DNA from: Methanobrevibacter sp.
Lineage (GTDB): Archaea > Methanobacteriota > Methanobacteria > Methanobacteriales > Methanobacteriaceae
DNA: 64,000 nt
Direction of reading: 5' to 3'
Assembly: GCF_017940815.1 (NCBI RefSeq)
Contig: NZ_JAGAXX010000051.1
Coordinates: 1-64,000 of the forward strand
Shown here: one piece after another, positions 1 to 64,000 of the stretch
Layout: every line of letters starts with the position of its first letter
Numbering within the stretch: position 1 is the first letter of the stretch
The notes under the pieces: model-generated
The model's database searches: none
Told to the model about the DNA's origin: nothing
What the model saw: the letters and a program-made list of their open reading frames with translations, nothing else
Made by a program: the position numbers and the translations under genes

Positions 1-126
1 CCTCACTTATTTAAGTAATTTACTATTTTTTAATTGTTTATTTTGAAATTAAAGAAAAATTAGAACGAATTTTCATCGAAGTGAAATTTCAAGTGTAAAA
101 AAATAAAATTTGAAAGAAGCCTATGA

Positions 127-147
127 AATTTTACAGACTCTAAAATT
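127..147 (-). terminator. Hairpin over the stop codon of the hydrolase gene
   Basis: AATTTTA (127-133) and TAAAATT (141-147) form a 7-bp stem around the TAG stop. It is followed on the minus strand by T-rich sequence. Confidence 0.4.
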
Positions 148-1099
148 CAGCAATCTTATCGAAAGGAATCACGTCTGTCTTGTAGTACAAGTCAGTGTGG
201 ACCGCATCAGGAACTATCACAAGTTCCTTGTTGTCTCCAGTCAATTTTTTGAACTCATCCTCTGTGAAATAGCGAGAATGAGCGTTTTCACCGTGAATCA
301 TAAGCACTGCAGAGCGGATTTCATCGGAATATGCAATAATAGGTTGGGAAATGAATGACATGCATCCAGTCACGTTCCATCCGTCGTTTGATCCAGGAGA
401 TCTTGGATGATAACCTAATTCCTTAATGTAAAAGTTATGATAGTCAACGACAAATTGAGGCAAGTCATCTGTCAATTCCTTAATAACTCCTCCTGCTCTT
501 GCATACTCTCCGTTTTTATAGTCTTCGGTTCTTTGGTTGTTGAGTGCGACCTTCATCTCATATCTTGCATCTGCATTGTCATCTGCATCATAATATCCTT
601 TTGCGTTGATACGTGTCATGTTGTACATTGTGGAGGTTACAGTTGCCTTGATACGGGTGTCAATGCTTGCTGCATTTAAGGCCATTCCTCCCCATCCGCA
701 CACACCGCAGATACCGATTCTTTCTGCATCGACATCGTCGTTTGTTGCCAAAAAGTCGACTGCAGCCTGGAAATCCTCTGTGTTGATGTCTGGTGATGCC
801 ATGAATCTTGGTTGTCCTCCACTTTCACCTGTAAATGAAGGGTCAAAAGCTATTGTTAAAAATCCCATTTCAGCCAATGTTTGTGCATACAATCCTGAAA
901 CTTGTTCCTTTACAGCTCCAAACGGACCACAACATGCAATTGCAGGCAATTTTCCTTCCACATCCAATGGCTTGTACAAGTCTGCAGCAAGAGTTATTCC
1001 GTATCTGTTTACAAATGTCACCTTTTCATGATGAACCTTGTCGGATTTTGGAAAAACCTTATCCCATTCTTCACATAAAACTAGTTTTTCGCACTTCAT
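140..1099 (-). CDS. Alpha/beta hydrolase, dienelactone-hydrolase-like
   Basis: A 319-residue alpha/beta hydrolase of the DLH/YcjY-like group. The nucleophile elbow reads GVCGWGG with Cys134 where serine hydrolases have Ser, as in dienelactone hydrolases. A C-terminal DAVHTD near residue 300 supplies the likely catalytic His, and HGENAHSRYF near 270 marks the strand before it. No signal peptide is present, so it should be cytosolic. The substrate cannot be read from sequence. It is a single gene with its own promoter: the TATA box (about 1134-1143 on the minus strand) directly abuts a TGTTG-N7-CAACA inverted repeat that is also found before the flavodoxin gene at 52158. A hairpin spans the stop codon. 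Family call is firm; function is open. Confidence 0.8.
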   Translation of the reverse strand: MKCEKLVLCEEWDKVFPKSDKVHHEKVTFVNRYGITLAADLYKPLDVEGKLPAIACCGPFGAVKEQVSGLYAQTLAEMGFLTIAFDPSFTGESGGQPRFMASPDINTEDFQAAVDFLATNDDVDAERIGICGVCGWGGMALNAASIDTRIKATVTSTMYNMTRINAKGYYDADDNADARYEMKVALNNQRTEDYKNGEYARAGGVIKELTDDLPQFVVDYHNFYIKELGYHPRSPGSNDGWNVTGCMSFISQPIIAYSDEIRSAVLMIHGENAHSRYFTEDEFKKLTGDNKELVIVPDAVHTDLYYKTDVIPFDKIAEF

Positions 1100-1143
1100 A
1101 ATAAATCACTTGTTTAATTATTATGGAAACGATATTATATAAA

Positions 1144-1160
1144 TGTTGTAATTATCAACA
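1144..1160. promoter_or_regulatory. TGTTG-N7-CAACA inverted repeat next to TATA box (copy 1)
   Basis: A perfect 5-bp inverted repeat with a 7-bp spacer sits directly against the minus-strand TATA box of the hydrolase gene. The same geometry and flanks (TATAAATGTTG...CAACAATT) occur at 52710-52726 before the flavodoxin gene. A repressor site covering the BRE/TATA region is the likely reading. Confidence 0.5.
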
Positions 1161-1188
1161 ATTGATATTTTAAAAAAAATAGTGAAAA

Positions 1189-1210
1189 TAGGTTTAGAAT
1201 TTTAAACCTA
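1189..1210 (-). terminator. Hairpin over the stop codon of the Isf gene
   Basis: TAGGTTTA (1189-1196) and TAAACCTA (1203-1210) make a perfect 8-bp stem with a 6-nt loop. It includes the TAA stop and is followed on the minus strand by a T-rich tract. Confidence 0.6.
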
Positions 1211-1736
1211 ATTCGTATGCTTCTTTCAATTTGTCCTCTTGCTCTTCAGCTACGATACCTGCAGGACCTGCTGAACCGGCATCTACATGACCAATCACTT
1301 CATATCCCATGAATGTGAATGGTGAGAATTTGGTGAGCTCGATGTATTGCTCGTAGGTTCCTTCAGGTTGGTTTTCAGTAAAAATCAATGCAGCTTTTCC
1401 AGATAAGCTCTTATCTGGGTTTTGACCGATTGCATAGAACCTGTCAATGATTGTTTTACCTTGAGCGGTCATTTGACCGTAGTAGATTGGGGTTGCAAAT
1501 ATAACGCCGTCAGCTTCAACCAAAGCGTCGATGATTTCATTACCATCGTCAGCCCTTACGCATTCAGGGTGTTCAGCACAGTACATGCATGCCTTACATG
1601 CTGCAATGTCACAGTTTTCAAGGAAGTATTTGACTACTTCTCCACCGTTTTCCTCAATTCCCTTAATCATTTCATCCATTAATACGTCACAGTTTCCACC
1701 TTTACGTGGACTTGCTTGAAGTGCTATAATTTTCAT
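1194..1736 (-). CDS. Iron-sulfur flavoprotein (Isf family), NAD(P)H-dependent FMN reductase fold
   Basis: A 180-residue flavodoxin-fold protein. The N-terminal QASPRKGGN is the FMN phosphate loop. CKACMYCAEHPEC (about residues 48-60) is the compact CX2CX2CX5C motif that binds a [4Fe-4S] cluster in Isf proteins. TPIYYGQMTAQ near 101 is the family flavin-contact segment. Isf proteins of methanogens move electrons from ferredoxin and can reduce O2 or peroxide, so a redox-defence role is likely. It stands alone, with TATA at about 1774-1783 and a perfect palindrome at 1758-1773 in the leader. A frameshifted paralogue lies at 43722-44266. Confidence 0.85.
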   Translation of the reverse strand: MKIIALQASPRKGGNCDVLMDEMIKGIEENGGEVVKYFLENCDIAACKACMYCAEHPECVRADDGNEIIDALVEADGVIFATPIYYGQMTAQGKTIIDRFYAIGQNPDKSLSGKAALIFTENQPEGTYEQYIELTKFSPFTFMGYEVIGHVDAGSAGPAGIVAEEQEDKLKEAYELGLKF

Positions 1737-1757
1737 TCTTTTCTACTCTCCAATTAA

Positions 1758-1773
1758 ATTAATTGCAATTAAT
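1758..1773. promoter_or_regulatory. Perfect 16-bp palindrome in the Isf promoter
   Basis: ATTAATTGCAATTAAT is its own reverse complement. It lies between the TATA box (1774-1783, minus strand) and the Isf start, which suits a repressor site over the transcription start. No second perfect copy was seen. Confidence 0.4.
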
Positions 1774-1831
1774 AATATATACATTAAACATTAAAATAAT
1801 TATTGTCGTAAGTCTTTAAAAAGGTGCATTT

Positions 1832-2917
1832 ATGGTCGAAATTTCCGTTATCATTACATGTTACAATGTTGAAAAATATCTGAATGAATGCTTGGACAGC
1901 ATCATCACTCAAAGCTTTAATGACATTGAGGTAATCTGTGTAGATGACGGTTCAACAGACAACACGCCAAACATTTTAAAGGAATATGAAAGACTTGATT
2001 CACGTGTGAAACTATTTTTCCAGGAAAATAAAGGAGTTGGAGCTGCAAAAAACAAAGGATTGAGCCATGCCTCTGGAAACTATATTTATTTTGCTGACAG
2101 CGACGATTATCTTGAGAAAAACGCATTGAGTGAAATGCATGGCATGGCAAAAGACAAAAACCTTGATTTGCTAATATTTAAACTGGTCAATTTCGATGAA
2201 AAGACAAATGAGATGGACCATGATTATTCAAACATGCCCTTTTTAAACAAAAACAGCATTTTGACCTACAATGACTTTAAGGATGATCTGTTCAGGGTTG
2301 ATGTGACCGTTTATACCAAATTCTTTAAAAGAGAATTGATAGTGAATGTCCTATTTGATGAAAGCGTGATATTTGAGGACAACATTTTCTTCATCAATTA
2401 CATCTTTGATGCAAAAAGAATTTATTTTTACGACAAATGCCTATACTATAAAAGAATCAGAGATGATTCCATCATTTCATCCTCCAATGAAAGGCATAGT
2501 GACATAATAATTGTATTCAATAAGATTGAAGCCCTATTGAAAGAGAAAGGATTGTACGATGAATTTAAGGAAAGCCTATTTGTCTCCAAAATCAACGGAT
2601 GCCACTATCGCTACAGTCAAATAAACATTGAAAACAAGGAGTATTTTTTCAATGAAATGAAAAGGGATTTCGAATCTAAAAAGGGAGAATATGAAAAAGA
2701 CATTGATTTCGAAAAGATTGATGAGTTCTCAAAAGCACTGTTTGAAAACATCACACGCTACGAGTCACCTGAGGCATTTGACCTGTCAATGGAAAAATAT
2801 CATCTTGAAAATAAATTTAAAAAACTTAAAAAAGAAAATACACATTATAAAGATGAAATAGCCAGTCTGAAAAATGACAATGTTAAATCTAAACTAAAAA
2901 AATGGAGTCCGTTTTAA
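1832..2917 (+). CDS. Family 2 glycosyltransferase
   Basis: A 361-residue GT2 enzyme with an N-terminal GT-A domain. It has VIITCYNVEKYL at the start, VDDGSTDNT near residue 37, and the metal-binding DSDDYL near 90. The C-terminal 60 residues are Lys/Glu-rich and probably helical or coiled. There is no membrane segment. It likely adds a sugar to a surface glycan or teichoic-like polymer; donor and acceptor are not readable. The start is supported by AGGTG 8 bases upstream. The stop overlaps the next GT2 start by one base (TAATG), so the two are translationally coupled. Confidence 0.9.
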   Translation: MVEISVIITCYNVEKYLNECLDSIITQSFNDIEVICVDDGSTDNTPNILKEYERLDSRVKLFFQENKGVGAAKNKGLSHASGNYIYFADSDDYLEKNALSEMHGMAKDKNLDLLIFKLVNFDEKTNEMDHDYSNMPFLNKNSILTYNDFKDDLFRVDVTVYTKFFKRELIVNVLFDESVIFEDNIFFINYIFDAKRIYFYDKCLYYKRIRDDSIISSSNERHSDIIIVFNKIEALLKEKGLYDEFKESLFVSKINGCHYRYSQINIENKEYFFNEMKRDFESKKGEYEKDIDFEKIDEFSKALFENITRYESPEAFDLSMEKYHLENKFKKLKKENTHYKDEIASLKNDNVKSKLKKWSPF

Positions 2918-3942
2918 TGGTTGAAATATCTGTTATCCTTCCGGTTTATAATATAGAAGATTATCTCAGCGAATGTCTTGAAAGCATTTCCAATCAGACA
3001 TTTGAAGACATTGAAATAATCTGCATTGACGACGGCTCAACAGACAAATCCCTAGAAATACTGAAAGAACACTCCAATCGTGACTCCCGAATTAGAATAA
3101 TCGAACAGGAAAATCAGGGTGCAGGAGCTGCACGAAACAAAGCATTGGAATATGCAGCAGGAAAGTATGTGTATTTCATAGATGGCGATGACTATCTTGA
3201 GTTGACTGCCCTTGAGGAATTACATGACCTGAGCATTCGAAAAGGCACTGACTTTATCATATTCCAGATTAGTAACTTCAATGACAAAACAAAAGAGATC
3301 ATTGATGATGATTACTACAATATGCCATATCTGAAAGCGGCCGTTGGAGAAAATACCTTCTGTTATGAAGACATATCCAAGATTGCACTTGACCTTTGCG
3401 TTTGTCCACCAGGATGCTTTTTTAAAAGAGAGCTGATTAAAGACATAAGGTTTCCTGAAGGACTGCTATTTGAAGACAATGTATTTTTCACACATGCACT
3501 TTTTAAGGCTGAAAAAGTTTATTTCTATGATAAATTCTTATATAATCGACGCAAAAGAGAAGACTCAACTACAACCCCAATTACAGTGAAATCTCTTGAC
3601 ACAATAGAAATTTCCAATTTGCTGATTGATTTATGCGTCCGATTCAATCATGAAAAGCATAAAAAAGAGTTATATTACAGGATATTCAACAATATCTATA
3701 ACATATTCAAGAATGCCGATTCATCCCAAAAAGAGGAGTTATTTGAAAAAATCAAGAAAGACTACCTTGAAAGCAAGGACAAATGGGAAAATGATGATTA
3801 CTTTAAAGATAAATTAAATCCAAAATACAAACACATGTTTAAGTGTGCCATAAAATCCAAAAACGCAAACAAATTTGAGTCATGTGTTGAAAGCTACAAT
3901 AAAGAAAGGAAAATTAAAAGACTAATGGACAAAATATTATGA
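2917..3942 (+). CDS. Family 2 glycosyltransferase
   Basis: A paralogue of the preceding gene (about 341 residues), with ISVILPVYNIEDYL, IDDGSTDKS and the DGDDYLEL metal site. I chose the ATG at 2917, not the in-frame ATG at 2902, because it gives MVEISVI, matching the neighbour's N-terminus, and overlaps the upstream stop by one base. It ends in an ATGA overlap with the nuclease gene. Tandem copies with divergent C-terminal halves suggest successive sugar additions to one glycan. Confidence 0.9.
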   Translation: MVEISVILPVYNIEDYLSECLESISNQTFEDIEIICIDDGSTDKSLEILKEHSNRDSRIRIIEQENQGAGAARNKALEYAAGKYVYFIDGDDYLELTALEELHDLSIRKGTDFIIFQISNFNDKTKEIIDDDYYNMPYLKAAVGENTFCYEDISKIALDLCVCPPGCFFKRELIKDIRFPEGLLFEDNVFFTHALFKAEKVYFYDKFLYNRRKREDSTTTPITVKSLDTIEISNLLIDLCVRFNHEKHKKELYYRIFNNIYNIFKNADSSQKEELFEKIKKDYLESKDKWENDDYFKDKLNPKYKHMFKCAIKSKNANKFESCVESYNKERKIKRLMDKIL

Positions 3943-4646
3943 AGCTATCAAAATCAAAAATTAATTCTTACTTGAAATGCCCAATGGAGTTTAAATTCCA
4001 GTATATAGATGAAATTGAATCAGAGCCGAACAAATACATGGCTTTGGGAAGTGACGTTCACCTAATAGCCGAAAAGTTTTCAGAAGAGTTCGGTGATGAC
4101 TTAGACGATGTGGATATAGACAATGAGCTTGTCAGAATTGCCTATGAGTTGGATTTTGGCTATGACCTGACCAACCACATTGAAAATTTGGGGTCATTTT
4201 TCAGGGAGATGTTTATTGAAAATGACTATAAGCTTTACAGCCAGGAAGAGTATCTCATTGACGAGGAACATCGCTTTTCAGGCATCTGCGACATAATCCT
4301 TGAGGATGAAAACGGCGATTTGGTTGTTATTGACTACAAGACCGGAAACTCAAACTCTTTTTCTAAATATCGTCGTGAGCTATGCTACTACAAGCTGCTT
4401 GTTGAAAACGTTTATGAGAAAAACGTGTCAACTGTGGGAGTTTTCTTCACAAAAAATGGTCGTTTAAGGCTTCTTGATGTGTGTGATGAGGAAAACAAGC
4501 GTAAGTTTTTACACACAAGAGAAATTGATGAGGCAATTGACACTTTCTACAAAGTGAGAAATGAAGTCAATAAAGGTAATTTTGAAGCGAAACCACAATT
4601 TTTATGCAGATATTGCACTTATAAAAATATCTGTGAATACTACTAA
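3939..4646 (+). CDS. PD-(D/E)XK nuclease, RecB/Cas4-like, with probable Fe-S cluster
   Basis: A 235-residue protein of the PD-(D/E)XK superfamily (PF12705-like). It shows a RecB-type His in GSDVHLIAE, the metal Asp in FSGICDII (about residue 112), and the catalytic VIDYKTG (about 130). One N-terminal Cys (KCPMEF, residue 14) and three C-terminal Cys (CRYCTYKNIC) match the split 4-Cys [4Fe-4S] arrangement of Cas4 and AddB. No CRISPR array or cas gene is in the window, so a repair or recombination exonuclease is more likely than spacer acquisition. It overlaps the upstream glycosyltransferase by 4 bp, an odd operon partner. Confidence 0.8.
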   Translation: MKLSKSKINSYLKCPMEFKFQYIDEIESEPNKYMALGSDVHLIAEKFSEEFGDDLDDVDIDNELVRIAYELDFGYDLTNHIENLGSFFREMFIENDYKLYSQEEYLIDEEHRFSGICDIILEDENGDLVVIDYKTGNSNSFSKYRRELCYYKLLVENVYEKNVSTVGVFFTKNGRLRLLDVCDEENKRKFLHTREIDEAIDTFYKVRNEVNKGNFEAKPQFLCRYCTYKNICEYY

Positions 4647-4648
4647 AA

Positions 4649-4664
4649 TTTAGGTATACCTAAA
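4649..4664. promoter_or_regulatory. Operator-like palindrome TTTAGGTATACCTAAA before the LCM methyltransferase
   Basis: A perfect 16-bp palindrome directly upstream of the TATA box (TTTATATA, about 4667-4674). Near-identical sites lie at 6808-6823 and 37349-37364. The TTAGG/CCTAA half-sites resemble binding sites of DtxR/IdeR-type metal-dependent repressors. It is also 3 bases past the nuclease stop codon and could fold as a short terminator, but conservation next to a TATA box at 6808 favours an operator. Confidence 0.55.
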
Positions 4665-4727
4665 AATTTATATAGTATACCCTCCAACTATAAAATATAT
4701 ACCAAAAAATAATTAGGAGGAATACTT

Positions 4728-5507
4728 ATGAATTTAGAAGGTGTAGAAAAAACAATGCTTTTGACATTATTTGCAAAGGCAAAACACTCCCAACAAAAAA
4801 ATCACGTATTTTATGACTCAAAAGCTATTGAAGTAATTTCTAAAGTTGATTACGATTTCTCAATAGCCGAAAAGGACAAACTTATGCAGATGGGAACCAT
4901 CGGAAGAACAATCGTATTAGACCGGATGGTAAGCGACTACATCAAAAGCCACCCGGAATGCACAATAGTCAACCTTGCTTCTGGCATGGACACCAGCTTC
5001 AACAGGCTTGACAACGGATTGATAAACTGGTACAATGTCGATTTGGAAAATTCAGTAAAATACAGGTTGAAATACATCGAAGATGACGAAAGGGTTAAAA
5101 CATTGGCCTACTCCGCCATGGACCCTGACTGGGCAGATGAGATTAAGATAAGAAATGATGTCCTGATAATTCTTGAGGGAATCACCATGTATCTGAACCA
5201 GAATGATGTTGTCGACATACTAAACATTATCGATAGAAATTTCAACAGCTGCACAGTGTTTATGGAAATCATGCCCCCAGTATCAGTCAACAGCGTAAAA
5301 GAGGAATCTGTGGAAGACACTGATGCCAAATTCATTTGGGGCGTTGAAAAGGGCCATGAATTGACCAACCTTAACCCTAACTTCAAATGGATTAGGGACG
5401 TTAGCCTGTTTGAAGGAGTCAATGTCTACAGGCCATACCTAAGAATCATTACATGGCTTCCATATCTAAGAAAACAGATGGACTACATAGCTGTCCTTGA
5501 AAAATAA
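4728..5507 (+). CDS. Class I SAM-dependent methyltransferase, leucine carboxyl methyltransferase (LCM/PPM1) family
   Basis: A 259-residue member of PF04072. VNLASGMDTSFNRL (about 85-98) is the SAM-binding motif I of this family. YNVDLEN and the DVLIILEGITMYL segment are the following signature pieces. The family methylates carboxylates or small-molecule hydroxyls; the substrate here is unknown. It is monocistronic, with a clear AGGAGGA about 9 bases before ATG and a promoter carrying the TTTAGG-N4-CCTAAA palindrome. It faces two other methyltransferase genes across a shared terminator, and one of those carries the same palindrome. Confidence 0.85.
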   Translation: MNLEGVEKTMLLTLFAKAKHSQQKNHVFYDSKAIEVISKVDYDFSIAEKDKLMQMGTIGRTIVLDRMVSDYIKSHPECTIVNLASGMDTSFNRLDNGLINWYNVDLENSVKYRLKYIEDDERVKTLAYSAMDPDWADEIKIRNDVLIILEGITMYLNQNDVVDILNIIDRNFNSCTVFMEIMPPVSVNSVKEESVEDTDAKFIWGVEKGHELTNLNPNFKWIRDVSLFEGVNVYRPYLRIITWLPYLRKQMDYIAVLEK

Positions 5508-5536
5508 TTGAATAATATAAAAAAAGTTAATTTTTA

Positions 5537-5570
5537 ATGAAGAAGGCCGGAATTTAATGACCTTCTTCAT
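5537..5570. terminator. Bidirectional terminator between convergent methyltransferase genes
   Basis: ATGAAGAAGG (5537-5546) and CCTTCTTCAT (5561-5570) form a perfect 10-bp stem. It is flanked by AT-rich tracts, with T runs downstream on both strands. Confidence 0.65.
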
Positions 5571-5598
5571 CCTATTTTTAAAGTTTAATTAAGAAAAT

Positions 5599-6294
5599 TC
5601 ACTTCTCAGCAACAACCGTCATCCATTGGACGAACTTGTCCGAAAGTGACACATGATCATAATCATCCGAAATCCTTCGAGTTTGCCCTCCACTCTCTTT
5701 TACAACCTCTTCCTTATTTTTTCCATCCCTCAGATACACAGTGATTTTGGAATAATCGTTGTTTTTAAGAAATCCTTCAATTTCCTCATCATTATATACT
5801 ATCATGTCAATGAATTTTTCAGATAGTTTCATAATCATGTTATCTGACCCGTTGGATTCCAATCCTATTAGAAATATACCTCCAGGCTTTAAAACTCTTT
5901 TCACTTCACCGAAGCATTTTTCAATGTTTGGCCAGAAATAGACTGTCTCGAATGCAGTGACTATGTCAAATGACTCATCATCAAAAGGAAGATCTTGAAC
6001 ATCACCCTTAACGACTTCCACCTTGCCGTCGTATATCTCTTGCATATTGACTTCGCGTGAAAGTTTAACGCTTTCTATACTGTAATCAACACCATAGACC
6101 TTTTTGGCCTTTTTACTCATCCTGTTGATATTTATTCCACCGCCACATCCGACATCAAGTATAACATCATCCGGCTTGATGTCCAAATGCTTCAATCCCC
6201 ATAGTGACACTGGAGTGTGTTCCTTGTTCATTGATTTCAATTGCAGGTTTCCTAGTTTTCCTTTCGGTTTTCTCATGTTGTCAAAAAATCCCAT
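5599..6294 (-). CDS. Class I SAM-dependent methyltransferase (Methyltransf_11/UbiE-like)
   Basis: A 231-residue soluble methyltransferase. VILDVGCGGGININ (about 42-55) is the SAM motif I, VYGVDYS the acidic-loop motif II, VKGDVQDLPFDDESFD motif III, and LKPGG motif IV. Its start overlaps the stop of the upstream ICMT-family gene, so the two are co-transcribed and coupled. The pairing with a membrane methyltransferase suggests that both act on a hydrophobic or membrane-near substrate, but this is inference. Confidence 0.85.
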   Translation of the reverse strand: MGFFDNMRKPKGKLGNLQLKSMNKEHTPVSLWGLKHLDIKPDDVILDVGCGGGININRMSKKAKKVYGVDYSIESVKLSREVNMQEIYDGKVEVVKGDVQDLPFDDESFDIVTAFETVYFWPNIEKCFGEVKRVLKPGGIFLIGLESNGSDNMIMKLSEKFIDMIVYNDEEIEGFLKNNDYSKITVYLRDGKNKEEVVKESGGQTRRISDDYDHVSLSDKFVQWMTVVAEK

Positions 6295-6776
6295 TATTTC
6301 ACCAGCTTCGGGAAGAATCGGTTGACTTCCTTTGAATAATTAATGTAATCCTCACCGTACAAATCGACCAGCCACTTTTCTTCAGTTCTTTTCAACATCA
6401 TTGACAAAAATATCCAATAGATTATTGGCAGAAAAAACAGATGGACATTGTTTGATATCAAAATCAAACCGATTGAAATGTGCAGGAATGCCGCATAAAT
6501 GGGATGCCTTACTAACCCGTATATTCCTGTTGTCATGAGTTTATTTTCCTTTATGTTGTCATCAATGTCTGATTTTACCGCGGAAATCCAAAAGAATATT
6601 CCATATATTACAATAAGGATTCCTAAAATTGTTAATAGCCAATTTAAAGATATTATTTCATATTTAGGAATAAACCCATAAAAAGTTAATATCAATCCGA
6701 TTATTGCAGTGATTATTACAGGCGCCACCAGAAACGGTCCAACGCCATAAAGCGGCAAGTGAGTATCCTTTTCCAT
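6294..6776 (-). CDS. Isoprenylcysteine carboxyl methyltransferase family protein (membrane)
   Basis: A 160-residue integral membrane methyltransferase of the ICMT/PEMT family. It has three to four hydrophobic segments. The conserved block GLVRHPIYAAFLHI (about 89-102) is followed by RTEEKWLVDLYGEDYINY and a final RFFP, which together form the SAM pocket of this fold. Archaea have few prenylcysteine proteins, so the substrate may be a lipid or quinone-like molecule. Its promoter has the TTTAGG-N4-CCTAAA palindrome immediately 5' of TTTATATA, matching the LCM gene promoter. It is the first gene of a two-gene operon with the UbiE-like enzyme. Confidence 0.8.
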   Translation of the reverse strand: MEKDTHLPLYGVGPFLVAPVIITAIIGLILTFYGFIPKYEIISLNWLLTILGILIVIYGIFFWISAVKSDIDDNIKENKLMTTGIYGLVRHPIYAAFLHISIGLILISNNVHLFFLPIIYWIFLSMMLKRTEEKWLVDLYGEDYINYSKEVNRFFPKLVK

Positions 6777-6807
6777 ACTTAATGATTTATCAAAAATAGT
6801 ATATAAA

Positions 6808-6823
6808 TTTAGGTATGCCTAAA
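6808..6823. promoter_or_regulatory. Operator-like palindrome TTTAGGCATACCTAAA (minus strand) before the ICMT gene
   Basis: One mismatch from a perfect palindrome. On the minus strand it lies directly 5' of the TATA box (about 6801-6809), the same architecture as the site at 4649-4664. Confidence 0.55.
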
Positions 6824-6847
6824 TATTTTAAAAATTAAAAAAAATAA

Positions 6848-6881
6848 TGAAGATTATGAGGAGGCTTCCTCAACTTCTTCA
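6848..6881 (-). terminator. Hairpin over the stop codon of the NhaC-family gene
   Basis: TGAAGA/TCTTCA outer and TGAGGA/TCCTCA inner stems with a 3x3 internal loop and a 4-nt loop. The TAA stop is at 6854. The minus-strand continuation is T-rich. Confidence 0.6.
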
Positions 6882-8590
6882 AAATCGACTTTTTCACCTA
6901 ATATTCTAAGTCCTATGAACATTACAACAATACCTACAGGGATACAGATGAACCATGGGACTCCTAATCCTGCTGGGATGTATCCGATGAATATTGCTAC
7001 ACATGCAACAAATATAGCATAGTAGATTTGTGTTTGAACGTGATCAATGTGGTTACAACTTGTACCCATGGATGAGAGAATGGTTGTATCTGAAATTGGA
7101 GAACAGTGGTCTCCGAAAATAGCTCCAGTCAATACACCACTTGTACAAACGATTGTAAAGTTCATGTCACCAGTACTTACTGCCCAAGCTAAAGGAATAG
7201 CCAATGGCATCAAGATACTCATGGTACCGTATGCAGTACCTGTCGCAAATGAAATCAAAGCACCTAAAACAAAGATTAAAGCTGGAACAATCCATGCAGG
7301 GATAGTGCTACTTAAAACACCTACCAAATAGTCAGCAGTACCTACTTCACCGATAACTCCACCTAAGGACCAAGCGAGAAGTAAGATTACACCGGTAATA
7401 ACAATGGTTTTCATACCTCCAATCCATTCAGATATTGCATCTTCAATGGTTAAGATTTGTTCACCGACTGCCATTACTATTGCTACAATGGAAGCAAGGA
7501 GCGCTGCTTGGAACAATGCTACAGAAGCATCGGATTGAGATAATGCCTGGAAGATACCGTCAAATGACAATGGGGAAGTTTTCATTAAAGTGATTAATGC
7601 TTGATCTTCTCCACCTAAGATAGTAGTGTATCCACTCCAGTAGAATGCAATTAATGCACCAATAATCAATGTTCCAATAGGAATGATAGCATTCCAAACG
7701 GATAATTTGATTCCTTCAACAGGTTGAACTTCATCAAAACCTGGTGCTGATGGAACAATGATTTCTTCATCTTCTTTTCTAGCACGTGCTGCTTGTTCTG
7801 CTTTTTTCATTGGACCAAATTCGTATAATGTAAGTGCAGAAATTACAATGAATATTAAGATAAATATATTGTAGAATCTGTATGGAATGGTTTGTAAGAA
7901 AATACCGAATCCAGTTACATTGGTTACGCCGACTGATTGGAAACCAGCCGCAATCAAACTGATTTCTAATCCAATCCAAGTTGAAATGATTGCAATTCCC
8001 GCTACAGGAGCTGCAGTTGCGTCTACTACAAACGCTAATTTTTCTCTAGATACTTTAAGTTTGTCCATAACTGGTCTCATGATAGGACCAACAATCAAGG
8101 AGTTTGCATAATCGTCGAAAAATACACATAATCCTAAAACCCAAGTAAATAATTGAGCCTTTCTTGGAGTGTCTGCTCTTTTAGCGAATGCATCCGCAAG
8201 AGCTTTTGCTCCACCCATTTTTGTTACTAATTGGATAATACCTCCAATGAGTAAACATTGAAGAATAATACCTGCATTCCAAGGGTCAGCCATACAGGAG
8301 ATGACTTGAGCACCTAAGTTCAAGAATGCATTGATAATAGTGGAAATAATGTTTAAATCATTTGCACATAACATGAATTCCCCAACAAAAACACCGATAA
8401 ATAATGACAATATAGTCTCTTTTGTTATGAATGCTAAAGCGATAGCAACAAGAGGAGGTAATAAAGTCAAGATACCGAATCTTACGGAATTATCAGCGTC
8501 TGCTGGTGTTGTTGAAATCCATAATGATAAAACAAAAAGGAGTATAATTGAAACAGCTGCAATTAAACCTAATCTCATTTTTTCATTCAT
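6854..8590 (-). CDS. Na+/H+ antiporter NhaC family transporter
   Basis: A 578-residue polytopic membrane protein of the NhaC superfamily (PF03553), with about 12 hydrophobic helices and a hydrophilic loop near residues 265-290. Typical segments are CVFFDDYANSLIVGP (about 155-170), ATAAPVAGIAIISTW (about 188-202), and GAIFGDHCSPISDTTILSS in the C-terminal half, where the Asp and Ser residues line the ion path. It should exchange Na+ for H+, or a Na+-coupled organic solute, at the cytoplasmic membrane. Some family members move amino acids or carboxylates, so specificity is open. It is monocistronic with a 240-bp AT-rich upstream region. Confidence 0.88.
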   Translation of the reverse strand: MNEKMRLGLIAAVSIILLFVLSLWISTTPADADNSVRFGILTLLPPLVAIALAFITKETILSLFIGVFVGEFMLCANDLNIISTIINAFLNLGAQVISCMADPWNAGIILQCLLIGGIIQLVTKMGGAKALADAFAKRADTPRKAQLFTWVLGLCVFFDDYANSLIVGPIMRPVMDKLKVSREKLAFVVDATAAPVAGIAIISTWIGLEISLIAAGFQSVGVTNVTGFGIFLQTIPYRFYNIFILIFIVISALTLYEFGPMKKAEQAARARKEDEEIIVPSAPGFDEVQPVEGIKLSVWNAIIPIGTLIIGALIAFYWSGYTTILGGEDQALITLMKTSPLSFDGIFQALSQSDASVALFQAALLASIVAIVMAVGEQILTIEDAISEWIGGMKTIVITGVILLLAWSLGGVIGEVGTADYLVGVLSSTIPAWIVPALIFVLGALISFATGTAYGTMSILMPLAIPLAWAVSTGDMNFTIVCTSGVLTGAIFGDHCSPISDTTILSSMGTSCNHIDHVQTQIYYAIFVACVAIFIGYIPAGLGVPWFICIPVGIVVMFIGLRILGEKVDFEEVEEASS

Positions 8591-8805
8591 TTATTATCAA
8601 CCCATATTTCCTATACATATTAAATTTTCATTATAAGTCAGAAAAACTTATCATGTACACATTAATATTGATTTTAATAATATAAAAAGATTATAATTTA
8701 ATTTTGAGTTCAAATATTAACTATTTTCAAAAAATAAGATGAAAAAATGAACATGTGTTAAAAAAACACTCCAAAAAATTTAATTTTAGAAAAAAATATA
8801 AAAAA

Positions 8806-8836
8806 AATAATTAAAATTGAACTAATGTTAATTATT
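8806..8836 (-). terminator. Hairpin over the stop codon of the GNAT/zinc-ribbon gene
   Basis: AATAATTAA (8806-8814) and TTAATTATT (8828-8836) make a perfect 9-bp stem with a 13-nt loop. It includes the TAA stop and is followed on the minus strand by T runs. Confidence 0.5.
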
Positions 8837-10282
8837 CTCAATATTCTGCATTATTTCTAAAATAAACTCATCATCATCAAATTGTTTTAAGTAATTTAGA
8901 CAAATCTCAATTGGATTTAAATCAGCATGCTCATAAAAATAATTTTCAAAATCAGTATAGTCCACAATGTCCATATGATACTTTTCCCAAAAGTTCAGAG
9001 GATGGTTGTCTAGGAATTCATGACCCTCATCTGTGATATCATTGTCAACAAAGTAATTGTTTTTCATCAAAAACACATTCAAAGTTTTCCAATTGACATT
9101 GTAATTATTCTCTATGGTATATATTGAATATTCCAATTCAATCTTTTCTTCAATGAGCTTTAAGAACTTATAAGCAACGAATCGAATATCCTCCTCAAAT
9201 TCACTTTTATGTGTATTGAGTGAATTAAACAAGTACTCTTCCATCTTGTTTGGATCATATTCCAAATTAATGCCACAGAAATGACAGAACCTGTCATGGT
9301 CATCGATTGGCATATTGCAATACGGGCATGTCTCTTCATGGGAAGTTATTGAAGGCAATGGATTTTCATTAAAAAGATATGCAAGACGAATCATCAATGA
9401 CTCATTTAATATCATTCCCGCCCCATATTCCTCTTTAATTTGCTGCTTTATCTCCAAGGCCTTGCTATGGGTAACATGAGCGTCATCAATGAGGGACTCG
9501 ATGTATACTGAAAAATTATCATCATCTCCAATGACCTCTTCCAGAGTGTAGTTTTTGATTGGAAGATTTTCCTCAAGCTTCAAAACGGAATTCATTATCT
9601 CAACATCATTATCACCAAAAAATTCAATGATGCCATCAATATACTCACCGTCAATTTCCTTCAAGCATCCATAATGCATTATATCATAGTTCAAGGGGGC
9701 ACTGTATGCAATATGCTTTTTGTTCGCATCTAGAATATGGATGCTGCTGCATACGCTCAAGTCATAAAAATGTGTTGAAAGCTCCTCATTGTCATAATCT
9801 GTGTTTGAAAGAACGTGATCGCCCGGAACAACAAATTCCAATGCACTTGCAACAATATCATCATTGATCTTTGAAGCGAAACCATACTTTATCAGCAATT
9901 CAACAACAAGACGTGTAGGTTCCATGATGCTTGGCTTGTTGTGCTCCTCCATAGTCTTTAGGATTTCAGATAAGAAAAGTCCATTTCCACGATATTCCGG
10001 CAAAACGTAGATATTGTTTAAAGCAGCGGTGATGAATTCCCTTGAAAAATCATATGTGCAGAAACCAACCACCTTATTATCAAAAACAAGTTCCTTAAAT
10101 AGATTGCATTCATGATATTTTAAGATGAATTCCTCTTTTTTAATGGAATCACAGATATATGGATAATGATTCTGCAAAATTTCAACGACATCAATAGAAT
10201 TTTCGCTCAGGAAAACCCTTTGAGCATTGGTGTCTTTTTCAATAATATTCATACAACTCCTAGTTAAATCAGTTAATTTCAA
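8828..10282 (-). CDS. GNAT-fold N-acetyltransferase with internal zinc ribbon, unknown target
   Basis: A 484-residue protein. Residues 20-130 look like a GNAT domain: VVGFCTYDF strand, then LNNIYVLPEYRGNGLFLSEIL, which holds the acetyl-CoA pyrophosphate loop (R/Q-x-x-G-x-G/A type). A middle region of about 190 residues has no recognised motif. CPYCNMPIDDHDRFCHFC (about 325-342) is a four-Cys zinc ribbon. The last 130 residues are Asp/Glu- and aromatic-rich. The architecture suggests a regulatory or protein-modifying acetyltransferase that binds a partner through the ribbon. It has its own TATA box near 10307. Function beyond the domains is unknown. Confidence 0.65.
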   Translation of the reverse strand: MKLTDLTRSCMNIIEKDTNAQRVFLSENSIDVVEILQNHYPYICDSIKKEEFILKYHECNLFKELVFDNKVVGFCTYDFSREFITAALNNIYVLPEYRGNGLFLSEILKTMEEHNKPSIMEPTRLVVELLIKYGFASKINDDIVASALEFVVPGDHVLSNTDYDNEELSTHFYDLSVCSSIHILDANKKHIAYSAPLNYDIMHYGCLKEIDGEYIDGIIEFFGDNDVEIMNSVLKLEENLPIKNYTLEEVIGDDDNFSVYIESLIDDAHVTHSKALEIKQQIKEEYGAGMILNESLMIRLAYLFNENPLPSITSHEETCPYCNMPIDDHDRFCHFCGINLEYDPNKMEEYLFNSLNTHKSEFEEDIRFVAYKFLKLIEEKIELEYSIYTIENNYNVNWKTLNVFLMKNNYFVDNDITDEGHEFLDNHPLNFWEKYHMDIVDYTDFENYFYEHADLNPIEICLNYLKQFDDDEFILEIMQNIENN

Positions 10283-10358
10283 TTAAACTTATTTAAGAAT
10301 TGATGATATATAAATTATTCGGTTAAAAATTTTGTTTTAACTAAAAAATAAGCAAATA

Positions 10359-10374
10359 TTTAGTTATTGCTAAA
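10359..10374. repeat. TTTAG-N6-CTAAA inverted repeat, copy of the site at 10388
   Basis: TTTAGTTATTGCTAAA, 29 bp from a sister repeat. It could be a second terminator stem or part of a tandem operator upstream of the GNAT gene. Confidence 0.3.
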
Positions 10375-10387
10375 AATAAGAATAAAA

Positions 10388-10403
10388 TTTAGTTATTACT
10401 AAA
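10388..10403 (-). terminator. Inverted repeat just past the radical SAM stop codon
   Basis: TTTAGTTATTACTAAA, a 5-bp stem with a 6-nt loop, lies 5 bases past the stop at 10409 on the minus strand. It is followed by T-rich sequence. Confidence 0.4.
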
Positions 10404-10408
10404 TTTAA

Positions 10409-11839
10409 TTATTTTCCCTTGTTCACATTGGTCTTGTTATAGTCAGTATTTCCGTTGGTCTGTTTGGAAATTATTTGCCTTGCAACACCAAAAATAGTCT
10501 TTAAAAGAACCAAACCATCTGTGGAAACCTGTCTTATAAGATAACCAGGCCTTAAATAGAATTTAAGAAAAGCATTCTTCTGAATGCTTCTGAGTTCAGA
10601 GCTTGTGCAGTCTATGGTTTCGAGAACAGGATTGAGAAGGGTGTACTTGGACCAATCCTTGATATTGATCAGATTTTTCTTGAATGTCTCATTGTAAAAG
10701 CGAGTGCCCGGATAAGGGGTTGCCAAACTGTACAACGCATAGCTTGGATTTAACTTCTTAACAAATGCAATGGTCTGGTTCATGCTTTCACGAGTGTCTT
10801 CAGGCATGCCTATCACACAGGATGCTATTGTTCTTATTCCGACCTTGCGTGCTAGCTTGAATGCGTTTTCGGTCTTTGAAACTGTGATGTTCTTGTTCAT
10901 CTTCTCAAGCATTTGTTGGTCTGCGCTTTCAACACCAATGAAAATTGTAATACATCCCGCATCCTTCATGGTTTGAAGCAAATCCTCATCCAATGTGTCC
11001 ACACGGGAAGTGCATCCCCACCAGAACTTAAGGTTCCTTCTTTTGATTTCAGCACAAAAGTCATATACAAACCTTTTATTCAGTGTAAAAGTGTCATCCA
11101 TGAATGCAATCGTATCGATGTTTTCTTCAGTAAGGCGCAATTGCACCTCATCAACAACGTTTTGATAGGATCTTCTTCTGAGCTTATGGCCATGAAGAGC
11201 AGCTGATGAGCAAAATGAACACTGCATAGGGCATCCTCTGGTCGTAATGATTGTTGCGACATTAGTTGTGATGTTTAAAATCCTATATTTTTCCATAGGG
11301 AACAGATGAAATGCCGGGAAAGGAAGCTCATCCAAATCCTCAATGACTGGTCTGTCGGGAGTCAATACCAAAGAACCGTCATTTTCATCATGAAAAGCCA
11401 ATCCTTGAACATTCCTTAAATCACCATCATCATCAATTGTCTGGACAAGTTCAAGGAATGTGTATTCTCCTTCTCCTCTAACAACAACATCAACGCTTGG
11501 TTCCGCCAAGACGCTTTCAAATTCAAAAGTTGGATGGTAACCTCCCAACACCACAACGGTGTCAGGTTTAACCTGCTTGATCTTATCGGCAGAGTCAAGT
11601 GCAACTCCAATTGTAGGAGTCAATGCACTTATGGAGACAATATCAGGATTTCTTTTTAGGATTTCCTCTCCAATCTCATCATAGGTCAATTCCAATGCTG
11701 AAGCGTCCAAAACGTCAACATCAATGCCATGCTGTTCTAGAACTGCAGCCATATAACCTATCCCCAAGGACGGTGCTACAACACCTAAGAATTTATATTT
11801 TGAATTTGTTTGTGGAGGATTTAAGAATGTCACTTTCAT
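10409..11839 (-). CDS. B12-binding-domain radical SAM protein (BchE/HpnP-like)
   Basis: A 476-residue cobalamin-dependent radical SAM enzyme. Residues 1-130 form the Rossmann-like B12-binding domain, with GIGYMAAVLEQHGIDVDVLDA and VVLGGYHPTFEFE. TTRGCPMQCSFC holds the CX3CX2C cluster motif at Cys203, Cys207 and Cys210. The TIM-barrel part includes IDTIAFMDDTF, FWWGCTSRVD and GCITIFIGVESAD. Members methylate or rearrange unactivated carbons in lipids, cofactors and antibiotics. The context (downstream of surface-protein genes, upstream of the GNAT gene) does not identify the substrate. The C-terminal tail is Asn/Thr/Lys-rich. Confidence 0.85.
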   Translation of the reverse strand: MKVTFLNPPQTNSKYKFLGVVAPSLGIGYMAAVLEQHGIDVDVLDASALELTYDEIGEEILKRNPDIVSISALTPTIGVALDSADKIKQVKPDTVVVLGGYHPTFEFESVLAEPSVDVVVRGEGEYTFLELVQTIDDDGDLRNVQGLAFHDENDGSLVLTPDRPVIEDLDELPFPAFHLFPMEKYRILNITTNVATIITTRGCPMQCSFCSSAALHGHKLRRRSYQNVVDEVQLRLTEENIDTIAFMDDTFTLNKRFVYDFCAEIKRRNLKFWWGCTSRVDTLDEDLLQTMKDAGCITIFIGVESADQQMLEKMNKNITVSKTENAFKLARKVGIRTIASCVIGMPEDTRESMNQTIAFVKKLNPSYALYSLATPYPGTRFYNETFKKNLINIKDWSKYTLLNPVLETIDCTSSELRSIQKNAFLKFYLRPGYLIRQVSTDGLVLLKTIFGVARQIISKQTNGNTDYNKTNVNKGK

Positions 11840-11953
11840 TATATCATCACAAAATTGTAATTATAGTATAAAATTAACACTTTAATATAATATAAAAGTT
11901 TTGAAAATAACTTGAATTTTTGTACAATAAGCATTTAAAAATTAAAAAAAAAT

Positions 11954-11978
11954 GGAAATAAAATATATCTTTATTTCC
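11954..11978 (-). terminator. Hairpin over the stop codon of the papain-adhesin gene
   Basis: GGAAATAAA (11954-11962) and TTTATTTCC (11970-11978) form a perfect 9-bp stem with a 7-nt loop, followed on the minus strand by nine T. Confidence 0.65.
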
Positions 11979-14900
11979 TTACAGTGATTTTATTTGAGAT
12001 TTTAATTTTGCCATAACTTGTTTTAATTGTATACTTGCCTGATTTTAGCTTTTTAACCTTAATCTTTGCAATTCCCTTTTTATTTGTTTTTGCGGAATAT
12101 TTCTTGTTTTTGATTTTGAATTTTATCTTTTTGCCCTTCAAAGGAATTCCTTTAGAGTTAACAAGCTTTGCAGTGAACTTTAAGGTCTTGCCCTTTTTGA
12201 TTGATTTGTTCTTAGCGGTCAATGTAGGCTTAACCTGTATCTTGTTGGACACTTTAAAGCCTTTGTAGCTGACAGTGACAGCATAAGTTTTAGCTGCAAG
12301 TTTATTCAATTTAACGCTTGCAAAACCGTTATTGTCTGTTTTTGCAGAATATGGTTTTCCGCCAATGATAATTTTTATCAATTGCCCCTTGACAGCATCT
12401 CCGTAATCGCCATGAACCCTGACCTTATAGACATTGTTTGCTCCATAGTACATGACAACATTCTTATTGTCTGATAAGCGTGGAACAATCTCAATATTTT
12501 TAGAAAAGCTTTCATTATCAGTAGGATTGATGACTTTTATGACATATTTACCAACATTCAAAACAATATTGAACGCCATCGCACCATCTTTTCCGCTGTT
12601 TAATTTATATTGCTTGTTGTTTACATCAACTATCACGGTTTTTCCTGCAATAGGATTGCCGAATTGATCAGTCAAGACAATTCCGTATTTTGAATTGTAT
12701 GTGTAAACACCGTTTTCAGGCAATTTAACATCCAACAAGATTTCAAGCACATGGCTCCCGTGGGAAGAGTTATAGTTTTTGCCTTGATAATCCACATTGA
12801 TGTCATAGATTCCGTCAACCAAAGAGAATGGCACTTCAACCTTGCCTTCATTTAATTTTAATGTTTGGGAGACATTGTTGAAACTAACGCAAACTTTCCC
12901 ATTTTTAACTGGATTATTGAATTGGTCAACAACAATTATTTCAATGCTTGAATTGTTGACGCTGATTTTGGTGGTTGTATTGTAATCTGCCAATACTGTG
13001 AATGCCTTTATGCATGCAACCTGAGACTTGTATGTATGTAGTGCATATGTCTTTTGCAAATAGAACAAGTCCTGCCAGGACTCTCCGTCATAGCTCACAT
13101 AGGATATTTCAGGGAAGTATATTGCCTTATTGAGTAATTGAATTTCAGAAATTGGAACGCTTGATAGCTTATCGCTTGTGGTGTTGAATACAATCTCGAA
13201 GATGTCACCAACATACAAAGGCACAATGTCATCCAAATGGAAAGTGTAATATCCTGCATTTGAGATTCCGCTTTTTGTTGTTTTTAAAACACCATTCACA
13301 TAAACTGAAAATGTCCAGTTGGTCAATTTTTCAAAGTATGTTGAAACCCCTGACAATATCTCGTTGTCGGTTGCTGTGAACTTGTTCTTGTACCACACTT
13401 GGGTTCTGTCGTCATGCAGGTAATCGGTTTTTCCTGCAATGTCATATTGATAATTCTTATCGTATTTTACAGTCTCATTCAACACAAATGTGTAAGCTAT
13501 TCCTTCAACGCCAGGCTTTGCAAAGGATTCATCATAATAGGAAACGTAGAAATATCCATTGTCTCCCCAATTAGGCCCCCAGCTGTTCTTGACGATCCAT
13601 GCACCGTCACCTGCAGCATAGCTTCCAAAGTAGAAGTTCTCTCTTGAGTAAGTGTCGTTCCATCCGACAATTGTCACCGCATGGTTTGATGGGTACAATG
13701 CCCAAGTGAAATAGTCCTTTCCATTGTTAAGGTAGTAAGTGTCAAAGTAAATGGAAGTTCCAACAGCACCGTATTTCATTATTGCAGTTTTTATTGCATC
13801 ATTGTCTGTATAATTATCCCTTTTCAAGAGCAAAATATTTTGAATGTGCAATATGCTGTTTAAAATAGGGGATAAAACTGACTTGTCATCAAACATGTCT
13901 GAGGACTCATTGACTGGACCCATCCAGCTTGCAAAATATCCGAAAGGCATTGAATCATACCCTCCTTCATTGGTATTCATTTTCCAACCGTAATCAGAAT
14001 ACAATGCAATGAGGTTTTTCATGTTTTCTTCTGACAGGTCAAACTCCTTACCTGTTGCTTTTTTAAGGCAGGACTCTAAAACCGCCATTGCAGTAAATGC
14101 CCAACAATTTCCACTGGATTGCTGATCTTTCACCACTGTTCCATATCCATTTTCAACAAGGTTGTAATAGCTTGGAATATCAGTGATTTCCACATCTTCC
14201 ATAATATAATTTGTATAATTTCCATTTCCAATATTGGTGTTCAGGTCTGAGGTATCCAAATAATCGTTATTCAGTGGGGCTTTATTATTCCTGTATGTAT
14301 TTCCAGTTAAGGACATGTGCAGGTTGTTTAAAATGGAAAATATTGCTCCTGCCTGAACATTTGCATTATTGCTTTCAAATATGTTGGATATAAGCAATAA
14401 GTCTGAAGAGTTATCGATATACAATGCTCCACCATTTCTAGCGGAATTGTTATTGTAATTTCCATATGTGGAATAGAACTTGCCGTACATATGATAAACA
14501 GCTCCACCATCCCATTTTGCGGAATTATTGAAAGCATTAATACGATTTAATCTCACATCCCCATTAAGAGTTGTAATAGCTCCCCCAAATGTTGAGGAAC
14601 AGTTTATAAAATCACAGTTATTTATTGTGAGAGGAGAGGATTTTATATATATTGCACCTCCCGCATCTTCAATGGAATAATCCTTAATAAATCTTGATTT
14701 TGAAATTGTTACATTCAACATGTTTTCACAGGCGATAGCACCTCCATAGTTATATGCATAGTTATTGATAAAATCAGAATCAGTTACGCTCAAATAACCT
14801 GCACCCATGTAAATCGCACCGCCATAAACGGCATATCCTTCGTTGAATGTACAATTTATGATAGTTACCTTGGAATTGGTGTTTTCATCGGACGTATATA

Positions 14901-15432
14901 TTGCACCACCATAATTGTTTCCGTAACTATCTGCCTTACTGCCATAACCGCAATTAAAAATGACGTTTGTAGCGTCAAGGCTTCCATAATTAGTTATTGA
15001 CATGTCTGTCAATGTTACATTAGTTAATGATAAGAATGAATTTACCTTAAATCCAACACCATCGTATTTAAGAATGGTTTTTGTAGGGTTGGATCCGATA
15101 ATGTTAACTTTTTCGATTGATTTTGAATCATCCAATGCATATTCACCATCAGATAAATAAATATTACAATTTCCCTTAATTCTATCTGCAGTTAAATATT
15201 TATATGGATTTTGAGAAGATCCATCACCATCATCGTTTTCAAGTGATGAGTTAAAGTAATAGTCGTTGTTCGCAGCCAAAATATCTTCATCACCTATAGA
15301 AATTGTCGCTTGATAATCTTCAATTTCAATTATATCACTTGTCTGGTTATCTGCCGCATAACTTGACGGAACAAGAAATATCACAAGCAATACAGCAATC
15401 AACAATATTTCATGATATTTAACCAATTTCAT
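11971..15432 (-). CDS. Secreted beta-helix adhesin-like protein with a papain (C1A) protease domain
   Basis: An 1153-residue surface protein. Residues 1-27 are a signal peptide ending SSYAA. About 70-400 is a right-handed beta-helix rich in GGAIY repeats. About 415-660 is a complete C1A peptidase with oxyanion Gln437, nucleophile Cys443 (SSGNCWAF), His584 (NHAVTIVGW) and Asn616 (KNSWGPNWG). A jelly-roll/lectin-like stretch follows (about 670-800), then four Ig-like repeats. The last is very Lys-rich with YSAKTNKKGIAKI, and there is no C-terminal membrane helix. It is expected outside the membrane, held to the wall by the basic domain. The protease may process other surface proteins or host proteins. 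SD GGAGG abuts the start. It lies 42 bp downstream of the larger adhesin gene. Confidence 0.88.
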   Translation of the reverse strand: MKLVKYHEILLIAVLLVIFLVPSSYAADNQTSDIIEIEDYQATISIGDEDILAANNDYYFNSSLENDDGDGSSQNPYKYLTADRIKGNCNIYLSDGEYALDDSKSIEKVNIIGSNPTKTILKYDGVGFKVNSFLSLTNVTLTDMSITNYGSLDATNVIFNCGYGSKADSYGNNYGGAIYTSDENTNSKVTIINCTFNEGYAVYGGAIYMGAGYLSVTDSDFINNYAYNYGGAIACENMLNVTISKSRFIKDYSIEDAGGAIYIKSSPLTINNCDFINCSSTFGGAITTLNGDVRLNRINAFNNSAKWDGGAVYHMYGKFYSTYGNYNNNSARNGGALYIDNSSDLLLISNIFESNNANVQAGAIFSILNNLHMSLTGNTYRNNKAPLNNDYLDTSDLNTNIGNGNYTNYIMEDVEITDIPSYYNLVENGYGTVVKDQQSSGNCWAFTAMAVLESCLKKATGKEFDLSEENMKNLIALYSDYGWKMNTNEGGYDSMPFGYFASWMGPVNESSDMFDDKSVLSPILNSILHIQNILLLKRDNYTDNDAIKTAIMKYGAVGTSIYFDTYYLNNGKDYFTWALYPSNHAVTIVGWNDTYSRENFYFGSYAAGDGAWIVKNSWGPNWGDNGYFYVSYYDESFAKPGVEGIAYTFVLNETVKYDKNYQYDIAGKTDYLHDDRTQVWYKNKFTATDNEILSGVSTYFEKLTNWTFSVYVNGVLKTTKSGISNAGYYTFHLDDIVPLYVGDIFEIVFNTTSDKLSSVPISEIQLLNKAIYFPEISYVSYDGESWQDLFYLQKTYALHTYKSQVACIKAFTVLADYNTTTKISVNNSSIEIIVVDQFNNPVKNGKVCVSFNNVSQTLKLNEGKVEVPFSLVDGIYDINVDYQGKNYNSSHGSHVLEILLDVKLPENGVYTYNSKYGIVLTDQFGNPIAGKTVIVDVNNKQYKLNSGKDGAMAFNIVLNVGKYVIKVINPTDNESFSKNIEIVPRLSDNKNVVMYYGANNVYKVRVHGDYGDAVKGQLIKIIIGGKPYSAKTDNNGFASVKLNKLAAKTYAVTVSYKGFKVSNKIQVKPTLTAKNKSIKKGKTLKFTAKLVNSKGIPLKGKKIKFKIKNKKYSAKTNKKGIAKIKVKKLKSGKYTIKTSYGKIKISNKITVRK

Positions 15433-15455
15433 TCCTCCAAAAAAAATAAAAAAAG

Positions 15456-15480
15456 AAATAGAGATTAAAAATCCCTATTT
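15456..15480 (-). terminator. Hairpin over the stop codon of the 2935-residue adhesin gene
   Basis: AAATAG-A-GATT pairs with AATC-C-CTATTT (10 pairs, one mismatch, 3-nt loop) around the TAG stop. It is followed on the minus strand by a long T tract before the next gene's SD. Confidence 0.6.
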
Positions 15481-18400
15481 TTTAACTTTTAAAGTCTTTT
15501 TCACTTTGTCTTTTCCGTAGATGACTTTATATTTGTATTTTTTACCTGCTTTGAGTTTTTTAAGAACATTCTTTTTAACTTTAAACTTAGCAACACCTTT
15601 CTTGTTGGTTTTTGCTTTAAGTTTTTTACTTTTAATTTTAAGAATGACCTTTTTACCAGCAATTGGCTTTTTAGCAGATGTTTTTAAAGTCACTTTAACC
15701 TTAAGTTTCTTAGCTGATTTTTTAACTTTCAATTTTTTAGCTTTAATAACATTTTTAACAGTTACCTTATACTTTTGTGAAACCTTGTTGTAGGTTACAG
15801 TAACAGCATATGCTTTAGGTTTAACTGCTAAATTGAAAGTAGCATAACCGTTCTTATCGGTTTTTGCTTTTAATGTTTTTCCAGCTATCTTAAGAGTTAC
15901 AACCTTACCGGCACCTACGGATTTTCCGTCTTGAGTTACACGTACCTTGTATCCGAAACCATAGTCAACTTTTGCATTGTTTTTAGCGGTGATTTTGATC
16001 ACAGGCTTTTTAGCAGGAGTAGTGTTTTCAGATTTTTCATAAGCAGCAGTGTTGCCTTCTGTAACAACATTGGAGTTGATGTTTTTAATACTTTTATCCG
16101 CAGTTGTTCCATTAGCAGTCAATCCATTGTTTTTAATAGTTGCATTGGTATTTATAGCCGCAATAGTGGATTTTCCAGTAGTTACAACATTATTGTTTGT
16201 AATCTCAGCACTACCTTCACTGACGATTATTCCTGTGGTATTCTCATCCACACCACTTTGAGGTGATACAATATCTCCAACATCCTTACCATTTGCAGTG
16301 ATGTTGTTTGAATCAATCACAGCATCAGTTTGGTGAGTTACAACACCATAAACATGGTTTCCTTCAGCATCTATTGTGTTTCCAGCAATTAATGTCTTGT
16401 TTTCTTCAACATATACGCCATATACAGTATCGGATTCACCTTTGATGTGGTTGTTGGTGAGGTTCACTTCACCGTCATTTTCCCAGTCATCAAGGTATAC
16501 TGGATATGTGACATCTTTTGCTTTTGCGGAAATGTTGTTGTTGTCCACAACAGCAGTTGATTCTCCGCCAACTTGAAGACCAGCAGCATAATGATCATCG
16601 GAATTGGATTTGATGTCGTTTCCGGAAATTGTGATGTTTTCACAATCATTGGTAACTAATCCGTATGCATGTTTATGACCGTTCAATTCAATTGCATTGT
16701 TTGTGATTCTTGAATCGTCGCTGTTGTCAAAGTGTACTGCATAGATGGTGTCATCATAACCTGTTGCATCATTATAGTTGACAGTTATGTCATTCTTATT
16801 GAATGATACGTTGTCGCTGTTTTCAATGTGAACTCCTTGGGAGTTGTATTCTATAGTTGGGAAAGCGGAATAATCAATGTCTACAGATGGAATGTTTGCA
16901 TTTAATACGTTGTCTTCAACAACAAGATTGTCTGAGTCAACTGCATTGATAGCGATTGTTTTAACGTTGCCGTCTGATTTAGCTGAGTAGTTGATGTTGT
17001 TGTTAATGATTTTTACATCATCCGCAACGTCTACAGAAATCGCATAGCTTTGAACGTTGTCTGGAGCATTGTATGTGATGTTGTTGTTTGAAAGAACAAC
17101 GTTGTCTCCACCTACATAAACTGCAGCACCGTCGGTTTCAGCAAAGTTTTTATCCAATACGATAGCCACATTGGATAATTCAATATTGTCTCCATTGAGT
17201 TTGAATGAAGCGTTGTTGAATACTGCGCCGTCACCTGTCAATTTGATTTCATCATTAATTGTGATTACACCAAGGTTGTCGAAGGTTCCTTTAAATATGA
17301 TTTCATCAAATGGAACATCCTCTTTTAAAACTCCGTTTTCATCAAAGAAATTATGGAAGTTTTCAGGTGTAACTATATTGTTTATTCCAGATACTGTTAA
17401 GGTCTTGTTTTCCTCACTGTTTGCAAATTGAGCGGTTTCATCAATATATTTAGCGGTTATATTGTATTTACCAGGCTCTTTGGTTATGAATACTTTATCT
17501 TTAGCAACGCCATCAATGACATCCATTGTTTTAACAAGTTCACTGTCGAAGTATAACTCAACAATACCCTTGTTGACAACTGTTCCGTCAGCTGATGTTA
17601 CTGTTACGGTATATTCGATCTCATCACCTTTTGAAGCAGTGACATCTTCAATAGAGATAGTTGTATCCACAGTATTTGCAAATAAAACTTCTTCAACGCC
17701 ACCAACATTAGCGGAAATGAACTTGATGCCTGTTGCATCTAAATCGTAAGTGAATTCACCATCAGTTAACACACCTTCAATATCTCCCTTGTTTGTGGAG
17801 ATGGTGACTGGCATGGACACTTTGATTGGTGAGTCCAATTTGGTCACGGTTTCACCGTCAGTGTAGCTGTCGATTGTAACAGTCAATTTAACAGTGTTTC
17901 CGTCCTTGATTTCAGTGTCGTTGGTTATTGTTAAGACAGCCCAATTGTTCATGGTAGGCTTGTAATTGCTGTTACCTCCAATGAATTCTTTTGGATCATC
18001 ATTGGTTCCCCACCAATTCTTATTGGCAGTCATTGAAGGGGAAGTTTGTTCTGTTTTATATCCGTAAACTGCAATGCCGTTTTCATCTGCATTGTTGATG
18101 AACACTGATTTTTCAACATTGACTGTAGTAGCTCTTGCGTATATTGCTCCACCGTTTGCATCAGCAGTGTTGTTTTCAAATAATGTATCTGAAATGGTTA
18201 ATTTACCTTTTCTTTCATAGTTTGATGTTCCAGCCATGTAAATAGCTCCACCACCGGTGCCTTCTTTACCGTTAGCATGGTTTGCAATGAATTCAGAGTT
18301 TGTGATTTTCATTTCAGCTTCGGAGTGTGAAACGAATATGGCTCCTCCGCTTGAAGTGGTCAATGCCTTATTGTCCTTGAAGGTAGTGTTGTCAATGGTC

Positions 18401-21400
18401 ATTCCTGCAATTTGTTGAGCGAAAATAGCTCCACCACCATTGTTGTCGTTACCATTAGCAATGTTGTTTTCAATTACAGAATTTTCAATGACAATTGTTG
18501 CTCCTTTAGCAAGACTATTTCCAGAGTAAATTGCTCCACCAAGTTTAGCAGTGTTGTTTGCAATAGTTGAGTTAATTACTGTTAAATAACCTACATTGTA
18601 AATTGCTCCACCATTAAATTCACCAGCTGTGGAATTAGCTAATGTACAGTTAATTAAGGTTAAATAGTTTGAGTTTCCTAATAATGCACCACTTTCATCA
18701 GCTTTGAAACCGTTAATCATGATTAGGTTTTTAAGAACAACTTTTGCATCTTCACCGACATAAAGGATTCTGTTGCTGTTATCCGCATCGATTACAACTT
18801 TTCCTTCACCGGTAATGTTTAAGTCTTTGGAAATGATTCCCAAATCACCGGTTTTATAGGTGCCTTCTGAAAGAACGATTTGACCTTTTTTAGCGATTTC
18901 AATTGCATGTGCCAATGTTTTTACAGGATTTTCCATAGATCCATCGTTTGCATCGTCACCTTCAGGAGATACATAGATTACATCTGGAATTTCACTGATG
19001 AGCAAGGTGAATTGAGGAACGCCAGCTAATGAAACAAGGATTTCTTTATCAGCTTCATCTACAGTGTATTTGAATGTGATTTCTTTACCTTTGCTTAAAA
19101 CAACCTCATTTAATTTACCTGAGTCTGAAGTGAATCCTACTTCCACACCGTCAGGAATTTCACTTGAGAATACTGCAGTGATTGTAATTTCATCACCTGC
19201 AACTGCATCTTTAGGTTCAACAGTCACATCCAAGGTAATTTTACTGTCTTCACTAATGTCAACGTTAGCTTTTGTATTATTACCCCAGTAGTTGTTGTCA
19301 GCAGTAATGACAGTGGTTGCCTTATCCTTTTTGTCTATTGCATAACTGTCGTCACCTTCTTTGTTGATGATGACTGAATTTGCAATGTCAAATGTTCCCT
19401 GATCGGTATTTACATAAATTGCAGAACCTGTATCACCAGCTGTGTTGTTTACGAATACACAGTTGTCAATGCTCATTGTTGATTTTGTATCATCAATAGT
19501 CTGATAAATTGCTCCACCTTGACCTTTAGCATATGAACCACTGATAGCCTGGTTGTTGGTGAATGTGGAATCCTTGATTGTTGTTGGAGTTCTTCCAGCA
19601 AATATCGCTCCACCTTGACCTTGTAAAGCAGTATTGTTGTCAAATGTACAGTTATTTATTTCCAAAGTTCCAGTAGTTGAAGAGGTAGCTCTGGTGGCGT
19701 ATATTGCTCCACCGATTTTAGCCTTGTTATTTCTGAATACAGTGTTTTCAACTACAGTGTCTGCAGAAGTTGAATAAATAATACCATATGTAGTTGCTAA
19801 GGAAGTCATGTCATTTCCAATGAATTCAGAATTATTAATTAATAATTCGGTTCCAGATTGTGAACCAATAACTCCTCTTGAAGCAACATTTTCAGAGAAG
19901 TCACAGTTATCGATTACCATTGTTCCTTTTTTATTGTTAATAAGGTTACCTCCAGAAGTAGAGGTAGCTTTGTTTGAATAGAAACTACAATTGGTAATGA
20001 TAGTATTTCCGTCATCTGAAAGTACTGAAGCAACACTTGATTTTGCATTTGTAAATACAATATTGGTTAAATTAAGGTTTGCAGTGTTTTCGATAATTCT
20101 TAATTCATTACCATTAATAACTACAGTTCCTTGACCAGAAATATCTAAATCTTTATTAACAACCAATGTTTCAGTAATTACATAATTACCATTCAATATT
20201 ACAATTTTGCCTTTCTCAGCAATTTCCATAGCATGTTTAATGGTAGCTACAGGCGCATCTCTAGATCCAATGTTGTTGTCATCACCGGACATGGATACAT
20301 AAATTACTTCCAATACTATAGGCTCTTTCACATTTAAAGCAGTTGTATTTACAGCATCAGAAGATGTGATTGTTACATTGTTTACTCCACCATCGGTAGC
20401 TGTGAATACAAATTTAGCAACGTTATTTTCGGTTGTTGCTTTATCTTTGTTCAATTCACCGTAAACTGCACTAGCTTCTACATCAACTTCAGGAATTGAA
20501 TCTGCCAATGCTTGTTTGTTTACATCATGGGTAAAGTCTACAGTAAATTCTACTTTATCTCCAACATCTAAATCACCAGTTATATTGTTTGATACAGTCA
20601 TTACAACCCAATTTGATGAGTCAACTTCAGCACAGTCCATATCATCACCCCAATCATCTTCATAGCTTCCAACGCCATTCAATGATTTAGGATTATCATT
20701 GGTTCCCCACCAGTTGTATTGAGCGTTGACAACATTGTCTTCACCGTCATTGTAAATGAGGTATTTAGTACCGTTGGTGAGTAATACACAGTAGTTTACA
20801 AAAAGTTTGTTTCCGTTGTAAATTGCATCACCATGATATCCGCTGCTGGTTACTGTGTTGTTGATGAATACTGATTTGGTTACAGTCGCATCTCCACGGA
20901 AACCTACATAGATAGCACCACCATCTCTTAACGCTTGGTTGTTAATGAATTTGGATTCAGTAACTGTCAATTTGGAACTTGCACGAATAGCTCCACCGTA
21001 AGAAACAGTGTTTGTGTTGTTGATGAATTCGGAACCTTTTACATCAATGATTGTATCTGATGCGCCAATCAATATACCTTGTCTTGCAATATTGTTGATG
21101 AATTTTGAGTTTTCAACAATCAAATTGCCTTTACCTGATGAAATGTATAAGATTCCATAATCAGATGTAGAGTCTGTTACGGTATTGTTTTCAAATGTGG
21201 AATCTGTAATTGTAATGTCATAGTTGCCGGAACTTTTTATAACATCTCCACAAGTGTTATTTGCAAATTTGGATTTGCTTACGGTCAATTTACCGTTGTT
21301 TGTGATGAGGTTTCCGGAAGTTGGATTGTTGATTACATTAACATTTTCCAAAATCAATTCTTTTGCGTAGCTGTAAATTACACTACCATAATTTGCATTT

Positions 21401-24282
21401 CCACCAGTCAATGTTAAATTAGCTAATGACAATTTAGCCACGTTAGCGGAATATGCAACATTGAATAATTTGCCTTGTCCTTCAGCATTGAGTACAACAT
21501 CCCCAACACCAGTAATGGTTAAATCCTTGGTAACTTCATAATTTGCACCGGTGTAGGTACCTGCATTTACGATTATTTCTCCTGACCCTCCATTGATGGA
21601 TGCAAGTTCAATAGCTTTTGCAATGCTTGAAACAGGAGCTTCTTCAGAACCGTTATTGTTGTCGTTACCTTCGGTTGATACGTAGATAACTCCGTAGTAA
21701 GGTTCAACGCCTTTTGCCAATATTATATCGACAGTTGCATCTCCGGAAGTTGCAGTGATTAGAGCAGTGCTGTCACTTGATGTGAATATGACATTTTGTG
21801 ACATGCCTTTTTTAACGACAACTTCATCTTGTGAGAAAGTACCGTTTTGGGAAGTTAATTTTACGGTGTATGAATCGATTGGGATTTCTCCACCAGTCAA
21901 TTCCTGAACTTCTCCTGAAGTTGTGTTTACATGATTAAAGTCAATGGTTAATTTAACTTCATCTCCAGGAAGCACTTCGGTTGCATTTGCTTCAACATTC
22001 ATGATTACCCAAGAGTCCACAGTGATGTTTTTACCGGTTACCTTGTCAGCAGGGTCGTTTACTCCCCACCAGTTGTTGTTTGCAATAACAACACCTTGAC
22101 CGTAAACTGCATCGTAACCTGTAGCGGTACGGGTTTCAATGGACAATTCATTAATCAATGAGGAGTATGAAATGTCAATCATGTTCATGTCCGCATAGAT
22201 TGCAGGCAATACTTGGCCGTTTCCGTTGTTGTTCTCAATAATTGAATTGGTTATTGTCAATTTTGTAACAGAACCAGATACAGGAGTTGTACTTATAGCC
22301 ACCCCTTTTGCTCCAGCAGTGTTGTTTGAAATTATACAGTTGTCTATGGTTGCTGTTGCATTATAAAGATAGATTGCACCAGGTGCATTTGCAGCGGTGT
22401 TGTTTACAAATGTTGAATCAACAATATTTACGTTTGCAGCTCTTAAATATAATGCGGCACCATTATTTGCCTTATTGTTTTCGAAATTGGATCCACTGAT
22501 ATCCACAGTCAAACCGTCTGCTTGGGAAGATGTTGCGATTGTGATTGCTCCCCATGATCCGCTGTCGATATTGTAGAAGTTTGAATTTTTAACAGTCAAT
22601 TTACCTTTGACAGTTGCACCGTAGATAGCTCCACCCCTAGATGTGGAGTTGATGTCTGCAAAGGTACAGTTGTCAATCAATACAGCGATGACCTCATTTG
22701 AACCGAGGTTAATTGCTCCGCCGTATTTAGGTTTGTTGTTGGTAAACTTGATGTTAGTGAAGCTTGCCTCACCACCATCCATCACAAAGATGCTAGTTGT
22801 GCTGGCCTGACCGTCAATTTCAACATTGCCTTCACCAGTGATTGTAATAGGTTTGGTGTTGTTGAGTGCAATGTTGCTTTCTAGATATTTACCTTCCTTG
22901 ATTACCAAAAAGCCAGATCCGGCATTTGCAAGCTCCATACCTTTAGCAATAGTTAAAACAGGACTGTCTTCAGAACCGTTATTTTCATCATTACCCTCTT
23001 TTGAAACGTAAATTGTTCCTTCAGGATATGTAGGTTCAGGGCCGTCGTTCAATCCAGGAATTGTCACATCGATTACTTCACCGGTGTTCAATTCATAAGC
23101 GCCGTTGTTTTCCACAATCCATGTGGAAGCGGTTACACCATCAGGCAATGCATTGCTACCCCAGTAGTTTGCATCCAAAGTGTATGAACCTGAAGATAGA
23201 TGATTAACTCCCAATTTGACAGTGTTATTCTGGATGTTATTGTAATTCAAATTGAAAGATGAAGTTGCAGAATTAGATGCTACAATATAATTCGGTTCGG
23301 AATTGTTAGCAATCATGCTTGTCTCTATAGTTACGGTTTTACCACCTGTATTAATGAAGAATAAAGCATTATAAGCCAAAGATTCACTAAGTTGATTATT
23401 TATAATTTTTGAATTTTTTATTTCAGTGTTTCCTTTAGCTGTAATAAGTGCTCTTCCTTTACCGTTTCCCTGGAAATTACTAATAGTTACATTATCCAAT
23501 ATTGTAGTTCCTGCAGATTTCTCGATGTATATTGCACCCAATATATAAGATGCAGTGCTTGCATCGGATATTCCAGAATTGTCAATTATGGAATTCTTCA
23601 ATACGTATTCAGTTTCTCCACTACCTCCAAAGTCAATTGCACTGGAATATGAACCAGTTGATGATTTTGTGCCTAAAAACTTACATTGGTCGACAACCAC
23701 GTTTCCAGATGTAAAGATACGCAATGCACCATATCTTGAAGCACAATTGTCAAAGACACAATTGGTTATATTGACATTGTCATTTCCTCCAATGAATATA
23801 GGAACCCTAGCACCAGTCATTGAAATGTCTTTAAAAATCAAATTGTTGAAAACCAATGAACAGGAACCAGATCCGGTTGTGTAAAACAAGTCATTATCGC
23901 CGGAGGTAATGATTACCCCATCAGCGCTTTCACCGGTAAAAGTCAATTGCTTTGTACCGATGTCAATCTTTTTGGTTTCTTTATATTCACCATTCTTTAT
24001 AAAAATAGTTTCCCCACCGCTGGCGGCGCCAACAGCATCGGAAATTGTTTGATAATCTCCACTACCTCCTGCATCCACAGTGATAGTGTCTCCCGCAGCA
24101 CTTAACTTGTCCTGACTATCCGAGATGCTGAGGTCCTCATTGACCACTTCGTCAATATCTCCCCCAGAATCTGTTGTAGTTAAGTTTCCGTTAAGTGGTT
24201 CAGCTGCGCTTGCGGTTCCAATGATGCATAGCATCACCAAGACCAAAAGCACACTAATTAAAAGACTTTTACTTATCTTCAT
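15475..24282 (-). CDS. Giant secreted beta-helix adhesin-like protein
   Basis: A 2935-residue surface protein. Residues 1-27 form a signal peptide (KISKSLLISVLLVLVMLCII...SAAE). It then has successive beta-helix modules that restart with IYVS(K/T/M/P)xGxDxNxGS at about 424, 867, 1328 and 1770. Modules end in an N-x-x-W/Y-W-G-x-N motif (for example NNNWWGVND, QYNWWGTND) followed by an Ig-like linker. Residues about 2300-2750 are a NosD-like helix of NxI/NNNI repeats. The last 175 residues are two Lys-rich Ig-like domains with no membrane helix. Such proteins in Methanobrevibacter are called adhesin-like proteins, and some bind partner protozoa or bacteria. Many Asn-X-Ser/Thr sites suggest N-glycosylation. 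Confidence 0.88.
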   Translation of the reverse strand: MKISKSLLISVLLVLVMLCIIGTASAAEPLNGNLTTTDSGGDIDEVVNEDLSISDSQDKLSAAGDTITVDAGGSGDYQTISDAVGAASGGETIFIKNGEYKETKKIDIGTKQLTFTGESADGVIITSGDNDLFYTTGSGSCSLVFNNLIFKDISMTGARVPIFIGGNDNVNITNCVFDNCASRYGALRIFTSGNVVVDQCKFLGTKSSTGSYSSAIDFGGSGETEYVLKNSIIDNSGISDASTASYILGAIYIEKSAGTTILDNVTISNFQGNGKGRALITAKGNTEIKNSKIINNQLSESLAYNALFFINTGGKTVTIETSMIANNSEPNYIVASNSATSSFNLNYNNIQNNTVKLGVNHLSSGSYTLDANYWGSNALPDGVTASTWIVENNGAYELNTGEVIDVTIPGLNDGPEPTYPEGTIYVSKEGNDENNGSEDSPVLTIAKGMELANAGSGFLVIKEGKYLESNIALNNTKPITITGEGNVEIDGQASTTSIFVMDGGEASFTNIKFTNNKPKYGGAINLGSNEVIAVLIDNCTFADINSTSRGGAIYGATVKGKLTVKNSNFYNIDSGSWGAITIATSSQADGLTVDISGSNFENNKANNGAALYLRAANVNIVDSTFVNNTAANAPGAIYLYNATATIDNCIISNNTAGAKGVAISTTPVSGSVTKLTITNSIIENNNGNGQVLPAIYADMNMIDISYSSLINELSIETRTATGYDAVYGQGVVIANNNWWGVNDPADKVTGKNITVDSWVIMNVEANATEVLPGDEVKLTIDFNHVNTTSGEVQELTGGEIPIDSYTVKLTSQNGTFSQDEVVVKKGMSQNVIFTSSDSTALITATSGDATVDIILAKGVEPYYGVIYVSTEGNDNNNGSEEAPVSSIAKAIELASINGGSGEIIVNAGTYTGANYEVTKDLTITGVGDVVLNAEGQGKLFNVAYSANVAKLSLANLTLTGGNANYGSVIYSYAKELILENVNVINNPTSGNLITNNGKLTVSKSKFANNTCGDVIKSSGNYDITITDSTFENNTVTDSTSDYGILYISSGKGNLIVENSKFINNIARQGILIGASDTIIDVKGSEFINNTNTVSYGGAIRASSKLTVTESKFINNQALRDGGAIYVGFRGDATVTKSVFINNTVTSSGYHGDAIYNGNKLFVNYCVLLTNGTKYLIYNDGEDNVVNAQYNWWGTNDNPKSLNGVGSYEDDWGDDMDCAEVDSSNWVVMTVSNNITGDLDVGDKVEFTVDFTHDVNKQALADSIPEVDVEASAVYGELNKDKATTENNVAKFVFTATDGGVNNVTITSSDAVNTTALNVKEPIVLEVIYVSMSGDDNNIGSRDAPVATIKHAMEIAEKGKIVILNGNYVITETLVVNKDLDISGQGTVVINGNELRIIENTANLNLTNIVFTNAKSSVASVLSDDGNTIITNCSFYSNKATSTSGGNLINNKKGTMVIDNCDFSENVASRGVIGSQSGTELLINNSEFIGNDMTSLATTYGIIYSTSADTVVENTVFRNNKAKIGGAIYATRATSSTTGTLEINNCTFDNNTALQGQGGAIFAGRTPTTIKDSTFTNNQAISGSYAKGQGGAIYQTIDDTKSTMSIDNCVFVNNTAGDTGSAIYVNTDQGTFDIANSVIINKEGDDSYAIDKKDKATTVITADNNYWGNNTKANVDISEDSKITLDVTVEPKDAVAGDEITITAVFSSEIPDGVEVGFTSDSGKLNEVVLSKGKEITFKYTVDEADKEILVSLAGVPQFTLLISEIPDVIYVSPEGDDANDGSMENPVKTLAHAIEIAKKGQIVLSEGTYKTGDLGIISKDLNITGEGKVVIDADNSNRILYVGEDAKVVLKNLIMINGFKADESGALLGNSNYLTLINCTLANSTAGEFNGGAIYNVGYLTVINSTIANNTAKLGGAIYSGNSLAKGATIVIENSVIENNIANGNDNNGGGAIFAQQIAGMTIDNTTFKDNKALTTSSGGAIFVSHSEAEMKITNSEFIANHANGKEGTGGGAIYMAGTSNYERKGKLTISDTLFENNTADANGGAIYARATTVNVEKSVFINNADENGIAVYGYKTEQTSPSMTANKNWWGTNDDPKEFIGGNSNYKPTMNNWAVLTITNDTEIKDGNTVKLTVTIDSYTDGETVTKLDSPIKVSMPVTISTNKGDIEGVLTDGEFTYDLDATGIKFISANVGGVEEVLFANTVDTTISIEDVTASKGDEIEYTVTVTSADGTVVNKGIVELYFDSELVKTMDVIDGVAKDKVFITKEPGKYNITAKYIDETAQFANSEENKTLTVSGINNIVTPENFHNFFDENGVLKEDVPFDEIIFKGTFDNLGVITINDEIKLTGDGAVFNNASFKLNGDNIELSNVAIVLDKNFAETDGAAVYVGGDNVVLSNNNITYNAPDNVQSYAISVDVADDVKIINNNINYSAKSDGNVKTIAINAVDSDNLVVEDNVLNANIPSVDIDYSAFPTIEYNSQGVHIENSDNVSFNKNDITVNYNDATGYDDTIYAVHFDNSDDSRITNNAIELNGHKHAYGLVTNDCENITISGNDIKSNSDDHYAAGLQVGGESTAVVDNNNISAKAKDVTYPVYLDDWENDGEVNLTNNHIKGESDTVYGVYVEENKTLIAGNTIDAEGNHVYGVVTHQTDAVIDSNNITANGKDVGDIVSPQSGVDENTTGIIVSEGSAEITNNNVVTTGKSTIAAINTNATIKNNGLTANGTTADKSIKNINSNVVTEGNTAAYEKSENTTPAKKPVIKITAKNNAKVDYGFGYKVRVTQDGKSVGAGKVVTLKIAGKTLKAKTDKNGYATFNLAVKPKAYAVTVTYNKVSQKYKVTVKNVIKAKKLKVKKSAKKLKVKVTLKTSAKKPIAGKKVILKIKSKKLKAKTNKKGVAKFKVKKNVLKKLKAGKKYKYKVIYGKDKVKKTLKVKK

Positions 24283-24487
24283 TCAACCACGTCGTTAAAT
24301 TTATTTATCATAAAGTTAATTAAAATTTAAATTGTTTCAACTTTACAGTAATATTTATAATAATAAATAGTATATAAAATTTAAAATTTATTTGAATAAA
24401 AATAAAATATATTTAAATTACATTTGATAAAAAAATAAAATAAAAATGAATAATAATTTATTACACAGTAAAAACAAAATCATCATC

Positions 24488-25432
24488 ATGAATATCCTAG
24501 TGATTGGTGCAGGAGCGGTTGGAATAGGACTTGCAACATCAGTTGCATCACAGGGAGCCAACGTTTCAATATATGCACGTGGCAAGACAGCAAATGCAAT
24601 AAGGGAAAACGGAATCGAAAGAACAGGACTCTTTGAAAACTATAAAATAGATAATGTCCAAGTATATGAGGATTACACTGAAATACCTCGAGACAACTTT
24701 GACTACATCTTCATAACATCAAAGACAACAGGAAACTACGATATTTCAGACAATCTCAATGATCACAAGGACATCTTAAAGGACAATGGAAAAATCATAG
24801 TTTTCCAGAACGGATTTGGAAACGACGAGCCATATTTAAGATACTTCACCAAAAAGCAGGTGTTCACAGCAAGAGTAATTACAGGATTTGCAAGACCTGA
24901 AAGGCACATAAGCGAAGTGACAGTCTATACCGAACCCATATTAATCGGGTCCCTTCAAAATGAAGATCCCTCACAATTGAAGGAAATTGCAGACATGATT
25001 ACATCATCCGGAATCAAATGCGAAATAACTGATGAAGTGGACAAGCACCTCTGGGCGAAAATGCTTTACAACTGCACACTGAACCCCCTGGGAGCTATTT
25101 TGGATGTCACATACGGCGAACTCACAGAAAGCCAATACACCTTGGATATCATGAACAGCATAATTGATGAGATTTTTGAGGTCATAAAAGCAAGCCCATA
25201 CGAAACCCTTTGGGACAATGCAGATGAATACAAGGACCTTTTCTATTCAAAGCTTGTTCCAGACACCTATAATCATTACTCCTCAACACATCAGGACATT
25301 CAAAGGAAAATCAAAACAGAGATTGACTCATTAAACGGGAAAGTAATCCAACTAGGTGAGGCCAATAATATTGACGTAAGTACCAATAAAATAATATATA
25401 ACCTCATTAAAGCTATTGAAATAACCTTTTAG
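24488..25432 (+). CDS. Ketopantoate reductase PanE/ApbA family protein
   Basis: A 314-residue NADPH-dependent reductase. MNILVIGAGAVGIGLATSVASQG is the Rossmann loop, TSKTTGNYD the substrate-side strand, and the C-terminal domain has KHLWAKMLYNCTLNPLGAILDVTYGEL with the family Lys and Asn-rich helix. I chose the ATG at 24488, which starts the Rossmann strand. An in-frame ATG at 24446 would add 14 residues that are not conserved-looking. Reduction of 2-dehydropantoate to pantoate for CoA is the family role. Pantoate kinase is also in this window (42851), but not in the same operon. A stem-loop spans the TAG stop. Confidence 0.8.
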   Translation: MNILVIGAGAVGIGLATSVASQGANVSIYARGKTANAIRENGIERTGLFENYKIDNVQVYEDYTEIPRDNFDYIFITSKTTGNYDISDNLNDHKDILKDNGKIIVFQNGFGNDEPYLRYFTKKQVFTARVITGFARPERHISEVTVYTEPILIGSLQNEDPSQLKEIADMITSSGIKCEITDEVDKHLWAKMLYNCTLNPLGAILDVTYGELTESQYTLDIMNSIIDEIFEVIKASPYETLWDNADEYKDLFYSKLVPDTYNHYSSTHQDIQRKIKTEIDSLNGKVIQLGEANNIDVSTNKIIYNLIKAIEITF

Positions 25433-25441
25433 AAACTAAAA
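25427..25441 (+). terminator. Hairpin over the stop codon of the PanE-family gene
   Basis: TTTTAG (25427-25432) and CTAAAA (25436-25441) form a 6-bp stem with a 3-nt loop. The left arm contains the TAG stop. Confidence 0.4.
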
Positions 25442-25469
25442 CTTTATATATGTTGAGAATATAAATAAT

Positions 25470-25591
25470 ATTGTTCATATTGTTATGTACTATTTTTTTA
25501 TAATATGAACAATGGTGATGGTTGAAATGAGCATTCGCTTGTATTCCTTTAGTGGTGTTTAGGAAGAGAATGTTCATTTGTTTTTAAAAAC
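25470..25591 (+). ncRNA. Candidate structured leader RNA or small RNA with a short ORF
   Basis: A TATA-like TTTATATA (about 25443-25450) would start transcription near 25475. ATTGTTCATATT (25470-25481) is perfectly complementary to AATATGAACAAT (25502-25513). Inside the latter, ATGAACA (25505-25511) is also complementary to TGTTCAT (25571-25577). The two pairings exclude each other, as in an attenuator. The second encloses an 11-codon ORF (25527-25562). GTTTTTAAAAAC (25580-25591) plus T-rich sequence could end the RNA. A second TATA near 25595 could drive the next gene leaderless. Confidence 0.35.
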
Positions 25592-25621
25592 TTATTTTTA
25601 TAAAATTTATTAAGTGATATT

Positions 25622-26110
25622 ATGAGCGAACTTAAACAATTAGTAGAAAAATTTATAGAACTTGACGATAATTTAAATGAAAAAATCGAAAAAGAATTGG
25701 AAAACGCAGAAGAACTTCCTGAAAGTTTTGAAGAAGACAACCAAGAACAGATCGATGAATTAGGTGAAATTTACCACGAGATCGAACACAGCGTATTCAA
25801 TGAAGAATTCATCATCGTTTCAAATGCAAAAAGTGAAGAAAAAGAAGTAGTTGCATTAATCATCAGCGAAGAGGATGACGAAAACGAAGAGTTTGTAATT
25901 CCTGTATACACCGATGAAGAAGAAGCAAACGAAGCTATTGAACTTTTCAAAGAACAATTCGAAGAAAACGAGTTCACCTGCGATAAAAAATTAGGTAATG
26001 AAATCATTGCTGACTATGCTGAAGATGAAGATTTCATTGGTCTTGCAATCAATGCTCCACAATGGGATTTTGTTATTGGAAGCGAAGACGTTCACGACTG
26101 TTGTGAGTAG
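25622..26110 (+). CDS. Acidic SseB-like protein
   Basis: A 162-residue, very acidic cytosolic protein. The N-terminal 55 residues are Glu/Leu-rich and helical. The C-terminal part has the pattern hydrophobic strand, EEFVIPVYTDEEEANEAI, then DEDFIGLAINAPQWDFVI, which resembles the SseB N-terminal domain (PF07179). It is first of three adjacent genes with the same core; a fourth is at 28300. The function of SseB-like proteins in archaea is unknown. The upstream region holds a candidate leader RNA. Confidence 0.6.
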   Translation: MSELKQLVEKFIELDDNLNEKIEKELENAEELPESFEEDNQEQIDELGEIYHEIEHSVFNEEFIIVSNAKSEEKEVVALIISEEDDENEEFVIPVYTDEEEANEAIELFKEQFEENEFTCDKKLGNEIIADYAEDEDFIGLAINAPQWDFVIGSEDVHDCCE

Positions 26111-26112
26111 AC

Positions 26113-26556
26113 ATGAAAATTGAAGACTACCAAGATTACGAAAAGAATAATGTTAAGGCTTCAAAAAGCCAACTAAAAGAGTATATTCAGATATATGCAG
26201 ACATGGCAAAAAAGCTTAAAAGCGAGGATGCTATTGAACTTGAAGCAGTAAAGAAAAACATTAAAGACACATATCCTACTGAAATATACTTTACACTCGT
26301 CGACGAGGTCGAAAAGCCTGTGAAATTAACAATTACAGAAACAAGCAAGGAATATATCATACCAATTTTCACTGACATTCGTGAATATGCCGTCGGCAGT
26401 GCCAAGATATCCAAACTGTTCTTGGACAAGCTTGAAATGAAAGTCATCTCACCTGAAGACATTGCAAAAAAGGCTGAAGAGGACGAATATTTCCAAGGAT
26501 TTGTTATAAATCCACATTCACAGAACTTCAACATGGACAGGAACGGTGATTTCTGA
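26113..26556 (+). CDS. SseB-like protein
   Basis: A 147-residue paralogue of the preceding gene, with a helical N-terminus, then VKLTITETSKEYIIPIFTDIREYAVG and DEYFQGFVINPHSQNFNMD. It starts three bases after the upstream stop and overlaps the next start by one base (TGATG), so the three genes form one operon. Confidence 0.6.
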   Translation: MKIEDYQDYEKNNVKASKSQLKEYIQIYADMAKKLKSEDAIELEAVKKNIKDTYPTEIYFTLVDEVEKPVKLTITETSKEYIIPIFTDIREYAVGSAKISKLFLDKLEMKVISPEDIAKKAEEDEYFQGFVINPHSQNFNMDRNGDF

Positions 26557-26822
26557 TGTATATCTGCCCTACCATTGGTGAAGATCATGAAAAGGACTTT
26601 CTTGTAACAGGTAGTCTCGATGACTTTAAAATTATTGTCTTTTCAGACATTGATGAATACAAAAAAGGTTTTGAATATTTGGAACTGGTCGATTATAAAC
26701 CTACAGAGGTTTCCGATGAACTGTTTGAAGAATTAGCTAAAAATGATGATGCGTTCAACGGCCTGATTTTAAATATTCATTCAGAAAATAAAATAATAAC
26801 TAAAGAAGAATTACTCATCTAA
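26556..26822 (+). CDS. Short SseB-like protein
   Basis: An 88-residue protein keeping only the core: FKIIVFSDIDEYKKGFEYL and DAFNGLILNIHSENKII align with IPIFTDxxEY and FxGxxxNxxS of the neighbours. It has lost the helical N-terminal extension. Its 3' end overlaps the convergent gene at 26811 by 12 bp. Confidence 0.55.
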   Translation: MYICPTIGEDHEKDFLVTGSLDDFKIIVFSDIDEYKKGFEYLELVDYKPTEVSDELFEELAKNDDAFNGLILNIHSENKIITKEELLI

Positions 26823-27095
26823 TTCTTCTTCATCTGTTTCTTCTTCATTATCATGATTTTGATAATATCTGTACCTGTAAGACATTTTAAACCCTTTGAT
26901 TACCTCTCTTTTTGGTCTTCTTCTAGGCTTTATGTTAGGACCGTTTTGATCCTTGAACTTCTCCTGATGAGGCTTTGCCAGGCTTTTGTTCTCACGATAG
27001 TATTTAGAAACCCTATGTCTGGAATGTGGTGCTTTATACATTCTCTTTCTGAGCAATCGTCTATATGATGCTACTCTTCTTATCACAAAAATCAC
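26811..27095 (-). CDS. Small basic protein of unknown function
   Basis: A 94-residue protein, strongly basic over residues 1-75 (many Arg, Lys, Tyr, His) with an acidic tail (EEETDEEELDE). The start is a GTG directly after the stop of the gene at 27096, suggesting termination-reinitiation. The composition resembles an RNA- or DNA-binding or ribosome-associated protein, but no family is recognised. A downstream ATG would give a shorter product. Confidence 0.45.
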   Translation of the reverse strand: MIFVIRRVASYRRLLRKRMYKAPHSRHRVSKYYRENKSLAKPHQEKFKDQNGPNIKPRRRPKREVIKGFKMSYRYRYYQNHDNEEETDEEELDE

Positions 27096-27290
27096 TTATC
27101 TTCTTCTGTTTAAATTTTTGGTAGCGGATTTATCTAAAGTAGCTTGAATTTCGTCAATTCTTTCAACAACAACTTTAATAGCTTGTTCTCCTTGACGAGT
27201 AGGATTAATACCTTGTTCTACAAGTAATGCATCTCTAATATCTCTTAGTCTGTCAATTGAATCGATTTTCATTATAGTACTGTAAAACAT
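27096..27290 (-). CDS. Small helical protein of unknown function
   Basis: A 64-residue protein, mostly helical with charged heptad-like spacing ([29 protein letters not shown]) and an Arg-rich end. GGAGGAA six bases before the ATG at 27290 supports that start over an internal ATG at 27272. It is divergent from msrAB and coupled to the basic protein gene downstream. No family recognised. Confidence 0.55.
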
Positions 27291-27346
27291 TAAAATTTCC
27301 TCCAGTATATAATATAATCTATGATTTTTATAATAAAAATAGTTTT

Positions 27347-28264
27347 ATGTTAAAGAACAAATTATTAAATATGTTTTCAAGACAAAGTGTAATCTATCTT
27401 GCAGGAGGGTGCTTTTGGGGCGTTGAAGCATTCATTTCAAGATTGAAAGGAGTGAACAATACTGAAGTAGGCTATGCAAACGGCAATGATTTGGCTCCAA
27501 CCTATGAGAAGGTATGCAGCGGGAAGACAATGCATGCAGAAACCGTTAAGGTGACATTCAACCCCGAAATCATATCTCTCGAGGAGATATTGGAAAATTT
27601 CTTTAAGATTATTGACCCCTACACCAAAAACCGCCAGTGGGCAGACATCGGCACACAGTACCGCACAGGAATCTATTGGCAGAATCCTGCTGATAAAAAG
27701 GTTGTCATCAATTTTTTAAGGGCAAAACAGAAATCGGTTTCAAAAAGGATTGTTGTCGAGACCCATGAAATCTACAGTTTCTACCCTGCAGAGGATTACC
27801 ACCAGAAATATCTGGAGAAGAATCCGCAGGGGTACTGTCATGTTGATTTAAATTTAATAGACGATGAAGAATTCAACCACTTGACCAAAGAAGAGTATGA
27901 AATAACACAGCTTTCTATGACAGAACCACCATTCAGTGGCAAGTATGATGACTTTTTTGAGGATGGCCTATATGTGGATGTTGTAGATGGCGAAGTTTTG
28001 TTCTCTTCAGATGACAAGTTCGACTCAGGATGCGGATGGCCCGCATTTTCAAAACCAATAAGTGAAGATGTAATAACAAAAAACAGGGACTTTTCACATG
28101 GGACAACACGCATAGAAGTGAGAAGCAAAAAGGCAAACTCCCATTTGGGCCATGTATTTCATGATGGACCAGGCGGCTCCAAAAGGTACTGCATCAATTC
28201 AGCGGCATTGAAATTCATACCTAAGGATGAAGTTGAGGACTATTTGAAAAAAATGAATGATTAA
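27347..28264 (+). CDS. msrAB: Bifunctional peptide-methionine sulfoxide reductase MsrA/MsrB
   Basis: A 305-residue fusion. Residues 12-165 are MsrA, with catalytic Cys22 in [16 protein letters not shown] and the EDYHQKY substrate site. Residues about 175-300 are MsrB, with [17 protein letters not shown] and catalytic [11 protein letters not shown]. The CXXC zinc pairs found in some MsrB proteins are absent. It repairs both S- and R-methionine sulfoxide in the cytosol after oxidative damage. No signal peptide. The start is ATG at 27347, with no clear SD, so it may be leaderless. Confidence 0.93.
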
Positions 28265-28299
28265 ATTATTAAATACTAATAAAAATAAATATTACTTCA

Positions 28300-28695
28300 A
28301 TGAAACTAGAAGAAATAAAACACCCTGAACTTAAAAACATGATAAATCTTGCCTACATGCAAGGTGAGAACGGCAATGAAGAGGCTCTCCAAAAAATTGA
28401 GCAGGACATGAAAGCGTATCTTGAAGAAAATCCAATGATCATCTCTGTTGAAGATGGCGAACCTGTTAAAATTCCTTACGGCAATCATGATGAGTATATC
28501 GTGCCGATATTTACTGATGAGCGCGAATACACATTGGGAATGCAATACTTCTCTTTGAACGTGATGGACGAGAATAAAGAGTATATTATTGAAAAAATAG
28601 ATTATTTTAAAAAATTAAAAGAAGATCCTAAATTTTTAGGATATCTTGTAAACATTAGTAGTGTAAGCTATATAATTAACACTAGCTTACTCTAA
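28300..28695 (+). CDS. SseB-like protein, fourth paralogue
   Basis: A 131-residue protein whose core EYIVPIFTDEREYTLG and DPKFLGYLVNISSVSYII match the cluster at 25622-26822. The N-terminal half is helical and acidic. It lies 35 bp after msrAB on the same strand. Its end overlaps the convergent mrp-like gene by 9 bp inside a stem-loop. Confidence 0.55.
   Translation: MKLEEIKHPELKNMINLAYMQGENGNEEALQKIEQDMKAYLEENPMIISVEDGEPVKIPYGNHDEYIVPIFTDEREYTLGMQYFSLNVMDENKEYIIEKIDYFKKLKEDPKFLGYLVNISSVSYIINTSLL
28663..28690. terminator. Hairpin in overlapping convergent gene ends
   Basis: GTAAGCTA (28663-28670) and TAGCTTAC (28683-28690) form a perfect 8-bp stem with a 12-nt loop. It covers the stop of the mrp-like gene and the last codons of the SseB-like gene, and can act on both strands. 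Confidence 0.5.
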
Positions 28696-29670
28696 GAATT
28701 CTTTTTTTATGTCTTCAACTATTTCCTTGAACCTTTTGGATACTTCATCGGAAGGGTCCAATACGGAAATGGTTCCTTGTTTGTTAGGAGCATCAGAAAC
28801 GTTTTCCTCAATAGGCAAGTCACCTAAGTAGGTAATTTCCATTTCTTCTGCGAATTTTTCACCGTTACCTTCACCGAAAATGTTTAATTTCTCATTACAG
28901 TGTGGACAGATGTAGTAAGCCATGTTTTCAATGAGGCCTATGTTTTTGATGTTCATCATCTCAACCATTTTCACACACTTGAGCACATCTTCCTGTGATA
29001 CTACGTTAGGTGTGGTAACCATCAATACCAAGTCAGCTTCAGGAATGGTTTGAAGAACTGTTAAAGGTTCGTCCCCTGTTCCAGGCGGGTTGTCAATTAC
29101 CAAGAAGTCAAGGTTTCCCCAATGTGCATCGGAAACTAGCTGTTTGATTGCACCGGTTTTTTGAGGTCCTCTCCAGATTATTGGCCTGTCGAGGCTATCA
29201 ATCAAGAATGCCATTGACATTACTTTCAATCCTGTTGGGGTTTCAACCGGAAAGATTGAATGTTGATATTCCTTTTTCTTGGCTTCAATGAACTGGCGCT
29301 GTTCCTCTTCAGGCAAGCTTGTGTCCAATCCTTCCTCAACGATGTTTTTGAATGCATCGAATTGGTATTGGTTGAATTCCTCTTCAAGCATTTCGATACC
29401 TAACATCTTAGGTATGTTCGGACCGTGAATATCCGCATCCAGGATACCAGTCTTGTATCCCATAGCCTGTAATGTTTCTGCAATGTTAGCAGCTACGGTA
29501 GATTTTCCAACTCCTCCTTTTCCACTCATTACAACGATTTTGTGCTTGATTTGACCTAAGTTTCTAGCCAATCTTAAGTCCTGTTCAATCATTTGTCTTT
29601 GTTGTTCAGGAGTCATCTGACCCCCGTGACCATGATGGCCATGACCGTGACCGTGTCCATGTTCTGGCAT
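28687..29670 (-). CDS. Mrp/NBP35-family ATP-binding Fe-S scaffold protein
   Basis: A 327-residue P-loop ATPase. The N-terminus is His/Gly-rich (HGHGHGHGHHGHGG), an unusual metal-binding-like tail. The deviant Walker A GKGGVGKST is at about 50-58, DADIHGPNIPKMLG gives switch I, DFLVIDNPPGTGDEP is Walker B, and CPHC (near 255) is the CXXC that holds a transferred [4Fe-4S] cluster. It loads Fe-S clusters onto apoproteins in methanogens. SD AAGGAGGAG precedes the start. It lies 25 bp after the disulfide-reductase-like gene, so they likely share a transcript. Confidence 0.9.
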   Translation of the reverse strand: MPEHGHGHGHGHHGHGGQMTPEQQRQMIEQDLRLARNLGQIKHKIVVMSGKGGVGKSTVAANIAETLQAMGYKTGILDADIHGPNIPKMLGIEMLEEEFNQYQFDAFKNIVEEGLDTSLPEEEQRQFIEAKKKEYQHSIFPVETPTGLKVMSMAFLIDSLDRPIIWRGPQKTGAIKQLVSDAHWGNLDFLVIDNPPGTGDEPLTVLQTIPEADLVLMVTTPNVVSQEDVLKCVKMVEMMNIKNIGLIENMAYYICPHCNEKLNIFGEGNGEKFAEEMEITYLGDLPIEENVSDAPNKQGTISVLDPSDEVSKRFKEIVEDIKKEFLE

Positions 29671-29695
29671 AATTATCTCTCCTCCTTAATAATAT

Positions 29696-31027
29696 TTAAC
29701 TGAATTTTTTGCTGACTTCCTCTACAGCAAGGATTAATGGGTCTGTAACCATTGATACCGGCGGCGCATAAGCAAATTCCATGTTGCTTAAGTCAAAGCA
29801 GGTCAATCCTTCGGTAATAGCCAATGTCATTGTATCGATTCTTTCAGCTACCCTTTCCTCTGCTATGATTTGGCATCCAATAATGGTTCCGTTTCCATCA
29901 CAAATAACTTTGATATCCATTGGTTTTGCGTTAGGATAGTAACGTGCTCTTGTAAGTGCCTGAACCTTTTGCACAACAGGTCTGATTCTGTTCTGTTGAG
30001 CGAAACTTGTGGTGTAACCTACAGCACCGAATTCCAATTTGCCCACTTTTGAAACCATTGAGTTCAATACTGGGTTGAATTTGGATTTTTTGCCGCAGAT
30101 TGTACGTGCCAATGTTTTTGACTCACGCACTGCAGTGGTACCTAATTGTGAAATGGTGTTTGAACCTAAAATCAAGTCTTTTGACTCTACACAGTCTCCC
30201 ACAGCATAAACGTCTTCTACTGAGGTTTCCATTCTGTCATTTACAAGGATAGCCCATCTTCCGATTTCACATCCTGCCATTTGAGCCAGTTCAAGCTCTG
30301 CCCTTACTCCAGTTGCCATGATTACCATGTCAGCGTCATAGATTTCTTCATCACCGAAGCATGCCTTTTCAACCTTTCCGTCACCTATTAACTTGGTGAT
30401 AGGTTTTCCTAAGACCACCTTGATGCCTTCCATTTCAAGGTATTTCACAAGAATATCGGACATGTCCTTATCCAATGATCTCGGAACGATTTGAGGCAAC
30501 ATTTCACTTAGGATAACATCCAAACCTTGTTTTTTAAGAGCGAATGCAATTTCAATACCGATTAAACCGGCACCTGTGACGATAGCGCTTTTTGCTTCTT
30601 TCATGGCTTCCTGCACTTTGATACCGTCATCGATGTTGCGTATTCTAAACACTCCATCCAAGTCGACACCTTGCATTGGAGGAACGAATGGATTTCCACC
30701 GGTTGCAAGAACAAGTTTATCATAATTCATGACTGTTTCCTTGCCGCCCTTAACGTAAGTTACAGTTTTCTTGTCGCTGTCGACTGCAGTCACTTCAGAT
30801 TCGGTGATTACATCAATGTCTTTTTTCTTATAGTCTTCAGGGGTTCTCATCACAATGTCATCGAATGATTCGATTGTACCGGACAATACGTAAGGGATAG
30901 CACATGGGGAGTATGCAACCTTGTTGTCTCTTGTGAGAACTGTTATTTCTATGTCTTTATCAAGTTTACGAATATTGGAAGCTGTGGATATTCCTCCAGC
31001 TCCTCCACCTACAATTACTACCTTCAT
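29696..31027 (-). CDS. FAD-dependent CoA-disulfide reductase / NADH oxidase-like enzyme
   Basis: A 443-residue pyridine nucleotide-disulfide oxidoreductase of the CoADR/Nox group. It has FAD-binding GGGAGGIST at residues 7-15, a single redox Cys42 in SPCAIPY, the NAD(P)H-binding segment SAIVTGAGLIGIE, and the second FAD motif EDVYAVGDCVE. No rhodanese domain is attached. It may reduce CoA disulfide, polysulfide or O2. Its pairing with Mrp suggests an oxygen/sulfur-stress role. It is divergent from the CAT-like gene across a 75-bp TATA-rich promoter region. Confidence 0.87.
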   Translation of the reverse strand: MKVVIVGGGAGGISTASNIRKLDKDIEITVLTRDNKVAYSPCAIPYVLSGTIESFDDIVMRTPEDYKKKDIDVITESEVTAVDSDKKTVTYVKGGKETVMNYDKLVLATGGNPFVPPMQGVDLDGVFRIRNIDDGIKVQEAMKEAKSAIVTGAGLIGIEIAFALKKQGLDVILSEMLPQIVPRSLDKDMSDILVKYLEMEGIKVVLGKPITKLIGDGKVEKACFGDEEIYDADMVIMATGVRAELELAQMAGCEIGRWAILVNDRMETSVEDVYAVGDCVESKDLILGSNTISQLGTTAVRESKTLARTICGKKSKFNPVLNSMVSKVGKLEFGAVGYTTSFAQQNRIRPVVQKVQALTRARYYPNAKPMDIKVICDGNGTIIGCQIIAEERVAERIDTMTLAITEGLTCFDLSNMEFAYAPPVSMVTDPLILAVEEVSKKFS

Positions 31028-31101
31028 TTTAACAAAACCATATAAGATTTATACAATATATAATATATAATAAAATAATATAAAAAGATTAAGGTTATCG
31101 C

Positions 31102-31734
31102 ATGAAAGAGTTAGATTTTAATTTAGATGAGAATCCTTTTATAAATTTTCAATCCGCAAGATATGCAATATCTGCAAGGATTAACGTTAAAAAACTATGG
31201 AAATGGTGTCATGAAAATGACAAGTCCTTTTTCACAATGAGCATGGGTTGCCTTTTGAATGCAGTAAATTCAGTCCCACACCTTAAAAGAAGAATTATAG
31301 ACGGCAAGGCGATTGAGCATGACCATCTTGATGGAGTGTGCCCAATAATGGATGAAGGCAAGGAAATATATCGTGAAATGAGAGTTCCCACCCCTCAGGA
31401 GTTCAATGACATTGTTGAATGGCACGACCATGTGAGAGAATTGACTTCAAAAATTTTAAGCCTTGAAGATGACGGTTTTGTCTGTGAGATGGAAGAAAGA
31501 GACTTTACAAACATAGTAAACCTTTCATGCATCCCATGGATTGATTTTGACATGCTTACAAACTGTGTGGTTGATGGAAGAGCCATACAGCCATTGGTGA
31601 CTTGGGGAAAAGTCAATGAAAATTATGAGATGAGCGTGTCAATTACCGTTTCACACATCTTTGTTAATGGCCGTGAGCTTGGATATTTTTATGAAAACGC
31701 CCAAAAAGAGTTTGACAGCGACTTATTCGACTAG
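31102..31734 (+). CDS. Chloramphenicol acetyltransferase-fold protein
   Basis: A 210-residue CAT-family trimeric acyltransferase (PF00302). It keeps FTMSMGCLLNAVNSVP in the N-terminal half, PWIDFDMLTNC, and the active-site segment VSHIFVNGRELGYF. The catalytic His is kept, but the usual HHxxxDG reads SHxxxNG: the first His is Ser and the Asp that orients the active-site Arg is Asn. This may alter activity or substrate. Natural substrates of archaeal members are unknown, so a resistance role should not be assumed. Confidence 0.8.
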   Translation: MKELDFNLDENPFINFQSARYAISARINVKKLWKWCHENDKSFFTMSMGCLLNAVNSVPHLKRRIIDGKAIEHDHLDGVCPIMDEGKEIYREMRVPTPQEFNDIVEWHDHVRELTSKILSLEDDGFVCEMEERDFTNIVNLSCIPWIDFDMLTNCVVDGRAIQPLVTWGKVNENYEMSVSITVSHIFVNGRELGYFYENAQKEFDSDLFD

Positions 31735-31828
31735 GCTCATGTCATCAAAATCATCATATTACCTTTGTTCAAAGCTGCATGAATGGTTTCACAATGGAAT
31801 ATATTCCCCACAGTTAGGGAAACATTAT

Positions 31829-32158
31829 CTATTCCTCCGGAACAGCTTCAATGTCTGTTGCTTCAAGTTTCATGATAACCGGCCTTAGGCCATCGTTGCA
31901 AGACACAATTGCAACACCAGGAGTCTTAATCCAGTCTGAATAGTACCAGACCTCACTTGCACCATGAGCCAGGGCAAATACATACTGATATATAGCCTTC
32001 CAAGCCTCATCGCAAAATCCTTCAGGCTTAGCATAATCGGCATAATATACCTCACCTTCCCTCATCAATGGGCAGGTGGTGAGACCTTCAATGCCGTATT
32101 CATTTGCAAGATCCTCCTGAAGGGTTGTCTTTAGAATTGTGATTTTTACCTTTTTCAT
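31829..32158 (-). CDS. TIGR04076-family protein
   Basis: A 109-residue protein. MKKVKITILK, CPLMREGE, KPEGFCDEAWKAIYQYVFALAHG and SCNDGLRPVIMKLE fit the uncharacterised TIGR04076 family as I remember it. The ATG at 32158 is preferred to a TTG three codons upstream. Its conserved Cys residues might bind metal. Role unknown. Confidence 0.65.
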   Translation of the reverse strand: MKKVKITILKTTLQEDLANEYGIEGLTTCPLMREGEVYYADYAKPEGFCDEAWKAIYQYVFALAHGASEVWYYSDWIKTPGVAIVSCNDGLRPVIMKLEATDIEAVPEE

Positions 32159-32264
32159 ATTAAACAATTTGTTTTAATATATGATAATGATTATGCAAAA
32201 TGATTCCACGCAACCAATCAAATCAAACCGCCAACATGACATTCAGTAAAAATAGAAAATTTAT

Positions 32265-32522
32265 TTATATTTTTTTAGCAATTTCATTTCCTACTTCGGT
32301 CAGCCTGTAAAGCTTACCCTTTTTATAATCCTCATTAATGCATTCAGCTATTCCTTTTTCCTTAAGCTCTTTTAGAACTTTTGAAATATGATTTGACCTT
32401 ATTCCCGTTTCTGATGATATCTGAGTAGGTGTTTTAACATCCTCTTTAAGAGATTCAACAGTTTTATATCTATATGTAGATATGATTACGTAACCATACA
32501 ATTTAAGCACTTCATCGTCCAT
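32265..32522 (-). CDS. Winged-helix transcriptional regulator
   Basis: An 85-residue single-domain DNA-binding protein. TPTQISSETGIRSNHISKVLKELKEKGIAECIN is a helix-turn-helix with recognition helix, and KKGKLYRLTEVGNEIAK forms the wing and last helix, as in MarR/ArsR-like archaeal regulators. No ligand domain is present. The target is unknown. It lies upstream of the TIGR04076 gene on the same strand. Confidence 0.8.
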   Translation of the reverse strand: MDDEVLKLYGYVIISTYRYKTVESLKEDVKTPTQISSETGIRSNHISKVLKELKEKGIAECINEDYKKGKLYRLTEVGNEIAKKI

Positions 32523-32889
32523 AAAAAAATCACCTTAATAGTACTAACCTCAAAATACAAAAAACTTCTAATCTCTACAGAATACAAACATAATCCCCTT
32601 TAAAGAAAACACAGAAAAACAACAAATATCAATCATATAAATCCCAAAAATTTCATAGAAGTTATTAAAAATTTTAACCTTTCACATTATTTTAATTCAG
32701 AAATAGTATTTAATATTTTCTACACAAAAAGGACAAAGTAACATTATTTAGTATGGTAAATTGAATCCATATATAAAATCCATAAAATATATTGAATGTA
32801 TATTCAAATGAAATATAATAAATTTAAAAAAAATAAAAAAAAGTTAGAGTGAAATATCACTCATAAATTAAAAAATTCAAAATTAAATA
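32523..32889. other. Gene-free AT-rich spacer
   Basis: A 367-bp spacer between two minus-strand genes. It contains a terminator-like hairpin at 32847-32862. No ORF, RNA gene or repeat was recognised in the rest. Confidence 0.6.
32847..32862 (-). terminator. Terminator of the first small Ig membrane protein gene
   Basis: GAGTGA-AATA-TCACTC, a perfect 6-bp stem with a 4-nt loop, followed on the minus strand by TAAC and a T8 run. Confidence 0.65.
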
Positions 32890-33489
32890 CTACCAGAGCG
32901 GGTTACCCGCATTGTCATATCCTGGCTCATCCATATCGATATATCCGTTAGATCCAACGTGGTAATTTACCATACCATACTTATTTAACATATAGTTGTC
33001 AACCTCTTGTTGGCTGTACATTGGAGTTCCGTCGGACTTGTATGCATAAGCTGAAGGTGTACTTGAGGAAGATGAACTGCTTGAAGTTTGAGCTTCTACA
33101 ACTTTTTCCTCAATTTTAATGTTCTTAGTTAAGTTACATCCCTTATACTTATCATTTCCATTATAAGTGATGTCTACGCTGTATTTTCCAGCTTTTTTAT
33201 CTAATTTTAACTTTCCAACACCTTTATCATCAGTAACAACTGAATGATAGTCTTTTGAATTATCCTTATTTGTTATAGTAATGTTTATTGTTTGACCAGC
33301 AATAGCGGTTCCGTTGACATCTGTTAGTTTGATTTTAATTGAATCCCCTTCATCGATGGTGGATTTACTTTCAAATGTTAAATCTGTGTCATGCTTAGTT
33401 AAACTAGGCATTGCCACAAAAATTCCAACTAAAAGCGCTATGATAAACACGACTAAAGCTGCAATAATAATTTTTTCTTTCTGTTCCAT
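32890..33489 (-). CDS. Membrane-anchored single-Ig-domain surface protein
   Basis: A 199-residue protein. The N-terminal helix (IIIAALVVFIIALLVGIFVA) is an uncleaved anchor or signal. Residues 35-130 are one Ig-like domain of the type repeated in the big adhesins (DVNGTAIAGQTINITITN, DDKGVGKLKLDKKAGKYSVDITY). A Ser-rich linker leads to a 55-residue aromatic/Gly-rich tail (YSQQEVDNYMLNKYG). It should lie outside the membrane. It is one of three tandem paralogues with unrelated tails. Confidence 0.7.
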   Translation of the reverse strand: MEQKEKIIIAALVVFIIALLVGIFVAMPSLTKHDTDLTFESKSTIDEGDSIKIKLTDVNGTAIAGQTINITITNKDNSKDYHSVVTDDKGVGKLKLDKKAGKYSVDITYNGNDKYKGCNLTKNIKIEEKVVEAQTSSSSSSSSTPSAYAYKSDGTPMYSQQEVDNYMLNKYGMVNYHVGSNGYIDMDEPGYDNAGNPLW

Positions 33490-33628
33490 AGATACACTTC
33501 CAAGTAATGAATTACTCTTACAGAGATATATTATGTTTAACTTGTATATTAAATTTTATAAAGAAAATCCGCAATCAACTATTTCATTTAAGTTTTAACC
33601 ATCTATTTATGAAAATTAAAAAAAAAGT

Positions 33629-33647
33629 GTAGATGGAGTTCATCTAC
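33629..33647 (-). terminator. Terminator of the second/third small Ig protein operon
   Basis: GTAGATG (33629-33635) and CATCTAC (33641-33647) form a perfect 7-bp stem with a 5-nt loop. It is followed on the minus strand by ACAC and a T9 run. Confidence 0.65.
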
Positions 33648-33683
33648 TTAATTATTCATAATCTCAAAATTTAAAAAAAAAGA

Positions 33684-34307
33684 TTAACTGATTCTACTAC
33701 CCCCATGTCCTAAAAAACTACCAGTGACTATATTTCCTTGGGAATCTTGACCTCCATATTCATAATATCCATCACCAGCAACTACAACATAACGGCCACT
33801 AGCCAATTCAACAACACCCATCTCATCTTGTCCAATTCCAGTAGGTTTATAATATCCCAAATCCGAATTATATAATGGATATTCATTTGTTGTGGAGGAC
33901 AAGGTATTTGTTGTAGGTTTGTCTTTTATGGTTAAATTCTGTGAATCAACATCACCAGTATAGTTGTCGTTTCCACCATAGGTGACATTAACTACATATT
34001 TTCCCTTTTTCAAGTCCAAATCAAGTTTTGCATTACCTTTAGAGTTTGTCTTAACTGTCTTATTAACAACAACCTTACCCTTATTATTAGTGATTGTAAC
34101 GTTCACTTTTTCTTTAGACAAGGAAGTCTTGTTCAAGTCAGTCAACTTAATTGATAATTCTCCACCCTCATACTGAGATTTATCACTAGTAATCTGAAGC
34201 TTTGTAGGCTCCTTCGCATTTGCTGACTGCAAAAACAATGCACCTGCAACAACAGCAAGAACAACAATAATTGCAATCAGAATAACAATAATATTCTTAT
34301 TTTCCAT
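33684..34307 (-). CDS. Membrane-anchored single-Ig-domain surface protein
   Basis: A 207-residue paralogue. It has an N-terminal hydrophobic anchor (IIVILIAIIVVLAVVAGALF), an Ig-like domain with DLNKTSLSKEKVNVTITN and NSKGNAKLDLDLKKGKYVVNVTY, then a 65-residue tail rich in Gly and Tyr (GDGYYEYGGQDSQGN). It lies 10 bp after the gene at 34318, so the two are co-transcribed. Confidence 0.7.
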   Translation of the reverse strand: MENKNIIVILIAIIVVLAVVAGALFLQSANAKEPTKLQITSDKSQYEGGELSIKLTDLNKTSLSKEKVNVTITNNKGKVVVNKTVKTNSKGNAKLDLDLKKGKYVVNVTYGGNDNYTGDVDSQNLTIKDKPTTNTLSSTTNEYPLYNSDLGYYKPTGIGQDEMGVVELASGRYVVVAGDGYYEYGGQDSQGNIVTGSFLGHGGSRIS

Positions 34308-34317
34308 TTATAACCCC

Positions 34318-34941
34318 TCATGAATGATAACATCCTGCAGCAGGATCATATGCAGTGTATCCTCCAACAGTAACTATTTCTCCAGGTCTGTCCCCATCAA
34401 CTTCCATCTCAATGTAATGCATGTTATTTGCAATTGCATATTCTCTGGTTATACCCTGAGCATCCACTTCAGGACCATATTCTGGATAGATTGAACCATC
34501 TGAAGCGTATTTGCTGGAATGGGTTGTAGTTGAAGTTTGCTCTTCATCGACAAGTTCAGTGCTGGCTTTTTTAACTGTCAAGTTTTCAGCCGCTGAGCTT
34601 GATGAATATCCATTGCCCCCATCAAAATGACATTCAGCATAATATTTGCCTTGTTCTTCCATTTTGAATTTAGCTTTACCCTTGGAATTTGTAGTTATAT
34701 CCTCAGTAACAGATATCCCATCATCATCCGTGAGTTTGACATGGATTGTTTCATTAGAAATTGGATTTCCAACACTGTCAGTCAACTGTACGACCAATGA
34801 ATCGCCCAAACTAACTTTCTTATCGACAATTGTCAGCTTTGAATCTTCCTTAGCCATTGCAGGTGAAAAGACAACAACCCCCACAATGAGGATTACAACT
34901 ATCACGCACAATAATCCTATAATAATTTTCTGATTATCCAT
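34318..34941 (-). CDS. Membrane-anchored single-Ig-domain surface protein
   Basis: A 207-residue paralogue with a hydrophobic N-terminus (IIIGLLCVIVVILIVGVVVF), an Ig-like domain (DSVGNPISNETIHVKLTD, NSKGKAKFKMEEQGKYYAECHF) and an acidic Gly/Tyr tail (YGPEVDAQGITREYAIANN). It is the first gene of a two-gene operon. Tails differ fully among the three copies while the Ig core is kept. Confidence 0.7.
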   Translation of the reverse strand: MDNQKIIIGLLCVIVVILIVGVVVFSPAMAKEDSKLTIVDKKVSLGDSLVVQLTDSVGNPISNETIHVKLTDDDGISVTEDITTNSKGKAKFKMEEQGKYYAECHFDGGNGYSSSSAAENLTVKKASTELVDEEQTSTTTHSSKYASDGSIYPEYGPEVDAQGITREYAIANNMHYIEMEVDGDRPGEIVTVGGYTAYDPAAGCYHS

Positions 34942-35197
34942 AAGTTACCACTAATCTGATATCTATTGTCCATAAATAATATAAATTGTGATAAAAACAG
35001 ATATGCAATGAAAATTAATATTGATTTAATCCATTTAACTAACCATTATTTAACAGATAATGTAAAAAACCTATGGAATAATTGTACATGAAATAATAAA
35101 TTTGAAAAGAAAGATGAAAAAATAAGAATAAAATATATGACATCTACACAGATATTGTGATATGCAAAGACAAAAACAAGAAAACAAAAATACAATT

Positions 35198-35689
35198 TCA
35201 AAATGAAACATTGCACTTAAAATTCATCTCATCAATTATCTTTTGAAGATATTTCTTTTTCAAAACAAATTCCCGTTTGTTTGCCATCCTGTCACTGTTT
35301 GGCTGTGTCACTTTTTCATTCAATCTTGAAGCTCCAAGATAATTGGTGTCCCCTTCAGTCAACTTATGGGCTTCACCACAATCGATGGCCTTTTTGATGA
35401 GATAATAATCATTAAAAAGAATGTCAAAGTCATTGCTTAAATAATAAAATTCCAAATCTGTAACGATATCATCGTGATACCATACAATTAAAATCGAATC
35501 ATATCTGAACAGTTCAGAAAAGGAAATCAGGTTGAAATAGTCAATGTCTGCAAGCTTGAACTTTGATGAGGGAAAGCGCTTGCCACAGTGCTTGGTGTCA
35601 TACTCCAAAAGAGCTAAAAAAAAGTTATTTGATTCATCCAAACAGATGTCATTAACATTTTTGCCAATCAACTGTTCAAATGAATCCAT
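35198..35689 (-). CDS. MutH/Sau3AI-like DNA-binding domain protein (tentative)
   Basis: A 163-residue protein. The C-terminal half has KLTEGDTNYLGAS, then QPNSDRMANKREFVLKKKYLQKIID. From memory this resembles the LxEGDTxYLGA...QP...AxxRAFxLKxxYM pattern of the Sau3AI/MutH family C-terminal domain, which binds DNA but does not cut. No catalytic D-ExK pair is obvious and no DNA methylase is nearby. ATG 35689 is chosen over an upstream TTG. It starts 10 bases after npdG, so it is in that operon. A specialised DNA-binding role or a restriction remnant is possible. Confidence 0.4.
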   Translation of the reverse strand: MDSFEQLIGKNVNDICLDESNNFFLALLEYDTKHCGKRFPSSKFKLADIDYFNLISFSELFRYDSILIVWYHDDIVTDLEFYYLSNDFDILFNDYYLIKKAIDCGEAHKLTEGDTNYLGASRLNEKVTQPNSDRMANKREFVLKKKYLQKIIDEMNFKCNVSF

Positions 35690-35699
35690 ATGAATCAAT

Positions 35700-36389
35700 T
35701 TAGTCCTTGTCTAAAGCAGGAATTCCAGTAATTCTTAATCCGCCATAGTGGGATTTGTACTTGATGTTCAATCCGATTAACAATGGAGTGATTTTTTCAA
35801 TGATTCTTGCTTTTTCCAAAATTCCACAGTCTATTGTTTTGATTCCTGGAATCTTGTCGATAATTTCAGCTGCTGTTGCTTTTGCATCAGCGTCGTCACC
35901 TGCAATCAAACAGTCACAGTCGATTTCTTCTGGGATGTTTGCAAGGTGGGAGTTTGAGATGTTACAGAATGCACAGATAACCTTTGCACCGGTTCCTTCC
36001 AAAATGGAAGCGGTTCTTTCTGCAGCAGATCCTTCCATCAAGTCAATGAAACGGAATGGTTTTCCACCAATAGCTGTTTCCAATGGAACTGTTGCGTCCA
36101 TGACGATTTTGTCCTTACAGAATTCCTTTATTCCTTCTATTGTAGGTTTTTGAGCTGCTAATGGTACTGTGATGATCAATACATCACCTTCACGTGCTGC
36201 ATCTTCATTTGCCATACCAACCATGTTTGACAAATCATAATCAGCTAAGTCCTCTTTTGCTTTAGCGACAACATCTAATGCTTTTTCTTCTTTTCTTGAA
36301 CCTACAATTACATCCACACCAGCAATAGCCAATCTTTCAGCAATTCCAAGTCCTTGAGGTCCTGTTCCACCAATTATACTTACTTTCAT
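35700..36389 (-). CDS. npdG: F420H2:NADP+ oxidoreductase
   Basis: A 229-residue NADPH-dependent F420 reductase. VSIIGGTGPQGLGIAERLAIAG is the NADP-binding loop, followed by VIVGSRKEEKA, in which Ser-Arg-Lys contact the 2'-phosphate. VLIITVPLAAQ and DATVPL are typical of archaeal Fno/NpdG. It moves hydride between F420H2 and NADP+, supplying NADPH for biosynthesis. SD AGGAGATGA is upstream. It lies between the DUF2284 gene and the Sau3AI-like gene in one operon. Confidence 0.93.
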   Translation of the reverse strand: MKVSIIGGTGPQGLGIAERLAIAGVDVIVGSRKEEKALDVVAKAKEDLADYDLSNMVGMANEDAAREGDVLIITVPLAAQKPTIEGIKEFCKDKIVMDATVPLETAIGGKPFRFIDLMEGSAAERTASILEGTGAKVICAFCNISNSHLANIPEEIDCDCLIAGDDADAKATAAEIIDKIPGIKTIDCGILEKARIIEKITPLLIGLNIKYKSHYGGLRITGIPALDKD

Positions 36390-36400
36390 TTTGTCATCTC

Positions 36401-36952
36401 CTATTTTTTATCATATAATAATCCGCCAACGAATATCAGATATTCAGGCAGTTTACCATCATGAGCATATTGGATTTTATAGCCAAAAATATCTTCAACG
36501 GTTCGATCCACATCAGCACCGAGAGCTTCAAGCGGATATCTCATTTTAAATGGCATTTTACAGAGCATGCCGAATTCCCTTGTGCATCTCATGCACAGGT
36601 TGCACTTTCCTAAAAACAGTCCTTGAGAGTCCTGATTCTCCAACACATAGATATCGTTCATCAATCTTCCTTTAATGCGTTCGAATCTTTTCAGGACAAA
36701 TTCCAATTCCTGTTCCTCGAAAGTGTGCGCCAATTCTTCCTCTGAAAAATCAATTTTAAAAGCAATAATCTTAAGTTTATTGAAAGAGTGCCATAACTCA
36801 TCTACATCAAAGTCAAAAGGAGGGTAGCTCCAGTTGTACCCGAGCATTTCCTGTTCCTCGATGCAGAGCTTTGAGAACTTTTCAAAATCAACATAATTGT
36901 TATAGTACTCCTCAACATCCACATCTGCAGTGAGTTTTTTAATCTCTGACAT
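36401..36952 (-). CDS. DUF2284 metal-binding protein
   Basis: A 183-residue protein matching DUF2284 (PF10050). The core is CNLCMRCTREFGMLCKMP, a CX2CX2CX7C set, followed by the typical RYPLEALGADV. An N-terminal GYNWSYPPF replaces the family's usual NWSCPP, so one Cys is missing. It probably binds an Fe-S cluster or metal. It is first gene of the npdG operon, suggesting an electron-transfer role. Confidence 0.75.
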   Translation of the reverse strand: MSEIKKLTADVDVEEYYNNYVDFEKFSKLCIEEQEMLGYNWSYPPFDFDVDELWHSFNKLKIIAFKIDFSEEELAHTFEEQELEFVLKRFERIKGRLMNDIYVLENQDSQGLFLGKCNLCMRCTREFGMLCKMPFKMRYPLEALGADVDRTVEDIFGYKIQYAHDGKLPEYLIFVGGLLYDKK

Positions 36953-36997
36953 GGTTAATAGTATATAAATTGAATATAATAAAACTTTCTATGAAAA

Positions 36998-37342
36998 TTA
37001 TCCATCAATCGCACGATTAATTTTAATTTTTTTAGAATTATAACCAATAGCCTTGTTCGCATTGTTTAGGGATTGCTTAAGAGTCTTGACAATTGCATTC
37101 AACAATTCATCATCGAAATCAATAGTATCCTGACCTTTAAATTCACAGTATTTTGAAATCTTTTCATCTTCCAAAAATGCAATATATTCCTCCCAGCCAT
37201 AGGATATCTCTTCAAGAATTGTTTTTGCATCTATCAACTTGTCATTAAGCTCAACAGCCTTTCTAAATGCTTCCTTTTCAATTGGCTTGTAATCGTTCAA
37301 GTTTTCGTTTTCAAAATCATATAAAGTTTTTTCACTCATCAT
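36998..37342 (-). CDS. Small acidic helical protein of unknown function
   Basis: A 114-residue acidic, helix-rich protein (EKEAFRKAVELNDKLIDAKTILEEI) with no recognised family; weak resemblance to DUF4298 proteins only. The start is ATG ATG; either may be used. A TATA box lies about 25 bases upstream, so the mRNA is probably leaderless. The TTTAGG-N4-CCTAAA palindrome sits between TATA and ATG. Confidence 0.55.
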   Translation of the reverse strand: MMSEKTLYDFENENLNDYKPIEKEAFRKAVELNDKLIDAKTILEEISYGWEEYIAFLEDEKISKYCEFKGQDTIDFDDELLNAIVKTLKQSLNNANKAIGYNSKKIKINRAIDG

Positions 37343-37348
37343 ATCACT

Positions 37349-37364
37349 TTTAGGTTTACCTAAA
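37349..37364. promoter_or_regulatory. Operator-like palindrome TTTAGGTTTACCTAAA
   Basis: A third copy of the motif at 4649 and 6808. Here it lies 7 bases upstream of the first ATG of the gene at 36998, just downstream of its TATA box (about 37365-37372, minus strand), where a bound repressor would block initiation. Confidence 0.5.
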
Positions 37365-37410
37365 TATAAATTATATCTTTAAATATATTAATATTATGTA
37401 AAAAAAGAAA

Positions 37411-38763
37411 TCATCTTACAATGTACTGGCCAGGATTGAGGAAATCATCCAAGAATTCCAAATCTATCTCTTCAACATCAATGAATTCAAAAGTGTTGAT
37501 CAGGTTCTTCTTAAGGTTCTTTCCAACCTTGATAAGTCCAATGTTTTCTTTTGTAAAGATATGGGAAATCAAGTCCTCAGCCTTGCTGAATTCCCTTTTT
37601 TGCATATGGACTAAAAAATCGCCTTCAATATAACAGTTTTCACGACCATATTTTGCAGCAAAGTTTTCACATGCCTTTGTGATGAATACCTTAGGACCCT
37701 TATTCACCTTAACATCATTTAATCTGGAGGATGCCATTTCTAGAAGGATTACACACTTTATAATCTCATCACTCCAATAATCAGCCTTGAAAACGTTGAA
37801 CTCCTCACTGTTCAGCTTTCTTTCAAGAGCTTCACAGGTCTTTCTAAGCTGGGGATGAAGGGTGTCCAACGGCATGTCAGGAATGTCAAACCTGAAAGCA
37901 ATCAGGTCGCTGTTTCTTAACTTGAATTCGTTTAAGAGTTCCTCCTGATTCAAATCACGTTTTAAAGGATAGAAATAGTCCTTCTTATTATCACCAAAAA
38001 TGTAATTTCTAGCAGATTGGATGAATTCCGCCATCTTATCCAATCTCAAGGCAGCACCTACATTCCTGTTTTTATCTGTAGGGTCTATGACAATCAGAGG
38101 ATCCTTGAATAATTGGGAAGTGCCATAATCCATCAAATCTATTACCTCACCATATTTCCAGTTGATTGCGGATTTTAATGTGTCTTCAAAAGAACCGTAA
38201 TTAATGATAAGAAGCTCACAAAGATAACCTGCAAAGCCACCAACCTTAAACTCAGAACCGTATGTTCCGGTCATTGCCATGAAACGTTTCAAAAGCAATA
38301 CCTCATCCTGCTGGGATTCGGCCAAATTCTCCTTGACATAACGGGTATGAAGAATTGTCCGGTCGACAGCGGATTTGAGTTCACTTCCATTTTCAATTGC
38401 ATAGCATGGAACAATATCCACCTCACAGTCCTCAATTTCAGTTGTAATGTATGGGTGTGATGCGAAGTGTCTCTGTGCTTCACTTCCAAATTCATCACAG
38501 CATAATTGAGCCAATTCGAGACCTTTTTCTTTTAGATATTTTTTATCAGTATTCAATGGAAATGCTATGAAGATATCAATGTCTGACTTTCCCTTAAGGG
38601 CAGTGTTTTTTGAAACAGAACCGACCAAGGTCACATTTGCATCAATGTTTCTACTGTCACACTCCTTCTGAAGGAAGCTCATGACATTGGATGAGACCTC
38701 ATCAATGTGTCTTTTTTCTTCCAATGTTGGTTTGATATCTTTTAAAATAGCTTCATAATCCAT
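37411..38763 (-). CDS. cca: CCA tRNA nucleotidyltransferase, archaeal class I
   Basis: A 450-residue enzyme that adds or repairs the 3'-CCA of tRNA using CTP and ATP. The nucleotidyltransferase site is GSVSKNTALKGKSDIDIFI (Gly-Ser and the DxD pair), with the third Asp in CEVDIVPCYA. Length and order fit archaeal class I. ATG 38763 is chosen; an in-frame TTG at 38778 lies inside the upstream gene. It is last in the operon aroA'-aroB'-thpR-cca, 4 bases after thpR. Confidence 0.93.
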   Translation of the reverse strand: MDYEAILKDIKPTLEEKRHIDEVSSNVMSFLQKECDSRNIDANVTLVGSVSKNTALKGKSDIDIFIAFPLNTDKKYLKEKGLELAQLCCDEFGSEAQRHFASHPYITTEIEDCEVDIVPCYAIENGSELKSAVDRTILHTRYVKENLAESQQDEVLLLKRFMAMTGTYGSEFKVGGFAGYLCELLIINYGSFEDTLKSAINWKYGEVIDLMDYGTSQLFKDPLIVIDPTDKNRNVGAALRLDKMAEFIQSARNYIFGDNKKDYFYPLKRDLNQEELLNEFKLRNSDLIAFRFDIPDMPLDTLHPQLRKTCEALERKLNSEEFNVFKADYWSDEIIKCVILLEMASSRLNDVKVNKGPKVFITKACENFAAKYGRENCYIEGDFLVHMQKREFSKAEDLISHIFTKENIGLIKVGKNLKKNLINTFEFIDVEEIDLEFLDDFLNPGQYIVR

Positions 38764-38767
38764 ATAA

Positions 38768-39325
38768 TCACAATTCAAATATTTCTACATCATCATATAT
38801 TGGTCCGGCTGGAGTTAATTTTGACTTTTTAAGAGATATGCTGTTTACTTCCATCTCGCCAATTTCAAATTCTTCAAATTCCTCAATGGTTGACTTGACT
38901 TGATTCTTGTTTTTTCCTGATTTCATACGTCCTATTGTCAAATGTGTTGAGAATTTCTTGTCCTTGTCAAATCCCAATTTGACAAATTCCTTATCGAGCT
39001 TATCATGCAATTCCTTTAAGACAGTGTCATCATCAATGCCCACCCAAATGACCTTTATGCGGTTTGTGTTTGGAAATGCACCACAGCCTTTGATTTTAAT
39101 GTTGAATGGTTCAAATTCACTTACAACCCTTGAGATTGCATCCTTCAATACATCCAAACCATTGGTATCGATATCGCCGAAGAATTTCAATGTCAAGTGC
39201 AGATTCTGCAACTCAACATATTTGATTCTGGTATCGATTTTCTTAAATTCACGGATGACCTTGTTTATTTTTGGCTTTAGGTCATCATCCAAATCAATAG
39301 CTAAAAACGCTCTAATTTCAGACAT
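38768..39325 (-). CDS. thpR: RNA 2',3'-cyclic phosphodiesterase (ThpR/LigT)
   Basis: A 185-residue 2H phosphoesterase. The two HxT motifs are HLTLKFFG (His43) and HLTIGRM. It hydrolyses 2',3'-cyclic ends of RNA and was first described from tRNA half joining, which fits its place before cca. ATG 39325 is preferred to GTG 39331 because AGGTG lies about 5 bases upstream of the ATG. Confidence 0.9.
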   Translation of the reverse strand: MSEIRAFLAIDLDDDLKPKINKVIREFKKIDTRIKYVELQNLHLTLKFFGDIDTNGLDVLKDAISRVVSEFEPFNIKIKGCGAFPNTNRIKVIWVGIDDDTVLKELHDKLDKEFVKLGFDKDKKFSTHLTIGRMKSGKNKNQVKSTIEEFEEFEIGEMEVNSISLKKSKLTPAGPIYDDVEIFEL

Positions 39326-39333
39326 CCACACAC

Positions 39334-40464
39334 CTATTGTTCAATAATTGTTTCATCAATGGCTATTCCAAAGTGACGTGCACTGGTTTCGATGTAAACC
39401 TTTACCTTGTCACCAGGCTTTACGTCAGCCACTGACAACGGTTCGTTATTTTCATCGACAATTCTGATAGTTTCAGCATTCTGAAGCAATGTCCTTATGG
39501 TCTGGCCTTCATATTCGGCCTCAATCAATATCAACGGACGTCTTTCTATCTTGCTTCTTCCGACATAGGCAGTTCTTGTTTCACCTTCGGTATTGACAAT
39601 CAACACCTCATCTCCTGCAACAAGTTCTGATAGGTATCTTGTTTTGTTTCCTGGAACCATAACATATGCTTGAACAGGACCCGCATTAACCCTGAACGGA
39701 CGGGATGCCACATATTCGCTTTCAAGAGATTCAGAATGCACTAAAAACATTGATTTTGAATAAGAACCAATGAGCATTCCTTCACCAGGCTTCATCATGT
39801 CAGTTGTATCTACACATACCCGGTCTCCTGATCCTAAAGGTTTTACATTAGTTACTGTTGCAGTCTTCAATTCATATTTTGCCTGTGATGCCTCAACTAC
39901 TTCCTGTGCGATTTTTTTGATGTTGTTGAAGTCGTTTGCCTCAAATATCACTCCATCGGTTCCGTGCTCCAATGTCTCCAATGCCACGCGTGCACCGTCA
40001 AGGTCACGGACAGCAGCAATAATTTGAACATCCTCCTTTTGCAGGTCTGCAATGATGTTTTCCAATGGAATGATAGTCCAATCGGTTCCGATTAAAATGA
40101 TATAGTCAACAATCGGACCTAACTTTACAGCCAGTTGCTCATGTGCCTTATCGGTGATTTTTATATAGGCACATACTTGTTTTCCTTCGCTTTTTGCTTT
40201 TTTTGCATCTGCAATGTCTTTTGAATCGATGAAGTCCTCATTCAATTCAACAAAGCCGTCTCCTTCACCGTTGATTCCGACAAGATAAATGTCTGCATCG
40301 TCGCTGTTTGCAATGATTTTGACGTTTCCCAACTTGCGAATGTTTTCAATGTCATCAAAATCAAGGACATGGTCAATTCCGGATTCCAATGCGGTGGTAA
40401 TCATTTCCTTTTTATCGTCCCATAATTCATCAGGAGTACTTATCCAAGCGAATTTGTTTTGCAT
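39334..40464 (-). CDS. 3-dehydroquinate synthase II (archaeal)
   Basis: A 376-residue enzyme that oxidatively deaminates and cyclises ADTH to 3-dehydroquinate with NAD+, the archaeal replacement for AroB. Recognised by [51 protein letters not shown] and the C-terminal [24 protein letters not shown] is 6 bases before ATG. It directly follows the ADTH synthase gene, its pathway partner, so it sits in an aromatic amino acid precursor operon. Confidence 0.93.
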
Positions 40465-40473
40465 TAAATCACC

Positions 40474-41265
40474 TTATTTCAAGAATTCCAAAGCTTCTTC
40501 CACTTCTAGGTCATGGTGAACAACTTCAGATATTGCACGGGTAATCTTTCCAGGGTTTTCAGCTTGGAACAGGTTACGGCCAAATGCAACTCCAGCTCCA
40601 CCAACTTCAAGTGAATCTTTAACCATTTGTAATAATTCCTCATCAGTTTCAACTTTAGGGCCACCTGCAATTACAACAGGAACAATTGCTCCTTCAACGA
40701 CTTCTTTGAATGAGTCAGGGTCTCCTGTGTAGTTGGTTTTGACGATGTCCACTCCAAGCTCTGATCCTACACGTGCAGCATGTTTCACGAATTCAACGTC
40801 ATGTTCATTATCCACTTTTTGGCCTCTTGGGTACATCATTGCTAAAAGTGGCATTCCCCAGTAGTCGCAAGTTTCAGCTATTTTACCTAATTCCTGAAGC
40901 ATTTGGCTTTCAGTGTCAGAACCGAGGTTCACATGAATGGAAACCGCATCAGCACCGAGTTGAATAGCTTTTTCAACACTTGTTACTGTAACCTTATCAT
41001 TTGGATCTGGTGCAAGGGAAGTACTTGCGGACAAGTGTACAATCAATCCGATGTCCTCACCGTAACCACGGTGTCCTTGTTGCACGATTCCCTTGTGCAT
41101 TAGGATTGCATCTGCCCCTCCCTGGGAGATGCTTTCAACTGTCTCATCCATGTCAATAATTCCAGGTATAGGACCGCTGGATACACCATGGTCCATAGGT
41201 GCAATTACTGTTCTTTTTGTATTTCTGTTAATGATTCTTTCTAAACGAATCTTTTTACCTATCAT
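40474..41265 (-). CDS. 2-amino-3,7-dideoxy-D-threo-hept-6-ulosonate (ADTH) synthase
   Basis: A 263-residue class I aldolase-fold enzyme that makes ADTH from 6-deoxy-5-ketofructose 1-phosphate and aspartate semialdehyde. [16 protein letters not shown] near residue 21 is the N-terminal signature. [10 protein letters not shown] carries the Schiff-base Lys, and VVIAGGPK and [10 protein letters not shown] form the phosphate site. SD GAGGTAA precedes ATG. It is first gene of the operon. Confidence 0.93.
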
Positions 41266-41471
41266 ATTTATTACCTCAATTATAATTTTGTTATAATGTT
41301 ATATAATATTAATTGTACAAAAGAATACAATTTGATAAATAAATTTAATTGAATACTTAATAAAAAATATAAAAATTTAAACAAAAATAGATAATAATTG
41401 ATTATTATTATTTAAAACGAATCAATTTACAACTATCTTTTATACAGAAGAAATAATTAATAAAAAAAAGT

Positions 41472-41497
41472 ATAAGAAAAAAATGATTTTTTCTTAT
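41472..41497 (-). terminator. Terminator at the stop of the 41497 surface protein gene
   Basis: ATAAGAAAAAA (41472-41482) pairs perfectly over 11 bp with 41487-41497, with a 4-nt loop. It is followed on the minus strand by an eight-T run. Confidence 0.6.
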
Positions 41498-42270
41498 TAA
41501 ATTGTCACATAGATTATCCTTACCTTGATGGCAACATACCTATTTGAATAGTCCTTATCAGGATATTCCCATTTTCCATCATCAAAATCTGAGTAATCCA
41601 CCTTTTTAACTATTTTGCCGGTAGCCTTATTTTTCAGATAGAAAACCGCCTTCATGACATTGGTTTTTTTGGCCTTGCCATTAAAGCATACCTTGATTTC
41701 CTTTTCATCATCATCGTTCTTGATTTTAACCCTCAATACATCCTTATTCCTTAATTTTTTACTGGCACCAGGTTTAAGAGTGGTAGTATGCTTTTTACCA
41801 ACGAAAATATGTGCAGTTTCCTTGAATTTTGATGAAGATTCAGCAGAAGTAATCACTACCTTATGATCTCCAAGCTTCAGATTCTTGGTGTTGAACTTTG
41901 CAATTCCTTTGGAATTGGTTTTGATAGTGTATGTTTTGCTTTTGGATTTTGTATAAATTTTTAGTTTAATGTTGAATTTCTTCAATGGTTTACTGGTATC
42001 ATCATCCTTGACTTTCACTTTAAAGTAGGAGTTCTTCTTATACACTACAACCTTATCATCAGCATCAACATCCGCATCAATCTTCTTGACCTGCTTTGTT
42101 GCTGAAGAGGTTGTTGTCGGCGCGGAAGTGCTTGCTGCCACATCCTCTTGAGCAGTATCCTGTGCATCGGAGACACCTACATCAGTAGAGTTTTCAGCCG
42201 AAACAGCACTGACACATAAAATAAGACTCAAAACAATCAGAATTGCAAGACATAATCTTTTAATGTTCTT
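41497..42270 (-). CDS. Secreted Ig-like surface protein; start codon unclear
   Basis: A secreted protein of about 257 residues with a Ser/Thr/Ala-rich stretch, an Ig-like domain (DTSKPLKKFNIKLKIYT, NSKGIAKFNTKNLKLGDH) and a basic second domain. A full signal peptide (KRLCLAILIVLSLILCVSAVSA) lies upstream of the first usable TTG (42231). The frame is open through AGGAGG (42277-42282), and the codon 6 bases after it is AAG at 42268-42270, exactly where ATG is expected. No ATG, GTG or TTG precedes the signal peptide. Either a non-canonical start is used, the start was lost by one substitution, or there is a base error. A TATA box at about 42312 fits this start. Confidence 0.6.
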   Translation of the reverse strand, partial: KNIKRLCLAILIVLSLILCVSAVSAENSTDVGVSDAQDTAQEDVAASTSAPTTTSSATKQVKKIDADVDADDKVVVYKKNSYFKVKVKDDDTSKPLKKFNIKLKIYTKSKSKTYTIKTNSKGIAKFNTKNLKLGDHKVVITSAESSSKFKETAHIFVGKKHTTTLKPGASKKLRNKDVLRVKIKNDDDEKEIKVCFNGKAKKTNVMKAVFYLKNKATGKIVKKVDYSDFDDGKWEYPDKDYSNRYVAIKVRIIYVTI

Positions 42271-42330
42271 GAAAATCCTCCTGATAATGAGTTTATATAT
42301 ACTAATATATAAATGCCCTATAAATTTTAT

Positions 42331-42347
42331 AATAAGTAAAACTTATT
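42331..42347 (-). terminator. Hairpin over the stop codon of the 42343 methyltransferase
   Basis: AATAAGT (42331-42337) and ACTTATT (42341-42347) form a 7-bp stem with a 3-nt loop, with the TAA stop in the right arm. Confidence 0.4.
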
Positions 42348-42858
42348 TTACAAAAGAGGAAGTCCACAATTCAAATTCCTTTATTTGAGGAGGAATTCCA
42401 GAGTCATGATATGATTCTAAATAGCCAAACTGAGAAACAAAACTCTCATCGCTACCTTGTGCAGAGTTGAAAAATTCCAAAATGCCCCTGTTTCTGATTA
42501 TGGTGTGGGTTGGCTTGAATGTTGACGACCAGATGTAGAATACCTTAAATACTGTATCAGGATGATATCCTCCACCCAAATCAATAGCTAAAATGTCACA
42601 GGATTGCGTTATCTGAAAAACCTTTGACAATGTGTCATGCAACCTCACATCCTCATTGATAAAGTTCACATGAGCGAGCTTTTCCATTTCAGAGGGCGCT
42701 TCCGGCGAATTATCAATGGCTATGATGTTGCATGTTTCCGGAATCCTTTTTGTGGTTCCTCCAACATGACAACCCAGTTCTATCACAGTATCGTCAGGAT
42801 TGACCAAACCCAAGATATCTTGGCGATATTTTTTAACGTCATAACTCAATTTAATCAT
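42343..42858 (-). CDS. SAM-dependent methyltransferase-fold protein next to pantoate kinase
   Basis: A 171-residue small Rossmann methyltransferase. TVIELGCHVGGTTKRIP is motif I, NIIAIDNSPE motif II, and DILAIDLGGGYHPDTVFKVFYIW the motif-IV strand. Its start overlaps the pantoate kinase stop by 8 bp, so it is coupled to CoA biosynthesis, but no methylation step of that pathway is known to need it. The motif-IV strand has the unusual DLGGGYHPD. Confidence 0.7.
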   Translation of the reverse strand: MIKLSYDVKKYRQDILGLVNPDDTVIELGCHVGGTTKRIPETCNIIAIDNSPEAPSEMEKLAHVNFINEDVRLHDTLSKVFQITQSCDILAIDLGGGYHPDTVFKVFYIWSSTFKPTHTIIRNRGILEFFNSAQGSDESFVSQFGYLESYHDSGIPPQIKEFELWTSSFVK

Positions 42859-43696
42859 AAACTATACCTACATTGTTGAGTTTATCTACATGAAGTCCTT
42901 CAATGTCTAAAGTTTTGAAGGTACTTTCATCATATGCAAATGCAAATGCAGTATTTCCAAGCATTGCCATGGAACTGCCTAAAATATTGTCCCTAGAATT
43001 AAGATAATCGACAAGTTCCTTCACTTGCCCAGACATCAATTTTGTCTCGGTGGAAAACTTGTATGAAAAGTCAAGGAAATTTCTCAGGCTGGACTTTTCC
43101 TCGAAAAACTCAAGGTATTTCAAACCGACATCTGAAATTACCTCCCCGTGATGAGGATCAGTAATTATGCTTGAAGTATCTATACTTCCAAATGTTTTCC
43201 AAGCAACATATACATCATGCTCAAAGGATTTTATCTCACCAACACCAGGAGCTCCTGAATCTGTTCTCAAGACCAAACCATGACCTGTCTGGGCAATCAC
43301 ATCTCCCAAACCTCCGCCAAGATTGACTTCAGCCATATGTGCAACTTGACCGCATAAATCTTTCGAATATCCCAAATCAAAATATTCATTCAATGCAAGG
43401 GATAAACTTAAAGCGGAAGCAGCGGATGTTCCAAATCCTGCTCCTATAGGCAACTGAATGTCCTGAGTAATCTTAAAATTAGTATCAATCTCCAAAATTC
43501 TTAAAACCTCATCAATGACTGTTGAATCCCCTTGATTAACATCAATGACAAGTTCATCAGATTTTGAGATTGTTGTTTTAACACCTTGTGAAAGTAAAAA
43601 GCCAGCGCCACATGATCCATTTTTTAGGGATATCTCATGGTTTTCAATAGTGAAAAAACCTGTGATGTGACCCGGCACGAAAACTGAATTTGACAT
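42851..43696 (-). CDS. Pantoate kinase (archaeal GHMP kinase)
   Basis: A 281-residue GHMP-family kinase that phosphorylates pantoate to 4-phosphopantoate in the archaeal CoA route. VPGHITGFFTIEN at the N-terminus, PIGAGFGTSAASALSLSLALN (the ATP loop near 92-112) and VNLGGGLGDVIAQ are typical of archaeal PoK. It is first gene of a two-gene unit with the small methyltransferase. The ketopantoate reductase-like gene at 24488 could supply its substrate. Confidence 0.9.
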   Translation of the reverse strand: MSNSVFVPGHITGFFTIENHEISLKNGSCGAGFLLSQGVKTTISKSDELVIDVNQGDSTVIDEVLRILEIDTNFKITQDIQLPIGAGFGTSAASALSLSLALNEYFDLGYSKDLCGQVAHMAEVNLGGGLGDVIAQTGHGLVLRTDSGAPGVGEIKSFEHDVYVAWKTFGSIDTSSIITDPHHGEVISDVGLKYLEFFEEKSSLRNFLDFSYKFSTETKLMSGQVKELVDYLNSRDNILGSSMAMLGNTAFAFAYDESTFKTLDIEGLHVDKLNNVGIVYD

Positions 43697-43721
43697 AATT
43701 AATATTATATCTTTGGTTTAA

Positions 43722-44266
43722 TTAAAATTTTTGACCGATTTCATAAGCCTTCTTAAGGTCGTCTTCGACCTTGTCTGCATCGCCAATGAACTTGACACCT
43801 GCAACTTCCAATGTTTCTATGTATTCAAGTTCGGTGTTGTTCATGAATGGCTGGGCTTCGGTTAGCCTGATGTAAGGCTCATAGATGTCCTTGTCCGGAA
43901 ATGCATGTGTAAAAATCATCGCAGCCTTTCCGTTGAATTTCTTATCAGGATTGTTGAAAATTGAATAGAATCTGTCAATTATTGTCTTTGCCTGTGCAGT
44001 CATCTGTCCAAAGTATATCGGTGATGCAAGAATTACACCAGCACCTTCCGCCAACTGGTCGATAATTTCAGTACCATCATCATCAAATCTGCAGTCCTTA
44101 CCTTTAGCACAGATTTCACAACCGCTGCAGGATTTATGTCCAAGCCTTGAAGGAAATATTTCTTGACTTCATGGCCATTGTCTTCAGCCCCTTTAATCAT
44201 CTCATCCAAAACACGATTTGTATTGCCCCTTTTTCTGGGACTTCCTTGTAACGCTAAAATTTTCAT
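43722..44266 (-). pseudogene. Frameshifted iron-sulfur flavoprotein (Isf) paralogue
   Basis: The N-terminal part (44266 down to about 44129) reads MKILALQGSPRKRGNTNRV... in one frame. The C-terminal part (GAGVILASPIYFGQMTAQ...KAYEIGQKF) continues in another. Restoring one base after CCT at 44129-44131 would give PCSGCEICAKGKDC, the same CX2CX2CX5C cluster motif as the intact copy at 1194. The rest of the reading frame is well kept, so the lesion is recent, is a sequence error, or is bypassed by frameshifting. Together the parts would encode about 181 residues. Confidence 0.8.
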
Positions 44267-44335
44267 ATTACTACCTCTCTTAATAATTAATTGAAAAAAT
44301 GTATTTAAAATTAACTAAAAAAAAAGAAAAAGATA

Positions 44336-44350
44336 GGAGCATGACGCTCC
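44336..44350 (-). terminator. Terminator of the 44358 surface protein gene
   Basis: GGAGC-ATGAC-GCTCC, a perfect GC-rich stem with a 5-nt loop. It lies 7 bases past the stop and is followed on the minus strand by a long T tract. Confidence 0.7.
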
Positions 44351-44357
44351 AATAGAT

Positions 44358-47300
44358 TTATTTTTTAAATTTTCTGATTGATGTTCCACAAGCTATGAAA
44401 AGAACCGCAAGCAATGCGACAATAGGATTACCTGTTGGCCTCATAATGTCTGTTTTGACAGGAGGCTTTTTAGGAACTGTCTTGTTGGTTTTGTTTACAG
44501 GAGTTTTAGGAGTTTTGTTTTCTATCACTTTGGTTTTATTGTGAGTTGTTTCATTATCAGTGAAATTTGAACCAGCAATGACAGTGTTTATGAAATCACC
44601 AACTTTAGTTGTCTTGAAGAACACTGTAAACTCACATGACTCGCCTGGATTTAAAACACCATCAAAATAGAATGTGTCTCCTTTTTTGGTCCATTTGCCA
44701 CCTTTATAACTCTTAAATATCAAACCGTCATAATCATTCTCTTTTACGAAGATATCTCCTAATTTACAGTCCCCTGTATTGGTAACTACAATCTTGAATG
44801 AAGTGATCTCACCTATTTTCACAATAGGAGTCAAAGAAATTTTTTTAACTGACAAGCTATGCCTGTACACTGTTGTAGTGTTGTTTGCTGTAGTGCCATT
44901 GACACCCTTGGAAGCTGCAACGACAGTATTTAGCAAGTTACCACTAGCTAAAGTCTTAAACCAGACTGTTAAAGTAGCATTTTTACCAATTCCAATAGTT
45001 CCATTGTATCTGAATACGTCGCCATCCTTAATCCATTTGCTACTGTCGGAATGCCTCACATATTGCAATTCTTTCGGATTGTACTTTTCATTTACAGTTA
45101 CATTGATTAGAGGACCTTTACCTGTGTTATTTACAGTTATATTGAATGCGACAGTGTCATGCACATAGACTGTCACGGTCTTGTTAAGATAGGTCTTGTT
45201 GACTGTCATGTTAGGCTTTTGGATAAGGAACAGGAACAGGCTTTGTGATGCTGGAGAAATCAAAGTAGAGAAATGATATAAAATGGTTGAACCATTCACC
45301 TCTTTTGTCTGGTCTTGATTTACTCTGAATCCATTGTCATAAAGTTCCAATATACGTTTCACTTCAGGGTGAACGCTTTTTCTAAAGTCACAGTCTGAAA
45401 AGATGTGAACTACCCTACTGTAATAGTCAGTACGAGAAATAGGTACCCAATTTGATTTGTCTTCGCTTTCAGGCCTTCCCTCCCATCCTTCAGGATATAA
45501 TGTGTAATTGTCCCCTTCATGAGAATATACGTCATCCATTGAATTGAATGAGTCATAAATCAATATTTTCAAGTATTCAACAATGCTTTCACCAGTTAAA
45601 ACATTGATTAAAGCATGCAAGGACTCATCATATGAACCATATTTAGGCAATAGGGAATTCCTTTCAAAGCACATCCCAATATATGAGTTGTTCATCAGAC
45701 GTGTAGAGTTACCAATATTATATTTTACGATTTCCGCCAATTCACTTGGAACAAATACTATGTTTTCCTTTGGAACTTCAATGTTTATTAGATCCAATGT
45801 TCCACTGTGGTAAATGTCATTACCATAACGCGCATTGTTATTGGAAAACTTGGAACTGTTAATTTTTGAATCATATGAATGAACAGCACCACCCATATTT
45901 GCGGAATTGTTTATGAAAGTACAGTTATCCATTTCAGTGTCAAGAGATGCAACAGCTCCCCCATAATTGACACATGAATTATTTACAAATTCCGTGTTTT
46001 GGATGAACTTATCTGCATGGAAATAGTAATAGTCACAAGAAACCGCTCCACCGGCATAGATTGCATGGTTCTTATAAAACACTGAATTGTTTATTATACA
46101 ATATCCCTCATCAATCCAATGAATGGCACCGCCCTTATATGCGAAGTTTTCAATGAATGTTGAATTATCGACTGTACCGTAAGCGTCTAAAGCAAGAGCC
46201 CCACCAACATAGTAAAGAGCATTGTTTTTTATGAAAGTAGACTCATTAATCAGAAGATTTTCTCCAATACCGTTAATAGCTCCACCTTCAACTGATGCAT
46301 TGTTTCCTTTGAATGTTGAGTTGTACACTACACCATGGTCTCCTTCCCAGTGAATTGCTCCACCATTGGATCCTGCAATGTTGTTTTCAAACTCACAGTT
46401 TTCCACTATTACATTGTGATCTTTAATGTTCAACGCACCACCATCCGCATAAGAACCTTGGCTAAATGCCATGTTCCAGGTGAATTTGGAATTGTTGATT
46501 AATGCATTGTCACCGTCACAATAGATGGCACCACCTTTTGCAGAACCTGGATTAGCATCTACCCAATTATTGAAAAACACTGAATTGTTAACTATACCAT
46601 TAGGAGCATCCCAATAGATAGCACCACCGGTACTCCTAGCCCTATTCTGGCCAAAATTGGTATGGTCTACTTCAACACCATCAGCTTTATAACTGACATA
46701 AATTCCAGCACCGCTTTCAGCATCATTTGAATCAAAATGGCTGTGTTCTATTTTATTGGCAGCATTAAGATAAAGCCCACCTCCAGATGAAGCGTGATTG
46801 TTGTGTAAACGAGATTGGTATATGTTTCCGTTTTCTCCTTCCCAGTAAACTGCACCACCTACTGAAGCTTTGTTTTCATCAATGTGCATGGAAAAAATTA
46901 ATTTCCCATCATCGCCTTTCCAATAGACAGCACCCCCATATTCCGCTTCATTAGCATGGAGTTCGGTATTGTCGATTATGCAATCATCTCCCTTGACGTA
47001 AACTGCACCTCCTTCTCTTTCAGCGTGGTTTTCATTGAATTTTGAGTTTGCAATATCTCCTTTTTTACCTCCCAAATAAACAGCCCCTCCATGAGCAGCT
47101 GAATTATTAGTGAATGTTGACTCAGCGATTAGCTGGTCTGTGATACTATCTGGAACATAAACCGCTCCTCCGAAAAACCTTGCGGTGTTTTCTATGAATT
47201 CACAATTTTGAATCTCAACGGGATTGCCAACATACAAAGCACCACCGTTACTGGTTGCACTATTTGACTTGAAAGTACAGTCAGTCAAACCACCGTCTTT

Positions 47301-47903
47301 TCCTTGCCAGTTTATTGCTCCCCCTGAGGCACCGTCATTGTCTATAAAGCTGCAGTTAAAGAAGTACACATTATCTCCATAAATATGGATAGGTCCATCT
47401 GATGTATCGTGTCCGTTGATAAATTTTATATCCATGAAAATGATATTGCTACCGGTGACCAACAACAGATTTTTAACTCCGCCCCCATCAATCGTATGGC
47501 CGTGACCATTGACTATAAGGGGCTTGTTGAATTGAATTCCCATATCCATAGCGGGATCATCATCCCATCTACCTGGAGTGTATTTATAGTCATGAGTCAA
47601 GTCGTACTCTCCATCTGCATAATAAGTATAGTACCACAGGTAGTAAAGAGGATCCTCACCAGCACCCAATACTTCCTCATTTGATGCACCCAACTTATTA
47701 TTAGACAATTTGGAGTTCTTTACATCATTAACACTTGCTTCATGAGTTTCTTCATGAACATCATTTTTTTCAACCATCAAGTTACTGTCATCTGTTCCGA
47801 CCATAGATTTTTCAGTCAAGTTATCTGCAGCCGCAACAGCATTTATACATAAGCATAATACACCAATTAATAATAAAATTGTTAATAGTTTATTAAATTT
47901 CAT
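44358..47903 (-). CDS. Beta-helix surface protein with thioester-like domain, two DUF11 repeats and membrane anchor
   Basis: An 1181-residue protein. Residues 1-25 are a signal peptide (MKFNKLLTILLLIGVLCLCINAVAAAD); ATG 47903 is chosen over 47936 because it begins this peptide and matches the paralogue at 51439. Beta-helix repeats with GGA(I/V)YW run from about 120 to 700. Then comes a roughly 170-residue domain with Cys745 (GMCFE) and Gln887 (PASQSLF), conserved in the paralogue and similar to thioester domains. Two DUF11 domains follow. The end is TGNPIVALLAVLFIACG plus RKFKK, a membrane anchor with basic stop. It should project from the cell surface. It shares about 310 bp of 5' DNA with the next gene. 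Confidence 0.85.
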   Translation of the reverse strand: MKFNKLLTILLLIGVLCLCINAVAAADNLTEKSMVGTDDSNLMVEKNDVHEETHEASVNDVKNSKLSNNKLGASNEEVLGAGEDPLYYLWYYTYYADGEYDLTHDYKYTPGRWDDDPAMDMGIQFNKPLIVNGHGHTIDGGGVKNLLLVTGSNIIFMDIKFINGHDTSDGPIHIYGDNVYFFNCSFIDNDGASGGAINWQGKDGGLTDCTFKSNSATSNGGALYVGNPVEIQNCEFIENTARFFGGAVYVPDSITDQLIAESTFTNNSAAHGGAVYLGGKKGDIANSKFNENHAEREGGAVYVKGDDCIIDNTELHANEAEYGGAVYWKGDDGKLIFSMHIDENKASVGGAVYWEGENGNIYQSRLHNNHASSGGGLYLNAANKIEHSHFDSNDAESGAGIYVSYKADGVEVDHTNFGQNRARSTGGAIYWDAPNGIVNNSVFFNNWVDANPGSAKGGAIYCDGDNALINNSKFTWNMAFSQGSYADGGALNIKDHNVIVENCEFENNIAGSNGGAIHWEGDHGVVYNSTFKGNNASVEGGAINGIGENLLINESTFIKNNALYYVGGALALDAYGTVDNSTFIENFAYKGGAIHWIDEGYCIINNSVFYKNHAIYAGGAVSCDYYYFHADKFIQNTEFVNNSCVNYGGAVASLDTEMDNCTFINNSANMGGAVHSYDSKINSSKFSNNNARYGNDIYHSGTLDLINIEVPKENIVFVPSELAEIVKYNIGNSTRLMNNSYIGMCFERNSLLPKYGSYDESLHALINVLTGESIVEYLKILIYDSFNSMDDVYSHEGDNYTLYPEGWEGRPESEDKSNWVPISRTDYYSRVVHIFSDCDFRKSVHPEVKRILELYDNGFRVNQDQTKEVNGSTILYHFSTLISPASQSLFLFLIQKPNMTVNKTYLNKTVTVYVHDTVAFNITVNNTGKGPLINVTVNEKYNPKELQYVRHSDSSKWIKDGDVFRYNGTIGIGKNATLTVWFKTLASGNLLNTVVAASKGVNGTTANNTTTVYRHSLSVKKISLTPIVKIGEITSFKIVVTNTGDCKLGDIFVKENDYDGLIFKSYKGGKWTKKGDTFYFDGVLNPGESCEFTVFFKTTKVGDFINTVIAGSNFTDNETTHNKTKVIENKTPKTPVNKTNKTVPKKPPVKTDIMRPTGNPIVALLAVLFIACGTSIRKFKK

Positions 47904-48079
47904 TTTTGCCCTCAAATGAGAGTCAAACCAAAACATAAACTAATCAAATACCTAATTTAATAATATAAATTAAATTTATTCCAGTTAATTTAAACCTCAT
48001 ATAAATAATATACACAATCATCAGCATGCAATTCAAAACGAGACACAACCAAATCCGAGTTTGATCATACTCATATCAA

Positions 48080-48112
48080 CAGCACTAGACCGGAGAATAC
48101 CAATCATATTCA
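48080..48112. repeat. 33-bp block identical to 51618-51650
   Basis: It begins CAGCACTAGACCGGAGAATA and lies about 180 bp upstream of the 47903 start, within a larger duplicated 5' region. It is unusually GC-rich for this spacer and fully conserved, which suggests function. Confidence 0.75.
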
Positions 48113-48626
48113 AGTAAAAATTTTATCTGAACATTTGATTTTTATATTTAACATAAGATTTGATTTAACCCAATAAATCTTTAATATATTATTTAAATTA
48201 ATAATTTTTTAATTAAATATTAAATTTTAATTAAAAATAAATATCGTTATAACAATAAATAATATTATTGCATAATAAATTATTTTAATCATATTATTTA
48301 AATGTTAATAATTAAAAAAATTAAAAAATATTGAACATAATTCATTTATAAAAAAATAATTGCATTTAATAACCCGCCTATAAAATTAAAAGAATCTACA
48401 AATAAAAGAATAATATTTATTACATGACAATATTTTTAATAAATACATGAAATATTTACAAAAAAAGAAGACATGTCCAGAATAATAAACATTTAATATA
48501 TTATTAAATAATTATCTATGTAACATGTTTCATACAAAATAAATATACATTATGCCTTTAAAAAAAAATAAGTCAATATACAATATGAAAAAATAATATA
48601 AAAATATTAATTTAAAAAAAAGAAGA

Positions 48627-48651
48627 TATAAGGAGTTAAAAACCCCTTATA
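48627..48651 (-). terminator. Terminator of the 48662 surface protein gene
   Basis: TATAAGG-A-GTT pairs with AAC-C-CCTTATA (one mismatch, 3-nt loop). It is followed on the minus strand by T-rich sequence. Confidence 0.65.
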
Positions 48652-48661
48652 CATTTATTTT

Positions 48662-51439
48662 TTATTTTCTTTTAAATCTAATTACCGGAATGATCAATGC
48701 AGCCAATAACAATAACAATGGATTACCAGTTGCATTTTCAACATTGGATTTCACTGTTTTAGCTTTTGTTGTTTTAGTAACCTTTTTATGATCCACAGTC
48801 TTGTTTTCAGGAACATCAGTCTCATTTTCTGGAACATCTGTTTCATTTTCAGGAACGTCAGTCTCATTCTTAGGTACAACTGTCACATTAGTTGTGTTTG
48901 TACTGTTGACTGTATCATTAGTTAGATTATTTCCTGCAGTTACATTGTTGACCTTGAATCCCTCGGTTAATGCTTCAAATACAACAGTGAACTTAGCTGT
49001 TTGATTTGCTTTAAGAGCACCCTTGTAAACAAACTTGCCGTTGCCCTCATAAGACCATTTGCCTGTTTCATCGACAAAGTGATCATATTTCAAACCGTCA
49101 GTGTAATCGCTGTCAATAACATAAACACCTGTTAATGTACAGTTACCTGTATTGTTAACGGTAATGTCAAAGCTGACCAAGTCACCAACTTTTGCAGTTA
49201 CATTGTTTGATATTTTCTCAACAGTCATATTAGGCACAACTGAACTGATGTTGTATAACAGCAAGTTCTGGGTTGCTTGAGGCACAATAACGGATTTGAA
49301 TGTGTATTGCACGAAGGAACCATCATCCTGTTTTTCAATATATACGTCAGGCAGTGATTCGCCGTTGTTGAATCTGGCCAATACATCCTTAACGATTTCG
49401 TTATCGCTTGAAGTGTAATCGGTTTCAGTGAATATGTGCACTAATTTTGCGAAATCCTCATACTCATATTTATCACCATAATGATAAACCAATAATTTAA
49501 GGTATTCACCGACTTGCTCTTGAGTGACTGCGTTTTTGACTGCAGAAACATCACTTCTTAAAACACCGAATGTAGGTGCATCAGTGAGTTCCTCAACACA
49601 GTATGCAACATATCCGTCAGCATAAGCAATGTTTCCATCTTCACTGGTTGTAATCTTGATTTTTTCATTATTTCCAAATTGAACAGGAATTTGCGGAGTT
49701 GCACTTGTTGCCATCAATAAATCGTTGTCAATAATGACAAGCTCGCCTAAATTCTTGTTGCCGGACAATTCCAATGTGTCTTCAGCCAATACAACCCAAT
49801 TGTTGTTAGCCTGGTTTTCATTGAATTCACAATTTTTTAAGGTAGCGTTAATTGTATAAATTGCACCGCCGTGATCAGCACTGTTTTCATTAAAGATTGA
49901 GTCGACTACAGTGACATAATTCATACTGATGGCTCCACCATAACCCATAGCTCTGTTATTTTCAAATACACAGTTGGATACAGTGTCTCCAGTACTTGCA
50001 CTGGATATAGCTCCACCACCGTAGTGATTTGCAATATTGTTTTTGAAAGTACAACCTTCAATAGTGTTATTATTACCAACCAATTGGATAGCACCAGAGG
50101 AGAGACCTACATTACCTTCAAATGTTGAATCGATGAAATGAATATTTTGAGCATATGAAAATATAGCTCCTCCTTTACTTTCATCAACTCCGTTTTTATC
50201 AAATATACAGTTATTTACAGTTACGTTTGTGATATTCTTACCGGATACAACTGGTGCAATATAAATTGCACCACCTCTTGCGGCCCAATTCTTATCAAAG
50301 GAACAATTTTCAATTAAGTTATCACTATTTCTAACATATATTGCTCCACCATTATCCCTAACAGCATTATTGCTGAACTTGGAATTTGAGATGGTGGTAT
50401 TAAACCCTTGGGAATAAATTGCTCCTCCAAAATTTGCATTTGAATTATCGTTAAATATTTGATTATTAGTAAAAGTACAATTGTCTATTACATTATTTGG
50501 ATTTACAGTGATTATTGCTCCACCATAACTTTTTGCAGTGTTGTGGTCGAAAGTGTTATTTTTTATTAAATTGTCACCAGCACGAGCGTATATTCCTCCA
50601 GCATATCCATTACTAGCACGATTTCTTGTAAATGAGTTATCAGCAATGAGAGCTCCACCATAATTATAGATGTTTATTGCTCCACCTTGACTTCCGGCAT
50701 TATTTTCAAACTTATTGTTAATAATTTTAGCATATGGTCCGTCAATTGCTATTGCACCACCATAAGTTGCTTCACATCCTTCAAAGTTTGAGTTTGTGAT
50801 TTGTGTGTTTTTACCTTTTGAGTAGATTCCACCACCATATGTGATAGGGTCATTGGTTTTTATGGTACAACCGTCAACAGTTAAATTATTTCCAGAGTTG
50901 CAGATTGCTCCACCACACCAGTTATTTGCACCTTGTGCGGTTGTTGCAACAACTCCCCCACCATTAATCAATGTCAATCCTTGAAGTGTAATTCCATTCT
51001 TTGAAAGCACAAATATAGACTCTTGTTTTTGAGCATCAAATATTGGATTTGCTCCTTCATAAGCCTTTACGGTAGTGTTTTCCTTCAAGTCAATGTTACG
51101 GTTTTTTGCACCTTTGTAAGTACCGTCCATTACATAAATAACATCATTTTCCTTATAGTTTGCGTTATTTGTTACTGATTTTATATCAGAATAAGGACTT
51201 GTTTCAGATCCATCTCCTCCGGATGCACCTGCCTTAACATACCAACTGTTACCTGCACTCAATACCTCATCATCTGATGACTGTAACTTGTCAGAAACGT
51301 CTTCATGTTCAACCGCCAAATTTCCATCTTCTGCTCCAACCGCATGACTGTCCACATCATCAGCAGCTGCAACAGCACCCATAAATAAGCATATTACACT
51401 AATTAATAATAAAATCTTAAATAGTTTATTAAATTTCAT
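48662..51439 (-). CDS. Beta-helix surface protein with thioester-like domain, one DUF11 repeat and membrane anchor
   Basis: A 925-residue paralogue of the 44358 gene. Its order is signal peptide (MKFNKLFKILLLISVICLFMGAVAAAD), a DUF1565-like opening (WYVKAGASGGDGSETSPYSDI), beta-helix to about 560, a thioester-like domain with Cys614 (AYCVEE) and Gln724 (QATQNLL), one DUF11 repeat (NMTVEKISNNVTAKVGDLVSF), three NETDVPE repeats as a stalk, and the anchor TGNPLLLLLAALIIPVI plus RFKRK. ATG 51439 is preferred to 51451. It is monocistronic, with an upstream region nearly copied from the neighbour. Confidence 0.85.
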   Translation of the reverse strand: MKFNKLFKILLLISVICLFMGAVAAADDVDSHAVGAEDGNLAVEHEDVSDKLQSSDDEVLSAGNSWYVKAGASGGDGSETSPYSDIKSVTNNANYKENDVIYVMDGTYKGAKNRNIDLKENTTVKAYEGANPIFDAQKQESIFVLSKNGITLQGLTLINGGGVVATTAQGANNWCGGAICNSGNNLTVDGCTIKTNDPITYGGGIYSKGKNTQITNSNFEGCEATYGGAIAIDGPYAKIINNKFENNAGSQGGAINIYNYGGALIADNSFTRNRASNGYAGGIYARAGDNLIKNNTFDHNTAKSYGGAIITVNPNNVIDNCTFTNNQIFNDNSNANFGGAIYSQGFNTTISNSKFSNNAVRDNGGAIYVRNSDNLIENCSFDKNWAARGGAIYIAPVVSGKNITNVTVNNCIFDKNGVDESKGGAIFSYAQNIHFIDSTFEGNVGLSSGAIQLVGNNNTIEGCTFKNNIANHYGGGAISSASTGDTVSNCVFENNRAMGYGGAISMNYVTVVDSIFNENSADHGGAIYTINATLKNCEFNENQANNNWVVLAEDTLELSGNKNLGELVIIDNDLLMATSATPQIPVQFGNNEKIKITTSEDGNIAYADGYVAYCVEELTDAPTFGVLRSDVSAVKNAVTQEQVGEYLKLLVYHYGDKYEYEDFAKLVHIFTETDYTSSDNEIVKDVLARFNNGESLPDVYIEKQDDGSFVQYTFKSVIVPQATQNLLLYNISSVVPNMTVEKISNNVTAKVGDLVSFDITVNNTGNCTLTGVYVIDSDYTDGLKYDHFVDETGKWSYEGNGKFVYKGALKANQTAKFTVVFEALTEGFKVNNVTAGNNLTNDTVNSTNTTNVTVVPKNETDVPENETDVPENETDVPENKTVDHKKVTKTTKAKTVKSNVENATGNPLLLLLAALIIPVIRFKRK
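48810..48872. repeat. Three 21-bp tandem repeats encoding NETDVPE
   Basis: Units at 48810-48830, 48831-48851 and 48852-48872 differ by a few bases. They encode an acidic stalk before the membrane anchor. Copy number could vary between strains. Confidence 0.85.
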
Positions 51440-52157
51440 TTTTTCCCTCAAATGAGAGTCAAATCAAAATATAAACTAATCAAACAATAATTTAATAATA
51501 ATATAAATTAAATTTATTTCCAGTTAATTTAAACATCATACAAATAATATACACAATCATCAGCATGCTAATCAAGACGAAACATGACTAAATCATTTTA
51601 ATCATGCCCATGATGAGCAGCACTAGACCGGAGAATACCAATCATATTCAGGTAAAATTTTATCTGAACATTTGATTTTTTATATTCACTATAATATTGA
51701 TTTAACCCAATAAATCTTTAATATATTATTTAAATTAATACCTTTTTTAATTAAATTTTAAAATTTAATCAAAATTAGATAATAAAAATTATCCAATCCA
51801 CAATAAATATATACAAAATACAATATTATTGCATATTTAACATATTTTAATAATAATATTTAAAGTTTAATATCAAAAATATTTATTAAAATTATTAAAA
51901 TATTGAACATATTTAAAATTAAATAAAAAAAATATTTTTTAAAATAAGTACATTTTAATTGAAAAATAAAGATTAAAATGTTAAAAAAAATATACATATT
52001 AAAAATATATCACAAAATTATGAAAATTATCAAAATACAAAAAAATTTCAAAATACAAATATTTCAAATTAAGGTATAATATTTTATACTAAATTAAGAA
52101 ATATATTACAAAAAATAAACAGAAAAAATTATAAAAAAAATAGTGAAAAGAAATGGA
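51440..52157. other. Long gene-free AT-rich region with duplicated 5' segment
   Basis: About 718 bp. The part from 51440 to about 51765 is the second copy of the duplicated upstream region. From there to 52150 it is almost pure A/T with no ORF, RNA or repeat I can recognise. Confidence 0.7.
51618..51650. repeat. 33-bp block identical to 48080-48112
   Basis: The second copy, about 180 bp upstream of the 51439 start, at the same relative position as the first copy. Confidence 0.75.
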
Positions 52158-52173
52158 TTATTCTTCGATCCAT
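52153..52173 (-). terminator. Hairpin over the stop codon of the flavodoxin gene
   Basis: ATGGAT (52153-52158) and ATCCAT (52168-52173) flank the TAA stop with a 9-nt loop. The minus-strand continuation is T-rich. Confidence 0.5.
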
Positions 52174-52664
52174 GCTTTTACGGTATCCTTTGCACTGCCC
52201 ACACTGGCGCCAGGAATGGACAATCCTCTTTTGATTTCAGCACCTTCACATAATTTGGCCAAATCCTTTTGTGATGAGCCAAAACCGGACCCCTCATGAG
52301 TCACAAATGGTTTTACGACTTTGCCTGTAAAGTCAAGTTGTTCCAATTGTGTAAACATAGGCATTGGCAATGTTCCCCACCAGTTTGGAAAACCTATGTA
52401 AATTGTGTCATACTGATCAATGCTTTCAAGGGTTTCCTTAATTTCAGGCCTTGCTCCAGCTTGCTGTTCCTTTTTGGCAACATCAATGCATTTCATGTAA
52501 TCTGCAGGATATTCAACTGCAGGTTCCACTTTAAATAAGTCTGCACCATCCAATTCCTGAATGTATTCGGCAATCACTTCAGTGTTTCCTTTTTCTATGT
52601 TTTTAAGTTCACCACCAAAGTAGTTTTCACCGTTTCTTGAAAAGTAAATTACTAAGCTTGACAT
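52158..52664 (-). CDS. Flavodoxin-like protein (Flavodoxin_4 type)
   Basis: A 168-residue flavodoxin-fold protein. VIYFSRNGENYFGG is the FMN phosphate loop region, YDTIYIGFPNWWGTLPMPM (about 91-109) the flavin-stacking loop, and VKPFVTHEGSGFGSS the third FMN contact, as in PF12682 proteins annotated as flavodoxins or NAD(P)H reductases. It is a cytosolic electron carrier or reductase. Its promoter carries a TGTTG-N7-CAACA repeat beside TATA and, 40 bp further up, a partial TTTAGG-type site, which would fit control by redox state and metal supply. Confidence 0.85.
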   Translation of the reverse strand: MSSLVIYFSRNGENYFGGELKNIEKGNTEVIAEYIQELDGADLFKVEPAVEYPADYMKCIDVAKKEQQAGARPEIKETLESIDQYDTIYIGFPNWWGTLPMPMFTQLEQLDFTGKVVKPFVTHEGSGFGSSQKDLAKLCEGAEIKRGLSIPGASVGSAKDTVKAWIEE

Positions 52665-52709
52665 AATATTAACTCCTTGTTTATTGTTTAAGTTTTTTTA
52701 GTATATAAA

Positions 52710-52726
52710 TGTTGTTAATCGCAACA
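52710..52726. promoter_or_regulatory. TGTTG-N7-CAACA inverted repeat next to TATA box (copy 2)
   Basis: It directly abuts the minus-strand TATA box (52701-52710) of the flavodoxin gene. Spacing and flanks match the site at 1144-1160 before the hydrolase. Confidence 0.5.
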
Positions 52727-52749
52727 ATTAACCAAATATCCATTGATAA

Positions 52750-52765
52750 TTTAAGTTTACCTAAA
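52750..52765. promoter_or_regulatory. Imperfect TTTAGG-type site upstream of flavodoxin
   Basis: TTTAAGTTTACCTAAA differs by one base from the palindrome at 37349-37364. It lies about 40 bp upstream of the flavodoxin TATA box. Confidence 0.35.
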
Positions 52766-52857
52766 AAAAGCTCTTAAAAATGGAATTTTGGAAATCCTAA
52801 ATAGTAATATCTTTAAATAGAATAAATAAATAATATACTACATGTGGATACTTAAAA

Positions 52858-52889
52858 GAATTTTGTTCATTGGCGGATGACTCAGAAAT
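52858..52889 (-). repeat. 32-bp copy of adhesin coding sequence in a spacer
   Basis: Identical over 32 bp to 63969-64000, which encodes SESSANEQNS of the giant surface protein on the minus strand. Here there is no open frame around it. It may be a relic of a deleted or recombined adhesin gene. Flanking GTGGA/TCCAC and AGAATTT/AAATTCT allow it to fold as a hairpin. Confidence 0.6.
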
Positions 52890-52929
52890 TCTCTCCACAC
52901 ACTTGTTTTTAAAAAAATAAAAATAGAAA

Positions 52930-52945
52930 ACGTAATTATATACGT
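52930..52945 (-). terminator. Hairpin over the stop codon of the small anchored protein gene
   Basis: ACGTA-ATTATA-TACGT around the TAA stop, followed on the minus strand by TTTTCTATTTTTATTTTTTT. Confidence 0.55.
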
Positions 52946-53343
52946 CCTCTAAAAGGCAAAAATATACCTATTATAGCAATCAAACCGAAAACTATCGGAT
53001 TGCTAGTTTCATGCACTGTTAAATCTATAGGATTATGATGCTTTGAAGGAACTTCTGTTGATGCATTATCGTCATTGGTCACATTCCTGTCATAAATAAC
53101 ATCAACATCTATTTCTGTATTCACATCCTCATCTTCTGAATCTGAACTAGAATCAGCTGATGAATCTTCACTGCTTTGATCATCACTGCTTTGGTCTTCA
53201 CTGTCAGAAGATTCAGACAATGCATTATCATTATTTGAATCCTCGCTTAATGAGTCACCAGTACCATTATCCGCTGCAGCAACAATTCCACAGGATAGGA
53301 TTAACATGATCAGTATTGTTGATATTAAAAATTTCCTATTAAT
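52936..53343 (-). CDS. Small Ser/Asp-rich membrane-anchored surface protein; non-AUG start
   Basis: About 135 residues: signal peptide (NRKFLISTILIMLILSCGIVAAAD), a stretch of Ser, Asp and Glu (SSDDQSSEDSSADSSS...), Asn-X-Thr sites, and an anchor TSNPIVFGLIAIIGIFLPF plus RGRI. The first ATG (53307) would cut the signal peptide in half. GGAGG (53351-53355) lies 7 bases before an in-frame ATT (53341-53343), the natural start position. It lies just downstream of the giant DUF11 gene and its (S/G)NP anchor matches the two beta-helix proteins. Confidence 0.65.
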   Translation of the reverse strand: MNRKFLISTILIMLILSCGIVAAADNGTGDSLSEDSNNDNALSESSDSEDQSSDDQSSEDSSADSSSDSEDEDVNTEIDVDVIYDRNVTNDDNASTEVPSKHHNPIDLTVHETSNPIVFGLIAIIGIFLPFRGRI

Positions 53344-53386
53344 ATTTATACCTCCATTATAATCTTAATCAAAAAAATAAAAAAAT

Positions 53387-53402
53387 GGTTAAGTTAATAA
53401 CC
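53387..53402 (-). terminator. Hairpin at the stop codon of the giant DUF11 gene
   Basis: GGTTA-AGTTAA-TAACC, a 5-bp stem ending in the stop region, followed on the minus strand by T7 and T7 runs. Confidence 0.5.
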
Positions 53403-56400
53403 TATTTTTTAATTTTAAGGGATGTGCTATAATATGTGTCCTTATAATAAGCAACAATATTATATTTTCCTTTTTTCAAGTTTTTAAGAGATAAAGAAGC
53501 TACACCTTTCTTATTGGTTTTGACTTTATATGTTTTTCCTTTAAATTTGATAACAACAGTCTTACCAACATAAGGTTTGCCTTTGGAATTGGTGAATTTA
53601 ATGGAATACTTGAATTTGATAGCTTTATGTTTTAAAACTTTTTCATCAAATACAACCTTATTAAACTTAACAACTCCATTAACTTTATTTCCAACTTTTT
53701 TAACTTTTATGGTTGCAATTCCCTTGCTATTAGTTTTCGCTGTGTATGTTTTTCCCAAGTATTTGAAAGTAACTTTCTGGTTTTTAAGCAATTTGCCTTT
53801 TTTAGTTAAGAATTTAACCTTAACTTTTACAACAGACTCTTTAGCTTTTGCTTTAACCTTATCAGATGAAGCATGGTTGTTTTTGACATTTGTGTCTTTT
53901 TCATTAGCACTTACATCTACATTGTTTTCAATAGTTCCAGCACTAATTACTTTAACAACAAGCTCCAGTGTTTTTGTTTCTCCTTTAGCTAAATTGCCTA
54001 CATTCCAAACATTTCCAGAGTAACCTTTGACAGTACCTTGGAGTTTGACCAATTTGCTTAATTTTTCAGTTACTTTAACACCTGTTGCATCACTTGGACC
54101 GTTATTAGTCACAGTAATTGTGAATTTAATCAAGTCACCAACGGTTGCGGTAGTCTTATCAACCTTTTTAGTGATTACAAGATCCACCACAGGAACAGCA
54201 GTAACATTATCTGATGAAGCGTTGTTATTGGATTTGTTTGTATCGTTTTCATTACCTGAAACGGTTACATTATTTTCAATGATTCCATCAGCAATGACTT
54301 TTACAACCAATACCAATTCCTTGGATTCACCTTTAGCCAAGTCACCAACAGTCCACACATGACCATCATAACCTTCAACAGGTTTAGTTAACTCAACAAG
54401 TTTGGATAACTCTTCAGTCACTTTAACACCAGTAGCCTTGGAAGGACCATTGTTTTTAACAACAATAGTGAAAGTGATTTCATCACCAACATTAGCGGTT
54501 GTCTTATCAACAGTTTTGGAGATTTCTAAATCGACTACAGGAATTGCAGTCACATTTTCGGCAGTAGCATTATTGTTAGACATGTTTGTATCGTTTTCAG
54601 CAGATGAAACTGATACGACGTTTTCAACAGTGCCGTTGTTGATAATCTCAACTACTAATTTCAAGGTTGCAGTAGCGTCCTTAGCCAAATCACCAACAGT
54701 CCAAACGTTGGTGCCTCCATCATATTCAGCATCACCAAAGTCAATAACTTTAACAAGATCACTCAATACGTCAGTTACTTTAACATCAGTAGCATCTGAA
54801 GGGCCTTTGTTAGTAACGGTAATTGTGTATGTTACATTTTCGCCGACATTAGCTGTGGTTCTGTCAACCACTTTAGTGATTTCAAGGTCAACTATAGGCA
54901 ATGCAGTCACATTATCGGATGAAGCATTGTTATTGGATTTGTTTGTATCATTTTCATTGGAAGCAACGATTACAGCGTTTGCTATGGTTCCGTTTCCAAT
55001 TACTTTAACAACAAGTACCAATTCTTTGGATTCGCCTTTAGCCAAGTCACCGACAGTCCATACATGACCGTCATAACCTTCAACATGTTTTGTTAACTCA
55101 ACAAGTTTGGATAACTCTTCAGTCACTTTAACACCAGTAGCCTTGGAAGGACCATTGTTTTTAACAACAATAGTGAATGTTATTTCATCTGTGACGTTTA
55201 CAACTGTTTTGTCAACTGTTTTAGTTATTTCAAGGTCAACCACAGGAATTGCAGTAACATTGTCGGAAGTTGTGTTTACATCAGTGTCGTTTTCATTTGA
55301 GTTTACGAATACGCTGTTTTCAACAGTACCATTATTGATAACTTCAACAACTAACTTTAAGGTTGCAGTAGCGCCTTTAGCCAAGTTGCCAACAGTCCAA
55401 ACATTAATGGACACATCGTAATCAGCATCGCCAAAGTCAACAACTTTGACAAGATCGCTTAACTTCTCAGTCACTTTAACGCCAGTAGCGTCAGAAAGAC
55501 CGTTGTTGGTTACAGTGATTGTGTATGTTACATTTTCTCCGACATTTGCAGATTTGACATCGACTGTCTTGGTAATGTTTAATATTACCAATGGTTTTGC
55601 ATCAACGTCAGGAGCACTAGCATTGTTATTTGTTTTGTTAGTGTCGTTTTCTTTAGATGTGACTGATACGCTGTTCGGAATTGTACCATTTGAAATGACA
55701 GTAACAACTAATTTCAATGTTTTAGTTTCTCCTTTAGCCAATGTGCCAACAGTCCATACGCTGCCGTCATATCCATCCACTTTTTCAGCTAATTTAACAA
55801 GGTCTGATAATTTTTCAGCCACTTTGACATCAGTAGCTGTGGACGGACCTTTGTTGGTTACAGTGATTGTGTAGGTTACATTGTCACCAACAAGAACGGA
55901 AGTCTTGTCAACTGTTTTTGTGATTACAAGATCAACAACAGGAACAGCAGTAACATTATCAGCAGTATCATTGTTGTTTGTTATGTTAGTATCATTTTCA
56001 GTTGAGTTTACAATAGCAACGTTTTCAACAGTACCATTGTTAATGATTTCGACAACTAAGTTTAAGGTTGCAGTAGCATCCTTAGCCAAATCACCAACAG
56101 TCCAAACATTAGTGCCTACATCATAATCTGCATTACCGTAGTCCATGACTTTAACGAGATCACTTAACTTTTCAGTCACTTTAACGCCAGTAGCATTGGA
56201 AGGACCTTTGTTGGTTACAGTGATTGTGTAAGTTACCTTTTCACCAACATTAGCAGTAGTTACATTAACCACTTTAGTGATTTCAAGGTCAACTACAGGA
56301 ACAGCAGTAACATTATCCGCAGTATCATTGTTATTGGATTTGTTGGTATCATTTTCAGTAGAGTTTACAGCTACAAAGTTCTCAACAGTACCGTTAGCAA

Positions 56401-59400
56401 TAATCTTAACAACTAATTCTAACTTTTTGGATTCACCATTAGCCAAATCACCAACAGTCCATACATGACCGTCATAACCTTCAACAGTTCCAACCAATTC
56501 AACAAGCTCGGATAACTCTTCAGTCACTTTAACACCAGTAGCCTTGGAAGGGCCTTTGTTGGTTACAGTGATTGTGTAAGTTATTTGCTCACCGACATTA
56601 GCTTTGGTTGTATTAACCACTTTAGTGATTTCTAAATCTACAACAGGAACAGCAGTGACATTGTCTGAAGTGTCATTGTTGTTGGATTTGTTGGTATCAT
56701 TTTCAGTGGAATTTACAGCTACAAAGTTTTCAACAGTACCGTTATTGATGATTTCAACAACTAAGTTTAAGGTTGCAGTAGCACCTTTAGCCAAATCACC
56801 AACAGTCCAAACATTAGTGCCTACATCATAATCTGCTTTGCCATAGTCAACAACTTTAACAAGATCACTTAACTTTTCAGTCACTTTAACGCCAGTAGCG
56901 TTAGAAGGACCTTTATTGGTTACAGTGATTGTGTAAGTTACCTTTTCACCAACGTTAGCTTTTGTTGTATTAACAACCTTAGTGATTTCAAGGTCAACCA
57001 CAGGAACAGCAGTAACATTATCCGCAGTATCGTTGTTGTTGGATTTGTTGGTATCATTTTCAGTGGAGTTTACAGCTACAAAGTTCTCAACAGTACCGTT
57101 AGCAATAATTTCAACGACTAATTCTAACTTTTTGGATTCACCTTTAGCCAAATCACCAACAGTCCAGACATGACCATCATAACCTTCAACATCTTTGACC
57201 AATTTAACAAGGTCAGATAATTCCTCAGTCACTTTAACACCGGTTGCTTTGGAAGGACCTTTATTTGTTACAGTGATTGTGTAAGTAATTTGCTCACCAA
57301 CATTAGCAACAGTCTTGTCAACTGTCTTGGTTACTTCAACATCAACTACAGGAACAGCAGTGACATTATCAGAAGTTGCATTGTTATTGGTTATGTTAGT
57401 GTCGTTTTCGGTAGAGTTTACAATAGCAACGTTTTCAACAGTACCGTTATTGATGATTTCAACAACTAAGTTTAAGGTTGCAGTAGCATCCTTGGCCAAA
57501 TCACCAACAGTCCAAACGTTAGTGCCTACATCATAATTAGCAGTACCATAGTCTACAACTTTAACAAGACCACTTAACTTCTCAGTCACTTTAACGCCAG
57601 TAGCATTAGAAGGACCTTTATTGGTTACAGTGATTGTGTAAGTTACCTTTTCACCAACATTAGCCTTAGTAGTATTAACCACTTTAGTGATTTCCAAGTC
57701 AACAACAGGAACAGCAGTAACATTGTCCGCAGTGTCATTATTGTTAGATTTGTTGGTATCATTTTCGGTAGAAGTTACAGCTACAAAGTTCTCAACAGTA
57801 CCATTAGCAATGATCTTAACAATCAAAACTAACTCTTTGGATTCACCTTTAGCCAAATCACCAACAGACCATACATGACCATCATAACCTTCGACAGGTT
57901 CAGTTAACTCAACAAGTTTGGACAATTCTTCAGTCACTTTAACGCCAGTAGCATTGGAAGGACCATTGTTGGTTACAGTGATTGTGTATTTAATTTGTTC
58001 ACCAACATTAGCAGTAGTTACATTAACCACTTTAGTAACTTCAACATCAACTACAGGAACAGCAGTAACATTATCAGAAGTTGCATTGTTATTGGTTATG
58101 TTAGTGTCGTTTTCAGTAGAGTTTACAACAGCAACGTTTTCAACAGTACCATTATTGATAATTTCAACAATTAAATTTAAAACAACAGTTTCACCTTTAT
58201 TTAAGCTGCCAATATTCCAGATGTTAGTTTTTACATCATAATCAGCTTTGCCGAAGTCAACAACTTTAACAAGATCACTTAACTTTTCAGTCACTTTAAC
58301 GCCAGTAGCATTAGAAGGACCTTTATTGGTTACAGTGATTGTGTAAGTAATTTGCTCACCAACATTAGCCTTGGTAGTATTAACCACTTTGGTAATTTCA
58401 AGGTCAACAACAGGAACAGCAGTGACGTTATCGGAAGTTGCGTTTTTATCTGTGTCGTTTTCATTAGAGTTTGCAATAGCTACGTTTTCAACAGTACCGT
58501 TATTGATGATTTCAACAACTAACTTTAAGGTTGCGGTAGCGCCTTTAGCTAAATCTCCAATTGTCCAGACATTAGTTTTTACATCGTAATCAGCATCACC
58601 AAAGTCTACAACTTTAACAAGATCACTTAACTTCTCAGTCACTTTAACACCAGTAGCGTTTGAAAGACCATTGTTGGTTACAGTGATTGTGTAGGTTACA
58701 TTTTCACCGACATTAGCAACAGTTCTGTCAACCACTTTAGTGATATTCAAGATAACTAATGAGTTAACTTTAACATCAGGAGCGCTAGCATTGTTATTGG
58801 TTTTGTTTGTGTCGTTTTCTTTGGATGTGACATTAACACTGTTTGAAATTGTACCGTTTGAAAGAACAGTGACAACTAAGGTCAAAGTTTTTGATTCTCC
58901 TTTAGCCAATGTGCCAACATTCCATATTTTACCATCATAACCTTCCACATCCTTAGCCAATTTAACGAGATCAGATAATTTTTCTGATACTTTAACGTCA
59001 GTAGCAGTGGATGGGCCTTTGTTGGTTACAGTGATTGTGTAGGTTATATTGTCTCCAACAAGAACAGCAGTCTTATCTACTGTTTTTGTGATTTCAACAT
59101 CAACTACAGGAACAGCAGTGACATTGTCTGAAGTAGCATTGTTATTTGTTATATTTGTGTCGTTTTCGGTAGAGTTTACAACAGCAACGTTTTCAACAGT
59201 ACCGTTATTGATAATTTCAACAACTAACTTTAAGGTTGCAGTAGCGCCTTTAACCAAATCACCAACAGTCCAAACATTAGTGCCTACATCATAGTCAGCA
59301 TCACCAAAGTCAACAACTTTAACAAGATCACTTAACTTTTCAGTCACTTTAACGCCAGTAGCATTAGAAGGACCTTTATTGGTTACAGTGATTGTGTAAG

Positions 59401-62400
59401 TTACCTTTTCACCAACATTAGCCTTGGTAGTATTAACCACTTTAGTGATTTCCAAGTCAACTACAGGAACAGCAGTAACGTTGTCTGAAGTGTCATTGTT
59501 GTTGGATTTGTTGGTATCATTTTCATTAGAAGTTACAGCTACAAAGTTTTCAACAGTACCGTTAGCAATAATCTTAACAACTAATTCTAACTCTTTGGAT
59601 TCGCCTTTAGCCAAATCGCCAACGGTCCATACATGACCGTCATAACCTTCAACAGTTCCAACCAATTCAACAAGCTTGGATAATTCCTCAGTTACTTTAA
59701 CGTCAGTAGCTTTGGAAGGACCATTGTTAGTAACAGTAATTGTATATTTAACTTGTTCACCAACGTTAGCCTTGGTAGTATTAACCACTTTAGTGATTTC
59801 AAGGTCAACTACAGGTCTTGCAGTAACATTATCCGCAGTATCATTGTTGTTGGATTTGTTTGTGTCTTCTTCTGTAGAGGTTACAGCCACAAAGTTTTCA
59901 ACAGTACCATTGTTGATAATTTCAACGACTAATTCTAACTTTTTGGATTCACCATTAGCCAAATCACCAACAGTCCAAACATGACCATCATAACCTTCAA
60001 CATCTTTTACCAATTTAACAAGTTTGGATAACTCTTCAGTCACTTTAACGCCGGTAGCCTTGGAAGGGCCTTTATTGGTTACAGTGATTGTGTAAGTAAT
60101 TTGCTCACCAACATTAGCAACGGTCTTGTCAACTGTCTTGGTTACTTCAACATCAACTACAGGAACAGCAGTGACGTTATCAGAAGTTGCATTCTTAAGG
60201 GTTTCGTTTTCTTTAGCGTTAACGAATGCAATGTTTTCAACAGTACCATTGTCAATCACTTCAACAACCAATTTCAAGGTTGCAGTAGCGCCTTTAGCCA
60301 AATCACCAACAGTCCAAACGTTATTCACATAGTTAGCACCACCAACGTCAACGACCTTAACGAGATCACTTAACTTCTCAGTAACTTTAACATCACTTGC
60401 ATCAGAAAGACCATTGTTTTTAACGGTAATAGTGTAAGTCACATTTTCACCGACATTAGCAACAGTTCTGTCCACGGTTTTGGTGATGTCAAGGATAACA
60501 AGAGGTTTAGCTTCAACATCAGGAGCGCTAGCGTTGTTATTGGATTTGTTAGTGTCGTTTTCTTTTGAAGTTACGGCAACAATATTTGAAATAATACCAT
60601 TATTGATTACTTTAACAGTTAAAACTAAATCCTTGGACTGGCCTTTAGCCAATGTGCCGACAGTCCATACGCTACCATCATATCCTTCTACATCTCTAAC
60701 CAATTTAACAAGTTCAGAAAGTTTTTCTGAAACTTTAACGTTGGTAGCAGTACTTGGACCATTGTTCTTAACTGTAATGACATATGTGAATTCGTCACCG
60801 ACAAGAACTGTGGTTTCACCTTCAAGTTTCTTGGTGATTTCAAGATCCACAACAGGGTTAGCGGTCACATTGTCTGAAGTTGCATTCTTAATGGTTTCGT
60901 TTTCTTTAGCGTTTACGAAAACACTGTTTTCAACAGTACCATTGTCAATCACTTCAACGACAAGTTTCAAGGTTGCGCTTGCACCTTTAGCCAGATCGCC
61001 AACAGTCCAAACGTTATTCACATAGTTAGCACCTCCAAAGTCAACGACCTTAACGAGATTGCTTAACTTCTCAGTAACTTTAACATCACTTGCATCAGAA
61101 AGACCATTATTTTTAACGGTAATGGTGTAAGTCACATTATCGCCGACATTAGCAACGGTTTTGTCAACGGTTTTAGTGATGTCCAAAATAACCAATGGAT
61201 CAACGGTCACGTCAGGTGCGTTAGCTGTCTTTTCGGTTTCGTTTTCGCTGCATTTGACAACAGCTGTGTTTTTGACTGTGCCTATATCATTTGCAACAAC
61301 AACAAGTTTCAAGGTAGCTTTAGCATCCTTGTCCAATTTGTCAATAGTCCAGGTGTTTCCGCTTAAGGAACCGACACTAGCTACTGATTTGGTTGCATCG
61401 ATTGTTGCAGGACCGGTCACCACATCATTAACCACAATTACAGTGGCAGTACTTGGGCCTTTGTTGGTAACTGTAATGGTATAGGTTATTTCATCGCCAA
61501 CCAATACTTTTACTTCACCTTCAACGACTTTTGTGATTTCCAAGTCGACAACAGGTTTGACTGTAATTTTAACTTCTTTTGTAGCGTCATTGTAGTTAAC
61601 TTCATCCACTTTTGTAGTCACTTTGAGTGTGTAGTTTCCAGGCTCTAAGTCCTTAACTATTATTTCATAATTGTCTCCAGGACCTTCAACTTCACCAGTT
61701 TTAACAGGTTCACCATCCTTCAATACGACGTAAGTAATTCCTGTTGCATTTTCAGTGGTTGCAGGTGCTTTTACATCTTCTCCGTGATTGATGACAATGT
61801 CATCGATATCAACAGCTGAATTTGCCTTGTTTACAGTCAAGGTTGATTCGTTTGTTGCCCCATCATAGTAATTTTCCGGATCGGTTGTCAATTTTACTGT
61901 GTATGAACCGGCGTCCAATTTGGTTTTAACATCAATCTTTTCACCAGGTTTAATGTATCCTTCTTCAACAACACCAGAACCATTTATAATCTCATATTTT
62001 ATTTTATCAGCGTGAGTTGAGGTTACATTAACGCTTATAGGGTCTCCATAGTTTACTGTTGTGTCATTTGCTGCAACAGTTGATGGAGCATTTTTGACAA
62101 TCACAGTGACTTCGTTACTTTCACTAGGACCGAGTTCCCCATTTCCGTCATAGGTTGCCTTGAAGACATAGGTTCCAGGGGTCAATTTTCCTAGGTTGAC
62201 TTCACTGTTTACTGCAAAGTCATCTTTTTCCAATTCGCCGTTCTTGTTGAGGCGTGCAGTTCCATTTGCATTGCTTGGAGTGACAACATTTGCAATCACA
62301 ACATCGGTTCCATAGGTCACGGTCACTTGTGACTTTTCACCGTTTGCAGTGATTTCAATTTGGCTTGTCGGAAGTACTTTTAAAGTCTTGCCATTGTTGT

Positions 62401-64000
62401 TGCTTGACTCATAGTATGTTGGGTTTTCATTGTATTTAGCATAAATGTTCAAACTTCCACTATTTAAAGGAGTATATGTATATGTACCATCAGCATTTAC
62501 AGTACCTATGACATTTTCACCATCATAGAGTGTGAAAGTTCCCTCATGAATCTCGTTAGTGCCGTTGAATGCATGAGGAGTGATGACTACGCTTTCCCCT
62601 AAAACGATTGTGGACTCGCTTAAGTCAACCGTGGTTGTTGTAGGGTACTTGATAACTTTAACATCTTCAGAGTCTGAGTTACTTCTTTCGTATTTTCCGT
62701 CAACACCATTATAAACAGCATTGATAGTGTATTCGCCAGCAGGTTGATCTTTGAACACTAAAGGGTCATTTACATTTTGAGTAATGGTAGTAGTACCATA
62801 AGTATATGTAACTGTACCTTCAGTTATAACATTACCATTATTATCTTTAACAGTAGGTGTTAATGTTGCACTGCCATCTACATAGATTGTCTTTCCACCT
62901 TCCAATGTTAATGTGGTTGGATTCAGGTTTACAGTAATAGTGCCCACACCTGAACTAGGTATGTACCAATTAGTATTAACAGTATTGGTTACGCTTACAG
63001 TATAAGTATCAGCAGCCAAATTGTTTACAGTAATGGTATATTTATTTCCACTACCTGTTACTGAATATTGACTTCTAGGAACAGCATTACCTTTTGAATC
63101 AGTGATTGTTATTGCATTGATTCCGGTTGAGTTCACCAATGTAACATCCACACTTGCAGGGCTTCCATAATAAATATTATCGTTTCCAACAGTTACGCTG
63201 GAAGGACCTTTTACGCGTAGGTCTTCACTGTCTGTAGTTGCCCCACCATAATAGATACTGTCTCCAACATAACCATGATATTCGGCATATACAGTGTAGT
63301 CTCCCACATCACTTGGAATCCATGGAATCACATCATTAACATCCCTGTTTTCAAAAAGAGGAGTTCCGTCTGAAAGGAAATATGAAACGGTACCATGTGT
63401 GACTTTATTACCGTTCTGATCCAATATGTTCACTGACAAGTCAACGGAATCAGGCAAGGTAATCTCATGCTCGGATATTATCAAATCAGCAGTTGTCTTT
63501 CTGTAAACGGTAAATTCCATAGCACCCGGAATCTCTGCACCACCAGTCATGTGGAAATACAAGTCAGTGGTGCCCGGTTGGATATTTGAGAATGTATGAT
63601 AGAAATAAGCGTTACCGCTTGCTGCCTCAAAAGGAGTTTCTGAGCTTATATGAAGGCCACTTCTTAATGCAGCACTACTGTATCCACTACCACTTTTAAC
63701 GTGAGGTTCAATTATAAATAGTACTGAACCTCCTTCAACAGGATATTGAGGAGTGTAATACACTAAAATATAGTCATGCCCATTGTTTTTACCCTCAAGT
63801 TTAACACCTTTGCTAACGCTTTCATACTTAGCAAGCTCATTTTTAACAATTTGAGTTTCAGGTTCAACATCATAAGTATGAGTGTATGTCAATACTTCAT
63901 TATCATTACTAGCACCCAGCATATCGCCGGATTTGCTTAAAGAAACAGAATTTTGCAGATTCTTAGAGGAATTTTGTTCATTGGCGGATGACTCAGAAAT
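53402..64000 (-). CDS. Giant DUF11-repeat surface protein, N-terminus outside the window
   Basis: About 3530 residues visible. The frame stays open to position 64000, so the true start and signal peptide lie beyond the edge; the ATG at 63922 is internal. From the N-terminus there is a unique region with a jelly-roll look (to about 63200), then about seven Ig-like domains (63200-61560), then 22 DUF11 domains of about 117 residues, each opening V(D/I)LxITK and ending ENxTxxxxNNxT. Three Lys-rich Ig-like domains close the protein with no membrane helix. Many Asn-X-Ser/Thr sites. Probably a long wall-bound adhesin or stalk. Tandem repeats may also lead to copy-number change or assembly errors. 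Confidence 0.88.
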   Translation of the reverse strand: MSESSANEQNSSKNLQNSVSLSKSGDMLGASNDNEVLTYTHTYDVEPETQIVKNELAKYESVSKGVKLEGKNNGHDYILVYYTPQYPVEGGSVLFIIEPHVKSGSGYSSAALRSGLHISSETPFEAASGNAYFYHTFSNIQPGTTDLYFHMTGGAEIPGAMEFTVYRKTTADLIISEHEITLPDSVDLSVNILDQNGNKVTHGTVSYFLSDGTPLFENRDVNDVIPWIPSDVGDYTVYAEYHGYVGDSIYYGGATTDSEDLRVKGPSSVTVGNDNIYYGSPASVDVTLVNSTGINAITITDSKGNAVPRSQYSVTGSGNKYTITVNNLAADTYTVSVTNTVNTNWYIPSSGVGTITVNLNPTTLTLEGGKTIYVDGSATLTPTVKDNNGNVITEGTVTYTYGTTTITQNVNDPLVFKDQPAGEYTINAVYNGVDGKYERSNSDSEDVKVIKYPTTTTVDLSESTIVLGESVVITPHAFNGTNEIHEGTFTLYDGENVIGTVNADGTYTYTPLNSGSLNIYAKYNENPTYYESSNNNGKTLKVLPTSQIEITANGEKSQVTVTYGTDVVIANVVTPSNANGTARLNKNGELEKDDFAVNSEVNLGKLTPGTYVFKATYDGNGELGPSESNEVTVIVKNAPSTVAANDTTVNYGDPISVNVTSTHADKIKYEIINGSGVVEEGYIKPGEKIDVKTKLDAGSYTVKLTTDPENYYDGATNESTLTVNKANSAVDIDDIVINHGEDVKAPATTENATGITYVVLKDGEPVKTGEVEGPGDNYEIIVKDLEPGNYTLKVTTKVDEVNYNDATKEVKITVKPVVDLEITKVVEGEVKVLVGDEITYTITVTNKGPSTATVIVVNDVVTGPATIDATKSVASVGSLSGNTWTIDKLDKDAKATLKLVVVANDIGTVKNTAVVKCSENETEKTANAPDVTVDPLVILDITKTVDKTVANVGDNVTYTITVKNNGLSDASDVKVTEKLSNLVKVVDFGGANYVNNVWTVGDLAKGASATLKLVVEVIDNGTVENSVFVNAKENETIKNATSDNVTANPVVDLEITKKLEGETTVLVGDEFTYVITVKNNGPSTATNVKVSEKLSELVKLVRDVEGYDGSVWTVGTLAKGQSKDLVLTVKVINNGIISNIVAVTSKENDTNKSNNNASAPDVEAKPLVILDITKTVDRTVANVGENVTYTITVKNNGLSDASDVKVTEKLSDLVKVVDVGGANYVNNVWTVGDLAKGATATLKLVVEVIDNGTVENIAFVNAKENETLKNATSDNVTAVPVVDVEVTKTVDKTVANVGEQITYTITVTNKGPSKATGVKVTEELSKLVKLVKDVEGYDGHVWTVGDLANGESKKLELVVEIINNGTVENFVAVTSTEEDTNKSNNNDTADNVTARPVVDLEITKVVNTTKANVGEQVKYTITVTNNGPSKATDVKVTEELSKLVELVGTVEGYDGHVWTVGDLAKGESKELELVVKIIANGTVENFVAVTSNENDTNKSNNNDTSDNVTAVPVVDLEITKVVNTTKANVGEKVTYTITVTNKGPSNATGVKVTEKLSDLVKVVDFGDADYDVGTNVWTVGDLVKGATATLKLVVEIINNGTVENVAVVNSTENDTNITNNNATSDNVTAVPVVDVEITKTVDKTAVLVGDNITYTITVTNKGPSTATDVKVSEKLSDLVKLAKDVEGYDGKIWNVGTLAKGESKTLTLVVTVLSNGTISNSVNVTSKENDTNKTNNNASAPDVKVNSLVILNITKVVDRTVANVGENVTYTITVTNNGLSNATGVKVTEKLSDLVKVVDFGDADYDVKTNVWTIGDLAKGATATLKLVVEIINNGTVENVAIANSNENDTDKNATSDNVTAVPVVDLEITKVVNTTKANVGEQITYTITVTNKGPSNATGVKVTEKLSDLVKVVDFGKADYDVKTNIWNIGSLNKGETVVLNLIVEIINNGTVENVAVVNSTENDTNITNNNATSDNVTAVPVVDVEVTKVVNVTTANVGEQIKYTITVTNNGPSNATGVKVTEELSKLVELTEPVEGYDGHVWSVGDLAKGESKELVLIVKIIANGTVENFVAVTSTENDTNKSNNNDTADNVTAVPVVDLEITKVVNTTKANVGEKVTYTITVTNKGPSNATGVKVTEKLSGLVKVVDYGTANYDVGTNVWTVGDLAKDATATLNLVVEIINNGTVENVAIVNSTENDTNITNNNATSDNVTAVPVVDVEVTKTVDKTVANVGEQITYTITVTNKGPSKATGVKVTEELSDLVKLVKDVEGYDGHVWTVGDLAKGESKKLELVVEIIANGTVENFVAVNSTENDTNKSNNNDTADNVTAVPVVDLEITKVVNTTKANVGEKVTYTITVTNKGPSNATGVKVTEKLSDLVKVVDYGKADYDVGTNVWTVGDLAKGATATLNLVVEIINNGTVENFVAVNSTENDTNKSNNNDTSDNVTAVPVVDLEITKVVNTTKANVGEQITYTITVTNKGPSKATGVKVTEELSELVELVGTVEGYDGHVWTVGDLANGESKKLELVVKIIANGTVENFVAVNSTENDTNKSNNNDTADNVTAVPVVDLEITKVVNVTTANVGEKVTYTITVTNKGPSNATGVKVTEKLSDLVKVMDYGNADYDVGTNVWTVGDLAKDATATLNLVVEIINNGTVENVAIVNSTENDTNITNNNDTADNVTAVPVVDLVITKTVDKTSVLVGDNVTYTITVTNKGPSTATDVKVAEKLSDLVKLAEKVDGYDGSVWTVGTLAKGETKTLKLVVTVISNGTIPNSVSVTSKENDTNKTNNNASAPDVDAKPLVILNITKTVDVKSANVGENVTYTITVTNNGLSDATGVKVTEKLSDLVKVVDFGDADYDVSINVWTVGNLAKGATATLKLVVEVINNGTVENSVFVNSNENDTDVNTTSDNVTAIPVVDLEITKTVDKTVVNVTDEITFTIVVKNNGPSKATGVKVTEELSKLVELTKHVEGYDGHVWTVGDLAKGESKELVLVVKVIGNGTIANAVIVASNENDTNKSNNNASSDNVTALPIVDLEITKVVDRTTANVGENVTYTITVTNKGPSDATDVKVTDVLSDLVKVIDFGDAEYDGGTNVWTVGDLAKDATATLKLVVEIINNGTVENVVSVSSAENDTNMSNNNATAENVTAIPVVDLEISKTVDKTTANVGDEITFTIVVKNNGPSKATGVKVTEELSKLVELTKPVEGYDGHVWTVGDLAKGESKELVLVVKVIADGIIENNVTVSGNENDTNKSNNNASSDNVTAVPVVDLVITKKVDKTTATVGDLIKFTITVTNNGPSDATGVKVTEKLSKLVKLQGTVKGYSGNVWNVGNLAKGETKTLELVVKVISAGTIENNVDVSANEKDTNVKNNHASSDKVKAKAKESVVKVKVKFLTKKGKLLKNQKVTFKYLGKTYTAKTNSKGIATIKVKKVGNKVNGVVKFNKVVFDEKVLKHKAIKFKYSIKFTNSKGKPYVGKTVVIKFKGKTYKVKTNKKGVASLSLKNLKKGKYNIVAYYKDTYYSTSLKIKK
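53860..61556. repeat. 22 tandem ~350-bp repeats encoding DUF11 domains
   Basis: Repeat openings on the minus strand (V-D-L-E-I-T-K and variants) recur every 340-370 bp. Central units are nearly identical over long stretches, and the outer ones are more diverged. Units alternate between a VNTTKANVGE type and a VDKTVANVGE type, with every few units a V-I-L-D/N-I-T-K type, suggesting duplication of multi-repeat blocks. Confidence 0.85.

Follow-up and report, generated by a model that had tools for sequence, protein, structure and literature searches.

A probable archaeal branch of the Gram-positive thioester domain in two adhesin-like surface proteins of Methanobrevibacter

Two neighbouring adhesin-like surface proteins of Methanobrevibacter sp. 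share a domain that is likely to be a compact archaeal thioester domain (TED; PF08341), located beside an isopeptide-type DUF11 stalk and acting as a covalent adhesin, with the bond and its target being inferred. We regard the archaeal domain as a divergent new branch of the TED, a known domain type. Both genes lie within a window of 64,000 nucleotides, by which we mean the whole stretch of DNA that was analysed, and the coordinates of their features are collected in Table 1.

Both proteins are encoded on the minus strand. Protein 1 consists of a signal peptide, a beta-helix, the TED-like domain, two DUF11-type domains and a C-terminal tail with a TGNP motif, a hydrophobic stretch and basic residues. 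Between the beta-helix and the DUF11 part each protein contains an unnamed region, which matched no Pfam or NCBIfam model above its cut-off. The first-pass annotation, made from sequence alone, had claimed a common domain at this site, and this claim held, as BLASTP revealed homology of the two regions with 30% identity and 49% positives over 167 columns (E = 2e-17). The interval then named for the domain, 45243-45800, corresponds to residues 713-898 of protein 1, and the Gln898 codon ends with base 45243. The claimed Cys-Gln spacings of 142 and 110 residues also held (Cys756/Gln898 and Cys618/Gln728). The residue numbers given at that time (Cys745/Gln887 and Cys614/Gln724) are lower than those of the full ORFs by 11 and 4, because the count had begun at an internal ATG (MKFNKLL... 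and MKFNKLF...). The proposed motif P-x-A-(S/T)-Q-x-L was confirmed only in part: PQATQNL of protein 2 fits and PASQSL of protein 1 does not. In both proteins the TED-like domain is internal and not located at the N-terminal, distal tip. The alignment behind the family profile, whose E-values are given in Table 1, includes both copies.

Table 1. Features of the two adhesin-like proteins within the window
Feature	Position	Strand	Basis or remark
Adhesin-like surface protein 1 (1192 aa)	44358..47936	-	ORF; Pfam Chlam_PMP, DUF11, DUF7507
Beta-helix region, protein 1 (approximate limits)	45837..47549	-	Chlam_PMP repeats E 7.7e-25
TED-like domain, protein 1 (about residues 713-910)	45207..45800	-	family profile E 6.8e-43; homologous to the protein 2 domain
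Cys756, candidate thioester Cys, protein 1	45669..45671	-	motif MCFE
Gln898, candidate thioester Gln, protein 1	45243..45245	-	motif SQSLF
DUF11/DUF7507 stalk domains, protein 1	44604..45206	-	PF01345 7e-18, PF24346 1.7e-9
C-terminal TGNP-hydrophobic-basic putative anchor, protein 1 (approximate)	44361..44444	-	sequence; no Pfam match
Adhesin-like surface protein 2 (929 aa), architecture of protein 1 but one DUF11	48662..51451	-	ORF; Pfam
Beta-helix region, protein 2 (approximate limits)	49787..51244	-	Beta_helix PF13229 2.1e-32
TED-like domain, protein 2	49241..49687	-	family profile E 1.2e-44; AF2 model of residues 560-742, pLDDT 85.3
Cys618, candidate thioester Cys, protein 2	49598..49600	-	motif YCVE; fits [YFL]C-hydrophobic-hydrophilic (PMC4450167)
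Gln728, candidate thioester Gln, protein 2	49268..49270	-	motif TQNLL
DUF11 (CLIPPER-type) domain, protein 2	48878..49225	-	PF01345 3e-9
C-terminal TGNP-hydrophobic-basic putative anchor, protein 2 (approximate)	48665..48739	-	sequence

Using the protein 2 domain alone as query, relatives were detected in 57 of the 139 genomes of the family. Within the phylum, profile A1, which comprises 83 members, matched 72 of 152 genomes; these belong to a single family (Methanobacteriaceae) and to four genera. When the protein 2 domain served as the seed, profile searches recovered about 90 relatives. The genome to which the window belongs contains four copies of the domain (a fifth row in the search is the second piece of one copy). 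The family occurs in two builds: long beta-helix/TED/DUF11 proteins like proteins 1 and 2, and proteins of about 300 aa with a signal peptide, the domain at the N-terminus, a stalk rich in Asn, Thr and Glu and a similar C-terminal anchor. In genome G019 two thioester-type domains with Cys and Gln (L060 and L066) are located about 8.4 kb apart, and both are reported within an open frame of 5674 aa.

In member-by-member scans, PF08341, the TED family, was the Pfam family matching most members (8 of 83 and 25 of 93), and in NCBIfam the model matching most members was 'thioester-forming surface-anchored protein' (5 of 83). Of 67 genomes of the genus, 12 had a PF08341 match above the curated cut-off, one of these 12 including a bacterial contaminant contig; none of the 14 control genomes had such a match. 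Ten PF08341 loci were returned. Nine belong to the family seeded from the window (E 1e-18 to 1e-37) and possess both Cys and Gln; the tenth, L093, is the clostridial contaminant contig. The PF08341-positive archaeal relatives are short proteins, and database annotations of some of them may already exist, because they exceed Pfam's cut-off. The window domains themselves did not reach the curated cut-off of PF08341, and no TED model matched them; their assignment to the TEDs is based on transitive homology via the family together with the retained Cys and Gln.

The contaminant (L093/L172; OMSA01000111.1, uncultured Methanobrevibacter RUG823) is a contig of an archaeal MAG and evidently of clostridial origin. 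The bacterial TED located on it is 88-92% identical to TEDs of a Clostridia MAG, and a scan with this TED as query supplied the comparison sequences.

Aligned by HHalign with 14 clostridial TED sequences, the archaeal family gave a P-value of 2.5e-5 and a score of 39.3, whereas 60 column-shuffled controls did not exceed 17.6 and the reversed alignment scored 11.5. In the alignment with the clostridial TEDs the Cys positions coincide, and the ATQxxIW helix is matched to the archaeal xQxxIW helix. Restricted to the 74 long-form members, the comparison still reached a score of 34.2, compared with at most 13.4 for shuffles. The window subfamily alone showed a weak match which did not span the Cys. 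Comparisons with single bacterial TEDs were mostly weak, and for this reason the HHalign case rests on the profile pair. A profile search of the PDB (177,635 sequences) with profile A3 gave 4c0z, 'ancillary protein 2' (the TED of Cpa), as best match with an E-value of 0.016, and its YCF, IWYYTD and QNL were aligned in collinear order with the Cys, helix and Gln motifs of the archaeal family. No TED was retrieved when the first alignment, A1, was used instead; A3 is richer in short relatives than A1. Homology of the archaeal family to TEDs is shown by these data. The first-pass annotation had inferred a thioester domain of the Gram-positive type from order and spacing alone, which is a weak basis; as a statement of TED homology the claim is now supported by independent tests, and the bond, its target and covalent adhesion are still inference.

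The fold was analyzed with predicted structures. For the relative L102 a model with a pLDDT of 94.4 and a pTM of 0.90 was obtained, and Foldseek against the PDB returned TEDs at all of the ranks 1 to 7 (5a0g, 5a0d, 5a0n) with probabilities of 0.96-1.00 and TM values up to 0.50. The match to 5a0g had a probability of 1.00, a TM value of 0.50 and an E-value of 5e-4, and the eighth match, with an E-value of 0.3, is noise. The TED fold, a beta-barrel and a three-helix bundle with Cys on strand C and Gln on strand Q, is met in this relative as far as a predicted model can tell. A structure prediction had been proposed for about residues 700-900 of protein 1; it was run on the domain of protein 2, and Foldseek found no significant match for this model in the PDB, with the TED 6fwy at ranks 3 and 10 and a probability of about 0.25. 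The predicted model begins with strands and has the Cys at the end of strand 55-59, followed by another strand, three helices and further strands, with Gln169 directly in front of the last of these; about 7 residues lead from the last helix to the next strand. This is the order of elements in the TED topology used for comparison (PMC6194298).

A referee might object that adhesin-like proteins are repetitive and compositionally biased, and that the two proteins resemble each other by chance or low complexity without sharing a real domain. This explanation is refuted by the pairwise E-value of 2e-17, by the occurrence in 72 of 152 genomes and by the confident folded models, and can practically be ruled out.

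Conservation of Cys and Gln was counted in an alignment of 144 domains, 134 of which could be scored at both positions. Both residues are present in 111 domains and both are missing in 17, with Cys only in 5 and Gln only in 1; after removal of redundancy at 80% the corresponding numbers are 84, 15, 5 and 1. Loss of the Cys or the Gln in relatives had been named in advance as a result that would refute the thioester; the inference withstood this check, since the two residues are mostly kept together or lost together. Ranked by corrected mutual information, the Cys-Gln pair is second among 10,731 column pairs, and the association has a Fisher's p of 3e-16 if relatedness is ignored. A tree-based count gave about 7 changes for Cys and about 8 for Gln, and the joint loss was not significant on its own (p 0.25; low power). 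Among five independent supported pairs Cys and Gln go together two or three times, and in no pair do they change in opposing directions. Conservation and co-loss are shown by the counts; joint change on the tree is suggestive and not significant.

According to the founding survey of the bacterial domains, no residues of TEDs other than Cys and Gln are fully conserved (PMC4450167). The spacing between them ranges from 105 to 144 residues across the archaeal members that have both. The Cys motif [YFL]C-hydrophobic-hydrophilic is fitted literally by 87 of these 111 members, among them protein 2; protein 1 has Met in place of Tyr, Phe or Leu, and we counted the motif as present. The Gln motif Q-zeta-Phi-Phi, which is termed weak in TED papers, was found in 106 of 111, and the residue preceding the Gln is often not hydrophobic, the window copies included. 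The helix motif TQxxPhiW has retained Gln and Trp in 44 and Trp in 81 of the 111 members, and is degraded in both window copies, with Ala or Ser for Gln and His for Trp. The archaeal branch has conserved residues of its own, Asn (93 of 111), Tyr (92) and Lys (99), all of which are found in both window copies in addition to the candidate Cys and Gln. The conserved Asn covaries with Cys and Gln, and it is conceivable that it forms the hydrogen bond to the thioester in place of the Gln of the helix motif. The Lys of the YLKIL helix is retained in 16 of the 17 copies without Cys and Gln, and is therefore probably part of the fold and not of the Cys/Gln chemistry.

These counts bear on the alternative that proteins 1 and 2 possess the TED fold without its chemistry, and that the domain is a module for non-covalent recognition or a spacer without a thioester. 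In favor of this view, 17 of 134 relatives lack Cys and Gln, two of them in the window's own genome, and neither window copy has an intact helix motif. However, the window copies retain Cys, Gln and the conserved Asn, Tyr and Lys, both residues are jointly present in 111 members, and the motif is not fully conserved in bacterial TEDs either, its Gln and Trp being dispensable for bond formation in Cpa (PMC4450167). We consider a fold without chemistry unlikely and prefer a thioester-forming domain. Thioester formation in proteins 1 and 2, the reaction with a partner and the identity of this partner are inferred, and no experiment stands behind them.

Other assignments of the conserved residues were rejected. 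A Cys-His-Asp hydrolase or transglutaminase-like enzyme, with a triad as in papain or in the pseudomurein endopeptidases of methanogens, is suggested by the succession of Cys, His and Asp in both window proteins and by the transglutaminase-like and papain domains of other methanogen adhesin-like proteins (PMC11532034). A conserved catalytic His is nevertheless absent: the column is occupied by Trp in 81 of the 111 Cys- and Gln-containing members and by His in only 10. In addition, no peptidase or transglutaminase model matches and Foldseek gives TEDs, which leaves hardly any room for such an enzyme. The same column shows that the His of HIF(S/T)xxD, which the first-pass annotation had listed among the conserved anchors, is not a feature of the family. 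A disulfide within the domain was rejected because the protein 2 domain has a single Cys. A thioester of the alpha-2-macroglobulin type was rejected on account of the missing CxEQ motif and the 105-144 residues between Cys and Gln. Alpha-2-macroglobulin and complement-type proteins, including archaeal homologues, use the same Cys-Gln thioester chemistry for covalent target binding, but their Cys and Gln share one CxEQ motif (PMC8416519) and the fold of the archaeal TED is different.

Copies without Cys and Gln were also observed, in part next to intact ones. The window's own genome contains two further members that have lost both residues, L118:1339-2337 (+) and L119:1523-2926 (+) on contigs C33 and C48; both are short proteins with an N-terminal dead TED, and the one at L119 ends in a long hydrophobic helical region. 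At a minimum of six loci (L087, L130, L133, L072, L049 and L064) a short gene whose product has both Cys and Gln adjoins a paralogue without Gln, in which the Cys is missing too wherever that part is visible. A dead TED beside a live one might serve as decoy or inhibitor or stand for another binding mode.

Among the known systems, the archaeal domain resembles class I TEDs (PF08341; CpTIE 5A0G, PnTIE 5A0N, Cpa 4C0Z) in the position of Cys before and Gln after the three-helix bundle, in the YC-hydrophobic-E/N and QN-hydrophobic motifs, and in a spacing which overlaps the 129 residues of CpTIE (Cys138-Gln267). It differs from them in that the archaeal models have no clear helix alpha0, the marker of class I, that many members, the window copies among them, have only a weak TQxxPhiW or none, and that the branch has its own conserved Asn, Tyr and Lys. 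The host is an archaeon, the domain of the window proteins is not at the tip, and no LPXTG was seen. With class II TEDs (BaTIE, SaTIE, EfmTIE86 and the clostridial L177-L190) it has the head fold (as predicted), the Cys motif and, in part of its members, the helix motif in common, and some clostridial Gln motifs (TQNYAL) resemble the archaeal TQNLFL, but the beta-sandwich insertion is missing in the window model. We use the label 'compact TED' because the predicted models are without both of these class-marking insertions. The TIE proteins of Gram-positive bacteria, which contain thioester, isopeptide and ester domains, resemble the window proteins, each of which is likewise an anchored surface protein that unites a TED with a candidate isopeptide domain (DUF11/CLIPPER). 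In contrast to them, the window proteins have an additional beta-helix before the TED, and their C-terminus is an archaeal tail instead of a sortase signal. Since their TED lies inside the protein and not at the distal N-terminus, we did not class them with the TIE proteins. Their beta-helix, DUF11/archaeal Big domains and membrane anchor are shared with the adhesin-like proteins of Methanobrevibacter and Methanosphaera, whereas a thioester domain is not mentioned in two domain surveys of methanogen proteins (PMC11532034, PMC10939349).

A Lys-Asn isopeptide bond has been demonstrated in a DUF11 domain (PMC12617251). In the crystallised triad of 9IFR (Lys715/Asp748/Asn806) the offsets from Lys are +33 and +91. 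Protein 2 has Lys746, Asp780 and Asn835/836 in its DUF11 domain, with offsets of +34 and +89/90. The spacings are nearly those of the crystallised triad, and an isopeptide bond is possible on the strength of the sequence only; the bond itself is not shown. Adjoining the two genes is a protein of 3506 aa with many similar DUF11-like repeats (window 53402-63922, minus strand), which is perhaps a long stalk of the isopeptide type.

The mechanism we propose is modelled by analogy on SfbI (PMC4450167), and every step beyond the fold and the residues is inference. The Cys side chain would attack the side-chain amide of the Gln with release of ammonia (-17 Da), and the resulting thioester would be buried between the barrel and the three-helix bundle, connecting the N-terminal strands with the last strand. 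An amine of a docked partner, probably a lysine, would then attack the thioester and displace the Cys, so that an intermolecular isopeptide bond to the Gln results and the archaeon is tethered covalently. The beta-helix in front of the TED would probably provide a first, non-covalent recognition, and the DUF11 stalk behind it, which may carry isopeptide cross-links of its own, would lead to the membrane anchor. Along the protein this would give a series of recognition, covalent lock and stalk. The partner may be a hydrogen-producing bacterium, a protozoon or a glycoprotein of the host.

The internal position of the domain, between two rigid modules and adjoining a candidate isopeptide stalk, could also be explained by a thioester whose only role is to stabilise the protein or to sense redox state or mechanical force, without binding a partner. 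Thioesters are reactive, however, related isopeptide bonds already give stability, and in the short relatives the TED forms the N-terminal tip as in bacterial adhesins. This explanation is very unlikely, and we retain the covalent adhesin as the preferred reading.

The founding survey described TEDs as occurring 'exclusively in Gram-positive bacteria' (PMC4450167). In the open-access literature that was searched, from which most subscription papers and preprints are missing, we found no paper on TEDs of the PF08341 type in archaea. When the archaeal profile was compared with 399 genomes of the phylum of the Clostridia, a single match was obtained (E 0.002 over 44 positions) and treated as noise. 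This near absence, together with the confinement of the domain to a single archaeal family, agrees with a domain that was transferred long ago from Gram-positive bacteria and has since diverged, a possibility that is inferred and has no tree behind it. A bolder reading, to which we would give as much weight as to its opposite, is that methanogens of the gut and rumen type possess a large, diversified family of covalent adhesins which bind partner microbes or host molecules irreversibly, were acquired from Gram-positive neighbours, and were elaborated into beta-helix/TED/isopeptide-stalk proteins with dead paralogues beside live ones.

With a family definition built on Cys, Gln and their co-loss, many proteins without a known function can be annotated, among them the large open frame in G019. 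If the thioester does form, covalent adhesion occurs in archaea as well, and the hold of Methanobrevibacter on hydrogen-producing partners or on the gut surface would gain a chemical handle in the form of a Cys-dependent covalent adduct.
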